Shown here piece by piece: positions 1 through 44,242 of a stretch of 44,242 nt of DNA. Made by a program: the position numbers and the translations under genes. The notes beneath the pieces were generated by a model. It saw nothing but the letters and a program-made list of their open reading frames with translations, was not told the origin of the DNA and did no database searches. Source of the stretch: Candidatus Omnitrophica bacterium CG11_big_fil_rev_8_21_14_0_20_41_12 (lineage in GTDB: Bacteria > Omnitrophota > Gorgyraeia > Gygaellales > Profunditerraquicolaceae); contig PCWB01000050.1 of the NCBI GenBank assembly GCA_002796135.1, positions 1 through 44,242 on the forward strand, in the 5' to 3' direction. Position 1 is the first letter of the stretch. Each line of letters starts with the position of its first letter.

Positions 1-54
1 TAATAAAATTGGTTGCGCTTCTCTTGCGCCGATATATCCGACTATTCCACACAT
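1..54 (-). CDS. glmS: Glutamine--fructose-6-phosphate aminotransferase, N-terminal fragment
   Basis: Only the first 18 codons are inside the window; the gene continues past base 1. The peptide starts MCGIVGYIGARE. The MCGIVGYIG start is the N-terminus of the class II glutamine amidotransferase domain of GlmS, where Cys2, exposed once Met is removed, is the nucleophile that releases ammonia from glutamine. The family makes glucosamine-6-phosphate for peptidoglycan and LPS. An AGGAG ribosome binding site lies 10 nt upstream (plus-strand bases 65-69). It is downstream of gyrA and tRNA-Glu on the same strand. Other class II amidotransferases such as PurF or AsnB share MCGI, but MCGIVGYIG is most typical of GlmS. 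Confidence 0.85.
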   Translation of the reverse strand, partial: MCGIVGYIGAREAQPILL

Positions 55-69
55 CTTGAGCACACTCCT

Positions 70-91
70 GGACTTGCCTTTAGGCAAGTCC
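70..91 (-). promoter_or_regulatory. Hairpin stacked on the glmS ribosome binding site
   Basis: A perfect 9-bp stem (GGACTTGCC / GGCAAGTCC) closes a 4-nt loop. Read on the minus strand it ends immediately before the AGGAG ribosome binding site of glmS. It has no T-run, so it is unlikely to be a terminator. A role in translation control or mRNA protection is inference. The gap is too short for a glmS ribozyme. Confidence 0.45.
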
Positions 92-102
92 ATTTAGCGA
101 AA

Positions 103-146
103 TCCCAACCGCTACAAGAAAATTTGTAAAAATTTTGCGGTTGGGA
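103..146. repeat. Long inverted repeat between tRNA-Glu and glmS
   Basis: TCCCAACCGC at the left pairs with GCGGTTGGGA at the right. The pairing continues inward with AAAATTT / AAATTTT after a 6-nt bulge (TACAAG), giving about 16-17 bp in all. In RNA from the minus strand it would form a long hairpin just after tRNA-Glu. It may be a processing or termination structure or a palindromic repeat; the sequence alone does not decide. Confidence 0.5.
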
Positions 147-166
147 GAGCACCATACATTATTTAT

Positions 167-241
167 TGACCCCAACGGGATTTGAACCCGTGTCGAGAGC
201 TTGAAAAGCTCTTGTCCTGGACCAGGCTAGACGATGGGGTC
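167..241 (-). tRNA. tRNA-Glu (TTC)
   Basis: On the minus strand the sequence starts GACCCCATCGTCTAG. It closes a fully paired 7-bp acceptor stem (GACCCCA with TGGGGTC) and has discriminator A. The anticodon stem AGAGC/GCTCT holds a 7-nt loop TTTTCAA with anticodon TTC. The T-arm ACGGG-TTCAAAT-CCCGT has the normal T54 T55 C56. CCA is not encoded. The gene begins 7 bp after the gyrA stop codon and is probably transcribed with it. Confidence 0.95.
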
Positions 242-248
242 TAGAGCC

Positions 249-2681
249 TTATTCTTCTGCTTCAGCAATTACCGGAGCAACGCAGGAGACCCGGTCTTTA
301 GCTTGTAATTTAATTAACCGCACGCCTTGTGATGAGCGGCCGGTTTCCCGGATATCTTTTATCGCACAGCGCAAGAATATTCCATTCTGCGTAATGACCA
401 TCAGCTCATCTTTATCATTTACGGTTTTTAAATTTACGGCCTGGCCGTTCTTATCTGTAACTTTAATATTAATTACGCCTTTGCCGCCGCGGCTGGTTAA
501 TCGATATTCATCAATGGTGGTGCGTTTGGCAAATCCTAATTCCGTAACCGTTAAGATCGTCGACACTTTTTGCGGAACCACCATATCGATAACTTCATCT
601 TTTTTAGCCAAGGATATTGCACGTACGCCATGGGCGCCTCTTCCCATTTCACGTACTTTCTCCTCGGAAAATCTGATTGCCTTGCCTTGCCGGGTGCCGA
701 TGAGCAACTCCTGTTTTCCATCCGTCATCTCAACGCCAATCAAGGCATCATCCTTATCTAAAGTAATTCCGATAATCCCGCCTTTGCGTGGATTCCCATA
801 GGCATCAAGTTTAGTCTTTTTAATCTGCCCCAGCTTAGTGACCATAACCAAATATTTATCTGCGGAAAACTCTTTTACCGGGATAGTCGAGCTGACTTTA
901 GCAGATTGCTCCATCTGCACCAAATTAACGATTGCTTTGCCTTTAGATATGCGGCTAGCTTGAGGAATTTCATAAACCTTTAACCAATGCACTTGCCCCT
1001 TATCGGTAAAAATCAACACGTAATCCTTGGTAGAGGCAACAAAAAGATGTTCGCTAAAATCCTCTTCTTTTAATTCCGCCCCTGTTGCTCCGGATCCTCC
1101 ACGTTTTTGTTTACGGTATGAGCTTACCGGAAGCCGCTTAATATAACCACCATGGCTGATGGTAACCACCACATCTTCATCGGCAATTAAATCCTCAACC
1201 TCCAGCTCCTTAGCTTCTCCCACGATATCCGTGCGACGGTTGTCTCCGTATTTTTTCTTTAATTCTTCTAACTCGGTTTTAATAATTGCTTCAATCTTCT
1301 TAAGAGAAGCAAGAATTGTCCGGCATTCTTCAATTTTCTTTAAAAGTTCGACATACTCAGCTTCCAACTTATCACGCTCAAGCGCGGTTAAACGCTGCAG
1401 CTGCATTTCCAGAATTGCCTGAGATTGAATTTCAGAAAGCTCAAACTCTTTCATTAAATTTACTTTGGCCGCCTCTACGCTTTTTGAGGTCTTAATTACC
1501 TTAATAATCCGGTCAATAAATTTAAGCGCAATTTTTAATCCTTCTAAAATATGCGCGCGCCTTAAAGCCTTGTCCAGCTCAAACTGCGTGCGCCTACGGA
1601 TAACAACTTTACGGTGTTCAATATAACAATCCAATACCTGGCGTAAATTTAAAACCTTTGGCCGGTTATCCACCAGGGCCAACATAATAATACCAAAGGT
1701 ATTTTCCAGTTGAGTATGTTTAAAGAGTTGGTTTAAAATAATCTGCGATTCAACGTCGCGCTTAAGCTCAACCACAATGCGCATACCTTCTTTATCTGAC
1801 TCATCGCGAATATCTGAAATGCCTTCAATTTTTTTATCATCAACTAATCCGGCGATAGCTTCAATCAAGGAAGATTTTTGTACCTGATATGGAATTTCGG
1901 TGAAAATAATTAAATCTTTCCCGTTTTTCTGATGCTCTACCGTTGCCCGGGAACGTATCAAGAGTTTACCGCGGCCGGTGGTGTAGGCATCTTTAATCCC
2001 GCCCTTACCGCAAATTAAACCACCGGTGGGAAAATCCGGGCCTTTAATATAGCACATCAAATCTTTAATTTCTGCTTCCGGATGTTCAAGAATATGCATA
2101 ATCGCATCGCAGACTTCATTTAAATTATGCGGCGGAATATTAGTGGCCATGCCTACAGCAATACCGCTGGAGCCATTCACCAAAAGATTGGGTAGCGTCG
2201 CCGGCAAGAGCAGGGGCTCCTTTAAAGAAGAATCGAAATTAGGGCCATAGTTTACAGTTTCTTTTTCAATATCCCCGAGCATTTCATCAGAAACCGCCGC
2301 CAGGCGGGCTTCGGTATAGCGCATCGCTGCCGCCGCGTCCCCATCCACCGAGCCGAAGTTACCTTGGCCGTCAACCAGCGGATAGCGTAGTGAAAAGTCC
2401 TGCGCCATTCTTACCAGCGTATCATAAATCGCCACATCGCCGTGCGGGTGGTACTTACCCATGGTTTCACCGACGATACGGGCGCATTTTTTATAGGGTT
2501 TAGAATGTTCGAGGTTAAGCTCGCGCATCGCATAAAGAATTCTGCGGTGCACCGGCTTTAAGCCATCGCGAACATCCGGCAGAGCGCGGCCGACAATTAC
2601 GCTCATGGCGTAATTTAAATAGGAATCCTTAACTTCATCCTCAATATCAACTTCAATTATTTTTTCATTACGTGTATACAT
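249..2681 (-). CDS. gyrA: DNA gyrase subunit A
   Basis: This is the breakage-reunion subunit of DNA gyrase, which with GyrB introduces negative supercoils. The 810 residues match full-length GyrA. The catalytic tyrosine is Y122 in [11 protein letters not shown], the same number as in E. coli, so the quinolone region can be read directly. [10 protein letters not shown] has Val at 83 where E. coli has Ser, and Asp at 87. A GyrA-box (QKRGGSG, near residue 524) in the beta-pinwheel C-terminal domain identifies gyrase rather than ParC. The start lies 2 bp after the gyrB stop, so the two subunits are co-expressed. Several beta-pinwheel repeats (for example [16 protein letters not shown]) fill the C-terminus. 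Confidence 0.98.
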
Positions 2682-2683
2682 GA

Positions 2684-5409
<2,726 letters not shown>

Positions 5410-5413
5410 ATTG

Positions 5414-6508
5414 TTAATTAAGGCGCATGGGTAAAACTATATAAACATACCCGCTGATACGGATAACCCCCGGCTTCTCTCCGTCGGTAAGCTCTAAACT
5501 AACGCTCTCTTCATGTAAATTCTTCAAAACGTCCATTAAATAAACTGGATTAAAACCAATCACTAGTTCCCTACCTTGATATTCTATTGCCAGCTCTTCA
5601 TGGAATTCTCCAACATCAGGAGTAGTTTTAGAAATTACCAACTTGTTTTTAAAAACCTCCAACTTAACCGCCTGATAATCCGGTGTTGCTAAAAGCGCGG
5701 CCCTCTTAACCGCCAATAAAAATTGCCCGCGGTCTACTTTAAGTTTATTGTCAGTCGCTGCAGGAACAACTTGCTTATAATCCGGGAATTCTCCTTCAAT
5801 TAAGCGCGATATCACTGCCACTGCTCCCAAATCAAAAAGCGCCTGATTACTTCCGATTACTAGAGATAATTCCCCCTCATCTTTAAGATTGCGGCTTAAC
5901 TCTTGAATGGTTTTAATCGGAATGGTCATGTTCACTTCTACATCCGGGTCCACTGCGGACAGCTTGCGTTCCGTAATCGCCAATCTTTTCCCGTCTGTAG
6001 CCACTAAAGTTAAAGCCCCTTTATTAATTTTAAATAATATACCGTTTAAAACATAGCGCGTTTCATCCATCGACACAGCAAAAGCCGTTAACATTAACAT
6101 CTGCTTTAAAACCCCCTGCTCAAGCTTAATCGCCTTCTTATCCTTAAACTCCGGCAGTTTAGGAAACTCCTCTTTAGCTAATCCCATAATCTTAAACTGG
6201 CACATCTCTGAATCAATAACCACCTGGTTGTTTTTTTTAGTAGTAATACTAATCACGTCTAACGGGAATTCTTTAACAATATCACTAAATCTTTTGGCTG
6301 GAATAGTGATTGCACCTTGTTCTTGAATATCCACAGGTATCACACAGGTTATCCCAATGTCTAAATCTGTAGCCGTTAACCTTAAAGCGTCTGTTTGGGT
6401 TTCAATTAAGATATTAGAAAGGATCGGCAAGGCGGATTTTGAAGTAATAATGTTTTGCACGGCTTGGATAGCGTTAACTAAATTGGATTTTTCAACCTTA
6501 AATTTCAT
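5414..6508 (-). CDS. dnaN: DNA polymerase III beta subunit (sliding clamp)
   Basis: This is the ring-shaped processivity clamp that tethers DNA polymerase III to DNA. At 364 residues it is the usual length for three clamp domains. The N-terminus (MKFKVEKSNLVNAIQAVQNIITSK) and the C-terminal LPMRLN that forms part of the partner-binding pocket are both typical. A strong AGAAGGAG ribosome binding site precedes the ATG. It follows dnaA after a 142-bp gap, and 4 bp separate its stop from the DUF721 gene. The gap contains an imperfect hairpin (CCAACTG / CAGTT) but no convincing promoter. Confidence 0.97.
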   Translation of the reverse strand: MKFKVEKSNLVNAIQAVQNIITSKSALPILSNILIETQTDALRLTATDLDIGITCVIPVDIQEQGAITIPAKRFSDIVKEFPLDVISITTKKNNQVVIDSEMCQFKIMGLAKEEFPKLPEFKDKKAIKLEQGVLKQMLMLTAFAVSMDETRYVLNGILFKINKGALTLVATDGKRLAITERKLSAVDPDVEVNMTIPIKTIQELSRNLKDEGELSLVIGSNQALFDLGAVAVISRLIEGEFPDYKQVVPAATDNKLKVDRGQFLLAVKRAALLATPDYQAVKLEVFKNKLVISKTTPDVGEFHEELAIEYQGRELVIGFNPVYLMDVLKNLHEESVSLELTDGEKPGVIRISGYVYIVLPMRLN

Positions 6509-6650
6509 TTTTAAATCTCCTTCTATTAGTATATATATTTAATAACTTAAAACCGTAATAGTAGTAATACAACGCAATTCTGTTAACAAATACTTAACTG
6601 GTTGTTATTAAAGCAGTTGGAATAAATAAGCTGTGCGAACAACCTGGGAA

Positions 6651-7985
6651 TTATTGTTTAATAACTTGAATAACTTTTTCAACATGATCTTTTAATTCCG
6701 GATGATGGAGAAGATCTCCTTTAATTTTGTTGTAAGAATGTAAAACCGTAGTGTGATCTTTTCCACCGAACAGTTCCCCAATCTCAGGAAGCGATAAATC
6801 TGTGAGTTGCCGGCTTAAATACATAGCTACTTGTCTTGGAAGCACCACCTGTTTATTTCGACGCTTAGTTTTAAGATCCTGCAAAGAGATTCCAAATTCT
6901 TCCACTACGCAGCGCTGGATAAAATCTACTGTGATTAATCGCGTCGGTTCTTTGAGTAGGTCTTTAAGCACTTCTTTAGCCAAGTGTAGAGTTACCGGCG
7001 CTTCTTCTAATAAAGAATAAGCGATGGTTCTGATTAATGCGCCTTCTAATTCACGGATATTAGTTTTAATTAATTGGGCGATAAAAAAAATTACGTCGTC
7101 GGGCACGCGGACAGGCTCGCGCTCGATTTTCTTCTTTAAAATTGCCACCCGAGTTTCTAAATCCGGGGGTTGGATATCGGTGGCCAGCCCCCATCCGAAT
7201 CGAGAAACGAGCCGCTCCTGTAAATTAGTGATTTCTTTGGGTGGGCGGTCTGAAGAAAAAACAATCTGTTTATGTGCATCATATAAAGTATTGAAGGTGT
7301 GAAAAAACTCCTCCTGAGTAGATTCTTTACCGGCGATAAAATGAATATCATCGATCACTAAAACATCCAGAGAGCGGTATTTTTGACGAAAAGCCGCGGT
7401 AGAGCGATGTGCAATCGCGTCGATTAGCTCATTCGTAAACTTTTCGCTGGAGACATAACATATTTTTACTCCCGCAGGGTTATTGCTTTTTATCTGATGG
7501 CAGATGGCCTGGATCAGGTGCGTTTTTCCTAATCCCACCCCTCCATAAATAAATAATGGGTTATATGTTTTTGCCGGGGAATCGGCTATGGCCAGCGAAT
7601 AGGCGTGCGCATGCCGGTTTGAAGGACCGATAACAAAATTGTCAAATGTATAACGCGAGTTAAGATTGGTAGCTGCGGTAGCCGGCGCAGCTTTTATATT
7701 GATCTCATCTGTGGATGGAATGGATAAATCTTTTGGTGAACTGCTCACCACAAGTTTTACTAACAGATTATTCAAGCCCCGGAGCTTAAGTGTTTGGCGG
7801 ATAAGCTCCAAATAATGTTTTTCCACCCAATCTTTAAAAAATTGATCCGGCGCCTCTAAATTAATACTTTGGTTATCTTGGGTTGAAAACTTTAGCGGAG
7901 CAATCCAGGTGGCAAAGATAGTATCGCCCATCTTGGCTTTTAGATCACACTGTGTTTCTTCCCAACTTTTGATAAGTTCGAGCAT
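6651..7985 (-). CDS. dnaA: Chromosomal replication initiator protein DnaA
   Basis: An AAA+ ATPase that binds DnaA boxes and opens the origin. The domains are in order: N-terminal helicase-interaction domain (1-85), a short linker, an AAA+ core with Walker A GGVGLGKT (148-155) and Walker B VLVIDD (208-213), and a C-terminal box-binding helix-turn-helix with the signature GGKDHTTVLHSYNKI. Length (444) is normal. Its promoter (8130-8157) and two DnaA boxes lie just upstream, so autoregulation is likely. It is the first gene of the leftward replication and topology cluster. Confidence 0.98.
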   Translation of the reverse strand: MLELIKSWEETQCDLKAKMGDTIFATWIAPLKFSTQDNQSINLEAPDQFFKDWVEKHYLELIRQTLKLRGLNNLLVKLVVSSSPKDLSIPSTDEINIKAAPATAATNLNSRYTFDNFVIGPSNRHAHAYSLAIADSPAKTYNPLFIYGGVGLGKTHLIQAICHQIKSNNPAGVKICYVSSEKFTNELIDAIAHRSTAAFRQKYRSLDVLVIDDIHFIAGKESTQEEFFHTFNTLYDAHKQIVFSSDRPPKEITNLQERLVSRFGWGLATDIQPPDLETRVAILKKKIEREPVRVPDDVIFFIAQLIKTNIRELEGALIRTIAYSLLEEAPVTLHLAKEVLKDLLKEPTRLITVDFIQRCVVEEFGISLQDLKTKRRNKQVVLPRQVAMYLSRQLTDLSLPEIGELFGGKDHTTVLHSYNKIKGDLLHHPELKDHVEKVIQVIKQ

Positions 7986-8017
7986 GGTTTCCTGACGGTA
8001 TCTACAGAGTTAACAGC

Positions 8018-8026
8018 TTATGCACA
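8018..8026 (+). promoter_or_regulatory. DnaA box (TTATGCACA)
   Basis: TTATGCACA differs by one base from the consensus TTATCCACA. It lies 33 bp upstream of the dnaA start, in the dnaA leader. Confidence 0.6.
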
Positions 8027-8039
8027 GCTTGCATAAATC

Positions 8040-8048
8040 TGTGGATAA
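8040..8048 (-). promoter_or_regulatory. DnaA box (perfect consensus, minus strand)
   Basis: The plus strand reads TGTGGATAA, the exact reverse complement of the DnaA box TTATCCACA. It faces the box at 8018-8026 across a 13-bp spacer. Confidence 0.75.
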
Positions 8049-8129
8049 GACGGCGACGCGAGTTTCATTAAACACAGCCATTATAACAGAGACCAAAATC
8101 CTTGCAAGGAAAAAAGTTAAACGTTAGTT

Positions 8130-8157
8130 ATTATACAACAATATGCTCAAGCGTCAA
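8130..8157 (-). promoter_or_regulatory. dnaA promoter
   Basis: On the minus strand TTGACG (8157-8152) and a perfect TATAAT (8135-8130) are separated by 16 bp. It points toward dnaA with a leader of about 140 nt that contains both DnaA boxes. Its -35 box lies 8 bp from that of the rpmH promoter on the other strand. Confidence 0.75.
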
Positions 8158-8165
8158 TAAAAAAC

Positions 8166-8194
8166 TTGACCTGTCGGTAAATGTATGTTACAAT
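8166..8194 (+). promoter_or_regulatory. rpmH promoter
   Basis: TTGACC (8166-8171) and TACAAT (8189-8194) with an ideal 17-bp spacer, about 45 bp upstream of the rpmH start and divergent from the dnaA promoter. Confidence 0.75.
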
Positions 8195-8238
8195 TCACAA
8201 AATTTAGAGATATTGCACAAAGTAAAGGAGTAACAAAA

Positions 8239-8376
8239 ATGAAAAAGAATTTAAAAACGCCTACAAACATTGTCGGAAAAAAACGACACGGATTCCGCAG
8301 TAAAATGGCTACGAAGTCAGGACGCAAGCTTCTGGCTCGCCGACGGGCCAAAGGCAGAAAGAGACTTTCTATTTGA
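8239..8376 (+). CDS. rpmH: 50S ribosomal protein L34
   Basis: A 45-residue, highly basic protein of the large ribosomal subunit. The conserved core [30 protein letters not shown] is nearly complete. The start is the ATG preceded by AAAGGAG at 8224-8230 and matches the family length; an in-frame upstream ATG at 8185 would add 18 non-conserved residues and overlap the promoter. The stop codon overlaps the yidD start. In most bacteria rnpA follows directly; here it does not. Confidence 0.97.
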
Positions 8377-8591
8377 GGCCGGAAAGCTTGGCGTTTGCAT
8401 TAATCGCAGTTTATCAGAAATATTTAAGACGGTGCTTGCCGGTGTGTTGCCGGTTTGAACCAAGTTGTTCGGAGTATGTCAAGCAGGCAATTTTAAAATA
8501 CGGATTAATAAAAGGAGTATATAAGGGCCTAGCCAGAGTTTTGCGTTGCCACCCTTTTTCCCGGCAATCAGGTTATGATCCCTTAATATAA
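8373..8591 (+). CDS. yidD: Membrane protein insertion efficiency factor YidD
   Basis: A 72-residue member of the YidD family, a small membrane-associated protein that helps YidC-mediated insertion. The signature is clear: [10 protein letters not shown], then [16 protein letters not shown] and GYDPL. The best start is TTG at 8373, overlapping the rpmH stop (TTGA) by 4 nt. No ATG or GTG start is available before the conserved region. It precedes yidC by 6 bp, the standard pairing, but touches rpmH directly because rnpA is missing. Confidence 0.92.
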
Positions 8592-8597
8592 AATTCT

Positions 8598-10127
8598 ATG
8601 GAAAAACGTTTAGTTATGGCAATTGCTTTGTCACTTTTAGTTCTATTGAGCTGGTCAGCTCTAGCTCCGAAGCCGCAACTAATTGAAAATACAACAGTTA
8701 CAGCAAATAATTCTCAATTACAAGTTTCTCCATCACCGGCAGCTCCCTCTCTTCAGTCCGTGATTCCAGGAAAAGCGTTTGTAGATGATGTAAAAGAAAC
8801 AGTAAAATTTACCCAAGATAAGAAGGAGATTATTTTTAATCCCGCAAGAGCTACAATTTTAGAAGTTATTTTTACGAATAATATTGAACACCGCCTGCCG
8901 CTAAAAATTGGGCTGCTTAGTGATGAAGGCCTGGTTTATAAACAGCAAAGTGTAACCAAAGACTCAATTTCCTTTGTGTATGAAGATCAAGTAAAGCGCA
9001 TCGTTAAGAAGTTTACTTTACCTAACAATAGTAATATCATATATTTAGACATACAAGTAAAAAATTTATCCTCCTCTCCTTTGTTAGAAAAATTTCCAGT
9101 AGTTCTTGGGCGACTAGACCTATCTTCAAAAAATAAACAGGCGCGTTATCAAGATGTGCTGATTGGTGCTAAGGAAAAACCGCTGCATCTTTCTGCAGGA
9201 AAAGATTTTATCGCTCCGGATGTTAAATTTATCGGATTGCGCGATCAATATTTTTGCGCGATTATTGAGCCAGTTGATTCTACAATCAGTGCTTACATTA
9301 AAAAAATCAATGCACAGGAATCTGAAGTTGGAGTTTTAGACAATGAAGTCAGCATAAAACCCGGAGCTCAGATTGGACATTCTTATCGTCTGTTTCTAGG
9401 ACCCCAAGATTTAAAGCTTATAAATAGTGTTAAGCCAGAATGGACATCTATTGTATATTTTGGTTTTTTTGATTTTATTGCCCAGCTTCTTTTACAGTTT
9501 TTAGGCTTCTTTTATAGCTTAGTTCATAATTGGGGGGTAGCTATAATTATCCTAAGCATCTCTGTTTATTTTCTATTATTCCCATTGTCCATTAAGCAAA
9601 TGCGTTCAATGAAGGAGATGCAGGCTTTGCAGCCTAAAATAGATGCATTGCGTAAGGAGTTGAAAGATAATCCACAAAGATTAAATAAAGAAATAATGGA
9701 ACTCTATAAAGCGCATAAGGTTAACCCGCTTAGTGGTTGTTTACCGCTTTTATTGCAGATGCCTATATTCTTTGCTCTTTATCAGGCATTGATTCGTTCA
9801 GTAGCCTTAAGAGGAGCTCATTTTTTATGGATCAAAGACCTTTCGTCTCCGGATAAACTTTATGTATTCAAGAATGCAATACCTTTCTTAGGTAAAGATC
9901 TTAATATCCTGCCAATTTTAATGGCTATTGGAATGTTTGTGCAGCAGAAGATTTCTATGGGTAAAGCAAGCGGAGAGGCCGCGCAACAGCAGAAAATGAT
10001 GTCCATTATTATGCCGATTATGTTTGGCGTCATTTTTTACCAAATGCCATCGGGTTTAGTGTTGTATTGGTTTGTAAATAGCATATTAATGTTGAGCTAC
10101 CAATTTCGCATTAATAGCCAAAAATGA
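8598..10127 (+). CDS. yidC: Membrane protein insertase YidC
   Basis: An inner-membrane insertase that acts with or without SecYEG. The 509 residues match the long Gram-negative type: an N-terminal membrane anchor (about 6-25), a large periplasmic beta-domain (about 30-285), then the conserved membrane bundle with KQMRSMKEMQALQPKI, VNPLSGCLPLLLQMPIFFALYQAL (written here as one motif region around residues 375-397) and the final hairpin IMPIMFGVIFYQMPSG. A periplasmic domain of this type suggests a two-membrane cell. It overlaps the next gene by 4 nt (ATGA). Confidence 0.97.
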   Translation: MEKRLVMAIALSLLVLLSWSALAPKPQLIENTTVTANNSQLQVSPSPAAPSLQSVIPGKAFVDDVKETVKFTQDKKEIIFNPARATILEVIFTNNIEHRLPLKIGLLSDEGLVYKQQSVTKDSISFVYEDQVKRIVKKFTLPNNSNIIYLDIQVKNLSSSPLLEKFPVVLGRLDLSSKNKQARYQDVLIGAKEKPLHLSAGKDFIAPDVKFIGLRDQYFCAIIEPVDSTISAYIKKINAQESEVGVLDNEVSIKPGAQIGHSYRLFLGPQDLKLINSVKPEWTSIVYFGFFDFIAQLLLQFLGFFYSLVHNWGVAIIILSISVYFLLFPLSIKQMRSMKEMQALQPKIDALRKELKDNPQRLNKEIMELYKAHKVNPLSGCLPLLLQMPIFFALYQALIRSVALRGAHFLWIKDLSSPDKLYVFKNAIPFLGKDLNILPILMAIGMFVQQKISMGKASGEAAQQQKMMSIIMPIMFGVIFYQMPSGLVLYWFVNSILMLSYQFRINSQK

Positions 10128-10315
10128 AAAAAGTAAAGTATATTGAAGTTGAAGGGAACACCGTTGAAGAGGCTATTGAAAAAGCCTTGCGAGAGCTAAA
10201 GCTGCCGAGAAATCGCGTCAAGATAGAGAGCTTAACTGAGGAAAAGAAGGGGCTTTTTGGCATGGCCGGGGAAAAGCCGGCAAAGATACGTGTAAGCGTG
10301 ATAGAGAGCAAATAA
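10124..10315 (+). CDS. Stand-alone Jag_N domain protein (truncated KhpB/Jag-like)
   Basis: A 63-residue protein matching only the N-terminal Jag_N domain of KhpB/Jag. It begins KKVKYIEVEGNTVEEAIEKA and ends with the typical KKGLFGMAGEKPAKIRV. Full-length KhpB goes on with KH and R3H RNA-binding domains; here a stop follows and no KH or R3H sequence appears in any frame of the next 100 bp. The 4-nt overlap with yidC preserves the classic yidC-jag coupling. It could be a natural minimal form or a remnant; the intact frame and clean start favour a maintained gene. Confidence 0.85.
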   Translation: MKKVKYIEVEGNTVEEAIEKALRELKLPRNRVKIESLTEEKKGLFGMAGEKPAKIRVSVIESK

Positions 10316-10319
10316 TTAC

Positions 10320-10347
10320 TTGACAAAAGGGCGTAATTTAGGATAAT
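10320..10347 (+). promoter_or_regulatory. Promoter upstream of the endonuclease-parA-parB genes
   Basis: Perfect TTGACA (10320-10325) and GATAAT (10342-10347) with a 16-bp spacer. Transcription would start near 10354, just before the parS-like site, and read into the LAGLIDADG gene and parAB. Confidence 0.7.
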
Positions 10348-10366
10348 AGGGTTAAGAAAGTTGAAA

Positions 10367-10382
10367 TGTTCCGCGTGAAAAA
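10367..10382. promoter_or_regulatory. parS-like ParB binding site
   Basis: TGTTCCGCGTGAAAAA matches the near-universal chromosomal parS TGTTTCACGTGAAACA at 13 of 16 positions and keeps the central CGTG. Its location about 480 bp upstream of parA and 2.2 kb from the origin is typical. A flanking GTTCCAACTAGAAC imperfect palindrome follows at once. Confidence 0.65.
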
Positions 10383-10411
10383 GTTCCAACTAGAACATTT
10401 ACGAGATAGAA

Positions 10412-10873
10412 ATGTTAAATCCCTGGTACGTAACCGGATTTGCTGATGGAGAAGCGGCTTTTACTTACTCTAGAGCAGGAGGTTCATTCGGTATATATTT
10501 TTCAATTAAGCAAAGAGAAGACAATCGTCAGATAGTTGAAGAACTATATAATTTCTTCGGTCAAATTGGACATATATATAGAGGCAAAGAATCAAGCGGT
10601 GCTCCTAAAAGCGGATTCACAAAACCATACGCATATTATAGAGTAACGAAGAGCTCCGAATTGGAAAAGATCGTCGAACATTTTGATAAATACCCACTGC
10701 AAAGCCAAAAGAAAAATGAAGCTTATCAGGTCTGGCGCGCGATGGTTATTCATAAAAGAGATAATTATCGAAATATAAATTACGATCATCTTAGTGAGTT
10801 AGCAAATAAACTTTCTGTTTTAAACTTACAAAGCAGGACTTTTAAGATACACAAAAAAAGATGGGTAAAATAA
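10412..10873 (+). CDS. LAGLIDADG homing endonuclease, single-motif
   Basis: A 153-residue protein with one LAGLIDADG motif at residues 5-14 (WYVTGFADGE; D12 is the likely metal ligand) followed by the usual alpha-beta-beta region (FSIKQREDNRQIVEEL). Single-motif enzymes act as homodimers. No intron or intein surrounds it, so it is free-standing. It sits between the parAB promoter plus parS-like site and parA, and its last 13 nt overlap the parA start, so parA translation may be coupled to it. The ribosome binding site is weak. The only other such gene seen is at 42746-43552 and belongs to a different subtype. Confidence 0.85.
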   Translation: MLNPWYVTGFADGEAAFTYSRAGGSFGIYFSIKQREDNRQIVEELYNFFGQIGHIYRGKESSGAPKSGFTKPYAYYRVTKSSELEKIVEHFDKYPLQSQKKNEAYQVWRAMVIHKRDNYRNINYDHLSELANKLSVLNLQSRTFKIHKKRWVK

Positions 10874-11652
10874 TCGCAATCTGTAATCAGAAGGGCGGAG
10901 TAGGTAAAACTACCACCTCGATTAACCTTGCAGCATATCTGGCGATGGCAGGAAAGAAGGTTATGCTCGTTGATTTGGATCCCCAGGCTAATGCTACCAG
11001 CGGCATTGGAATCAATAAACACGATATTCAAAAAAGCACGTACCATATTCTCCTCGAAGAATTAAAAATCGTCGATATTTTACAAAAAACCGCAATTGAT
11101 AATCTTTGGTTGGCACCGTCGAATCTGGATTTAACCGGAGCAGAAGTAGAATTAGTAGGTGCGCTTGGCCGCGAATATAGATTAAAAAGAGCCCTGCAAG
11201 TTGAGAAAAATAATTACGATTATATAATTATTGATTCCCCGCCATCATTAGGATTACTGACAATTAATGGATTATGCGCTGCGGATTCAGTGATTATTCC
11301 GGTACAATGCGAATATTATGCTTTAGAAGGGTTGACGCAACTCCATAATACAGTTAGACTTGTGAAAGAAAATCTCAATCCTTCTTTAAGTGTGGAGGGG
11401 GTACTTTTAACCATGGCCGACTTCCGGACCAACCTGACTAAAGAAGTTATTCAAGAAGCGCGCAATCATTTTAAAGATAAAGTTTATAATACGGTGATCC
11501 CGAGAAATATCCGCTTGACTGAAGCGCCAAGTTTTGGCAAGCCGATTGCTTTGTATGATAGTAATTCTTTAGGTGCACAGAAATATGAAGAATTGAGTAA
11601 AGAGCTTTTAGGATTACCAGTTAATTCACAAATTCCAAAAGGAGCGTCTTAA
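10861..11652 (+). CDS. parA: Chromosome partitioning ATPase ParA/Soj
   Basis: A deviant-Walker ATPase that positions ParB-parS complexes and segregates origins. MGKIIAICNQKGGVGKTTT carries the deviant Walker A with both lysines (KGGVGKTT, residues 11-18); the Walker A' region VDLDPQANAT and the switch IIDSPPSLG follow. Length (263) is typical of chromosomal Soj-type ParA without an N-terminal helix-turn-helix. The start lies inside the end of the endonuclease gene with only a weak ribosome binding site. TAATG links it to parB. Confidence 0.97.
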   Translation: MGKIIAICNQKGGVGKTTTSINLAAYLAMAGKKVMLVDLDPQANATSGIGINKHDIQKSTYHILLEELKIVDILQKTAIDNLWLAPSNLDLTGAEVELVGALGREYRLKRALQVEKNNYDYIIIDSPPSLGLLTINGLCAADSVIIPVQCEYYALEGLTQLHNTVRLVKENLNPSLSVEGVLLTMADFRTNLTKEVIQEARNHFKDKVYNTVIPRNIRLTEAPSFGKPIALYDSNSLGAQKYEELSKELLGLPVNSQIPKGAS

Positions 11653-12512
11653 TGGAAAGAAGAGCTTTAGGCAAAGGCCTCAGCGCATTAATCCCTGAGA
11701 AAGCAGTTGATACTTCAGCGCATAAAAAAGAAGGAATTCTTTATGTCCAGTTTGGACAAATAAAACCTAATCCTTTTCAGCCGCGTGAAGATTTTGATCA
11801 ACAAGCGATTGAGGATCTTGCCCAGTCAATCAAAGAAAAAGGGGTTATTCAGCCGCTTTTAGTTAGGCGTCGGGGAGATAGTTATGAATTAATTGCCGGA
11901 GAAAGAAGGTTCCGCGCAGCTAACTCTTTAGGGCTTAAAGAAATACCGGTTATCGTCCGGGATGTAAGCGATCAGGATTCTTTAGAGCTGGCTTTAATTG
12001 AAAATATTCAACGGGAGGGATTAAATCCTATTGAAGAAGCTCATGCTTATCAACATTTGATAGATAAGTTTAAGGTCAGCCAGGAAAAAATCAGCGAGGT
12101 TTTAGGTAAAGCCCGGGTGACTATTACTAATACTTTGCGACTGCTTAAGTTACCGCATGAAATACAACAGGAGATGAAAAAGGGAAGGATCAGTTTTGCG
12201 CACGGTCGCGCCCTGCTTGAGATCGAAGATGAGAATCAGCAACGCAGGCTCGTTCAGGATATTATTAGTAAGGGGCTCTCAGTGCGCGAGCTGGAGAATT
12301 TACTTAAAAGTAAAAGGCCCAAATCAATTAAAAAAAGTATTGGCCAGGGCCAACGAGAGCCGATCGTAGCAATCCTCGAGGAGCAATTGCAGCATGCTTT
12401 GGCCACCAAGGTCAGAATTAGTAAAAGAAAAAAACGCGGGCACATTAATATTGATTTTTATTCACAGGAAGATCTTCAGCGTATCGTCAATGTTATTAAA
12501 GGGGGGAAATAG
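11652..12512 (+). CDS. parB: Chromosome partitioning protein ParB/Spo0J
   Basis: A CTP-dependent DNA clamp that loads at parS. The 286 residues show the N-terminal GKGLSALIP peptide that stimulates ParA, the ParB/Srx CTP-binding core with GERRFRAA and ENIQREGLNPIEEA, the helix-turn-helix (SEVLGKARVTITNTLRLL) and a C-terminal dimerisation domain. The start overlaps the parA stop by 1 nt. The parS-like site upstream of parA is its expected target. Confidence 0.97.
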   Translation: MERRALGKGLSALIPEKAVDTSAHKKEGILYVQFGQIKPNPFQPREDFDQQAIEDLAQSIKEKGVIQPLLVRRRGDSYELIAGERRFRAANSLGLKEIPVIVRDVSDQDSLELALIENIQREGLNPIEEAHAYQHLIDKFKVSQEKISEVLGKARVTITNTLRLLKLPHEIQQEMKKGRISFAHGRALLEIEDENQQRRLVQDIISKGLSVRELENLLKSKRPKSIKKSIGQGQREPIVAILEEQLQHALATKVRISKRKKRGHINIDFYSQEDLQRIVNVIKGGK

Positions 12513-12515
12513 ATA

Positions 12516-13019
12516 ATGGGACAGTCAGTATTAATTTTAATTAAACCCGACGGGCTAAAAAAATCTTTGACCGGCAACATTCTTTCTCGGTTATCCGAAA
12601 CCAAATTAGAGATTGTTGCGGCAAAAATGGTACGCGTATCCAAAGAGCTGGCGGAAGAACATTACCAGCAATTAAAAGATAAACCATTTTTCGCAGAGAT
12701 CATTAAATATTTACAGGGAGACCTGCATGATCGTAAGAAAGTTATGGCGTTAGTTTATTGGGGAGCTGAGGCGATAAAAAAATGCCGGGATCTTGCCGGC
12801 TCAACTAACCCCGAAGAGGCTGAGTCAACCTCGATTCGCGGTTCTTACGGCAGGATCACTACCGGCGGAATATATGAAAATGTGGTTCATGTTTCATCTA
12901 ATCCTTCCGAGGCCGAAAGAGAGATTAAGCTTTGGTTTACTCCGGATGAGATTATCGTCGATCTTTATGCAGCTAAGGATATTATCCAAAAGGAAATTAA
13001 GAAAAAGGTCTGGGCTTAA
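12516..13019 (+). CDS. ndk: Nucleoside diphosphate kinase
   Basis: Transfers gamma-phosphate between nucleoside triphosphates and diphosphates through a phosphohistidine. The N-terminal VLILIKPDGLKK and the active site ENVVHVSSNPSEAEREI (H125) are clear, and RGSYGRITTGG replaces the more usual RGDFG region. At 167 residues it is longer than the common form of about 140, with an insertion near residues 63-105 and a C-terminal extension, as in some longer NDKs. HVSS instead of HGSD after the catalytic His is unusual. A GGGGGGAAA ribosome binding site precedes it, and it lies 3 bp after parB. Confidence 0.93.
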   Translation: MGQSVLILIKPDGLKKSLTGNILSRLSETKLEIVAAKMVRVSKELAEEHYQQLKDKPFFAEIIKYLQGDLHDRKKVMALVYWGAEAIKKCRDLAGSTNPEEAESTSIRGSYGRITTGGIYENVVHVSSNPSEAEREIKLWFTPDEIIVDLYAAKDIIQKEIKKKVWA

Positions 13020-13021
13020 AT

Positions 13022-13858
13022 ATGAAAAAAATAATCAGTAGTATGACAGGTTTCGGAGGCCATGAAATTGAAATTGATTCTATCGGCAGAATCAGCGTGG
13101 AACTTAAATGCACCAACCATAAATTTTTAGAAACCGTTTTTAATTTACCGGACGGTATGATTGCTTTGGAGGATAAGCTCAAGAAAGAGATCGAGAGCAA
13201 GATTAGAAGAGGAAGGATTTATTGTTCCATCAATATTAAGGATCAGATTGTGCAGGGCATATTTGTAAACCGTAAATTACTAAAAAATTATTTGCATGAG
13301 TTAAATGGCTTAAAAAAAGAATTTAAAATTAAAGAGGGTCTGAATCTTGATTCTTTAATCCGGCTTCCCGGAGTTTTGTCTTTAAAAGAAAACAAGTCAA
13401 CCGGCACCCATATTTGGGATAAGCTTAAACCGGTTTTTCTGCAGGCGCTTGCAGCTTTATTGAGGTCCCGTCGGAAAGAAGGAGAGGCCTTGGCAGCTTT
13501 ACTAAAAAACAGAAGTGGCCTGCTTAAGCGGGACGTAGATTTTATTAAACAACGTTTTGGCCTTGCGATCAAGAGCCGGCTTAAGGCAATTCAGGCCCCG
13601 GAAGAACGCGTGGCTTTTTTAAAAGGCGCCGATATTGCTGAGGAGATCGACCGGCTGCGTTTTCATATTAAAAATTTCCAACAAAAGCTTGCCGGCTCAG
13701 GAAGCGTGGGTAAAGAGCTGGATTTTATTACCCAAGAAATGCAGCGTGAGGCTAATACTTTGGCCGCCAAGTCGTTTGACCTGATAATTTCGGGCCGCGC
13801 CGTGCAGATGAAAAGCCAAATTGAGAAGATTCGCGAACAGGTGCAGAATATCGAGTAG
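13022..13858 (+). CDS. YicC family endoribonuclease
   Basis: A 278-residue YicC protein. The N-terminus SSMTGFGG and the C-terminal REANTLAAKSFD are the family signatures. Members are RNases first linked to stress survival, and E. coli YicC degrades a small RNA. It heads the conserved cluster yicC-gmk-rpoZ-coaC and its stop overlaps the gmk GTG start by 1 nt. Catalytic residues cannot be verified from sequence reading alone. Confidence 0.93.
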   Translation: MKKIISSMTGFGGHEIEIDSIGRISVELKCTNHKFLETVFNLPDGMIALEDKLKKEIESKIRRGRIYCSINIKDQIVQGIFVNRKLLKNYLHELNGLKKEFKIKEGLNLDSLIRLPGVLSLKENKSTGTHIWDKLKPVFLQALAALLRSRRKEGEALAALLKNRSGLLKRDVDFIKQRFGLAIKSRLKAIQAPEERVAFLKGADIAEEIDRLRFHIKNFQQKLAGSGSVGKELDFITQEMQREANTLAAKSFDLIISGRAVQMKSQIEKIREQVQNIE

Positions 13859-14457
13859 TGAAAGCCGACAAAAGAAAAAATAAATTGGGAATAATTTTTA
13901 TTATCTGCGGCCCCTCGGGCTCAGGCAAAACCACCCTTCTGAGCAGTTTAATCAAAGCTAAAAAAATTGCCAAGCTGATTATAAAATCATGCTCAATTAC
14001 CACCCGTCCTAAGCGTTCGGGTGAGCAAGAGGGTAAGGACTATTTTTTTGTTTCCGAGGCCCGGTTTCAACATCTGTTAAAAGCAAAAAAAATTCTTGAA
14101 TGGACCAGGTATTTGGGCTATTATTACGGAACGCCCAAAGGGCCTTTAGAAAAAAACTTTAAAACAGGGGTAAACCTTGGGTTATGTTTGGATCTTAAGG
14201 GCGCCAGGATGCTTAAGAAATTATATCCTGAGAACGTGGTAAGTATTTTCGTCCTGCCGCCATCCCTTGAGGTGCTCAAACATAGGATTGAAGGAAGGTG
14301 CAGTAAGGCTAATAAAAAAGAGGTAGCGCAGCGCATATCTTTGGCGCGCAAAGAACTGCTTGCCGCTGTTGAATTTGATTATTGCATTTTGAATAAAAAT
14401 TTGAAATTTGCACTCACAGAATTAAAAACTATATTTTTACAAGAGATTAACGCTTAG
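13858..14457 (+). CDS. gmk: Guanylate kinase
   Basis: Phosphorylates GMP to GDP with ATP. The P-loop CGPSGSGKTT lies at residues 17-26, and the GMP-binding SITTRPKRSGEQEGKDYFFV region and the lid segment (HRIEGRCSKANKKEVAQRI) follow. The start is GTG, overlapping the yicC stop by 1 nt. Length (199) is normal. In the lid segment the usual RxxD is RCSK, a mild departure from consensus. Confidence 0.95.
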   Translation: MKADKRKNKLGIIFIICGPSGSGKTTLLSSLIKAKKIAKLIIKSCSITTRPKRSGEQEGKDYFFVSEARFQHLLKAKKILEWTRYLGYYYGTPKGPLEKNFKTGVNLGLCLDLKGARMLKKLYPENVVSIFVLPPSLEVLKHRIEGRCSKANKKEVAQRISLARKELLAAVEFDYCILNKNLKFALTELKTIFLQEINA

Positions 14458-14479
14458 CAGTTTACTCCGGGGGGTAAAG

Positions 14480-14689
14480 ATGGGTTATCAAGGCAGGGAA
14501 AAACTTTTAGATAAGAGCATGGGTTCAATTTATAAACTGGTAATTTTGGCATCCAAAAGGGCTTTGGAGATTGCCGAAGGCCAGCCAAAATTAGTGGCAG
14601 ACGACGCTTCTATAAAACCTTCAACTGTGGCTTTACATGAAATTGCCGCAGGTAAGATTGAAGCTAAGAAAAGCAAAGCAAAAGAATAA
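14480..14689 (+). CDS. rpoZ: RNA polymerase omega subunit
   Basis: A small subunit that assists assembly of RNA polymerase around beta-prime. The 69 residues contain the omega core SIYKLVILASKRALEIAEG and the downstream KPSTVALHEIAAGKI. It follows gmk with a GGGGGG-type ribosome binding site and overlaps the flavoprotein gene by 1 nt (TAATG), the usual gmk-rpoZ-coa order. The C-terminus is Lys/Ala-rich. Confidence 0.92.
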   Translation: MGYQGREKLLDKSMGSIYKLVILASKRALEIAEGQPKLVADDASIKPSTVALHEIAAGKIEAKKSKAKE

Positions 14690-15234
14690 TGACTAAAATA
14701 GGAAAAAATATTATTTTAGGCGTAACTGCCAGCATCGCTATTTATAAGGCTTGCGATCTTCTGCGCAAGCTTAAAGTATTCGGATTCAACGTGCAGGTAG
14801 TGATGACTAAAGAAGCAGAGGAGCTGATTAAGCCGATTGTTTTCCAGAGCTTAAGCGGTAATCGTGTTTATCGTGCGGGAATATTTGAAGATCAGGATAC
14901 CTGGGAGATTGAACATATCTCCTTGGCGGATAAAGCGGATTTAATTTTAATTGCTCCGGCAACAGCTAATATTATCGCCAAGCTTGCTGCGGGGATTTGC
15001 GATGATCTTTTAACCTGTGTAGTTTGCGCCAGCAAGGCTAAGGTTTTAGTTGCTCCGGCGATGAATGAGAATATGTATAAAAATAAGATTACCCAAAGTA
15101 ATATTGCAAAATTAAAATCATGCGGTTATAAGTTTGTTGGTCCGGTTAGCGGTTTGCTTGCCTGCGGGTCGGCGGGGATAGGTTGTTTAGCAGAGACTGA
15201 AGAAATTGTAAAGCAGGTAAAAAATTTATTATAA
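14689..15234 (+). CDS. coaC: Phosphopantothenoylcysteine decarboxylase (CoaC domain only)
   Basis: An FMN-dependent decarboxylase step in coenzyme A synthesis. The flavoprotein fold has GVTASIAIYK near the start, the active-site His in WEIEHISLADKAD, the PAMNENMY motif (residues 125-132) and the conserved Cys in LACGSAG. Most bacteria make a bifunctional CoaBC of about 400 residues; this protein stops at 181, after the CoaC half. No CoaB synthetase sequence follows before the tRNA genes. CoaB must be encoded elsewhere or the pathway differs. Confidence 0.9.
   Translation: MTKIGKNIILGVTASIAIYKACDLLRKLKVFGFNVQVVMTKEAEELIKPIVFQSLSGNRVYRAGIFEDQDTWEIEHISLADKADLILIAPATANIIAKLAAGICDDLLTCVVCASKAKVLVAPAMNENMYKNKITQSNIAKLKSCGYKFVGPVSGLLACGSAGIGCLAETEEIVKQVKNLL
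15206..15234 (+). promoter_or_regulatory. Possible promoter of the tRNA cluster
   Basis: TTGTAA (15206-15211) and TTATAA (15229-15234) with a 17-bp spacer lie in the 3' end of coaC, 19 bp before tRNA-Cys. Both boxes are imperfect, so this is tentative. Confidence 0.35.
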
Positions 15235-15253
15235 CTTTTGGCGTATTTTACAT

Positions 15254-15325
15254 GGCGACGTAGCCAAGCGGTAAGGCAGTTCTCTGCAAAAGAACTATTC
15301 AGCGGTTCGAATCCGCTCGTCGCCT
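15254..15325 (+). tRNA. tRNA-Cys (GCA)
   Basis: Acceptor GGCGACG pairs with CGTCGCC, followed by discriminator T, as expected for tRNA-Cys. The anticodon stem GTTCT/AGAAC holds the loop CTGCAAA with anticodon GCA. The T-arm GCGG-TTCGAAT-CCGC is normal. CCA is not encoded. Confidence 0.95.
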
Positions 15326-15333
15326 AAAATTTC

Positions 15334-15416
15334 GGGCAAGTGGTGGAATGGCATACACGAAGGACTTAAAATCCTTTGGCCGTAAGGTCGTGAGGGTCCG
15401 ACTCCCTCCTTGCCCA
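15334..15416 (+). tRNA. tRNA-Leu (TAA)
   Basis: Acceptor GGGCAAG pairs with CTTGCCC, discriminator A. The anticodon stem AAGGA/TCCTT holds CTTAAAA with anticodon TAA, and a class II variable arm (GGCC-GTAA-GGTC) follows. The T-loop is TCCGACT: position 55 is C rather than the nearly universal T. CCA is not encoded. Confidence 0.93.
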
Positions 15417-15499
15417 ATAATTTTTTGCGACAAGTAAAAAATTATTGGCACTCAAGCGAGCGTAAAACGGCGCAATAAGCGCCGTAGCGAGCGGAGTGC
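15416..15499. repeat. Two hairpins between tRNA-Leu and tRNA-Val
   Basis: The first is an 11-bp perfect A/T stem (AATAATTTTTT / AAAAAATTATT, 15416-15446) with a 9-nt loop, abutting the tRNA-Leu 3' end. The second (15448-15499) has an outer stem GCACTC/GAGTGC and an inner stem CGGCGC/GCGCCG around AATAA, with GCGAGCG repeated on both sides. They may guide tRNA processing or termination. The second looks like an interspersed palindromic repeat. Confidence 0.5.
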
Positions 15500-15519
15500 A
15501 ATAACAATCAATATAGCTT

Positions 15520-15593
15520 GGGCTCATAGCTCAGCTGGTTAGAGCGTTTCCTTGACATGGAAAAGGCCGGGGGTCCGAATCCTCCTGGGCCCA
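15520..15593 (+). tRNA. tRNA-Val (GAC)
   Basis: Acceptor GGGCTCA pairs with TGGGCCC (one G-T wobble), discriminator A. The anticodon stem TTTCC/GGAAA holds TTGACAT with anticodon GAC. The T-arm GGGGG-TCCGAAT-CCTCC has C at position 55, as in the neighbouring tRNA-Leu. CCA is not encoded. The thrS gene begins 25 bp later. Confidence 0.93.
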
Positions 15594-15618
15594 TTTTAAT
15601 TTTTTAAAAACATAAAAT

Positions 15619-17337
15619 ATGGATCTATCTACTTTAAGACATTCTTGTTCGCATGTTTTAGCTGCTGCCGTAAAAGAGCTCTGGCCAGAGGTCAAGCTGG
15701 CTATAGGTCCTGCGATTGAAGACGGCTTCTACTATGATTTTGATAAGAAAGAACCGTTTACCGATGAGGATTTGCTGGCGATTGAGAATGTGATGCGCAA
15801 GATCATCGCCAAAAACGATTCCTTTGTGCGGGAAGAATTAGATAAAAATCAAGCAATCGTATTGTTTAAGAAGCTAAAGGAAGATTATAAGATTCAGCTT
15901 ATTCAAGAGCTGGCAGAGGAGCAGGTCTCTATTTATAAAACAGGTTCTACTTTTCTTGATTTATGCCGCGGGCCGCACCTACAATCAACCGGACAGATCA
16001 AGGCCTTTAAATTATTATCGGTTGCCGGAGCTTATTGGCACGGGATTGAAACCAATCCTATGCTGCAGAGAATTTACGGTACCTGTTTTGATTCTCAGAA
16101 AGAGTTGGATGAGTATTTAAAAAATTTAGAAGAGGCAAAACTGCGCGACCATAGGAAATTGGGACCACAGCTAGAGTTCTTTGATATTTATCATGAGCAG
16201 GCCGGAGCCGGACTGGTATTTTATCATCCCAAAGGCGCGCTGCTGCGCACGATTATCGAGGATTATGAGAAGAAAGAGCATTTAAAGCGGGGTTATCAGA
16301 TTGTGATTACTCCGCACATTATGGATGTTGCTCTTTGGAAAACCAGCGGCCATTATGAATATTACAAAGAAAACATGTATTCTTTTATCACCGAAGGAAA
16401 AGAGTTTGTTTTAAAACCGATGAATTGCCCGGGGCATATTCTGATTTATAAATCAAAAACCAGAAGCTACAAAGATCTGCCTATACGCCTATTTGAGTTG
16501 GGCACGGTTTACCGCCGTGAAAAAGCCGGAGTTTTACACGGACTTCTACGTGTGCGCGGATTTACTCAGGATGATGCGCATATTTTTTGCCTGCCGGAGC
16601 AACTAAGAGATGAAATAAAAAAGATCATTGATTTTGTTTTTGAGACGATGAAAGTATTCGGTTTTGATCAGTGGGGAGTAGAGTTAAGCACCCGTCCGGA
16701 AAAATATATCGGCTCGACTGAGGATTGGCAGAAGGCCACCGAGGCCCTAGAAGACGCTTTAAAAGAAAAAGGTATTGCCTATGAGATCAATCAGGGGGAT
16801 GGTGCATTTTATGGTCCGAAGATTGATATAAAATTAAAAGATGCCTTGAAGAGAACCTGGCAGTGTGCGACTATCCAATGTGATTTTGCGCTTCCCAAAA
16901 GATTTGATCTGGCCTATATTGATTCCGACGGTAAAGAAAAACAGCCGATTATGCTGCATCGGGTTTTATTAGGAAGTTTAGAGCGTTTTATCGGAGCTTT
17001 AATTGAGCATTATAAAGGAGAGCTTCCTTTGTGGCTTAGCCCGTGTCAGGTTTTATTAATTCCGGTTAAAGAAACTGTGATGCCGTATGTTCAGGCCATT
17101 CAGGAAAAATTAGAAAATATAAATATACGTTTGGAAATAGATGCGCGTAACGAAACCCTGGATAAAAAAATCCGGGAAGCCGAATTAAGCAAGATACCTT
17201 ATTGTTTAATCATCGGTGATCGGGAGGCCAAGCAAGAGACGGTCAGCGTGCGCAAAAAAGGAGGCGCGCAACAGGGCGCAGTAGCTTTGGATAAATTTAT
17301 TGAAGAGCTAAATAACCGGATTCAGGAACATAAATAG
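15619..17337 (+). CDS. thrS: Threonine--tRNA ligase, TGS-less
   Basis: Charges tRNA-Thr. At 572 residues it is about 60-70 shorter than the common form: the N-terminal TGS domain is missing and the protein begins directly with the editing domain. The editing metal or active-site motifs are intact (H8/H12 in HSCSH, C116 and H120 in CRGPH). The class II catalytic core has the zinc ligands in MNCPGH, TQDDAHIFC and MLHRVLLG, and the anticodon-binding domain follows. No start codon upstream could restore a TGS domain, because tRNA-Val lies there. It heads thrS-infC-rpmI-rplT. Confidence 0.96.
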   Translation: MDLSTLRHSCSHVLAAAVKELWPEVKLAIGPAIEDGFYYDFDKKEPFTDEDLLAIENVMRKIIAKNDSFVREELDKNQAIVLFKKLKEDYKIQLIQELAEEQVSIYKTGSTFLDLCRGPHLQSTGQIKAFKLLSVAGAYWHGIETNPMLQRIYGTCFDSQKELDEYLKNLEEAKLRDHRKLGPQLEFFDIYHEQAGAGLVFYHPKGALLRTIIEDYEKKEHLKRGYQIVITPHIMDVALWKTSGHYEYYKENMYSFITEGKEFVLKPMNCPGHILIYKSKTRSYKDLPIRLFELGTVYRREKAGVLHGLLRVRGFTQDDAHIFCLPEQLRDEIKKIIDFVFETMKVFGFDQWGVELSTRPEKYIGSTEDWQKATEALEDALKEKGIAYEINQGDGAFYGPKIDIKLKDALKRTWQCATIQCDFALPKRFDLAYIDSDGKEKQPIMLHRVLLGSLERFIGALIEHYKGELPLWLSPCQVLLIPVKETVMPYVQAIQEKLENINIRLEIDARNETLDKKIREAELSKIPYCLIIGDREAKQETVSVRKKGGAQQGAVALDKFIEELNNRIQEHK

Positions 17338-17352
17338 AAAAGGGAGGCTGCT

Positions 17353-17859
17353 ATAAAAAAGTTTATTCGTGTTAATGACAGAATTATTTCACCGCAGGTT
17401 AGAGTCATCGGCCATGATGGTGGAGCGCTGGGAGTAATGACTGTGCAAAGGGCATTAGAGATTGCCAATCAGCTTGGAGTGGATTTAGTGGAGGTTGCTC
17501 CGGCAGCTACTCCGCCGGTTTGCCGGATTATTGAGTTCAGCAAGTTTAAATATGATCTTGAGAAAAAAGAACACGAGGCAAAGAAGCATCAAAAACAAGG
17601 CCGCTTTAAAGAAATCCGGCTTAAGCCCAACATTGATGACCATGATTTCGAAACCAAAGTAAAACAGGTGGTAAGTTTTTTAAAGAAAAAAGATAAAGTC
17701 AGGGTTAATCTTTTCTTTCGCGGAAGACAAATGGAACATGTGGATCTGGGAAGGAATGTTTTAAATAAATTTATCGCCGCCACACAGGGCGATGGGAAGG
17801 TAGAGAAAGCCCCGTTATTAGAAGGCAGAATTATGTCTTTTGTGATTGCCCCGAAATAA
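17353..17859 (+). CDS. infC: Translation initiation factor IF-3 with a non-canonical start
   Basis: IF-3 binds the 30S subunit and proofreads initiation codons. The N-domain starts KKFIRVNDRIISPQVRVIG and contains DLVEVAPAATPPVCRIIEF; the C-domain has KEIRLKPNIDDHDFETK and the final MSFVIAPK. Homology reaches back to about 17353, but the first ATG is at 17437, far inside the N-domain, and no in-frame ATG, GTG or TTG occurs between the upstream stop (17335-17337) and that point. The best start is ATA at 17353, 5 nt after AGGGAGG; ATT at 17365 is the alternative. E. coli infC starts with AUU, which lets IF-3 repress itself. Length would be 168 residues. Confidence 0.9.
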   Translation: MKKFIRVNDRIISPQVRVIGHDGGALGVMTVQRALEIANQLGVDLVEVAPAATPPVCRIIEFSKFKYDLEKKEHEAKKHQKQGRFKEIRLKPNIDDHDFETKVKQVVSFLKKKDKVRVNLFFRGRQMEHVDLGRNVLNKFIAATQGDGKVEKAPLLEGRIMSFVIAPK

Positions 17860-18023
17860 GGTATAATAACACCCGGCGCTTATTGCGCTTGGCCCGACCC
17901 AATTGGAAGGGGTCGGCATCCGCCTCGTGGCGGATGTTGTGTCCGTACATAAGGTATAATAGAATGCTACACCCCGCGCTAATTGGAATTGCGCGGGTGT
18001 TGTGTCCGTACACAAGGTATAAT
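17856..18023 (+). repeat. Repeated hairpin units in the rpmI leader
   Basis: Two direct copies of a 26-bp unit (17935-17960 and 17998-18023) match at 25 of 26 positions. Each begins TGTTGTGTCCGTACA and ends AAGGTATAAT. A third partial copy, ATAAGGTATAAT, overlaps the infC stop (17856-17867). Each full unit contains a hairpin TTGTGT-CCGT-ACAYAA. Each is preceded by a G/C-rich hairpin whose loop carries AATTGGAA, and the first also by CATCCGCC-TCGT-GGCGGATG. The place suggests an L20- or IF3-linked leader, but no known leader class was recognised. Confidence 0.7.
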
Positions 18024-18049
18024 GCATAACCTAAGGAGATATAATAAAA

Positions 18050-18250
18050 ATGCCAAAATTAAAAACAAAAAGAGGAGTGGCAAAACGTTTTAAAATCAGT
18101 AAGAGAGGTAAAGTTAAGTATTCTCCGGGCGGCAAGAGCCATTTAGCTTCATCTAAAACAACAAAAAAGATGCGGAACTTAAAAAAACGTAGGGGGCTGG
18201 CTGGAAAAAAAGAGGTCAGGTTTATTAAATCCATGTTACCGTATGGATAA
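18050..18250 (+). CDS. rpmI: 50S ribosomal protein L35
   Basis: A 66-residue basic protein of the large subunit. It begins MPKLKTKRGVAKRFKIS and ends RFIKSMLPYG, both diagnostic. An AAGGAGAT ribosome binding site is present. It follows the repeat-rich leader described at 17856-18023 and precedes rplT in the universal infC-rpmI-rplT order. Confidence 0.96.
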   Translation: MPKLKTKRGVAKRFKISKRGKVKYSPGGKSHLASSKTTKKMRNLKKRRGLAGKKEVRFIKSMLPYG

Positions 18251-18324
18251 AGGCGTCAGGTGGCGCCATCTGCACAAACCAATTAGCGCAGAGTATAAGT
18301 TAATTTGTATAAAGGAGTATAAAA

Positions 18325-18672
18325 ATGGCAAAAATTAAACACAGTGTAGCAACACGCAAAAGAAAGAAAAAACTTTTAAAGCAGGCTAAGGGGTTTTGGG
18401 GAGATAGCAGTAAGCAATATCAGCAGGCAAGACGAGTTTTAATGCATGCGCTTAAATATGCTTACCGCGATCGCAGGAATAAGAAACGTGAAATCCGTGC
18501 CCTCTGGATTGCGCGGATTAATGCCGCCTGTAGAGAAGTCGGGATTACTTATAGCGTATTTATGAGTGGATTAAAGAAATCAAAGATAAACCTTGATCGT
18601 AAAATTCTGGCAGATTTAGCAGTCAGAGACAGCCATGCTTTTAAAAAGCTGGTTGATGTAGTAAAGAAATGA
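18325..18672 (+). CDS. rplT: 50S ribosomal protein L20
   Basis: A 115-residue rRNA-binding assembly protein, usually also the autoregulator of this operon. The signature [37 protein letters not shown] is spread over residues 20-55. The gap after rpmI contains a short GGCG...CGCC hairpin and an AAAGGAG ribosome binding site. Confidence 0.97.
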
Positions 18673-18682
18673 TGAGGTTTTT

Positions 18683-19336
18683 ATGCATATAATTATTGTC
18701 GGCTGCGGAAGAGTAGGGGCAGAACTAGCCAAGCTTTTATCCGGAGAAGACCATGATGTGGTGGTTATCGATAAAAACCAGGAAGCTTTTAAGCGTCTCG
18801 GTGGCACCTTTAACGGCCTGACCATGGTGGGTAATGGTTTTGACCTGGCTCTCTTAAAACAGGTGGGGATTGAAAAAGCCGATGCTTTTTGCGCGGTAAC
18901 TAACGGTGATAACACTAATTTAATTAGCGCCCAGGTTGCTAAGAAGATTTTTCACGTACCGAAAGTGCTGGCGCGTGTTTATGACCCGCAGCGGGCGCAT
19001 ATTTACGCTTCTCTGGGCCTGGATATTATTAGCGGAACAATGTTGTTTTCGGCTATGCTCAGAGATAAGATTATCGAAAGCAGGTTCTCCAGTTATCTGA
19101 TTGAATCCAGAGATTTAGGGGTCCTGGAGATTGAAGTCAAGGATGAATTAGTCGGAAAAATCATTCAAGATATAAATATTCCGGGAGATTTTATTGTCGT
19201 TGCTCTACGCAGAATGCACGGGGTAGTTATTCCTGAGCCGCAAACTATTTTAAAAGATAAAGATATTTTAATGGGGGTAGTTAAGGTTTCCTGCCTTCAA
19301 GAAGTTAGGGAAAAGTTTAATCTGGGAGATAAATAA
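18683..19336 (+). CDS. trkA: TrkA-type K+ uptake regulatory protein (first copy)
   Basis: A cytoplasmic NAD(H)-binding gating subunit of a Trk/Ktr potassium transporter. The RCK N-domain starts with the Rossmann motif VGCGRVGAELA (GxGxxG) and an acidic residue closing beta-2 (VVIDKN); a TrkA_C domain fills about 140-210. Its length (217) fits one RCK_N plus RCK_C unit; E. coli TrkA has two such units fused. The next gene encodes a second, divergent unit, so the pair may work as a split TrkA. 10 bp after rplT. Confidence 0.9.
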   Translation: MHIIIVGCGRVGAELAKLLSGEDHDVVVIDKNQEAFKRLGGTFNGLTMVGNGFDLALLKQVGIEKADAFCAVTNGDNTNLISAQVAKKIFHVPKVLARVYDPQRAHIYASLGLDIISGTMLFSAMLRDKIIESRFSSYLIESRDLGVLEIEVKDELVGKIIQDINIPGDFIVVALRRMHGVVIPEPQTILKDKDILMGVVKVSCLQEVREKFNLGDK

Positions 19337-19338
19337 AT

Positions 19339-20001
19339 ATGTTTATTTTGATTGTTGGGGCAGGCAAGGTGGGTTATTTTCTGGCCAAAAGGCTTTGTCA
19401 GGGAAAGCATACGGTAAGCATCATTGATAAAGACCGCCAAATTTGCGAAGAGATTGCCAAAGAGTTAGAAGCCTTGGTGATCAACGGAGATGCCTGTGAC
19501 CCGAAAATACTGGAAGAAGCCGGGATTGCGCGCGCCGATGTTTTAGCCGCCGTTACCGGCGACGATGAAGATAATTTGATTATTTGCCAATTAGCCAAAG
19601 AAAAATTTAATTTGCAACGTACTGTCGGACGCGTGAATAATCCCGACAATGAGCATACCTTTAATGAGTTGGGGATTGATGTTCCGGTTGACTCCACTAA
19701 AATTATCGCTAAAATTATCGAAGAAGAGGTTTCTTTCTCTGATTTTGTAAATTTAATGAGTTTTAAACGCGGTAAACTTGCAATAGTGCGCGTTGACCTG
19801 CCTAGCGATGCCCCGGTGATTAATAAGCAGCTCAAAGATGTTAATCTGCCTAAGGATGCGGTATTGGTTTCTATTTTAAGAGGAGAAGAGGTTATCCTTC
19901 CTAAAGGCGATACCGTGTTTCAATCCGGGGACGATGTAATCGCTCTTACTTTAATCGGCAATGAGCCGCAGTTATTGAGTCTTTTGGCCGGAAAACTTTA
20001 A
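19339..20001 (+). CDS. trkA: TrkA-type K+ uptake regulatory protein (second copy)
   Basis: A second RCK protein of 220 residues. VGAGKVGYFLAKRL is the nucleotide-binding loop, SIIDKD closes the second strand, and a TrkA_C domain follows from about residue 135. It lies 2 bp after the first trkA and shares its domain plan but little exact sequence, so the duplication is old. Together with TrkH downstream it forms a complete potassium uptake module. Confidence 0.92.
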   Translation: MFILIVGAGKVGYFLAKRLCQGKHTVSIIDKDRQICEEIAKELEALVINGDACDPKILEEAGIARADVLAAVTGDDEDNLIICQLAKEKFNLQRTVGRVNNPDNEHTFNELGIDVPVDSTKIIAKIIEEEVSFSDFVNLMSFKRGKLAIVRVDLPSDAPVINKQLKDVNLPKDAVLVSILRGEEVILPKGDTVFQSGDDVIALTLIGNEPQLLSLLAGKL

Positions 20002-20005
20002 GATA

Positions 20006-20122
20006 ATGAGATTTAAACCCACCGTAAACGTTATTCTCGGAATAATTACAGAAATTTTATATGTATTTTCCATAATACTGGCGGCCTTTCTGATCTGCTT
20101 ATTAGTATCTTTTAAATCATGA
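20006..20122 (+). CDS. Small single-pass membrane peptide in the trk operon
   Basis: A 38-residue frame beginning MRFKPTVNVILGI, with one hydrophobic helix of about 25 residues (VILGIITEILYVFSIILAAF is its core) and a short basic tail. It starts 4 bp after the second trkA and its stop overlaps the trkH ATG by 4 nt (ATGA), so translation is probably coupled to trkH. The family is not recognised. Position recalls the small KdpF subunit of the Kdp pump, but no homology is claimed. It could be just a coupling leader. Confidence 0.6.
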   Translation: MRFKPTVNVILGIITEILYVFSIILAAFLICLLVSFKS

Positions 20123-21621
20123 TCCTTAAACCCAACCTTAAAGATCTAAAAATAATCGGTTTTTACCTGGGTAAAATAATCCTGGGATTGGCCTTGACCA
20201 TGGTTATTCCGATTATTGCCGGAATATGTTTCGGAGAGATAAATCCTCTTTTAGATTTTTTTATTAGCATTGAGATTGCTGTTTTATTGGGATTGCTCTT
20301 GATTAAATTCTGCCATACAGACGAGGATTTAAACTGGATGCAGGGGATGATTGTCGTCAGTCTTTCTTGGATTTTAGCCATGATTTTAGGGGCAATCCCG
20401 TTATATTTAAGCGGCCACTGGAAATCTTTTCTCGATGCCTGTTTTGATTCCATGTCCGGATTTGCTACTACCGGCTTAATTCTAGTCCAAAATTTAGACC
20501 ACTTGTCTTATACGCATAACCTCTGGCGTCATTTGATTATGTTCTTAGGCGGCCAAGGGATTGTGGTGATCGCGCTTTCATTTTTTGTACGGGGTTTCTC
20601 CGGAGCATTTAAAATGTATGTTGGAGAGGCCCGCGACGAGAGAATTATGCCCAACGTAATCCATACCGCCAGATTCATCTGGCTGGTAAGTATTGTTTAC
20701 CTTGTTTTGGGCACGCTGGCCTTGGGAATAACCGGTATCTTTAACGGAATGAAGCCGCTTAGTTCATTCTTTCACGGAGCCTGCATATTTATGGCTGCTT
20801 TTGATACCGGAGGATTTACTCCGCAATCGCAAAACATACTTTATTACCATAGCGCAATTTACGAACTGATTACCGTAATTATTATGGTCTTAGGGGCATT
20901 TAATTTTAAGCTGCATTACCATTTATGGATGGGTAATCGTAAAGAAATAATTAGAAATATTGAAACCAGAACTTTTTTTGCCACCGTTATCGCTACTTTT
21001 TCGATTGTCGCCGTAGGCTTAGCTCAGACGGGAATTTATCCAACCGCCACGATCTTTTTGCGTAAAGGATTTTATCAGCTTATCTCTGCGCATAGCGGCA
21101 CAGGATTTCAGACTATTTATGCACAGCAGTTTATTTTAGATTGGAATCAACTGGCGATGGTGGGAATAATTTTGGCGATGGCTTTAGGCGGGGCAGTGTG
21201 TTCTACTACCGGAGCAATTAAAATGCTACGTATCGGTATTATTTTTAAAGCCCTTCAGGAAGATTTGAAAAGAATTATTATGCCTGAAAAGGCGATCATC
21301 ATTGAGAAATTTCATCATATCAAAGAGATGTTTTTGGAAGACAGAATCATTAGAAGCGCCTTAATCATTACTCTGGCTTATCTGGTTTTGTACGGATTAG
21401 GAGCGTTAGTAGGAATGTTTTACGGGAATTCTTTTTTAGCATCACTTTTTGAATCAACATCCGCAGCAGCTAATATTGGATTGTCCTGCGGGATTACCGA
21501 TATAACCATGCCTGCCGTATTGAAAATTACCTATATACTGCAGATGTGGGCAGGCCGCCTGGAATTTATGTCGGTATTTGCCATAATCGGATTTATTGTT
21601 GCAGTAGTAAAAGGAAGATGA
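20119..21621 (+). CDS. trkH: Trk-type K+ transporter membrane subunit TrkH
   Basis: The potassium-translocating subunit, with four pore repeats. Filter regions are visible as SGFATTGL, FDTGGFTPQ, HSGTGFQT and AAANIGLSCG, each with the conserved Gly. The 500 residues and many hydrophobic helices match TrkH/KtrB. It overlaps the 38-aa peptide upstream and the next gene downstream, each by 4 nt, so all are one operon with the two TrkA proteins. Confidence 0.95.
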   Translation: MILKPNLKDLKIIGFYLGKIILGLALTMVIPIIAGICFGEINPLLDFFISIEIAVLLGLLLIKFCHTDEDLNWMQGMIVVSLSWILAMILGAIPLYLSGHWKSFLDACFDSMSGFATTGLILVQNLDHLSYTHNLWRHLIMFLGGQGIVVIALSFFVRGFSGAFKMYVGEARDERIMPNVIHTARFIWLVSIVYLVLGTLALGITGIFNGMKPLSSFFHGACIFMAAFDTGGFTPQSQNILYYHSAIYELITVIIMVLGAFNFKLHYHLWMGNRKEIIRNIETRTFFATVIATFSIVAVGLAQTGIYPTATIFLRKGFYQLISAHSGTGFQTIYAQQFILDWNQLAMVGIILAMALGGAVCSTTGAIKMLRIGIIFKALQEDLKRIIMPEKAIIIEKFHHIKEMFLEDRIIRSALIITLAYLVLYGLGALVGMFYGNSFLASLFESTSAAANIGLSCGITDITMPAVLKITYILQMWAGRLEFMSVFAIIGFIVAVVKGR

Positions 21622-22100
21622 AAGATAATCTCAAGCTACTTTTAATCACTTTGTTTTTTATTTTTGGCCCGAAGCTTGGTTTTTCTCAAGGCTTGAATAG
21701 CAATGAATTGATTAGTCAAGGCCAGCAGTATGACGGCAAATCAATTATATATTCTGGTGAAGCCATAGGGGAGGTAATGAAGCGCGGTGAGTTTGCCTGG
21801 GTCAATATTAATGACGGCAATAAGGCTATCGGTGTTTGGATGAGTGCTGGTTTGGCTAAAGAAATTAATTTTACAGGGGCCTACAAAGCGCAGGGTGATA
21901 TTGTAGAAATAATCGGGGTATTTCACCGCGCCTGCCTTGAGCATGGCGGAGATTTAGATATTCATGCCCGGGCACTACGCAAGATTACTCCCGGCAAAAT
22001 AACCGATCATAAATTAGATTCTTTTAAAGTGAAAGTAATTCTTGGATTATTAGGGGCTTTATTTTTAGTATGGATATTAAGCTTATTCAAGCGCAAATAG
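21618..22100 (+). CDS. Exported membrane-anchored protein with OB-like domain
   Basis: A 160-residue protein of unknown function. An N-terminal signal sequence (about 1-24, LKLLLITLFFIFGPKLGFSQ) is followed by a beta-rich domain containing GKSIIYSGEAIGEVMKRGEF and WVNINDGNKAIGVWM, a pattern seen in small OB-fold proteins, and a C-terminal membrane helix (about 136-157) with KRK tail. The chosen ATG at 21618 overlaps the trkH stop; an upstream in-frame ATG at 21546 lies deep inside trkH and gives a non-signal-like N-terminus. Its C-terminus overlaps pheS by 31 nt. Confidence 0.75.
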   Translation: MKDNLKLLLITLFFIFGPKLGFSQGLNSNELISQGQQYDGKSIIYSGEAIGEVMKRGEFAWVNINDGNKAIGVWMSAGLAKEINFTGAYKAQGDIVEIIGVFHRACLEHGGDLDIHARALRKITPGKITDHKLDSFKVKVILGLLGALFLVWILSLFKRK

Positions 22101-23083
22101 AAAATGATTTAGCCGCAGTTACTTCTCTACAGGCTTTAGAAGAGGTGCGGATTAAATATCTGGGCAGGAAAGGATTATTGGCAGAGCTAACCGGCTCAAT
22201 CTCTGGGCTTGCCCTTGAACAGCGCGGAGCTTTTGGCAAAGAGGTGAATGTTTTAAAAAATAAATTGCTGAGTCTTATTGAAGAGAAAGGCAAATTTTTA
22301 AAAAAAAGCGGTAGTGTTGAAAAAAAAGAAAATTTAGATGTCGGTTTGCCCGGAATTGCTCAGGAGTTGGGCGGCCTTCATCCGATTACTCAGGTTATTA
22401 ATGAAATTTGTGCGATATTTACCCGTATGGGTTTTTCAGTTGTCCAGGGCCCGGAAATTGAGACCGAATATAATAATTTTACCGGTTTAAACATCCCCTT
22501 GGAACACCCTTCCCGCGACGCCTTCGACACATTTTATCTAAAAAATTATCCTAAACTTCTTTTGCGCAGCCATACCTCTCCGGTACAGGTACGCGCGATG
22601 AAAGCGCATCAGCCGCCGTTAGCCATAGTCGTTCCGGGGAGAGTGTATCGACCGGATGCAGTGGATGCCAGCCATCTTTTTATGTTTCATCAGGTCGAAG
22701 GATTTCTGGTTGATGAAAACGTAAAATTTTCCGATTTAAAGGGGATCTTAGAGCTTTTTGCTAAAAGTGTTTTTGGGCAGGATATTAAAATGCGTTTTAG
22801 GCCGCACTTTTTTCCATTTACTGAGCCATCCGCAGAAGTAGATATTTCCTGTATTATCTGTAAAGGTAGCGGCTGCTCTGTTTGCGGCAGAAAGGGGTGG
22901 CTGGAGATTTTAGGGGCGGGCTTGATCCATCCGGATGTTTTTAAGCAGGTAGGATATGATTCAAAAAAATATACTGGTTTTGCTTTTGGCATGGGCATTG
23001 AAAGAATCGCGATGTTAAAATACGGGATCAATGACATAAGATTATTTTTTGAAAACGATCTAAGATTCTTAAAGCAATTTTAA
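22070..23083 (+). CDS. pheS: Phenylalanine--tRNA ligase alpha subunit
   Basis: Catalytic subunit of the heterotetrameric PheRS. After an N-terminal coiled-coil domain (1-90), the class II core shows HPITQVINEI, GFSVVQGPEIETEYNNF, LLRSHTSPVQVRAM and the C-terminal GFAFGMGIERIAMLKYGI. A cysteine cluster, CIICKGSGCSVCGRKGW (about residues 262-278), is the usual one in many bacterial PheS. 337 residues is normal. It starts inside the previous gene and lies 1 bp before pheT. Confidence 0.97.
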   Translation: MDIKLIQAQIENDLAAVTSLQALEEVRIKYLGRKGLLAELTGSISGLALEQRGAFGKEVNVLKNKLLSLIEEKGKFLKKSGSVEKKENLDVGLPGIAQELGGLHPITQVINEICAIFTRMGFSVVQGPEIETEYNNFTGLNIPLEHPSRDAFDTFYLKNYPKLLLRSHTSPVQVRAMKAHQPPLAIVVPGRVYRPDAVDASHLFMFHQVEGFLVDENVKFSDLKGILELFAKSVFGQDIKMRFRPHFFPFTEPSAEVDISCIICKGSGCSVCGRKGWLEILGAGLIHPDVFKQVGYDSKKYTGFAFGMGIERIAMLKYGINDIRLFFENDLRFLKQF

Positions 23084-23084
23084 A

Positions 23085-25115
23085 ATGAAAGTTACCTATA
23101 GCTGGTTAAAAAATTTTGTGGATTTAAAAATTTCGCCGCAAGCGTTGGCTGAGAAGCTGACCATGGCAGGCTTAGAGGTGGTTTCTTTTGAGCAATCTGG
23201 CGAAGATTCGGTTTTTGAGATTGAAATCACTTCCAACCGCCCGGATTGGTTAAGCGTCTTAGGAGTTGCCCGCGAGGTAAGCGCAATTTGCGGCCTAAAG
23301 CTTAAAAAACCTAAGTTTAAAGAGACAAAAATCAAAGCAAAAGATCTCTTGCCATTAAAAATCTTGATTAGCGATAAAAGGGATTGCCCGTTTTATAGCG
23401 GAAGAGTAATTTATGATGTTAAGGTAGGGCCTTCTCCTGATTGGCTAAAAAAGAGGCTGGAATCTCTTGGTTGCCGCTCAGTCAATAACATTGTTGATAT
23501 TACCAACTTTGTTTTATTTGAGACCGGCCAGCCTTTACATGCCTTTGATTTGGATACACTGAGCCAGAAAGTGATTAATGTTCGCCGGGCCGGTAAAGAT
23601 GACAAAATTGTGATGATCGACGGCCAGCAGAAGGTATTGAACTCCGAAGTTTTAGTGATTGCCGATGCTGATAAGCCGGTGGCGATTGCCGGAATTATGG
23701 GTGGTCAGGCCACCGAGGTAACTTTTAAAACGCGCAACCTTTTACTTGAGTCAGCGGTGTTTAGCTCCATCCTGGTGCGCAGGGCAAAACAAAAGTTAGG
23801 TTTGCAGTCTGAGTCTGCTTATAGATTTGAAAGAGGGGTAGATTTTGAAACTGCTAAAACTGCCAGCATTGCTGCTCAAGAGTTAATTTTAAAGTTAGCC
23901 GGAGGCAGGCCCCGTACTTACAAGAGCATCGGAACAGCAAAACCTGTTAACCCTTTAATTAATCTCGAGTTAACTTATGTAAATAAAATATTAGGTGTAG
24001 CTATTCCTTCAGTTAAAATCAAGCAGATCTTAAGTCGATTGGGGCTGGAGGTAAAAACCAAGACTAAAAATATTCTCTCGGTAAAGATCCCCGGTTTTCG
24101 CCAGGACCTTAGGTTGCCGATAGATCTGGTTGAAGAGATTGCCCGGATTTACGGTTATGCCAAAATTCCTAAAACTATTCCCGCAATTAGGCCGGCTGCC
24201 AATATTACCGATAAAGAGGATATCGCCGCAGGGATAAAGAACATTTTAAGCGGGCTGGGTTTATATGAAGTAATTACTTACAGCCTGGTTGACCGTCATC
24301 TGCTGATAAAATTAGGCATTAATACTGATAAAAATTTGATCGAAATTTTAAATCCTAAAAGTTGCGAACAGGAAGTTTTGCGCTCGACTCTTTTGCCCAG
24401 CCTGATCCGCTGCATTGCGTATAATCTTGACCAACAGCAGGAAAATATAAAAATTTTTGAAACAGCAAATGTTTTTTCCGCAGAAGCCGGCTCTACTCGT
24501 GAGGAGCCTTATTTGGGCATCGCCTTGTGCGGAGTTAATTCATTTCTGATTGAAAAAGGAATGGTCAAAGACGAAGTAAATCTTTTACATTTAAAAGGTG
24601 TCTTGGAAATTATCTTGAACAGGTTAGGAGTTAAAGGCTTTGATTTTGTACGTCAGGATGAGTATAGAATAAATATTGTTATCGGCCGGGAGGAATCCGG
24701 TTTTATGTTGGATTTAAGCCGGCAAGCTTTGGACGCCTTTGATATTAAAAACAGAAGGGTAGTTTTGGCAGAGCTTAATTTAAAAAAATTATTCAGCCAT
24801 ATAAATTTAGGCAAGAAGTTTGTAAGCATTCCTAAGTTCCCGGCAATTGCCAGAGATATCAGTTTTGTGATTAACAATGAAATTTCGGTAAAGGAACTGC
24901 TTCTGGCGATCAAAGAAAGAGGCGCTCCTTTGCTGCGCCACGTAAAAGTCGCAGATTATTATCAGGGTAAGCAAATACCACAAGGCTCTAAAGGCTTAAC
25001 CCTGTCCTGTATTTACCGTCTGGATGAACGCACGCTTACCGAAGAAGAAATTAACTCGCTGCATAATGAAGTTTGTTCTTTGTTAGAAGAGCGTTTCGGA
25101 GTAAAGCTCCGCTAA
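23085..25115 (+). CDS. pheT: Phenylalanine--tRNA ligase beta subunit (short form)
   Basis: The tRNA-binding and editing subunit of PheRS. It starts MKVTYSWLKNFVDLKISP. The B3/B4 editing region has CRSVNNIVDITNFVLFETGQ and HAFD; the B5 domain and the C-terminal ferredoxin-fold anticodon-binding domain (FPAIARDISFV) follow. At 676 residues it is shorter than the common form of about 800 because the N-terminal EMAP-like tRNA-binding domain is absent. Such short forms are known in several phyla. A large inverted repeat follows the stop. Confidence 0.96.
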   Translation: MKVTYSWLKNFVDLKISPQALAEKLTMAGLEVVSFEQSGEDSVFEIEITSNRPDWLSVLGVAREVSAICGLKLKKPKFKETKIKAKDLLPLKILISDKRDCPFYSGRVIYDVKVGPSPDWLKKRLESLGCRSVNNIVDITNFVLFETGQPLHAFDLDTLSQKVINVRRAGKDDKIVMIDGQQKVLNSEVLVIADADKPVAIAGIMGGQATEVTFKTRNLLLESAVFSSILVRRAKQKLGLQSESAYRFERGVDFETAKTASIAAQELILKLAGGRPRTYKSIGTAKPVNPLINLELTYVNKILGVAIPSVKIKQILSRLGLEVKTKTKNILSVKIPGFRQDLRLPIDLVEEIARIYGYAKIPKTIPAIRPAANITDKEDIAAGIKNILSGLGLYEVITYSLVDRHLLIKLGINTDKNLIEILNPKSCEQEVLRSTLLPSLIRCIAYNLDQQQENIKIFETANVFSAEAGSTREEPYLGIALCGVNSFLIEKGMVKDEVNLLHLKGVLEIILNRLGVKGFDFVRQDEYRINIVIGREESGFMLDLSRQALDAFDIKNRRVVLAELNLKKLFSHINLGKKFVSIPKFPAIARDISFVINNEISVKELLLAIKERGAPLLRHVKVADYYQGKQIPQGSKGLTLSCIYRLDERTLTEEEINSLHNEVCSLLEERFGVKLR

Positions 25116-25128
25116 GATTAAAGGGATT

Positions 25129-25193
25129 AAAGGGGACGTCCTATAAAGGGACACCCTTTTTGCTAAGGGTGTCCCTTTTCGGCACGTCCCCTT
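25129..25193. repeat. Nested inverted repeat after pheT
   Basis: An inner perfect 14-bp stem (AAAGGGACACCCTT at 25145-25158 with AAGGGTGTCCCTTT at 25165-25178) has a 6-nt loop. It is enclosed by an outer stem AAGGGGACGT / ACGTCCCCTT (25130-25139, 25184-25193). The inner hairpin ends in a T-run, so it may terminate pheST. The two-fold symmetry suggests a palindromic interspersed repeat. Confidence 0.6.
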
Positions 25194-25206
25194 GTTGAAG
25201 AGGGGG

Positions 25207-25235
25207 TTGATTCTGGGATAAAGATATGTTATGCT
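25207..25235 (+). promoter_or_regulatory. Promoter of the 6S-like RNA
   Basis: TTGATT (25207-25212) and TATGCT (25230-25235) with a 17-bp spacer. Transcription would start near 25241, at the first base of the closing stem of the predicted RNA. Confidence 0.6.
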
Positions 25236-25240
25236 TAATT

Positions 25241-25401
25241 ATCCCTGCGGTGCAGGTTGGAAAACTGATAGTTGTTGAACCAACACAATTTTCTCGGGAA
25301 CCCACAATTTCTTAGGCACTTGTGTTTAAGAATAGGGATCCCACCTGAAACCAAATCGGTTCAGAATATCTTTCCAACGGCACATTTGCGGGGATTTTTT
25401 T
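25241..25401 (+). ncRNA. Structured RNA, candidate 6S RNA
   Basis: About 160 nt between a promoter and a G/C stem followed by T7. The ends pair (ATCCCTGC with GCGGGGAT, then GTGC with GCAC), and inward stems GTTGGAAA/TTTCCAAC, TGAACC/GGTTCA and ACACAA/TTGTGT give a long rod with an asymmetric internal bubble. Size, paired ends with CGGCA near the 3' end, rod shape and independent transcription suit 6S RNA, which binds RNA polymerase. The SRP GGAAGG loop and tmRNA tag are absent. Assignment to 6S is inference. The rest of the gap up to 25431 shows nothing else. Confidence 0.6.
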
Positions 25402-25431
25402 ATAATGAGCTTGTTTTTGCAAGAATAATTT

Positions 25432-26355
25432 ATGATGCTGGTATTACAAATATTGGTAGTTTTAGGTATGGGGATGGTGATCTATGCTCTTTGGGGGATA
25501 TTCTTTCCGCCAAACCCTTCTTCCGCTAAACAGAAAATAAATATAAATCCGTTATCCCCTTCCACAGACCCCGGCAAGGAGCAGAAAATCCAGAGATTAC
25601 AAAATGATTTAGTGCAGCTTAAGGACGAGCTAAGCAAAGTAAATGCAGAATATGTAGAGACTAAGTCCGCATTTACGGTTTCCAAAGAAAATGAAGCCAA
25701 GCTAACCGATGAGCTCAAACGCAGGAATGAGTGGGTGACCAAGGCCGAAGCGGAGTTGTTTAAGATAAAATCGGAGGATTCGGACTTAAGCGGAAAATTT
25801 GCGGCTAAAGAAAAAGAGTTACAAGAGGAGTTTACTAAAAATGTAGATTTATCACGGGTAATCCGTGATTTAAAAACAGCCCTTGATGATAAAGAGATGG
25901 CTTGCCGACTCAAAGAAGATCAGATCCAAGCGCAGAAGCATCAAATTGAAGAGCAGCTTAAAAGTATTAAAGAACACCAGGTTACGATTACTGAGTTTAA
26001 CCGTAAAGAAAAAATTAATGAATGGGTGCCAAAGGCGGAGTTCAATAAATTAAATCAAGAGTATTCAGAATTAGAAAAGGAATTGGAGTCCGGTCAGGAA
26101 AGATTAAAAAGTTTTGCCGAAGAGATCGCACATCTGCGTAAAGAAGTTAAGATTGCGGAGCCGATTAAGCAGCTAGAAGAAGTCAAACAAGTTGAAGAGC
26201 CTAAACCGGCGCAGGGGGTTCAACAAGCTGAAGAGTCCCAACCCAGAGAAGAGACCCAGCCTATAGAAAAGATTAAGCAAGAAGAAATAAAGCCTGTAGA
26301 AGAAAATAGCGAAAGACCAGAAGAAAAGAATGAACCGAAAGAAGAGGAGAAATAA
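25432..26355 (+). CDS. Membrane-anchored coiled-coil protein
   Basis: A 307-residue protein of unrecognised family. One N-terminal membrane helix (about 3-25) is followed by a Pro/Ser linker, a long heptad-rich coiled coil (about 50-245) and a Glu/Pro/Lys-rich tail with repeated [10 protein letters not shown]-like units. Two similar segments, [15 protein letters not shown] and [13 protein letters not shown], recur about 100 residues apart. It lies after the 6S-like RNA and 5 bp before a cyclophilin gene. No function is proposed; A-rich composition and coiled coil could give spurious similarity to many proteins. Confidence 0.8.
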
Positions 26356-26360
26356 CGGCG

Positions 26361-26906
26361 ATGAGAAATAAAATATTAATATTAACCTTATATTTAACAT
26401 TTTGTTACGGAGGGATTTTGGCTATGGCAGAAACAATAGTAGTTTTCGAAACTAATCAGGGAAACATCGAGCTTAAACTTATGCCTGACATTGCGCCTAA
26501 AACATGTGAGAATTTTACTAAATTAGTTGAAAAAGGATATTACAACGGATTAATTTTTCATCGAGTGATCAAGGGATTTATGATTCAAGGCGGAGACCCT
26601 ACGGGAACTGGCGCAGGAGGAGAATCAATCTGGGGAAAACCATTTGAGGATGAAGTAATTCCGGTAGTAAAATTCGACAATTCGGGAATGCTGGCCATGG
26701 CTAATGCCGGTCCAAACACTAATGGGAGCCAGTTTTTTATTACTTGTGCCCCAACTCCCTGGTTAAATATGCGCCACACTATCTTCGGCGAAGTAGTTTC
26801 TGGTTTAGATGTAGTACAGAAGATTGAAAATACTCCGGTAGGTGCTCAAGACCATCCGATTGCCCCGCAAAAGATTAATCGCGCATATCTCAAAAATAAA
26901 CCTTAG
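26361..26906 (+). CDS. Secreted cyclophilin-type peptidyl-prolyl isomerase
   Basis: Catalyses cis-trans isomerisation of prolyl bonds. The cyclophilin core contains [21 protein letters not shown], split here as [14 protein letters not shown] (about 66-79) and GTGAGG, then [15 protein letters not shown] and the W/F region [12 protein letters not shown]. The catalytic Arg of FHRV is present. An N-terminal hydrophobic segment (1-23, ending AMA) is a likely signal peptide, placing it in the periplasm. A CCGT hairpin and a strong terminator follow. Confidence 0.93.
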
Positions 26907-26910
26907 GGTG

Positions 26911-26926
26911 TTATATCCGTATATAA
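26911..26926 (+). repeat. CCGT-loop hairpin, diverged copy
   Basis: TTATAT-CCGT-ATATAA, preceded by GGGTG, starts 4 nt after the cyclophilin stop. It keeps the loop and flank of the hairpins in the rpmI leader (TTGTGT-CCGT-ACACAA), but both G-C positions of the stem are changed to A-T on both sides. A terminator follows directly. Confidence 0.55.
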
Positions 26927-26928
26927 AA

Positions 26929-26955
26929 AGAGCCCTAATTTTTAGGGCTCTTTTT
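26929..26955 (+). terminator. Rho-independent terminator
   Basis: Perfect 10-bp stem AGAGCCCTAA / TTAGGGCTCT with a 3-nt loop and T5. It ends the coiled-coil and cyclophilin transcript. The remaining gap up to 27091 shows a weaker hairpin (GGAG...CTCC, 26957-26999) and no gene. Confidence 0.85.
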
Positions 26956-27091
26956 AGAGGAGATAATCCTCGATGGCTTGCGCTATCTTTATCCTCCGTT
27001 TCAGTTAACAAAAAAGGTAATCAAAGCATGCCACATGTCGAGTAAATTTCAAGGGCATTTTAGTGGTTTGGCGAAAGCGTTTCCTTAAAAC

Positions 27092-29119
27092 ATGAAAAAA
27101 ATAAATTATCAGCAGGAATTAAATCCTGCGCAACTTAAAGCAGTTGAGTCTATAAACGGGCCGCATCTGGTTATTGCCGGAGCCGGTAGCGGAAAAACAC
27201 GCGTTTTGGTGCATCGGGTAGCTTATCTGGTTGAGCAGGGAGTAAGGCCGGAACATATTTTATTGCTCACCTTTACGCGCCGGGCAGCTGAAGAAATGCT
27301 GCGGCGTGCAAGCATTCTTTTAGATGAGCGCTGCAAAAATGTTTCCGGAGGTACCTTTCATTCTTTTGCCAATATGATTTTAAGAAAATACGCCAAGCTT
27401 CTGGATTTAAATAATAATTTTACGATTTTGGATCAGGCAGATGCTGAGGATGCCCTTAATCTGGTGCGCACGCAGCTGGGTTTTCATAAATTCGAGAAAC
27501 GTTTTCCGCGTAAACACGCGATTTTAGAAGTAATCTCTAAAAGCATAAATAAATCCGAAGATCTTGCCGAAGTGCTTGATGATGAATACCCGCAATTTAT
27601 AGAGTTTACCGAAGAGATTAAAAAAATCCGCAATGAGTATAATAAATATAAGCGTAAAAAATCGCTTCTGGATTATGATGACCTGCTGGTTTACTTGAAA
27701 AATCTTTTAACTACGCATGAAGAGGTGCGCACTAGCCTGGCGGCAAAATACAAATACATTATGGTTGATGAGTATCAGGATACCAATAAACTTCAGGCGC
27801 ATATTGCCTGTCTTTTGGCAGCTGACCATACAAATATTATGGTAGTTGGTGATGATGCGCAGAGCATTTATTCTTTCCGCGGGGCAAATTTCAGGAATAT
27901 TATCGATTTTCCAAAAATATTTCAAGGTGCAAAAATTATTACGCTTGAGGAAAATTACCGTTCGACACAACCGATTTTGAATTTAACTAATGCGGTGATT
28001 GCCCAAGCTAAGGAAAAATTTGAAAAGCATCTTTATACCAAGAAAAAAGAAGGCAACACCCCGGTTTTTATCGATTGCCCCGACGAGAATGCGCAATCGG
28101 TTTTTGTGGCAGAGAAAATTTTGGAGTTAAGAGAGGAAGGGGTGCCTTTAAAAGATGTGGCCGTACTTTTTCGTTCCGGTTGGCATTCTAATGACTTAGA
28201 AATTGAATTGACGGCAAGAAATATCCCTTTTGTAAAATACGGGGGACAAAAATTCGTTGAGGCCTCCCATATCAAAGACCTGATGAGCTATTTACGGATC
28301 AGCTACAACACCGCAGACCAGGTTAGCTGGTTACGCGCGCTTTTATTGATTCCTAAGATCGGGCCAATAACTGCAGAAAAAATTATTCAGGCGATTGTGG
28401 ATAAGGCTGGGCTTAAAGAGTTGCTGCAAAAAAACCGCCAACTTGAAGAGTTGCTGGAGATATTAAAAAATCTCGATTGTCAGGCTGATACACCGGCTAA
28501 AATTATCGAAAAGATCCTTCCTTATTACCAGCCTTTACTAAAAATTAAATATGATGATTTTAATAAACGTTTAAATGACCTGGATTCATTATTAAGAATC
28601 GCGGAGCGCTATAAAACAGTCGAACAATTTTTGGTAGATATGGCACTTGAGCCGCCGGAGAGGGCTTTGATTGAAGCAGGCAAGAAGGATAAAGCTGATG
28701 CGCCGCTTACGCTTTCGACGATACATTCGGCAAAAGGCCTGGAATGGCATACGGTATTTCTAATTTATGTTGCTGAAGGCCACCTGCCTTCGTACCTGTC
28801 GTTAGAAACAGAAGATGAAATTGAAGAAGAGCGTAGGTTGTTTTATGTTGCTTCAACGCGCGCTAAAGTAAATTTATTTTTATTAAAGCCGCATATTGAC
28901 CGTTCTTCGAGAAGCTTCATGGATGGGGGCGGCTCGGTTTTTACGCAAGTTTCCCGGTTTCTTGAGCAGGGTAATCTGCTGGATAAATTTGTCGATGTGC
29001 AAAGTGCAGGTAGCCCCGATGAATTAGACGATATTGGATTAGAGGATATTATCGGTGAAAAGAGGAATAGAAACAAAGCTTTCTTTGAGAGTATCGAAGA
29101 TTATTTTCGCGATGAATAG
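27092..29119 (+). CDS. UvrD/PcrA-type superfamily 1 DNA helicase
   Basis: A 3'-5' ATP-dependent helicase of the UvrD/PcrA/Rep group. Motifs in order: Q-motif LNPAQLKAV, Walker A GAGSGKT (30-36), LTFTRRAAEEM, DEYQDTN (motif II, about 225), GDDAQSIYSFRGA, LEENYRST, TLSTIHSAKGLEW and the final RRLFYVASTRA. 675 residues is on the short side but complete. The C-terminus (residues 640-675) lacks the PcrA Tudor-like tail in recognisable form. Which of repair or replication roles applies cannot be told. No good ribosome binding site precedes the ATG. Confidence 0.93.
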   Translation: MKKINYQQELNPAQLKAVESINGPHLVIAGAGSGKTRVLVHRVAYLVEQGVRPEHILLLTFTRRAAEEMLRRASILLDERCKNVSGGTFHSFANMILRKYAKLLDLNNNFTILDQADAEDALNLVRTQLGFHKFEKRFPRKHAILEVISKSINKSEDLAEVLDDEYPQFIEFTEEIKKIRNEYNKYKRKKSLLDYDDLLVYLKNLLTTHEEVRTSLAAKYKYIMVDEYQDTNKLQAHIACLLAADHTNIMVVGDDAQSIYSFRGANFRNIIDFPKIFQGAKIITLEENYRSTQPILNLTNAVIAQAKEKFEKHLYTKKKEGNTPVFIDCPDENAQSVFVAEKILELREEGVPLKDVAVLFRSGWHSNDLEIELTARNIPFVKYGGQKFVEASHIKDLMSYLRISYNTADQVSWLRALLLIPKIGPITAEKIIQAIVDKAGLKELLQKNRQLEELLEILKNLDCQADTPAKIIEKILPYYQPLLKIKYDDFNKRLNDLDSLLRIAERYKTVEQFLVDMALEPPERALIEAGKKDKADAPLTLSTIHSAKGLEWHTVFLIYVAEGHLPSYLSLETEDEIEEERRLFYVASTRAKVNLFLLKPHIDRSSRSFMDGGGSVFTQVSRFLEQGNLLDKFVDVQSAGSPDELDDIGLEDIIGEKRNRNKAFFESIEDYFRDE

Positions 29120-29141
29120 GGACAAAACTTTTTATTTTGTC

Positions 29142-29170
29142 TTGAGATAGGGAAAAAATTGTGTTAAAAT
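29142..29170 (+). promoter_or_regulatory. Promoter giving a leaderless metV transcript
   Basis: TTGAGA (29142-29147) and TAAAAT (29165-29170) with a 17-bp spacer. The start codon at 29178 falls where transcription should begin, and no ribosome binding site is present. A small hairpin (GACAAAA/TTTTGTC, 29121-29141) after the helicase gene precedes it. Confidence 0.55.
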
Positions 29171-29177
29171 TTTTTAT

Positions 29178-29828
29178 ATGATTATCAGTCAGCCGAAGCC
29201 TATAGATGAGTTATTATCCAGCCTTAAAGAATATAAAAAGATATTTTTAGTAGGCTGCGGAGAGTGTTCGACAACTTGTAAAAGCGGCGGAGAAAAAGAA
29301 GTGCTTAAAATGCAGAAGCTTCTGGAGAAGGCAGGTAAAATTATTACCGGCTACTGCATTCCAACTGCCCCTTGTGTAGCCGCTAAACTGAAAACCGCGA
29401 TGGCCAAGAATTTAAATGTCCTGCGCCAATCAGAGGCAGTTTTGGTTTTAGCCTGCGGTTTAGGGGTCCAGTCAGTTAAGGATAATGACCGCCTGAGTCT
29501 GGCAGTTTTTCCTGCCTGCAATACAATTTTTGGCGCGGTGATGGATGCCAAAGGAAACTTTTTTGAGAAATGCTCGATGTGCGCAGAGTGCGTGCTGGCC
29601 CAAACCGCAGGGATCTGTCCGATTACGCTTTGTCCTAAAGGGCTGCTTAATGGACCTTGCGGCGGAATGAATAAAGGCAAATGTGAAGTAGATGATCAAA
29701 AGGATTGCGCCTGGGTGTTGATTTACAAAGAACTGGAGAAAAATAAAAAATTAAATACACTAAGAGAGATCTCTGGGCCTAGAGATTTTCAGAAATCAGA
29801 TAAGCCGCATAAGTTAATTATGAAATAA
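29178..29828 (+). CDS. metV: MetV-like zinc/Fe-S protein (methylene-THF reductase C-terminal family)
   Basis: A 216-residue Cys-rich protein of the MTHFR_C family. Fifteen cysteines are visible, including GCGECSTTC (27-34), the cluster CSMCAEC (132-138), and GICPITLCPKGLLNGPCGG (147-161). In acetogens and other anaerobes MetV pairs with MetF and electron-transfer proteins for methylene-tetrahydrofolate reduction. No metF is adjacent, but a 5-formyl-THF cyclo-ligase lies two genes on. Probably expressed from its own promoter as a leaderless mRNA. Confidence 0.85.
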   Translation: MIISQPKPIDELLSSLKEYKKIFLVGCGECSTTCKSGGEKEVLKMQKLLEKAGKIITGYCIPTAPCVAAKLKTAMAKNLNVLRQSEAVLVLACGLGVQSVKDNDRLSLAVFPACNTIFGAVMDAKGNFFEKCSMCAECVLAQTAGICPITLCPKGLLNGPCGGMNKGKCEVDDQKDCAWVLIYKELEKNKKLNTLREISGPRDFQKSDKPHKLIMK

Positions 29829-29829
29829 T

Positions 29830-30267
29830 ATGTCCGGACAACTTCCTTATAGCGAAAAAGTAATGGATCATTTTACCAACCCTCGTAACGTCGGGGAAAT
29901 TACCGATGCCAGCGGTATCGGCACCGTCGGAAATCCTGTCTGTGGGGATGTGATGAAGATGTATTTAAAGATTGAAAACGAAATAATTATCGACGTAAAA
30001 TTTAAGACTTTTGGGTGCGGTGCTGCAGTGGCTACCAGTTCCATGGTCACGGAAATGGTCAAAGGAAAAAGCATCAGTGAAGCTTTGACGATTACCAATA
30101 AAGCCGTAGCCGAGGCACTGGGAGGCCTGCCTCCGGTGAAAATGCATTGCTCGGTTTTAGCGGAAGAAGCATTGCGTTCGGCACTAAAAGATTACTATAA
30201 GAAACAGGGCAAACCGGTGCCTTTCGAGGATAAGCAACATTCTCACGAAGGGGAAACCTGTTTATAG
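29830..30267 (+). CDS. iscU: IscU/NifU-like iron-sulfur cluster scaffold
   Basis: A 145-residue scaffold on which Fe-S clusters are assembled. The three cluster cysteines and the conserved Asp are present: C38 and D40 in NPVCGD, C63 in FGCGAA and C107 in MHCSVLA; ATSSMVTEMVKGK is also typical. The LPPVK loop that HscA recognises in other IscU proteins appears as GGLPPVK. A short His/Glu-rich tail ends in Cys144. No desulfurase (iscS/nifS) is adjacent. It starts 1 bp after metV, whose product may itself need clusters. Confidence 0.93.
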   Translation: MSGQLPYSEKVMDHFTNPRNVGEITDASGIGTVGNPVCGDVMKMYLKIENEIIIDVKFKTFGCGAAVATSSMVTEMVKGKSISEALTITNKAVAEALGGLPPVKMHCSVLAEEALRSALKDYYKKQGKPVPFEDKQHSHEGETCL

Positions 30268-30275
30268 GTTTAGTC

Positions 30276-30821
30276 ATGTTGACAAAGGCTCAAATACGTA
30301 GTAAAATTCTTAAGAGATTAAAAACACAGAAGGAGGAAGACCGAAACCGAAAAAGTAAGCTTATTCAAGATAAACTTTTAAGGAATAAGGTTTTTAAAAA
30401 GGCGAAGACAGTGATGTTTTATATCGCTTTTGGCGGGGAAGTAAATACTGAAGAGATGATTAGGGAAGCTATAAAGTTAGGCAAGCTTATATGCGTGCCG
30501 ATTTTCAGAAAAGATAAAGAAATTATGCAGCCAGCCATGTTTGTTGATCATGCTAAGTTAAAAAAAGGGCCCTACGGAGTTTGGGAGCCGGTGTCGGAGA
30601 CTCTGGTTGATCCGGAGGATCTGGATCTTATTGTTGTCCCCGGGTTAGCCTTTGATAAAAAAGGTAACCGTTTAGGACGCGGTAAGGGTTGCTATGATCG
30701 TTTCTTGGCTGCGCTTTCTGATAGTACGCCTTCTATAGGTTTGGCTTTTGATTTCCAGGTCTTACCCCTCATCCCCACCACCAGCAATGATGTAAGCATC
30801 AAAAAAATCGTCTTCTCCTAA
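30276..30821 (+). CDS. 5-formyltetrahydrofolate cyclo-ligase
   Basis: Converts 5-formyl-THF to 5,10-methenyl-THF using ATP. The protein is 181 residues, and the family signature GNRLGRGKGCYDRFL (about residues 137-151) and DLIVVPGLAFDKKG before it are clear. The N-terminal basic helix starts KAQIRSKILKRLKTQK. It sits between the IscU-like gene and rny. In many bacteria the gene lies near rny-ymdB or zapA, which fits. Confidence 0.93.
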   Translation: MLTKAQIRSKILKRLKTQKEEDRNRKSKLIQDKLLRNKVFKKAKTVMFYIAFGGEVNTEEMIREAIKLGKLICVPIFRKDKEIMQPAMFVDHAKLKKGPYGVWEPVSETLVDPEDLDLIVVPGLAFDKKGNRLGRGKGCYDRFLAALSDSTPSIGLAFDFQVLPLIPTTSNDVSIKKIVFS

Positions 30822-30870
30822 AAAAGCTCCTAAAAAATTCTGACAACCAGGGTCAAAAAGGGGGATAGAA

Positions 30871-32427
30871 ATGATTCTTAATATAGTCGTGCCTATATTT
30901 GTTGCATTAGTTGCCGCATATACGGGTTATTTCCTTAGAAAGCATATTGCCGGGAAAAAATTAAAAAGCGCAGAACTTGAAGCCGAACACATCTTAGAAG
31001 TAGCTAAAAAAGAGGTGCTGGATAAGCGCCGGGAAGCGGAATTAGAAGCCAAAGATCTTCTGCACCGCATGCGCCAGGATTTTGAGCGGGAGACCAAAGA
31101 CCGCAAGCAGGAGACGATAAATCTTGAAAAAAGATTAACGCAAAAAGAAGAGAATATCGACCGCCGGCTTGATCTCTTGGAGAAAAAAGAAAAAGAAATC
31201 GATCTGCGCAATGACAGCCTTAAAAAACAGGAAGAATCTCTGAAGGTAAAAGATAATCAGCTACTTGCTTTGGTGGCAGAGGAAAAAGAGCGCTTACAGA
31301 AAATTTCTTCTTTGTCTGTTGAAGAAGCAAAACAAATTTTGCTGAGCCGCTTGAACGAAGAATTAAATAATGAAAAGGCAATTTTTATCAAACGTCAGGA
31401 AGAAGAGGTACGCGCGATTGCCGACAAGAAGGCTCGGGAGATTTTAAGTCTGGCGATTCAGCGTTGTGCAGCAGAGCATACCGTGGAATCAACCGTTAGC
31501 GTGGTAACTTTGCCTAATGATGAAATGAAGGGTAGGATTATCGGCCGGGAAGGCAGAAATATTCGCGCCTTAGAGATGGCCACGGGTGTAGATGTAATTA
31601 TCGATGATACTCCCGGAGCCGTAACTTTATCCGGGTTTGATGCAGTTCGACGAGAGATTGCCCGTCTGAGTTTGGAAAAACTTATTTCCGACGGAAGAAT
31701 CCATCCCGGGCGCATTGAAGAGCTAGTTGAAAAGACTAAAAAAGAAATGGATGAAAAAATCCGTGAAGAAGGAGAGCGGGCTGCTTTTGAGGCAGGGGTT
31801 AATGGCTTGCATCCGGAAATAATTAAACTTTTAGGCAGGCTTAAATACCGCACCAGTTACGGACAGAACGCCTTGCAGCATTCCAGGGAAGTTTCTTTTT
31901 TATTAGGGATTATGGCCAGCGAGCTGGGGCTTGATTTTAAGCTGGGACGCCGGATCGGGCTTTTACATGATATCGGCAAAGCCGTGGACCATCAGGTTGA
32001 AGGAACGCATGCTAAGCTGGGAGCGGATTTAGCTAAAAAATATAATGAAAGCGCTGAAGTTGTTTCAGCGATCGAATCCCATCATGAAGAAGCGCAGCCA
32101 TCGAGCATGTACGGGGTTTTAGCTGTAGCTGCTGATGCGGTAAGTGCGGCACGGCCCGGGGCCAGAAGAGAGACTCTGGAAATTTATGTTAAGCGCCTGG
32201 ATAAATTAGAATCAATTGCTAATTTGTTTAAAGGGGTAGAAAAGTCTTTTGCTATTCAGGCGGGACGTGAAATCCGTGTAATTGTACAGCCGGAAAAAAT
32301 AAATGATGGTGATGCGATTACTTTATGTAGGGATATCCGTAAAAAGATTGAGGAAGGAATGGAGTATCCCGGGCAGATCAAGGTTACGGTGATTCGCGAG
32401 ACCCGTACTATTGAGTACGCTAAATAA
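30871..32427 (+). CDS. rny: Ribonuclease Y
   Basis: A membrane-bound endoribonuclease that starts mRNA decay. An N-terminal membrane helix (2-20) is followed by a long coiled coil (about 25-190), a KH domain with [15 protein letters not shown] (about 211-225), and an HD domain with [11 protein letters not shown] and the ESHHEEA segment. 518 residues is typical. A GGGGGA ribosome binding site precedes the ATG. It is followed 3 bp later by ymdB, the conserved pair. Confidence 0.97.
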
Positions 32428-32430
32428 ACT

Positions 32431-33210
32431 ATGAAAATACTTTTTATCGGAGATATCGTCGGCGCACCGGGAAGGGAGGCGATCAAGAAATTAGTTGCCC
32501 CGCTAAAACAGGACTTACAAATCGATTTTGTAATTGCTAATGCGGAGAATGCCTCCGGAGGTTCAGGGATTACTACTAAAGTTGCTAGCGAGCTTTTTGC
32601 CGCCGGAGCCGATGTGCTTACCTCCGGAGATCATATCTGGAAAAAGCCGGAAATTTTTGAGTTGATTAATCAGGAGGAAAGAATTTTACGCCCGCTAAAT
32701 TTTCCCAGCGGAGCACCCGGACGCGGCGCAGGAGTATTTAAGGCTAAAAACGGGACTAAGGTCGGAGTGCTTAATGTGAATGGCCGGGTTTTTATGGAGG
32801 CCCTGGAGTGTCCTTTTAAAGCTGCGCTTAAAGCAGCCGAAGAGTTGGCAAAAGAGACAAAAATTATTATTGTAGATATTCATGCCGAAGCTACATCTGA
32901 GAAAGTTGCTTTAGGATGGTATCTGGACGGTAAGGTTTCGGCTATTCTTGGCACACATACGCATATTCAAACCGCAGATGAGAAAATTTTGCCTAAAGGC
33001 ACTGCCTATATAACTGATGTTGGTATGACCGGGCCGTATGATTCGGTAATCGGCAGGAGAGTAGAAGATGTGCTCACCCGTTTTTTAAGTTCTATACCTG
33101 TAAAATTTGAGGTTGCCCAGGAAAATATCCAGTTGCACGGGGCGCTGGTTGAAATAGATGAAAAAACCGGTAAAGCAATTTCGATTTTAAGAATACAAAA
33201 AAAGATTTAA
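32431..33210 (+). CDS. ymdB: YmdB-family metallophosphoesterase
   Basis: A 259-residue member of the TIGR00282/YmdB family of dinuclear-metal phosphodiesterases. In Bacillus YmdB acts on cyclic mononucleotides and works with RNase Y. Metal-site motifs: FIGDIVG (D8), NAENASGG, TSGDHIWK, DIHAEATSEK and GTHTHIQT. Its stop overlaps the next ATG by 1 nt (TAATG). Confidence 0.95.
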   Translation: MKILFIGDIVGAPGREAIKKLVAPLKQDLQIDFVIANAENASGGSGITTKVASELFAAGADVLTSGDHIWKKPEIFELINQEERILRPLNFPSGAPGRGAGVFKAKNGTKVGVLNVNGRVFMEALECPFKAALKAAEELAKETKIIIVDIHAEATSEKVALGWYLDGKVSAILGTHTHIQTADEKILPKGTAYITDVGMTGPYDSVIGRRVEDVLTRFLSSIPVKFEVAQENIQLHGALVEIDEKTGKAISILRIQKKI

Positions 33211-35111
33211 TGGATAAAATCAAGCGGATTAAATTATTTTTAATTTTTTCGTTGTTTTTTCTAAGCAGCGCCTGCTTTGCGCAAGTGCCTGATGAACTGG
33301 AGTTTAATCTGGATTTTAGTTCGCCTACCGTCAGCCTTCCTAAAATATATAAATCAAATATTGATTTAAGCGGCAGAGGAGCCCATCGCGATATAACCTT
33401 ACCGCAAACAATCGCTGCCCAAGATGCAATAAGTGCCTGGCAGGCGGATTTGGGGTTTGGTAATTTTTACCGTCTGCAATATAATCTCTGGGAGATCCAA
33501 CAGTTAAATAATGATTCAGCTGCTCAAGAGAAGCTTTTGGCCAATTATGAAGAGATTATTAAAAAGATAAGCGACAGCTCAGGAACAGTGATCCTGGATT
33601 TATTCGGTACTCCCAATGGCTTGGGGAGGGTTTTAGATGTCAACAGCGCTCCGCATAATTTAAAGGCCTATAAAGAGTTAATCAAGAAAACTATCCGTAA
33701 ATTAAGCTGTGAGAAGAAATATAATATCTGGTATGAGGTTTGGAGCGCACCGGATTTGGATGATTTTTTCTTAGGGAGTAGATCTGAATACTTGAATCTC
33801 TACCGGGTTATTGCTGAGGCGGTCAAGGAGTTACGGCAGGAAACCAAGATGAAAATACCTTTGGGCGGGCCTTCGGTAACTGCCTGGTTCAGGAATATTC
33901 AGCCCAATAGTATCCTTTTCCCCGAGGCCAGCCTGATTTATGAGCTGATCAAATATTGCTATAATTACCGGCTGCCTTTGGATTTTATTTCCTGGCATGC
34001 TTATTCCAGCGACCCGCAGGAAGAGAAACAGGATACCATCTACAATAAATCTTTTATCAAACTCATCCGCGAGTGGTTAAATTATTTTCATTTTGATAGT
34101 AATCTGCCGTTGGTTGTCGATGAATGGAATTTTGACGGAGTGGCCAATATTTCGCCAAAAAGAGGCAAGGATGCATATGTTACTGCCAGCTATATCCCGG
34201 CGCGCCTTAAAAATATGTACGAAGCCGGGTTGGATTACCAAATTTATTTTTGCCTGGAGGATTTCGGCGGCAATAAAATCGGGGCAACCCGGAATCTGGG
34301 GGTTAAATCATTTGACTTAAGAAATGCAGAATCCAAAGGCTACACTAAACCCGGTTATAATATTTTCCGTATGCTTAACCTTCTGGGCCAGGATTTATTC
34401 ATCGTTAAATTCAGCGATGAATTTGTCGGCGCGATGGCTACTAAATCCGCGGATTACCTGGCAGTGCTTATTTATAATTATATCGATCCGCAGGCAGCGA
34501 TGAATTATTTATCCCGCAATATTGTTTATTTAAACAGCGCAGAGAGAAAACCTGCTTTAAATATCATTAACTCTGATAGAATGCGCAAGATCCTTGCCGG
34601 TCAAATTGATATGGCTACCTTACGGTTAAGCGCTAAGGCTAAAGCAATGTTTAGTCAGGCGATAGAATTAAATAACTCGGTAAATAAATTTTCCGCAACT
34701 AATCGTAAAATAAAAATTACTCTTAAAGGGCTAAAAGATACTCATGTTCTTAGTAAATATATTACCGATAGTAAATGCAGCCGGGATTGTGAGTTTAAAC
34801 CCGGCGAGGAAAAAGATGTAGATTTTAATCAGGATTATACTGAAGCCATGGAGTTGGCGCCGTATTCAGTGCAACTACTGGTTTTCAAGAAAAAACCCGC
34901 GCCTCCTGTCGTGGATCCGGATAGCGTAGCTCAAGCTGTGGCACCGGCAAGCGGAACCGAAACTGCAGTTGCATTACCACTTGTGGCTCCGGTAAATGAG
35001 GCCCCAGTTGCGGTCTTGCAGCCAGAAGTAAAGCCCGAGGAAAAAACTGCCGAAGTAAAACCGGCAGAAAAGATTATTCCTAAAAAGACGGATAATGATA
35101 AAAGCAAGTAG
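33210..35111 (+). CDS. Secreted GH39-like protein lacking the acid/base glutamate
   Basis: A 633-residue exported protein. The signal peptide is about 1-24 (ends ACFA). The central region (about 70-430) resembles glycoside hydrolase family 39 (beta-xylosidase/iduronidase type): RLQYNLWEI, IWYEVWSAPDLDDFF, GGPSVTAWF, DFISWHAY and the nucleophile strand VVDEWNFDG (E305). Where active enzymes have W-N-E-P, this one has W178-S179-A180-P181, confirmed in the bases at 33741-33752, so the acid/base Glu is absent. A beta-rich domain and a Pro/Ala/Glu/Lys-rich tail (about 570-633) follow. It may bind glycans or be a non-enzymatic relative. It overlaps xseA by 17 nt. Confidence 0.75.
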   Translation: MDKIKRIKLFLIFSLFFLSSACFAQVPDELEFNLDFSSPTVSLPKIYKSNIDLSGRGAHRDITLPQTIAAQDAISAWQADLGFGNFYRLQYNLWEIQQLNNDSAAQEKLLANYEEIIKKISDSSGTVILDLFGTPNGLGRVLDVNSAPHNLKAYKELIKKTIRKLSCEKKYNIWYEVWSAPDLDDFFLGSRSEYLNLYRVIAEAVKELRQETKMKIPLGGPSVTAWFRNIQPNSILFPEASLIYELIKYCYNYRLPLDFISWHAYSSDPQEEKQDTIYNKSFIKLIREWLNYFHFDSNLPLVVDEWNFDGVANISPKRGKDAYVTASYIPARLKNMYEAGLDYQIYFCLEDFGGNKIGATRNLGVKSFDLRNAESKGYTKPGYNIFRMLNLLGQDLFIVKFSDEFVGAMATKSADYLAVLIYNYIDPQAAMNYLSRNIVYLNSAERKPALNIINSDRMRKILAGQIDMATLRLSAKAKAMFSQAIELNNSVNKFSATNRKIKITLKGLKDTHVLSKYITDSKCSRDCEFKPGEEKDVDFNQDYTEAMELAPYSVQLLVFKKKPAPPVVDPDSVAQAVAPASGTETAVALPLVAPVNEAPVAVLQPEVKPEEKTAEVKPAEKIIPKKTDNDKSK

Positions 35112-36315
35112 GCATATCTATAGCGTTTCCGAAATTACCCAGGCAATCAAGGGCCGGTTGGAAAATATCGGTGAAATCTGGCTCGAGGGGGAAATTTCTA
35201 ATTTTAAAACTGCTACCAGCGGGCATTTTTATTTTTCACTTAAGGATCAAAATTCTCTGATTATGGCGGCGATGTTTGCCAATGCCAATAAAGGGTTAAA
35301 GTTTAAATTAGAAGACGGCTTGAAAGTCATTTGTTTCGGGAAAGTCGATGTCTATGGGCCGCGCGGCCAGTATCAGATTATTATCGAGCGGATTGAACCT
35401 AAAGGAGTAGGCGCGCAGCAGTTAGTTTTTGAGCAATTGAAAAAAAAATTAGAAGCTGAAGGGCTTTTTGATCTAAGCCACAAAAAGCCCTTGCCGCAAA
35501 TGCCTTTTACCGTAGGGATCGTTACTTCGACTAGAGGCGCGGCTGTTCGCGATATCCTGCAGATCCTTAAAAAAGGTGCCTCCTGCGTGGATGTAGTCAT
35601 ACGTTCTGTGCGCGTCCAGGGCGAGCAGGCTGCCGGAGAAATCGTTGAGGCCATCGAGGACTTAAATAATTTTGGCAAGTTAGATTTAATCATTGTCAGT
35701 CGCGGCGGAGGAAGTACCGAGGACCTCTGGTCTTTTAATGAGGAAAAAGTCGCCCGGGCAATTTATAATTCCGGTTTGCCGGTAATTTCAGCGGTAGGGC
35801 ATCAGATCAATACTACTTTAGCGGATTTAGTCGCCGATGTTTTTGTGGAAACTCCTTCAGCTGCGGCTAAGATTATCGTTGATCAAAAAAATTCCTTATT
35901 AGCCGAATTGGCGGATTCCAAACATCAACTGAATTTTTCCCTTAGCGAGACAATCGGTGAATTGAAAAACCGGCTTACGGGATTGACGCATATGCTTAAA
36001 AGTCCGCAGGACCGCTTGCTTGAAAAACAACAGCAGGTGGATGAGTTATTTGCCGGATTAAATTATAATCTACGCCACTCTCTGGAGATGGCAGCGGAGC
36101 GCTTGAATTCATTGATCCAGAGATTGGGGGCATTAAGCCCGTTGTCGATATTATCCCGCGGTTATAGTTTAAGTATGCTTTTACCGCAGGAGGCAATCGT
36201 TAAAGATATTTCTCAGATCAAGCCCGGGGACAGGCTAAAAACAGTTTTGCATCAGGGTTTTTTTATCAGCGCCGTGGAGGAGGTATTTAAGCATGAAAGA
36301 GAAATCGACGTTTGA
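35095..36315 (+). CDS. xseA: Exodeoxyribonuclease VII large subunit
   Basis: Catalytic subunit of ExoVII, which degrades single-stranded DNA with XseB. The N-terminal OB-fold (IYSVSEITQAIKGRLE, WLEGEISNFK, HFYFSLKD) is followed by the catalytic core VGIVTSTRGAAVRDIL, SRGGGSTEDLWSFNEE and AVGHQINTTLADLVAD, then a helical C-terminus and LSILSRGYS. 406 residues is normal. It starts inside the GH39-like gene and overlaps xseB by 23 nt. Confidence 0.96.
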   Translation: MIKASRHIYSVSEITQAIKGRLENIGEIWLEGEISNFKTATSGHFYFSLKDQNSLIMAAMFANANKGLKFKLEDGLKVICFGKVDVYGPRGQYQIIIERIEPKGVGAQQLVFEQLKKKLEAEGLFDLSHKKPLPQMPFTVGIVTSTRGAAVRDILQILKKGASCVDVVIRSVRVQGEQAAGEIVEAIEDLNNFGKLDLIIVSRGGGSTEDLWSFNEEKVARAIYNSGLPVISAVGHQINTTLADLVADVFVETPSAAAKIIVDQKNSLLAELADSKHQLNFSLSETIGELKNRLTGLTHMLKSPQDRLLEKQQQVDELFAGLNYNLRHSLEMAAERLNSLIQRLGALSPLSILSRGYSLSMLLPQEAIVKDISQIKPGDRLKTVLHQGFFISAVEEVFKHEREIDV

Positions 36316-36532
36316 AGAAGATTTAAAAAAATTACAGAAAATCGTTGAAGAGCTGGCCGGCGGAAAAATTACTTTGAGAGAGTCGCTTAAGAAGTATGAG
36401 GAGGGGATTAAAATTGCCCAATCCTGTTCGCAGGTCTTAGCCGATGCCCAGCGCAAAGTTGAGTTGTTAATGAAAAAAGACGGAAAATTTTCTTTAGAGA
36501 AATTCGATGATGTGGATCTAGAAGAAAAATAA
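36293..36532 (+). CDS. xseB: Exodeoxyribonuclease VII small subunit
   Basis: A 79-residue helical partner of XseA. The family pattern is clear: FEEDLKKLQKIVEELAGGK, then LRESLKKYEEGIKIAQSC and VELLMK. The ATG overlaps the xseA end by 23 nt with a GGAGG site upstream, and dxs starts 2 bp after its stop. xseA-xseB-dxs is a widespread arrangement. Confidence 0.95.
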   Translation: MKEKSTFEEDLKKLQKIVEELAGGKITLRESLKKYEEGIKIAQSCSQVLADAQRKVELLMKKDGKFSLEKFDDVDLEEK

Positions 36533-36534
36533 AG

Positions 36535-38406
36535 ATGCTTTTAGAAAAAATAAATTCTTCGCAGGATTTAAAAAAACTAACTTTGGAGGAGCTCAAGCCT
36601 TTGGCTAAAGAGATCCGCCAGAGGATGGTTGAGGTGGTCTCGCAAACCGGAGGCCATCTTGCCTCTAGCCTGGGCACGGTAGAGCTGATCATCGCGTTGC
36701 ATTATTGCCTGAATACTCCTAAAGATAAAATCGTTTTTGATGTCGGGCATCAGTCTTACGCGCATAAAATATTAACCGGACGCAATGCTTTATTTTCAAC
36801 ACTCAGGCAGTATCAGGGGTTGAGCGGATTTCCCTCCAAGGATGAGTCGGAGTATGATCCTTTTACATCAGGCCATAGCTCAAATGCTGTTTCTTTGGCT
36901 CTGGGCCTTGTTTGCGGGAGAGACCTGTTGCCTAAAGACGAGCAGTTTAAGATCGCTGCTATAATTGGTGATGGGGCTCTAAGCGGCGGACTTTGTTTTG
37001 AGGGGTTAAATAACGCCGGGCACCTGAAAAAAGACATGCTGGTGGTTTTAAATACCAATGAATTAAGTATTGCTCCCAATGTCGGGGCAATCAGTAATTA
37101 TTTAAATAAAATTATTTCTTTGCCGGTATACAACCGCTTTAAGCACAACGTGGAAAAATTCCTTAAGGACCGCGGGCCGCGCGGCAGCCGCCTGATTAAG
37201 CTAATGGTTAAGTTTGAGGAAGGGTTAAAAGGTTTGTTTGTCCCGGGGATGTTGTTTGAGGAACTGGGATTCCGTTATTTCGGGCCGATCGATGGCCATG
37301 ATTTGCGCTCGTTAGTCCCGACTCTAAAAAATATTTTAGAGATCAAAGGGTCGCGGCTTTTGCATATCGTAACTAAAAAAGGTAAAGGCTGCGAGTTTGC
37401 CGAAAATAATCCGATAAAATTCCACGGCATCGGCTGTTTTGATGTTAATACCGGAGAGGTGGAAGGAAAAAAATCTCAACCAGGGACAAAGAGTTATACC
37501 GAAATATTCAGGAATAAATTGCTGGAGTTAGGGAAATCGGATAACCGGATTTTGGCGATTACCGCGGCGATGCCCGAAGGTACCGGGGTAGATAAATTCC
37601 GGGATGCATTTCCGGAGAGATTTTTTGACGTCGGGATTGCCGAAGCTCATGCGGTTTGTTTTGCCGCTGGCCTGGCAAAACAAGGGTTTAAGCCAGTAGT
37701 TGCGATATATTCTACATTCCTGCAACGCGCCTATGATCAGATCATCCAGGAGGTTTCATTACAGGGGTTACCGGTAATCTTTGCGATTGACCGGGCAGGT
37801 ATTGTCGGAGAAGACGGAGTTACGCATCAGGGGATATTTGACATCGCTTATTTGAGGAGTATTCCGGGTTTAGTGATTATGGCGCCCAAAGATGGCGGGG
37901 AGCTGGAGCAGATGTTAGAGTTTGCTGTAGGATTAGATAAGCCGGTGGCGATAAGATATCCGCGTGCGGATGTTTCTTGGGGAGACGGATCACTTGAACC
38001 GTTAAAATTAGGCAAGGCCCAGTTAATTAAAGAAGGTAAAGATTTTACGGTTATTGCTTTAGGAACGATGGTTTCAGTTGCCCGGGAAGCAATTGAAATA
38101 TTGAAAAAAGAAGGATTATCTGGTAATTTAATTAATGCCCGGTTTGCTGCGCCAATAGACTTTGGATTGATCAAAGAAGTAAGCGCGAAAACAAAATTTG
38201 TTTTTACGGTTGAAGAAGGAATAAAAGAGGAGGGCTTTGGCAGCGCCATTGCCCAGGAATTAAGCCAGCAGGTTGTACGTATCGGGCTGCCGTTTGAATT
38301 TATTCCGCATGGCTCAAGAGAGATACTTTTGGAGAAATACGGATTGACGGCTTCAGGAATTGCGGCAGAGATCCGCTGGAAAATAAAAAATAATGGCCAA
38401 GATTAA
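36535..38406 (+). CDS. dxs: 1-deoxy-D-xylulose-5-phosphate synthase
   Basis: Condenses pyruvate and glyceraldehyde-3-phosphate, the entry step of the MEP isoprenoid pathway. Seen: thiamine-binding GHQSYAHKILTGR and IGDGALSGGL with the following NN metal-ligand region, the pyrimidine-domain AITAAMPEGTG, and DRAGIVGEDGVTHQGIFD. 623 residues is full length. It overlaps the ferredoxin-like subunit gene by 14 nt, so it is likely in the same transcript as the 2-oxoacid oxidoreductase. Confidence 0.97.
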   Translation: MLLEKINSSQDLKKLTLEELKPLAKEIRQRMVEVVSQTGGHLASSLGTVELIIALHYCLNTPKDKIVFDVGHQSYAHKILTGRNALFSTLRQYQGLSGFPSKDESEYDPFTSGHSSNAVSLALGLVCGRDLLPKDEQFKIAAIIGDGALSGGLCFEGLNNAGHLKKDMLVVLNTNELSIAPNVGAISNYLNKIISLPVYNRFKHNVEKFLKDRGPRGSRLIKLMVKFEEGLKGLFVPGMLFEELGFRYFGPIDGHDLRSLVPTLKNILEIKGSRLLHIVTKKGKGCEFAENNPIKFHGIGCFDVNTGEVEGKKSQPGTKSYTEIFRNKLLELGKSDNRILAITAAMPEGTGVDKFRDAFPERFFDVGIAEAHAVCFAAGLAKQGFKPVVAIYSTFLQRAYDQIIQEVSLQGLPVIFAIDRAGIVGEDGVTHQGIFDIAYLRSIPGLVIMAPKDGGELEQMLEFAVGLDKPVAIRYPRADVSWGDGSLEPLKLGKAQLIKEGKDFTVIALGTMVSVAREAIEILKKEGLSGNLINARFAAPIDFGLIKEVSAKTKFVFTVEEGIKEEGFGSAIAQELSQQVVRIGLPFEFIPHGSREILLEKYGLTASGIAAEIRWKIKNNGQD

Positions 38407-38596
38407 TATCAACCAGGATAGATGCAAAGGGTGCCTTTTGTGTGTGAGCTTCTGTCCCAAAGGCTTGATTAAGAAAAGCGCAAAATTGAATAAAAAAGGA
38501 TTAAATTTCGTGGAATTTGATTTAAACGGAGAGTGCAGCGGTTGTATGCAATGCGCGGTAATCTGCCCGGATTGTTGTATCGAGGTCTATAAGTAA
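38393..38596 (+). CDS. 2-oxoacid:ferredoxin oxidoreductase, delta (2x[4Fe-4S]) subunit
   Basis: A 67-residue ferredoxin-like subunit. Two [4Fe-4S] motifs are complete: CKGCLLCVSFCP and CSGCMQCAVICP, the second followed by an extra Cys pair (DCC). It is the first of four genes (delta, alpha, beta, gamma) separated by 1 bp or overlapping. In the enzyme it passes electrons from the beta subunit cluster to external ferredoxin. Confidence 0.92.
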   Translation: MAKININQDRCKGCLLCVSFCPKGLIKKSAKLNKKGLNFVEFDLNGECSGCMQCAVICPDCCIEVYK

Positions 38597-38597
38597 G

Positions 38598-39647
38598 ATG
38601 CCAAAAAATAAAATATTAGTTTCAGGTAATGAAGCCATTGCCCAGGGAGCGCTTCAGGCAGGCTGCAGTTTTTATGCCGGCTACCCGATTACTCCGCAAA
38701 ATGAAATTATTGCTTATATGGCTAAGCATATGGAGCAAGCTGGCGGTGCGTTCATCCAGGCAGAGTCGGAGTTGGCAGCAATCAATATGGTTTACGGAGG
38801 TTCAGCTGCCGGAGCAAGGTCGATGACTTCATCTTCTAGCCCCGGAGTCAGCTTAATGCAGGAAGGAATATCTTATATCGCCGGCTCCCAGCTTCCGGCG
38901 GTAATCGTTAATATTATGCGCGGCGGCCCGGGACTGGGCAATATTGCTCCGACGCAGTCAGATTATTTTCAGGCGACCCGCGGCGGCGGCCACGGTGATT
39001 ATCATTTGATTGTTTTGGCCCCCGGATCCGTCCAAGAGGCTTATGACCTTACGCAAACAAGCTTTGAGCTGGCGGATAAATATCGTATTCCGGTGATGAT
39101 CTTAGGAGACGGCATCTTGGGTCAAATGATGGAGCCGGTGCAATTGTCTTCTAAAAAGATTGCGGCTAATACGATTAAGAATTGGGCGCTTACCGGATGC
39201 CTGGGAAGAAAACCCAACATTACCAAATCATTTTATTTACGCGAAGGGGCTCTAGAAGAATTTAATCTTAAACTTCAAAAAAGTTATGAACTGATTAGAA
39301 AAAAAGAAGAGCGTTATGAGGGTTTATTCTTAGCGGATGCCAAAGTAATTCTGGTGGCCTACGGCACGATGGCGCGGATTGCCAAAAGCGCGATTATGCA
39401 ATTAAGGAGTCAGGGGAAGAAAGTTGGATTAATCCGGCCGATTACGCTTTGGCCGTTTCCCCAGGCACCCCTTAACGTAAAAAATAAAAAATTAAAATAT
39501 TTGGTGGTGGAGATGTCCTATGGACAGATGCTCGAAGATGTGAAGTTAGCAGTTGGCGGTAGGAACAAAATAGAATTTTTGGGACGTTCCGGAGGCGGAG
39601 TTCCCAGCGAAGAAGCGATGATTGGCAAAATTAAAAAATTATTATAA
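38598..39647 (+). CDS. vorB: 2-oxoacid:ferredoxin oxidoreductase, alpha subunit (VorB-like)
   Basis: Alpha subunit binding the 2-oxoacid end of the thiamine-dependent active site. YAGYPITPQNEI near residue 28 and LGNIAPTQSDYFQATRGGGHGDY, divided here as GNIAPTQSDYF and ATRGGGHGDY (about 114-136), fit the VorB/KorA type rather than pyruvate PorA. 349 residues is typical of VorB. Substrate (branched-chain 2-oxoacid or 2-oxoglutarate) cannot be fixed from sequence alone. Confidence 0.88.
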   Translation: MPKNKILVSGNEAIAQGALQAGCSFYAGYPITPQNEIIAYMAKHMEQAGGAFIQAESELAAINMVYGGSAAGARSMTSSSSPGVSLMQEGISYIAGSQLPAVIVNIMRGGPGLGNIAPTQSDYFQATRGGGHGDYHLIVLAPGSVQEAYDLTQTSFELADKYRIPVMILGDGILGQMMEPVQLSSKKIAANTIKNWALTGCLGRKPNITKSFYLREGALEEFNLKLQKSYELIRKKEERYEGLFLADAKVILVAYGTMARIAKSAIMQLRSQGKKVGLIRPITLWPFPQAPLNVKNKKLKYLVVEMSYGQMLEDVKLAVGGRNKIEFLGRSGGGVPSEEAMIGKIKKLL

Positions 39648-40375
39648 TGGAAAAAATATTTTTTCGTCCCGAATCTCTATACGATGTGCCTACACACTAT
39701 TGTCCGGGTTGCGGCCACGGCATCGCGCACCGGCTGGTTGCCCAGGTAATTAATGAGCTGGGCATCAGGGAAAAAACTATCGGCATTGCTCCCGTAGGTT
39801 GTGCTGTCGTTGCTTATGACTACTGGAATTTTGATTGCTCAGAAGCCCCTCATGGACGGGCGCTGGCTGTGGCTACCGCTATCAAAAGGGTGCATCCACA
39901 AAATATTGTTTTCACCTACCAGGGAGACGGAGATCTGGCGGCTATCGGCACCAATGAGACGATCCATGCGGCAAACCGCGGAGAAAATTTAAGCGTAATT
40001 TTTATTAATAATACGGTTTATGGTATGACCGGGGGACAAATGGCTCCGACTACGCTTCTGGGTCAAAAGACCTCGACTTCAATTGAAGGTAGAATCAAAG
40101 AAAAACACGGCTATCCGTTGAAAATTTCCGAAATGTTAGCAATGTTACCTGGCGTTTGTTACGTGGAAAGGGTTTCGTTGCATTCCCCGCAGGAAACATT
40201 AAAAGCCAAACGCGCAATCAAACAGGCGTTTGAAAACCAGATCAATAATTTAGGTTTTTCTTTGGTAGAGGTACTTTCCCCGTGTCCGACTTATTGGGGG
40301 CAGGCTCCTAAAGAATCGTTGGATTGGATTAGAGATGTGATGCAAAAAGAATTTCCATTAGGAAGGATTAAATGA
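39647..40375 (+). CDS. 2-oxoacid:ferredoxin oxidoreductase, beta subunit
   Basis: Thiamine-diphosphate subunit. CPGCGHGIAHR (C19 and C22) begins the cluster-binding region. The diphosphate and Mg motif is GDGDLAAIGTNETIHAA, and the FINNTVYGMTGGQMAPTT loop follows. C185-type ligands could not be checked in detail; the late Cys in EVLSPCPTYWG is the expected one. 242 residues is typical. It starts on the last base of the alpha stop (TAATG) and overlaps gamma by 4 nt. Confidence 0.93.
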   Translation: MEKIFFRPESLYDVPTHYCPGCGHGIAHRLVAQVINELGIREKTIGIAPVGCAVVAYDYWNFDCSEAPHGRALAVATAIKRVHPQNIVFTYQGDGDLAAIGTNETIHAANRGENLSVIFINNTVYGMTGGQMAPTTLLGQKTSTSIEGRIKEKHGYPLKISEMLAMLPGVCYVERVSLHSPQETLKAKRAIKQAFENQINNLGFSLVEVLSPCPTYWGQAPKESLDWIRDVMQKEFPLGRIK

Positions 40376-40908
40376 TTGAGCGGATAATTATTGCGGGTTC
40401 CGGAGGACAAGGGGTAATGCTTCTGGGTAAAGTAATCGCTGAGGCAGCGATGCGCCAGGGTAATTACGTCACTTATTTACCTGCTTATGGGCCGGAGGTA
40501 CGTGGAGGTACTAGCCATTGCATGGTGACTATCTCCGACCAGGAGGTCGGATCTCCTTATATCGCCAAAGCAGATGCGCTTATCATTTTGAATAATCCTT
40601 CATTAGAAAGATTTAAAGGCAAAGTTAAGAACAATGGTTTATTAATCCTTAATTCTTCTTTGGCTAAAAGCGATAATATCAGTAAAGTAAAAATATTGCA
40701 GTTTCCATTTACCGATATCGCCATAAAATTAGGCAATGTTAAAGTTGCTAATATGGTGGCATTAGGAAGCTATCTGGCGGTGAAGAAAATTATCCAGACT
40801 AAAAATATGATAGAGGTCTTTAAATTTATGGCCCCTGCCGGCAATGCCAGGATTTTAGAGATCAATGAAATGGCTTTGGCAGAAGGAGAGAGGTTGGCTC
40901 ATGGTTAG
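40372..40908 (+). CDS. 2-oxoacid:ferredoxin oxidoreductase, gamma subunit
   Basis: A 178-residue gamma subunit that completes the four-part enzyme. The family pattern IIIAGSGGQGVMLLGKVIAEAA at the start is recognised as GSGGQG plus the helix after it, and YGPEVRGGTSHCMVTIS follows (about residues 42-58). The ATG overlaps the beta stop (ATGA), and its end overlaps gltX by 8 nt. Confidence 0.93.
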   Translation: MIERIIIAGSGGQGVMLLGKVIAEAAMRQGNYVTYLPAYGPEVRGGTSHCMVTISDQEVGSPYIAKADALIILNNPSLERFKGKVKNNGLLILNSSLAKSDNISKVKILQFPFTDIAIKLGNVKVANMVALGSYLAVKKIIQTKNMIEVFKFMAPAGNARILEINEMALAEGERLAHG

Positions 40909-42193
40909 AGTAAGGTTTGCCCCCAGCCCGACGGGGAATTTACATATCGGCGGCGGCCGTACGGCTTTGTTTAACTGGCTTTTTGCGCAATCCCAAAAGG
41001 GAAAATTTATTCTTAGGATTGAAGATACGGATAAGGAGCGCTCAAAAAAAGAATTCGTTGATGAGATCCTGTACAGCCTGAAGTGGTTGGGTTTTAATTG
41101 GGACGAGCTTTATTATCAAAGCGAGCGATTTGACCGCTACCGGATGCACGCGGATAAATTGTTAAAATCCGGGCTGGCCTACATTGAAAAATCTCCCGAA
41201 GGAAAAGAAGCGATTATTTACAAGGTGCCGGCGCAAAAAATAATCGTCAATGATCTGATCCGCGGGCAGATTGAATTTGATTCCAGTTTAATTAAGGATC
41301 AGGTATTGATCAAATCCGACGGGACTCCAACGTATAATTTTGCTTGCGTTGTGGATGATGCCGAGATGAATATTACGCATATTATCCGCGGGGATGATCA
41401 TATTTCCAATACGCCTAAACAAGCGCTTATTTATGAAGCTTTGGGCTTCCCTTTGCCGCTTTTTGCGCACCTGCCTTTGATTATGGGGGTGGACGGAGGC
41501 AGGCTCTCTAAAAGGACCGGAGCAACCGCGATCAGCGACTACCGTAAGATGGGCTATCTATCCGAGGCACTATTGAATTATCTGCTTTTGCTTAGCTGGG
41601 CTCCGGGAGATAATCGTGAATTGATCAGTATTAAAGAAGCGGTAGGGTTATTTGACATCAAAAACGTCAATAAGACCGCAGTCACCTTTGATTTAAAGAA
41701 ACTGGATTGGATGAACAATCAGTATCTTAAAACCGCTGATCCAGAGAAGCTAGCTGATGAGCTTATTCCGTTACTTGAGGCCAAGAATTATATCAATAAA
41801 GACAACTTTGACCGCCGCTATCTTTTAGAGTTAGTAAAATTATTCCAGGCCAGGTTACCCCGGCTTAATGATTTCCTAGATTGGGCGGATTTTTTCTTTC
41901 TGGAAGAGCCGGTAATGGATGAGGCGGCAGTAAAAAAACATTTAGCTTTGGATTTGTCAAAAGAGCTTAAGCTTTTTGCGGACAGGTTGGATAAGTTATC
42001 CGATTTTAGTGTTGTGAATATCGAAGGCGCCTTCCGGGATTTAGTGGCGGAGTTAGGAATTGAGGCTAAAAAGTTGATCCATCCTGTGCGCGTTGCCCTG
42101 ACCGGCAAGACTATCGGCCCGGGGTTGTTTGAATTAATCTTTTGTCTGGGGAAAGAAAAGAGCATCCGGCGCCTGTTAAAGTGGGCCAAATGA
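40901..42193 (+). CDS. gltX: Glutamate--tRNA ligase
   Basis: A class I aminoacyl-tRNA synthetase. HIGH-type motif: RFAPSPTGNLHIGGGRTALF (H15). KMSKS-type motif: GGRLSKRTGA (about 198-207). The C-terminal helical anticodon domain ends with GLFELIFCLGKEKSIRRL. The start is ATG at 40901, giving 430 residues and beginning exactly at the conserved VRVRFAPSPTG; an in-frame ATG 36 nt earlier adds residues absent from the family. Whether it also mischarges tRNA-Gln (tRNA-Gln is encoded at 43555) cannot be told here. Confidence 0.95.
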   Translation: MVRVRFAPSPTGNLHIGGGRTALFNWLFAQSQKGKFILRIEDTDKERSKKEFVDEILYSLKWLGFNWDELYYQSERFDRYRMHADKLLKSGLAYIEKSPEGKEAIIYKVPAQKIIVNDLIRGQIEFDSSLIKDQVLIKSDGTPTYNFACVVDDAEMNITHIIRGDDHISNTPKQALIYEALGFPLPLFAHLPLIMGVDGGRLSKRTGATAISDYRKMGYLSEALLNYLLLLSWAPGDNRELISIKEAVGLFDIKNVNKTAVTFDLKKLDWMNNQYLKTADPEKLADELIPLLEAKNYINKDNFDRRYLLELVKLFQARLPRLNDFLDWADFFFLEEPVMDEAAVKKHLALDLSKELKLFADRLDKLSDFSVVNIEGAFRDLVAELGIEAKKLIHPVRVALTGKTIGPGLFELIFCLGKEKSIRRLLKWAK

Positions 42194-42228
42194 GCATTAC
42201 CTGCTTAAAAAATATTTTTCCGCTGCCC

Positions 42229-42258
42229 TTGATATTAGTGGTAAATTTGTGTTATAGT
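42229..42258 (+). promoter_or_regulatory. Promoter of the 90-nt RNA
   Basis: TTGATA (42229-42234) and TATAGT (42253-42258) with an 18-bp spacer, in the gap after gltX. A start near 42264 would begin the RNA that ends in the terminator at 42350. Confidence 0.6.
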
Positions 42259-42263
42259 TGATT

Positions 42264-42353
42264 GTACAAATTTAGTTCAAGGCAAGGGGTAAACTACCAG
42301 CGGGCAGGCAATGCCCAGCAGTAAAAGCCAATAAAATTTCCCCTTGCCTTTTT
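42264..42353 (+). ncRNA. Candidate small RNA of unknown class, with intrinsic terminator
   Basis: About 90 nt between a sigma-70-type promoter and a T-run. Arms AAGGCAAGGGG (42279-42289) and CCCCTTGCCTT (42340-42350) form an 11-bp closing stem ending in T5. It encloses about 50 nt that hold a second hairpin, GGGCA-GGCAA-TGCCC (42302-42316), and unpaired purine-rich segments (TAAACTACCAG, AGTAAAAGCCAATAAAA). No reading frame of note and no known riboswitch or SRP/6S signature was recognised. It could be a trans-acting RNA or a leader and terminator for the lipoprotein 50 bp downstream. Confidence 0.5.
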
Positions 42354-42401
42354 ATTTTATGGTATTATATTGATATTGGAGTTACGATTAATCAGGGGGG
42401 G

Positions 42402-42602
42402 ATGATGGTCAGAAAATCATTTTTGCTTGGTATTCTTTTCCTTTTTGTTTTTTTAGCCAGTGGCTGTACTATAGCTAAAGGTGCGGGAGGAGCGGTTGCT
42501 GGATGTGCTCAGGGGGCAGCCGTCGGAGCCAGCCAAGGTTTTAAGGATGATGTGAGTTGGGTTACCAAGGCTGATAATTGGGTTAAAGAGAACCTCTGGT
42601 AA
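42402..42602 (+). CDS. Small lipoprotein
   Basis: A 66-residue lipoprotein precursor. The N-terminal basic-hydrophobic signal ends in the lipobox LASGC (18-22), so Cys22 should be lipidated. The mature part (about 45 residues) is Gly/Ala-rich (AKGAGGAVAGCAQGAAVGAS) then charged, ending in VKENLW; it recalls small glycine-zipper or entericidin-like lipoproteins without clear homology. A run of G (42395-42401) serves as ribosome binding site; ATG at 42405 is an equally possible start. A terminator follows at 42627. Confidence 0.75.
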   Translation: MMVRKSFLLGILFLFVFLASGCTIAKGAGGAVAGCAQGAAVGASQGFKDDVSWVTKADNWVKENLW

Positions 42603-42626
42603 TATTTTAAAGTTGAATAACATATA

Positions 42627-42661
42627 ATGGGGCGTTTCTCCAAAAGGAACGTCCCATTTTT
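42627..42661 (+). terminator. Rho-independent terminator after the lipoprotein gene
   Basis: ATGGGGCGTT...CC pairs with GG...AACGTCCCAT (one G-T wobble, a 3-nt bulge) around an AAAA loop and is followed by TTTTT. Confidence 0.8.
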
Positions 42662-42681
42662 AACAGATTTGCCCTGTCGTC

Positions 42682-42721
42682 CCTGCCTGTCGCTTGCCTG
42701 ACGGCAGACAGGACAGGCAGG
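42682..42721. repeat. CCTGCCTGTC palindromic repeat
   Basis: CCTGCCTGTC (42682-42691) is the exact reverse complement of GACAGGCAGG (42712-42721). The interior has CTTGCCTGACGGCAGACAGG with further short symmetric parts. Composition is unlike the neighbours, and it lies just before the endonuclease gene, typical of an interspersed palindromic element. Confidence 0.65.
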
Positions 42722-42745
42722 TAATCGATGTGGAAAAGGTTTATT

Positions 42746-43552
42746 ATGGTAAAATGTAATCTCTGCAACCAAGAATTTGGAAGAATTACTGAGACGCATT
42801 TGTGGTATAAGCACAAGATGCATTTTTCTAGATTCATTAAGCAATTTCCGGAAGTAAATATAGGGCCTATGTCTTGGAATAAAGGTGATACGAAAGCGGA
42901 TAATCCAGGCCTGTTAAGATTATCTAACACATTGAGAATAAAGAAAGAATGGAATTTTAGTAAATGGCAAAGAGAGAAACGTCCGGTAACTAAGTATAAG
43001 AAACTATTAAAAGGCGGGAATCTTTCGGAATTAATCGGTATAATTTTAGGTGATGGTAACTTAAATAAACATCCGAGAACAGAAAATTTAAGGATAACTC
43101 GCAATTCTAATGACACCGGTTATATAGAACATGTCAGTAGCCTTATAACAAAAGTTTTTTATAAGCATCCATCTATACGCAAGCGGAATGACGAAAATGC
43201 TATAAGCGTAGATTTATACCAGTGTAAAATTAGTGAAAGATTAAATATTCCCTGTGGTAATAAAATTAAGAATAATGTTGGGGTGCCTGATTGGGTTTTT
43301 TTAAATAAGGATTATATGCGCAGGTGCTTGAAGGGATTATTTGAAACCGATGGCTGTTTTCACGAAGACCTAAAGAATTATACCCGTTGTATGGAATTTA
43401 AAAATAATTGTGCGAGATTAAGAAAAGACGCTCATAATATCTTATTAAAGCTCGGTTTTAATCTTCAGCTTGGCACTAATTATGTCCGTTTAGCCAGAAG
43501 AAATGAAGTTTACAGGTTTAAAGAGCTAATAGATTTCCGAAATTATAATTAA
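42746..43552 (+). CDS. LAGLIDADG homing endonuclease with N-terminal zinc finger
   Basis: A 268-residue protein. Residues 4-23 have C-x2-C-x10-H-x4-H (C4, C7, H18, H23) followed by MHFSRFIKQFP, resembling the MucR/Ros-type zinc finger. Two LAGLIDADG motifs follow: LIGIILGDG (96-104, D103) and CLKGLFETDG (194-203, D202), so it acts as a monomer. The ATG at 42746 has AAAGG 7 nt upstream; an earlier ATG at 42728 adds six residues. It ends 2 bp before tRNA-Gln and lies next to a palindromic repeat and a recombinase remnant, suggesting an acquired segment. AT content is higher than in neighbouring housekeeping genes. Confidence 0.88.
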   Translation: MVKCNLCNQEFGRITETHLWYKHKMHFSRFIKQFPEVNIGPMSWNKGDTKADNPGLLRLSNTLRIKKEWNFSKWQREKRPVTKYKKLLKGGNLSELIGIILGDGNLNKHPRTENLRITRNSNDTGYIEHVSSLITKVFYKHPSIRKRNDENAISVDLYQCKISERLNIPCGNKIKNNVGVPDWVFLNKDYMRRCLKGLFETDGCFHEDLKNYTRCMEFKNNCARLRKDAHNILLKLGFNLQLGTNYVRLARRNEVYRFKELIDFRNYN

Positions 43553-43554
43553 AT

Positions 43555-43628
43555 TGCCCTCTCGGCTAATGGTAGGCCGCAAGATTCTGGATCTTGTTAT
43601 CATGGTTCGAATCCATGGGGGGCAGCCA
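43555..43628 (+). tRNA. tRNA-Gln (CTG), CCA encoded
   Basis: Acceptor TGCCCTC pairs with GGGGGCA (one T-G wobble), discriminator G, then CCA is encoded at 43626-43628, unlike the other four tRNAs here. The anticodon stem CAAGA/TCTTG holds TTCTGGA with anticodon CTG. The T-arm CATGG-TTCGAAT-CCATG is normal. It begins 2 bp after the endonuclease stop codon. Confidence 0.95.
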
Positions 43629-43937
43629 ATTTGAACGAGAGAGCCCTTCAGCGAAAAAGTTGAAGGGCTTTTTATATGCGGGATATAGGGTTACGTCATT
43701 TAGGGTATAGTTCGAAGCTACTGTCTTGGCGATTTTAGCCTTTTCTCCGTAGTTTCCCTTAACATATAGAGGATACAAGCGGTTAGAGAGTTCGAAGGTT
43801 CGGTAGGCGTCTTCAAGGCACTCTTGGTTTATTCCTTTGTTATTATCAAGCTGCGCCTTAATCTCAATAAGCTGCTCTTTATATTCCTGCTCTTTAGTTT
43901 TGAAAACATCTTCTTCAATCTCTTTGTCTATCCGCAT
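43566..43937 (-). pseudogene. Serine recombinase C-terminal remnant antisense to tRNA-Gln
   Basis: An open frame of 123 codons beginning MRIDKEIEEDVFKTKEQEY, a charged helix, then AKIAKTVASNYTLNDVTLYPAYKKPF. The last segment matches the C-terminal pattern of large serine recombinases. The catalytic resolvase domain and recombinase domain are missing: upstream the frame runs about 16 codons to a TAA with no start and no recombinase sequence. The frame ends SNWLPPMDSNHD, which is the antisense of the tRNA-Gln 3' half. It is best read as the decayed tail of an integrase that used this tRNA as attachment site. Confidence 0.6.
43642..43673 (+). terminator. Terminator after tRNA-Gln
   Basis: Perfect 9-bp stem AGCCCTTCA / TGAAGGGCT with a 10-nt loop and T5, 14 nt after the tRNA. 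It also lies within the antisense recombinase frame. Confidence 0.85.
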
Positions 43938-44116
43938 ATCATAATAATTGGAAGGAACGAACCTTAAAGGACTTTACACAATTCGCTTGACGCAACCTCT
44001 GCCCTAAACTTATTGACAAGGGTACTGTTTTGGAGTAAATTAATTAGGTATATAAGTTAACATAGGTTAGTTTACGATATAATATGGACAATAATCCTAA
44101 ACAGACTGGAGACGGA

Positions 44117-44242
44117 ATGATTAAGAATCCTATTATGACTACGCGAGAATTAGCGAATTACATTAAATTAAACGAAAAGACCATAATTCGGATGGCTCAA
44201 AATGGTAAAATTCCAGGAGTCAAAGTGGGCAGTCAGTGGCGA
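44117..44242 (+). CDS. Excisionase-type helix-turn-helix protein, N-terminal fragment
   Basis: The gene runs off the window; 42 codons are visible. MTTRELANYIKLNEKTIIRM and GKIPGVKVGSQWR make a MerR/excisionase-type winged helix-turn-helix (HTH_17). The start with a GGAG site 5 nt upstream is ATG 44117. An earlier ATG at 44084 directly touches a perfect TATAAT (44078-44083) that is probably the promoter -10, so it is less likely. Such domains occur alone as excisionases and also fused to PTS IIA-like domains; the missing rest decides. Confidence 0.75.
   Translation, partial: MIKNPIMTTRELANYIKLNEKTIIRMAQNGKIPGVKVGSQWR

Follow-up and report, generated by a model that had tools for sequence, protein, structure and literature searches.

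The window analysed here, a stretch of 44,242 nucleotides (contig PCWB01000050.1), raises the question of what lies in the gene-free gap behind gltX. This gene ends at 42193 and the next open reading frame (ORF) starts at 42402, with no other gene between them. The first-pass annotation had proposed that the gap holds a new small RNA, made up of a promoter, an 11-bp stem joining the two ends, an inner hairpin and a T-run. All these parts are present, but the promoter is located just outside the interval that had been assigned to the RNA (42264-42353). Moreover, three further A-U pairs lengthen the closing stem past the bulged U42290. The predicted gene and its parts are as follows (window coordinates):

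42264..42358 (+): the complete small RNA as predicted, about 90-95 nt, one copy in the genome; covariance-model match at 42276-42359, 106.6 bits
42229..42258 (+): sigma-70-type promoter; -35 TTGATA, 18-nt spacer, extended -10 TGT-TATAGT
42264..42278 (+): 5' leader, not conserved; its length in relatives is about 2-50 nt and the distance between -10 and stem varies; identity 0.47 within the genus
42279..42289 (+): 5' strand of the closing stem P1, AAGGCAAGGGG, predicted to double as the 5' arm of the intrinsic terminator; pairs with 42340-42350 (11 bp), two-sided compensatory changes in 11 of 11 pairs
42290 (+): bulged U that separates P1 from the A-U extension, missing from some relatives in the alignment
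42291..42293 (+): 5' strand of the P1 extension, AAA, with its partner UUU at 42337-42339; 96% paired, two of three pairs with compensated changes
42294..42301 (+): 5' side of the internal loop, CUACCAGC, conserved and identical throughout the genus
42302..42316 (+): apical hairpin P2, GGGCA-GGCAA-UGCCC; 100% of cells paired (45 sequences), two pairs with compensatory change
42317..42336 (+): 3' side of the internal loop, rich in A and differing in length and sequence between copies; identity 0.74 within the genus
42337..42350 (+): 3' strand of the P1 extension and P1, UUUCCCCUUGCCUU, covarying with the 5' strand
42349..42358 (+): U-run, completing the putative intrinsic terminator, directly 3' of P1 in nearly all copies

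The 5' end was placed by estimate, about 6-8 nt past the -10 element. Taken by itself, the promoter motif occurs at chance level (11 sites found versus 10.7 expected) and the fold of the window copy is moderately significant (z of -2.5 in a single-sequence test), so it is the comparison with relatives that settles whether the element is real.

Distribution among Omnitrophota

A nucleotide search found a single copy in the genome itself. It also matched 21 further genomes of the genus, as well as several genera elsewhere in the family, and most genus-mates carry one copy each. The search of relatives with a covariance model, which the first-pass annotation had suggested, extended this to many genera of the family and to a second family, from the same class, where the closing stem is wholly different. 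A rebuilt model, applied to 384 genomes from the class, brought the second family to eight genomes, among them Ca. Velamenicoccus archaeovorus (NZ_CP019384.1; copy at CP019384 1,563,800-1,563,878, minus strand), and the carriers of the window's own family span 14-15 genera. In total, 50 copies were examined, 48 of them clear and two weak, the latter both belonging to one genus (L152 and L153).

The exact pattern AYTACYAGMGGGCAGGNNNTGCCC was also scanned in 84,980 species genomes and appeared in 36 contigs, all named Omnitrophota/Omnitrophica or Velamenicoccus save one labelled "bacterium" and one with a Planctomycetales label; none of the viral contigs scanned contained it. Weak covariance-model matches outside both families (E between 0.001 and 0.1) were not counted, and those inspected lack the core. 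As far as found, the predicted small RNA family is limited to two family-level groups of the phylum Omnitrophota.

Within the genus, five genomes gave no match. Two are metagenome-assembled genomes (MAGs) without the gltX locus, two have contigs that end just past gltX, and in the remaining one (G017) a lipoprotein gene directly follows gltX and the small RNA is absent, which makes one of 23 readable loci. Many other genera and genomes of the family also lack the small RNA, and it is therefore not essential to the group. Two genomes of the genus, G011 and G008, gave no match to the gltX of the window, though G011 is rated 94% complete; the locus is probably missing from these MAGs.

Another inverted repeat was noticed during this search. 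At L096:1374-1462 (minus strand), a strong repeat (GGGACAGTGGCTAATT...AATTAGCCACTGTCCC) that encloses a hairpin adjoins a tRNA-like sequence; it is unrelated to the small RNA, despite a weak match to the model.

Covariation, promoter and invariant core

The alignment of 45 sequences was fitted to the covariance model and consequently leans toward the structure; on it, standard pairs make up 96.7% of the cells over 19 base pairs, and 15 of these pairs show two-sided compensatory changes, including all 11 of P1. None of 500 shuffles matched any of the covariation measures, and controls in which the partner strand was shifted by a single column all scored far lower, with pairing down to 56-65%. 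RNAalifold recovered P1 and P2 from the same alignment with no structure supplied. In addition, stems of the second family, such as GACAGGGGGAG/CUCCCCUUGUC and GGACAU/AUGUCC (the P1 extension of some copies there), form unaided in single-sequence folds, and z was below -2 against shuffles in 50 of 50 copies (mean -3.5). P1 pairs such as the G-U in GGCGAGGGG/CCCCUUGCC would be A-C if read from the other strand, which supports the plus strand.

The two helices evolve differently. P1 drifts freely, whereas the P2 stem is nearly invariant in sequence across both families apart from compensated changes to AGGCA/UGCCU in L071 and GGGCU/AGCCC in L072. An extra helix around P2 (CUACC/GGUAG) was left out of the consensus since only 57% of the cells are paired overall; it is well formed in few genera, namely in L073, as CUGUU/GACAG in L152/L153 and as UACC/GGUA in one genus.

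Concerning the promoter, almost every one of the 50 copies, in both families, has -35 and -10 elements that fit TTGAAA/TTGATA-N16-18-TG(N)TAtAxT. When copies of the genus are compared pairwise, the mean identity is 0.83 in the -35 and 0.95 in the extended -10, against 0.47 in the leader, 0.36 upstream and 0.35 downstream. It reaches 0.94 in the P1 5' strand and 1.00 in a 27-nt core (42291-42317) shared by 22 of 22 genus-level copies, whose invariant block is AAACUACCAGC-GGGCA-GGCAA-UGCCCA. The A-rich single strands had been regarded as a likely binding core. This did not hold, as the 3' A-rich strand is the least conserved part of the interior and a poor candidate; the difference between 1.00 in the core and 0.74 in that strand points instead to the 5' strand and the hairpin as the candidate recognised part. 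In the second family, the CUACCAGC strand drifts to CUACUAGA or ACAUCUAGA.

Altogether, promoter, terminator, strand, structure and the gene itself are supported by comparative sequence, and the first-pass proposal of a new small RNA is borne out by a closing stem and an inner hairpin that are conserved and covary in relatives, by a promoter and terminator of its own, and by movement between gene neighbourhoods. The neighbours are gltX in the genus of the window, a CHAT-like gene and a repeat protein in another genus, and PilZ-like, polA-like and other unrelated genes elsewhere, including the second family (names read off the sequence and not from a domain search). The ORF that follows the small RNA in the window (42402-42602, plus strand) is small, lipoprotein-like and without a Pfam match; a similar small lipoprotein also follows gltX where the small RNA is absent (L163 and L165).

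Comparison with known RNA classes

Rfam 15 gave no match over 42264-42358 at E values up to 5, and none at the gathering score, in agreement with the lack of known signatures reported earlier. As a family, the predicted small RNA is new, but its general kind, the standalone, intrinsically terminated bacterial small RNA, is familiar. It resembles trans-acting members of that kind in its sigma-70 promoter, its length of about 90 nt, its terminator stem followed by a U-run and its single intergenic gene, and the own promoter, intrinsic terminator and independence from neighbours found by sequence comparison are those of a trans-acting RNA. It differs in that the whole conserved core lies inside the terminator stem, where those RNAs have this stem after a free seed region, and in that Hfq and ProQ were not found in the searched genomes of the lineage: Hfq in none of 128 genomes of the order, where the controls were positive, and ProQ/FinO proteins in none of 24 genomes.

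Other classes share parts of this architecture. A closing stem, a large internal loop and an apical stem are also present in 6S RNA (RF00013), which at about 160-190 nt is roughly twice as long, whereas the small RNA has no Rfam match. The window holds a separate 6S RNA at 25239-25398 (+) with 61.8 bits, above the gathering score; it was not listed in the gathering scan of the whole window and was found by searching the region alone or the genome. A 6S RNA was present in 22 of the 25 searched genomes. Y RNAs, which are bound by Ro/Rsr, are alike in their paired ends, 5'-strand bulge, large loop and U-run tail, but the TROVE/Ro partner protein was found in none of 25 genomes, 20 of them carriers. 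Finally, the CsrB/RsmZ sponges are likewise small RNAs in which a hairpin carries a G-rich loop. Here, however, there is one short loop per RNA, starting with GGC, GGU or GGA, instead of a repeated GGA, and CsrA is almost absent (above the cut-off in one of 25 genomes).

Possible function and rival explanations

The explanation that we consider probable is that the locus is a gene in its own right, encoding a structured regulatory RNA of about 90 nt that has its own promoter and terminator, acts in trans through its apical module and founds a new family in Omnitrophota. In this mechanism, the sigma-70 promoter would drive transcription of the small RNA, and the closing stem plus the U-run would end the transcript, with P1 serving both to shield the RNA ends and to terminate transcription. 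The rigid P1 stem would present a sequence-invariant apical module, AG[CA]-GGGCA-GGNNN-UGCCC, together with the adjoining 5' strand, and a partner would recognise this module in trans, without Hfq, ProQ or CsrA. Transcription is presumed from the conserved promoter and terminator, action in trans from the changing neighbours, and the apical module as contact site from its conservation.

A structure that ends in a stem and a U-run 83 nt past gltX could also be nothing else than an ornate intrinsic terminator of that gene. This seems hardly credible, given that the element has its own conserved promoter, that copies in other genera and in the second family stand away from gltX, and that an invariant 27-nt core would be superfluous in a terminator. 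A cis-acting riboswitch or attenuator of the downstream gene, with P1 as a switchable terminator, would account for the series of promoter, aptamer-like internal loop and terminator, and the next gene is mostly on the same strand. Nevertheless, it is improbable, since the downstream genes are unrelated between genera and lie on the opposite strand in several copies, and a neighbourhood that differs from genus to genus argues against a cis-regulator of one gene. Nor is there a conserved antiterminator pairing: refolding of the GGCAA apical loop onto the P1 3' strand was considered and rejected, because GGCAA resembles the P1 5' strand in the first family only and this similarity is gone once P1 changes, without the loop following. 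A small-peptide mRNA starting with the AUG at 42311 instead of a non-coding RNA finds support in the ATG present there in 43 of 50 copies, most of the others having GTG or TTG. This reading is equally hard to credit, as the frames encode from 3 to 37 residues of unrelated sequence and the NUG is forced by the conserved UGCCC of the P2 stem.

Returning to the trans-acting RNA, its partner could be a protein or an mRNA. In the former sub-case, the RNA would form a particle with, or sequester, one protein reading AG[CA]-GGGCA-GGNNN-UGCCC and have no mRNA target. The P2 stem sequence is the same in two families while P1 changes freely, which exceeds what the secondary structure needs. On the other hand, no partner gene adjoins the small RNA, the known candidates TROVE/Ro, Hfq and ProQ are those not found in the genomes above, and CsrA is not only rare but faces loops without a fixed GGA; this sub-case is possible, though less likely than not. 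In the latter, the unpaired CUACCAGC and the GGCAA loop would act as seeds for short mRNA sites. Intrinsically terminated small RNAs are usually base-pairing regulators, and the unpaired 5' strand is identical throughout the genus. However, that strand drifts between families, no known RNA chaperone was found, and the only complementarity noticed in a conserved gene, argF, occurs mostly in genomes without the small RNA; base pairing is possible but rather unlikely. A protein is slightly favoured over an mRNA as partner because P2, although paired, is conserved in its very sequence and not just in its ability to pair. A bolder proposal, tentative and on the whole unlikely, is that the RNA represents a ligand-sensing RNA or small RNA-protein particle of a new kind, whose invariant hairpin core would be read by an as yet undescribed protein or metabolite and not by mRNA pairing. 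This core is shared by two families of a phylum whose members are mostly ultra-small, and whose searched genomes yielded neither Hfq nor ProQ.

Regarding specific targets, no long complementarity to the core occurs elsewhere in its own genome. In argF, a perfect complement of 15-16 nt (codons of the MHCLPA motif) was found in three genomes, two of them without the small RNA, and the site has 3-5 mismatches in genus-mates that carry the small RNA against 2-4 in genomes that lack it. Since carriers match no better than non-carriers, argF was rejected as an antisense target and the complementarity attributed to a coincidence of conserved codons. The 790 loop of 16S rRNA was likewise rejected as a target of ACUACCAG: second-family copies read ACAUCUAG or UGUCUCG, which breaks complementarity to CUGGUAGU, presumably the usual 790-loop sequence and 806R primer site, while the 16S loop is near-universal there.

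In the literature searched, which was limited and open-access, no description of regulatory small RNAs in Omnitrophota was found. The family adds a single-copy RNA that is supported by covariation and has its promoter, terminator and invariant core defined, from a lineage in which neither Hfq nor ProQ was detected, and it bears on how small RNAs work in such a lineage. Ca. Velamenicoccus archaeovorus has a complete genome and a limonene enrichment culture, and a public metatranscriptome of this carrier exists (SRR30230645; PMC12583861), which makes the small RNA prediction testable now.

The region that follows in the window is of separate interest. A LAGLIDADG endonuclease ORF (42728-43552, plus strand; within 42669-43628) is flanked by a copy of the tRNA-Gln 5' end (TTTGCCCTGTCGTC) and by a complete tRNA-Gln at 43555-43628, and in G073 (L164) a related ORF interrupts tRNA-Gln after gltX. 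The flanking tRNA-Gln copies and this interrupted gene suggest a mobile element that has tRNA-Gln as its target and regenerates this gene.
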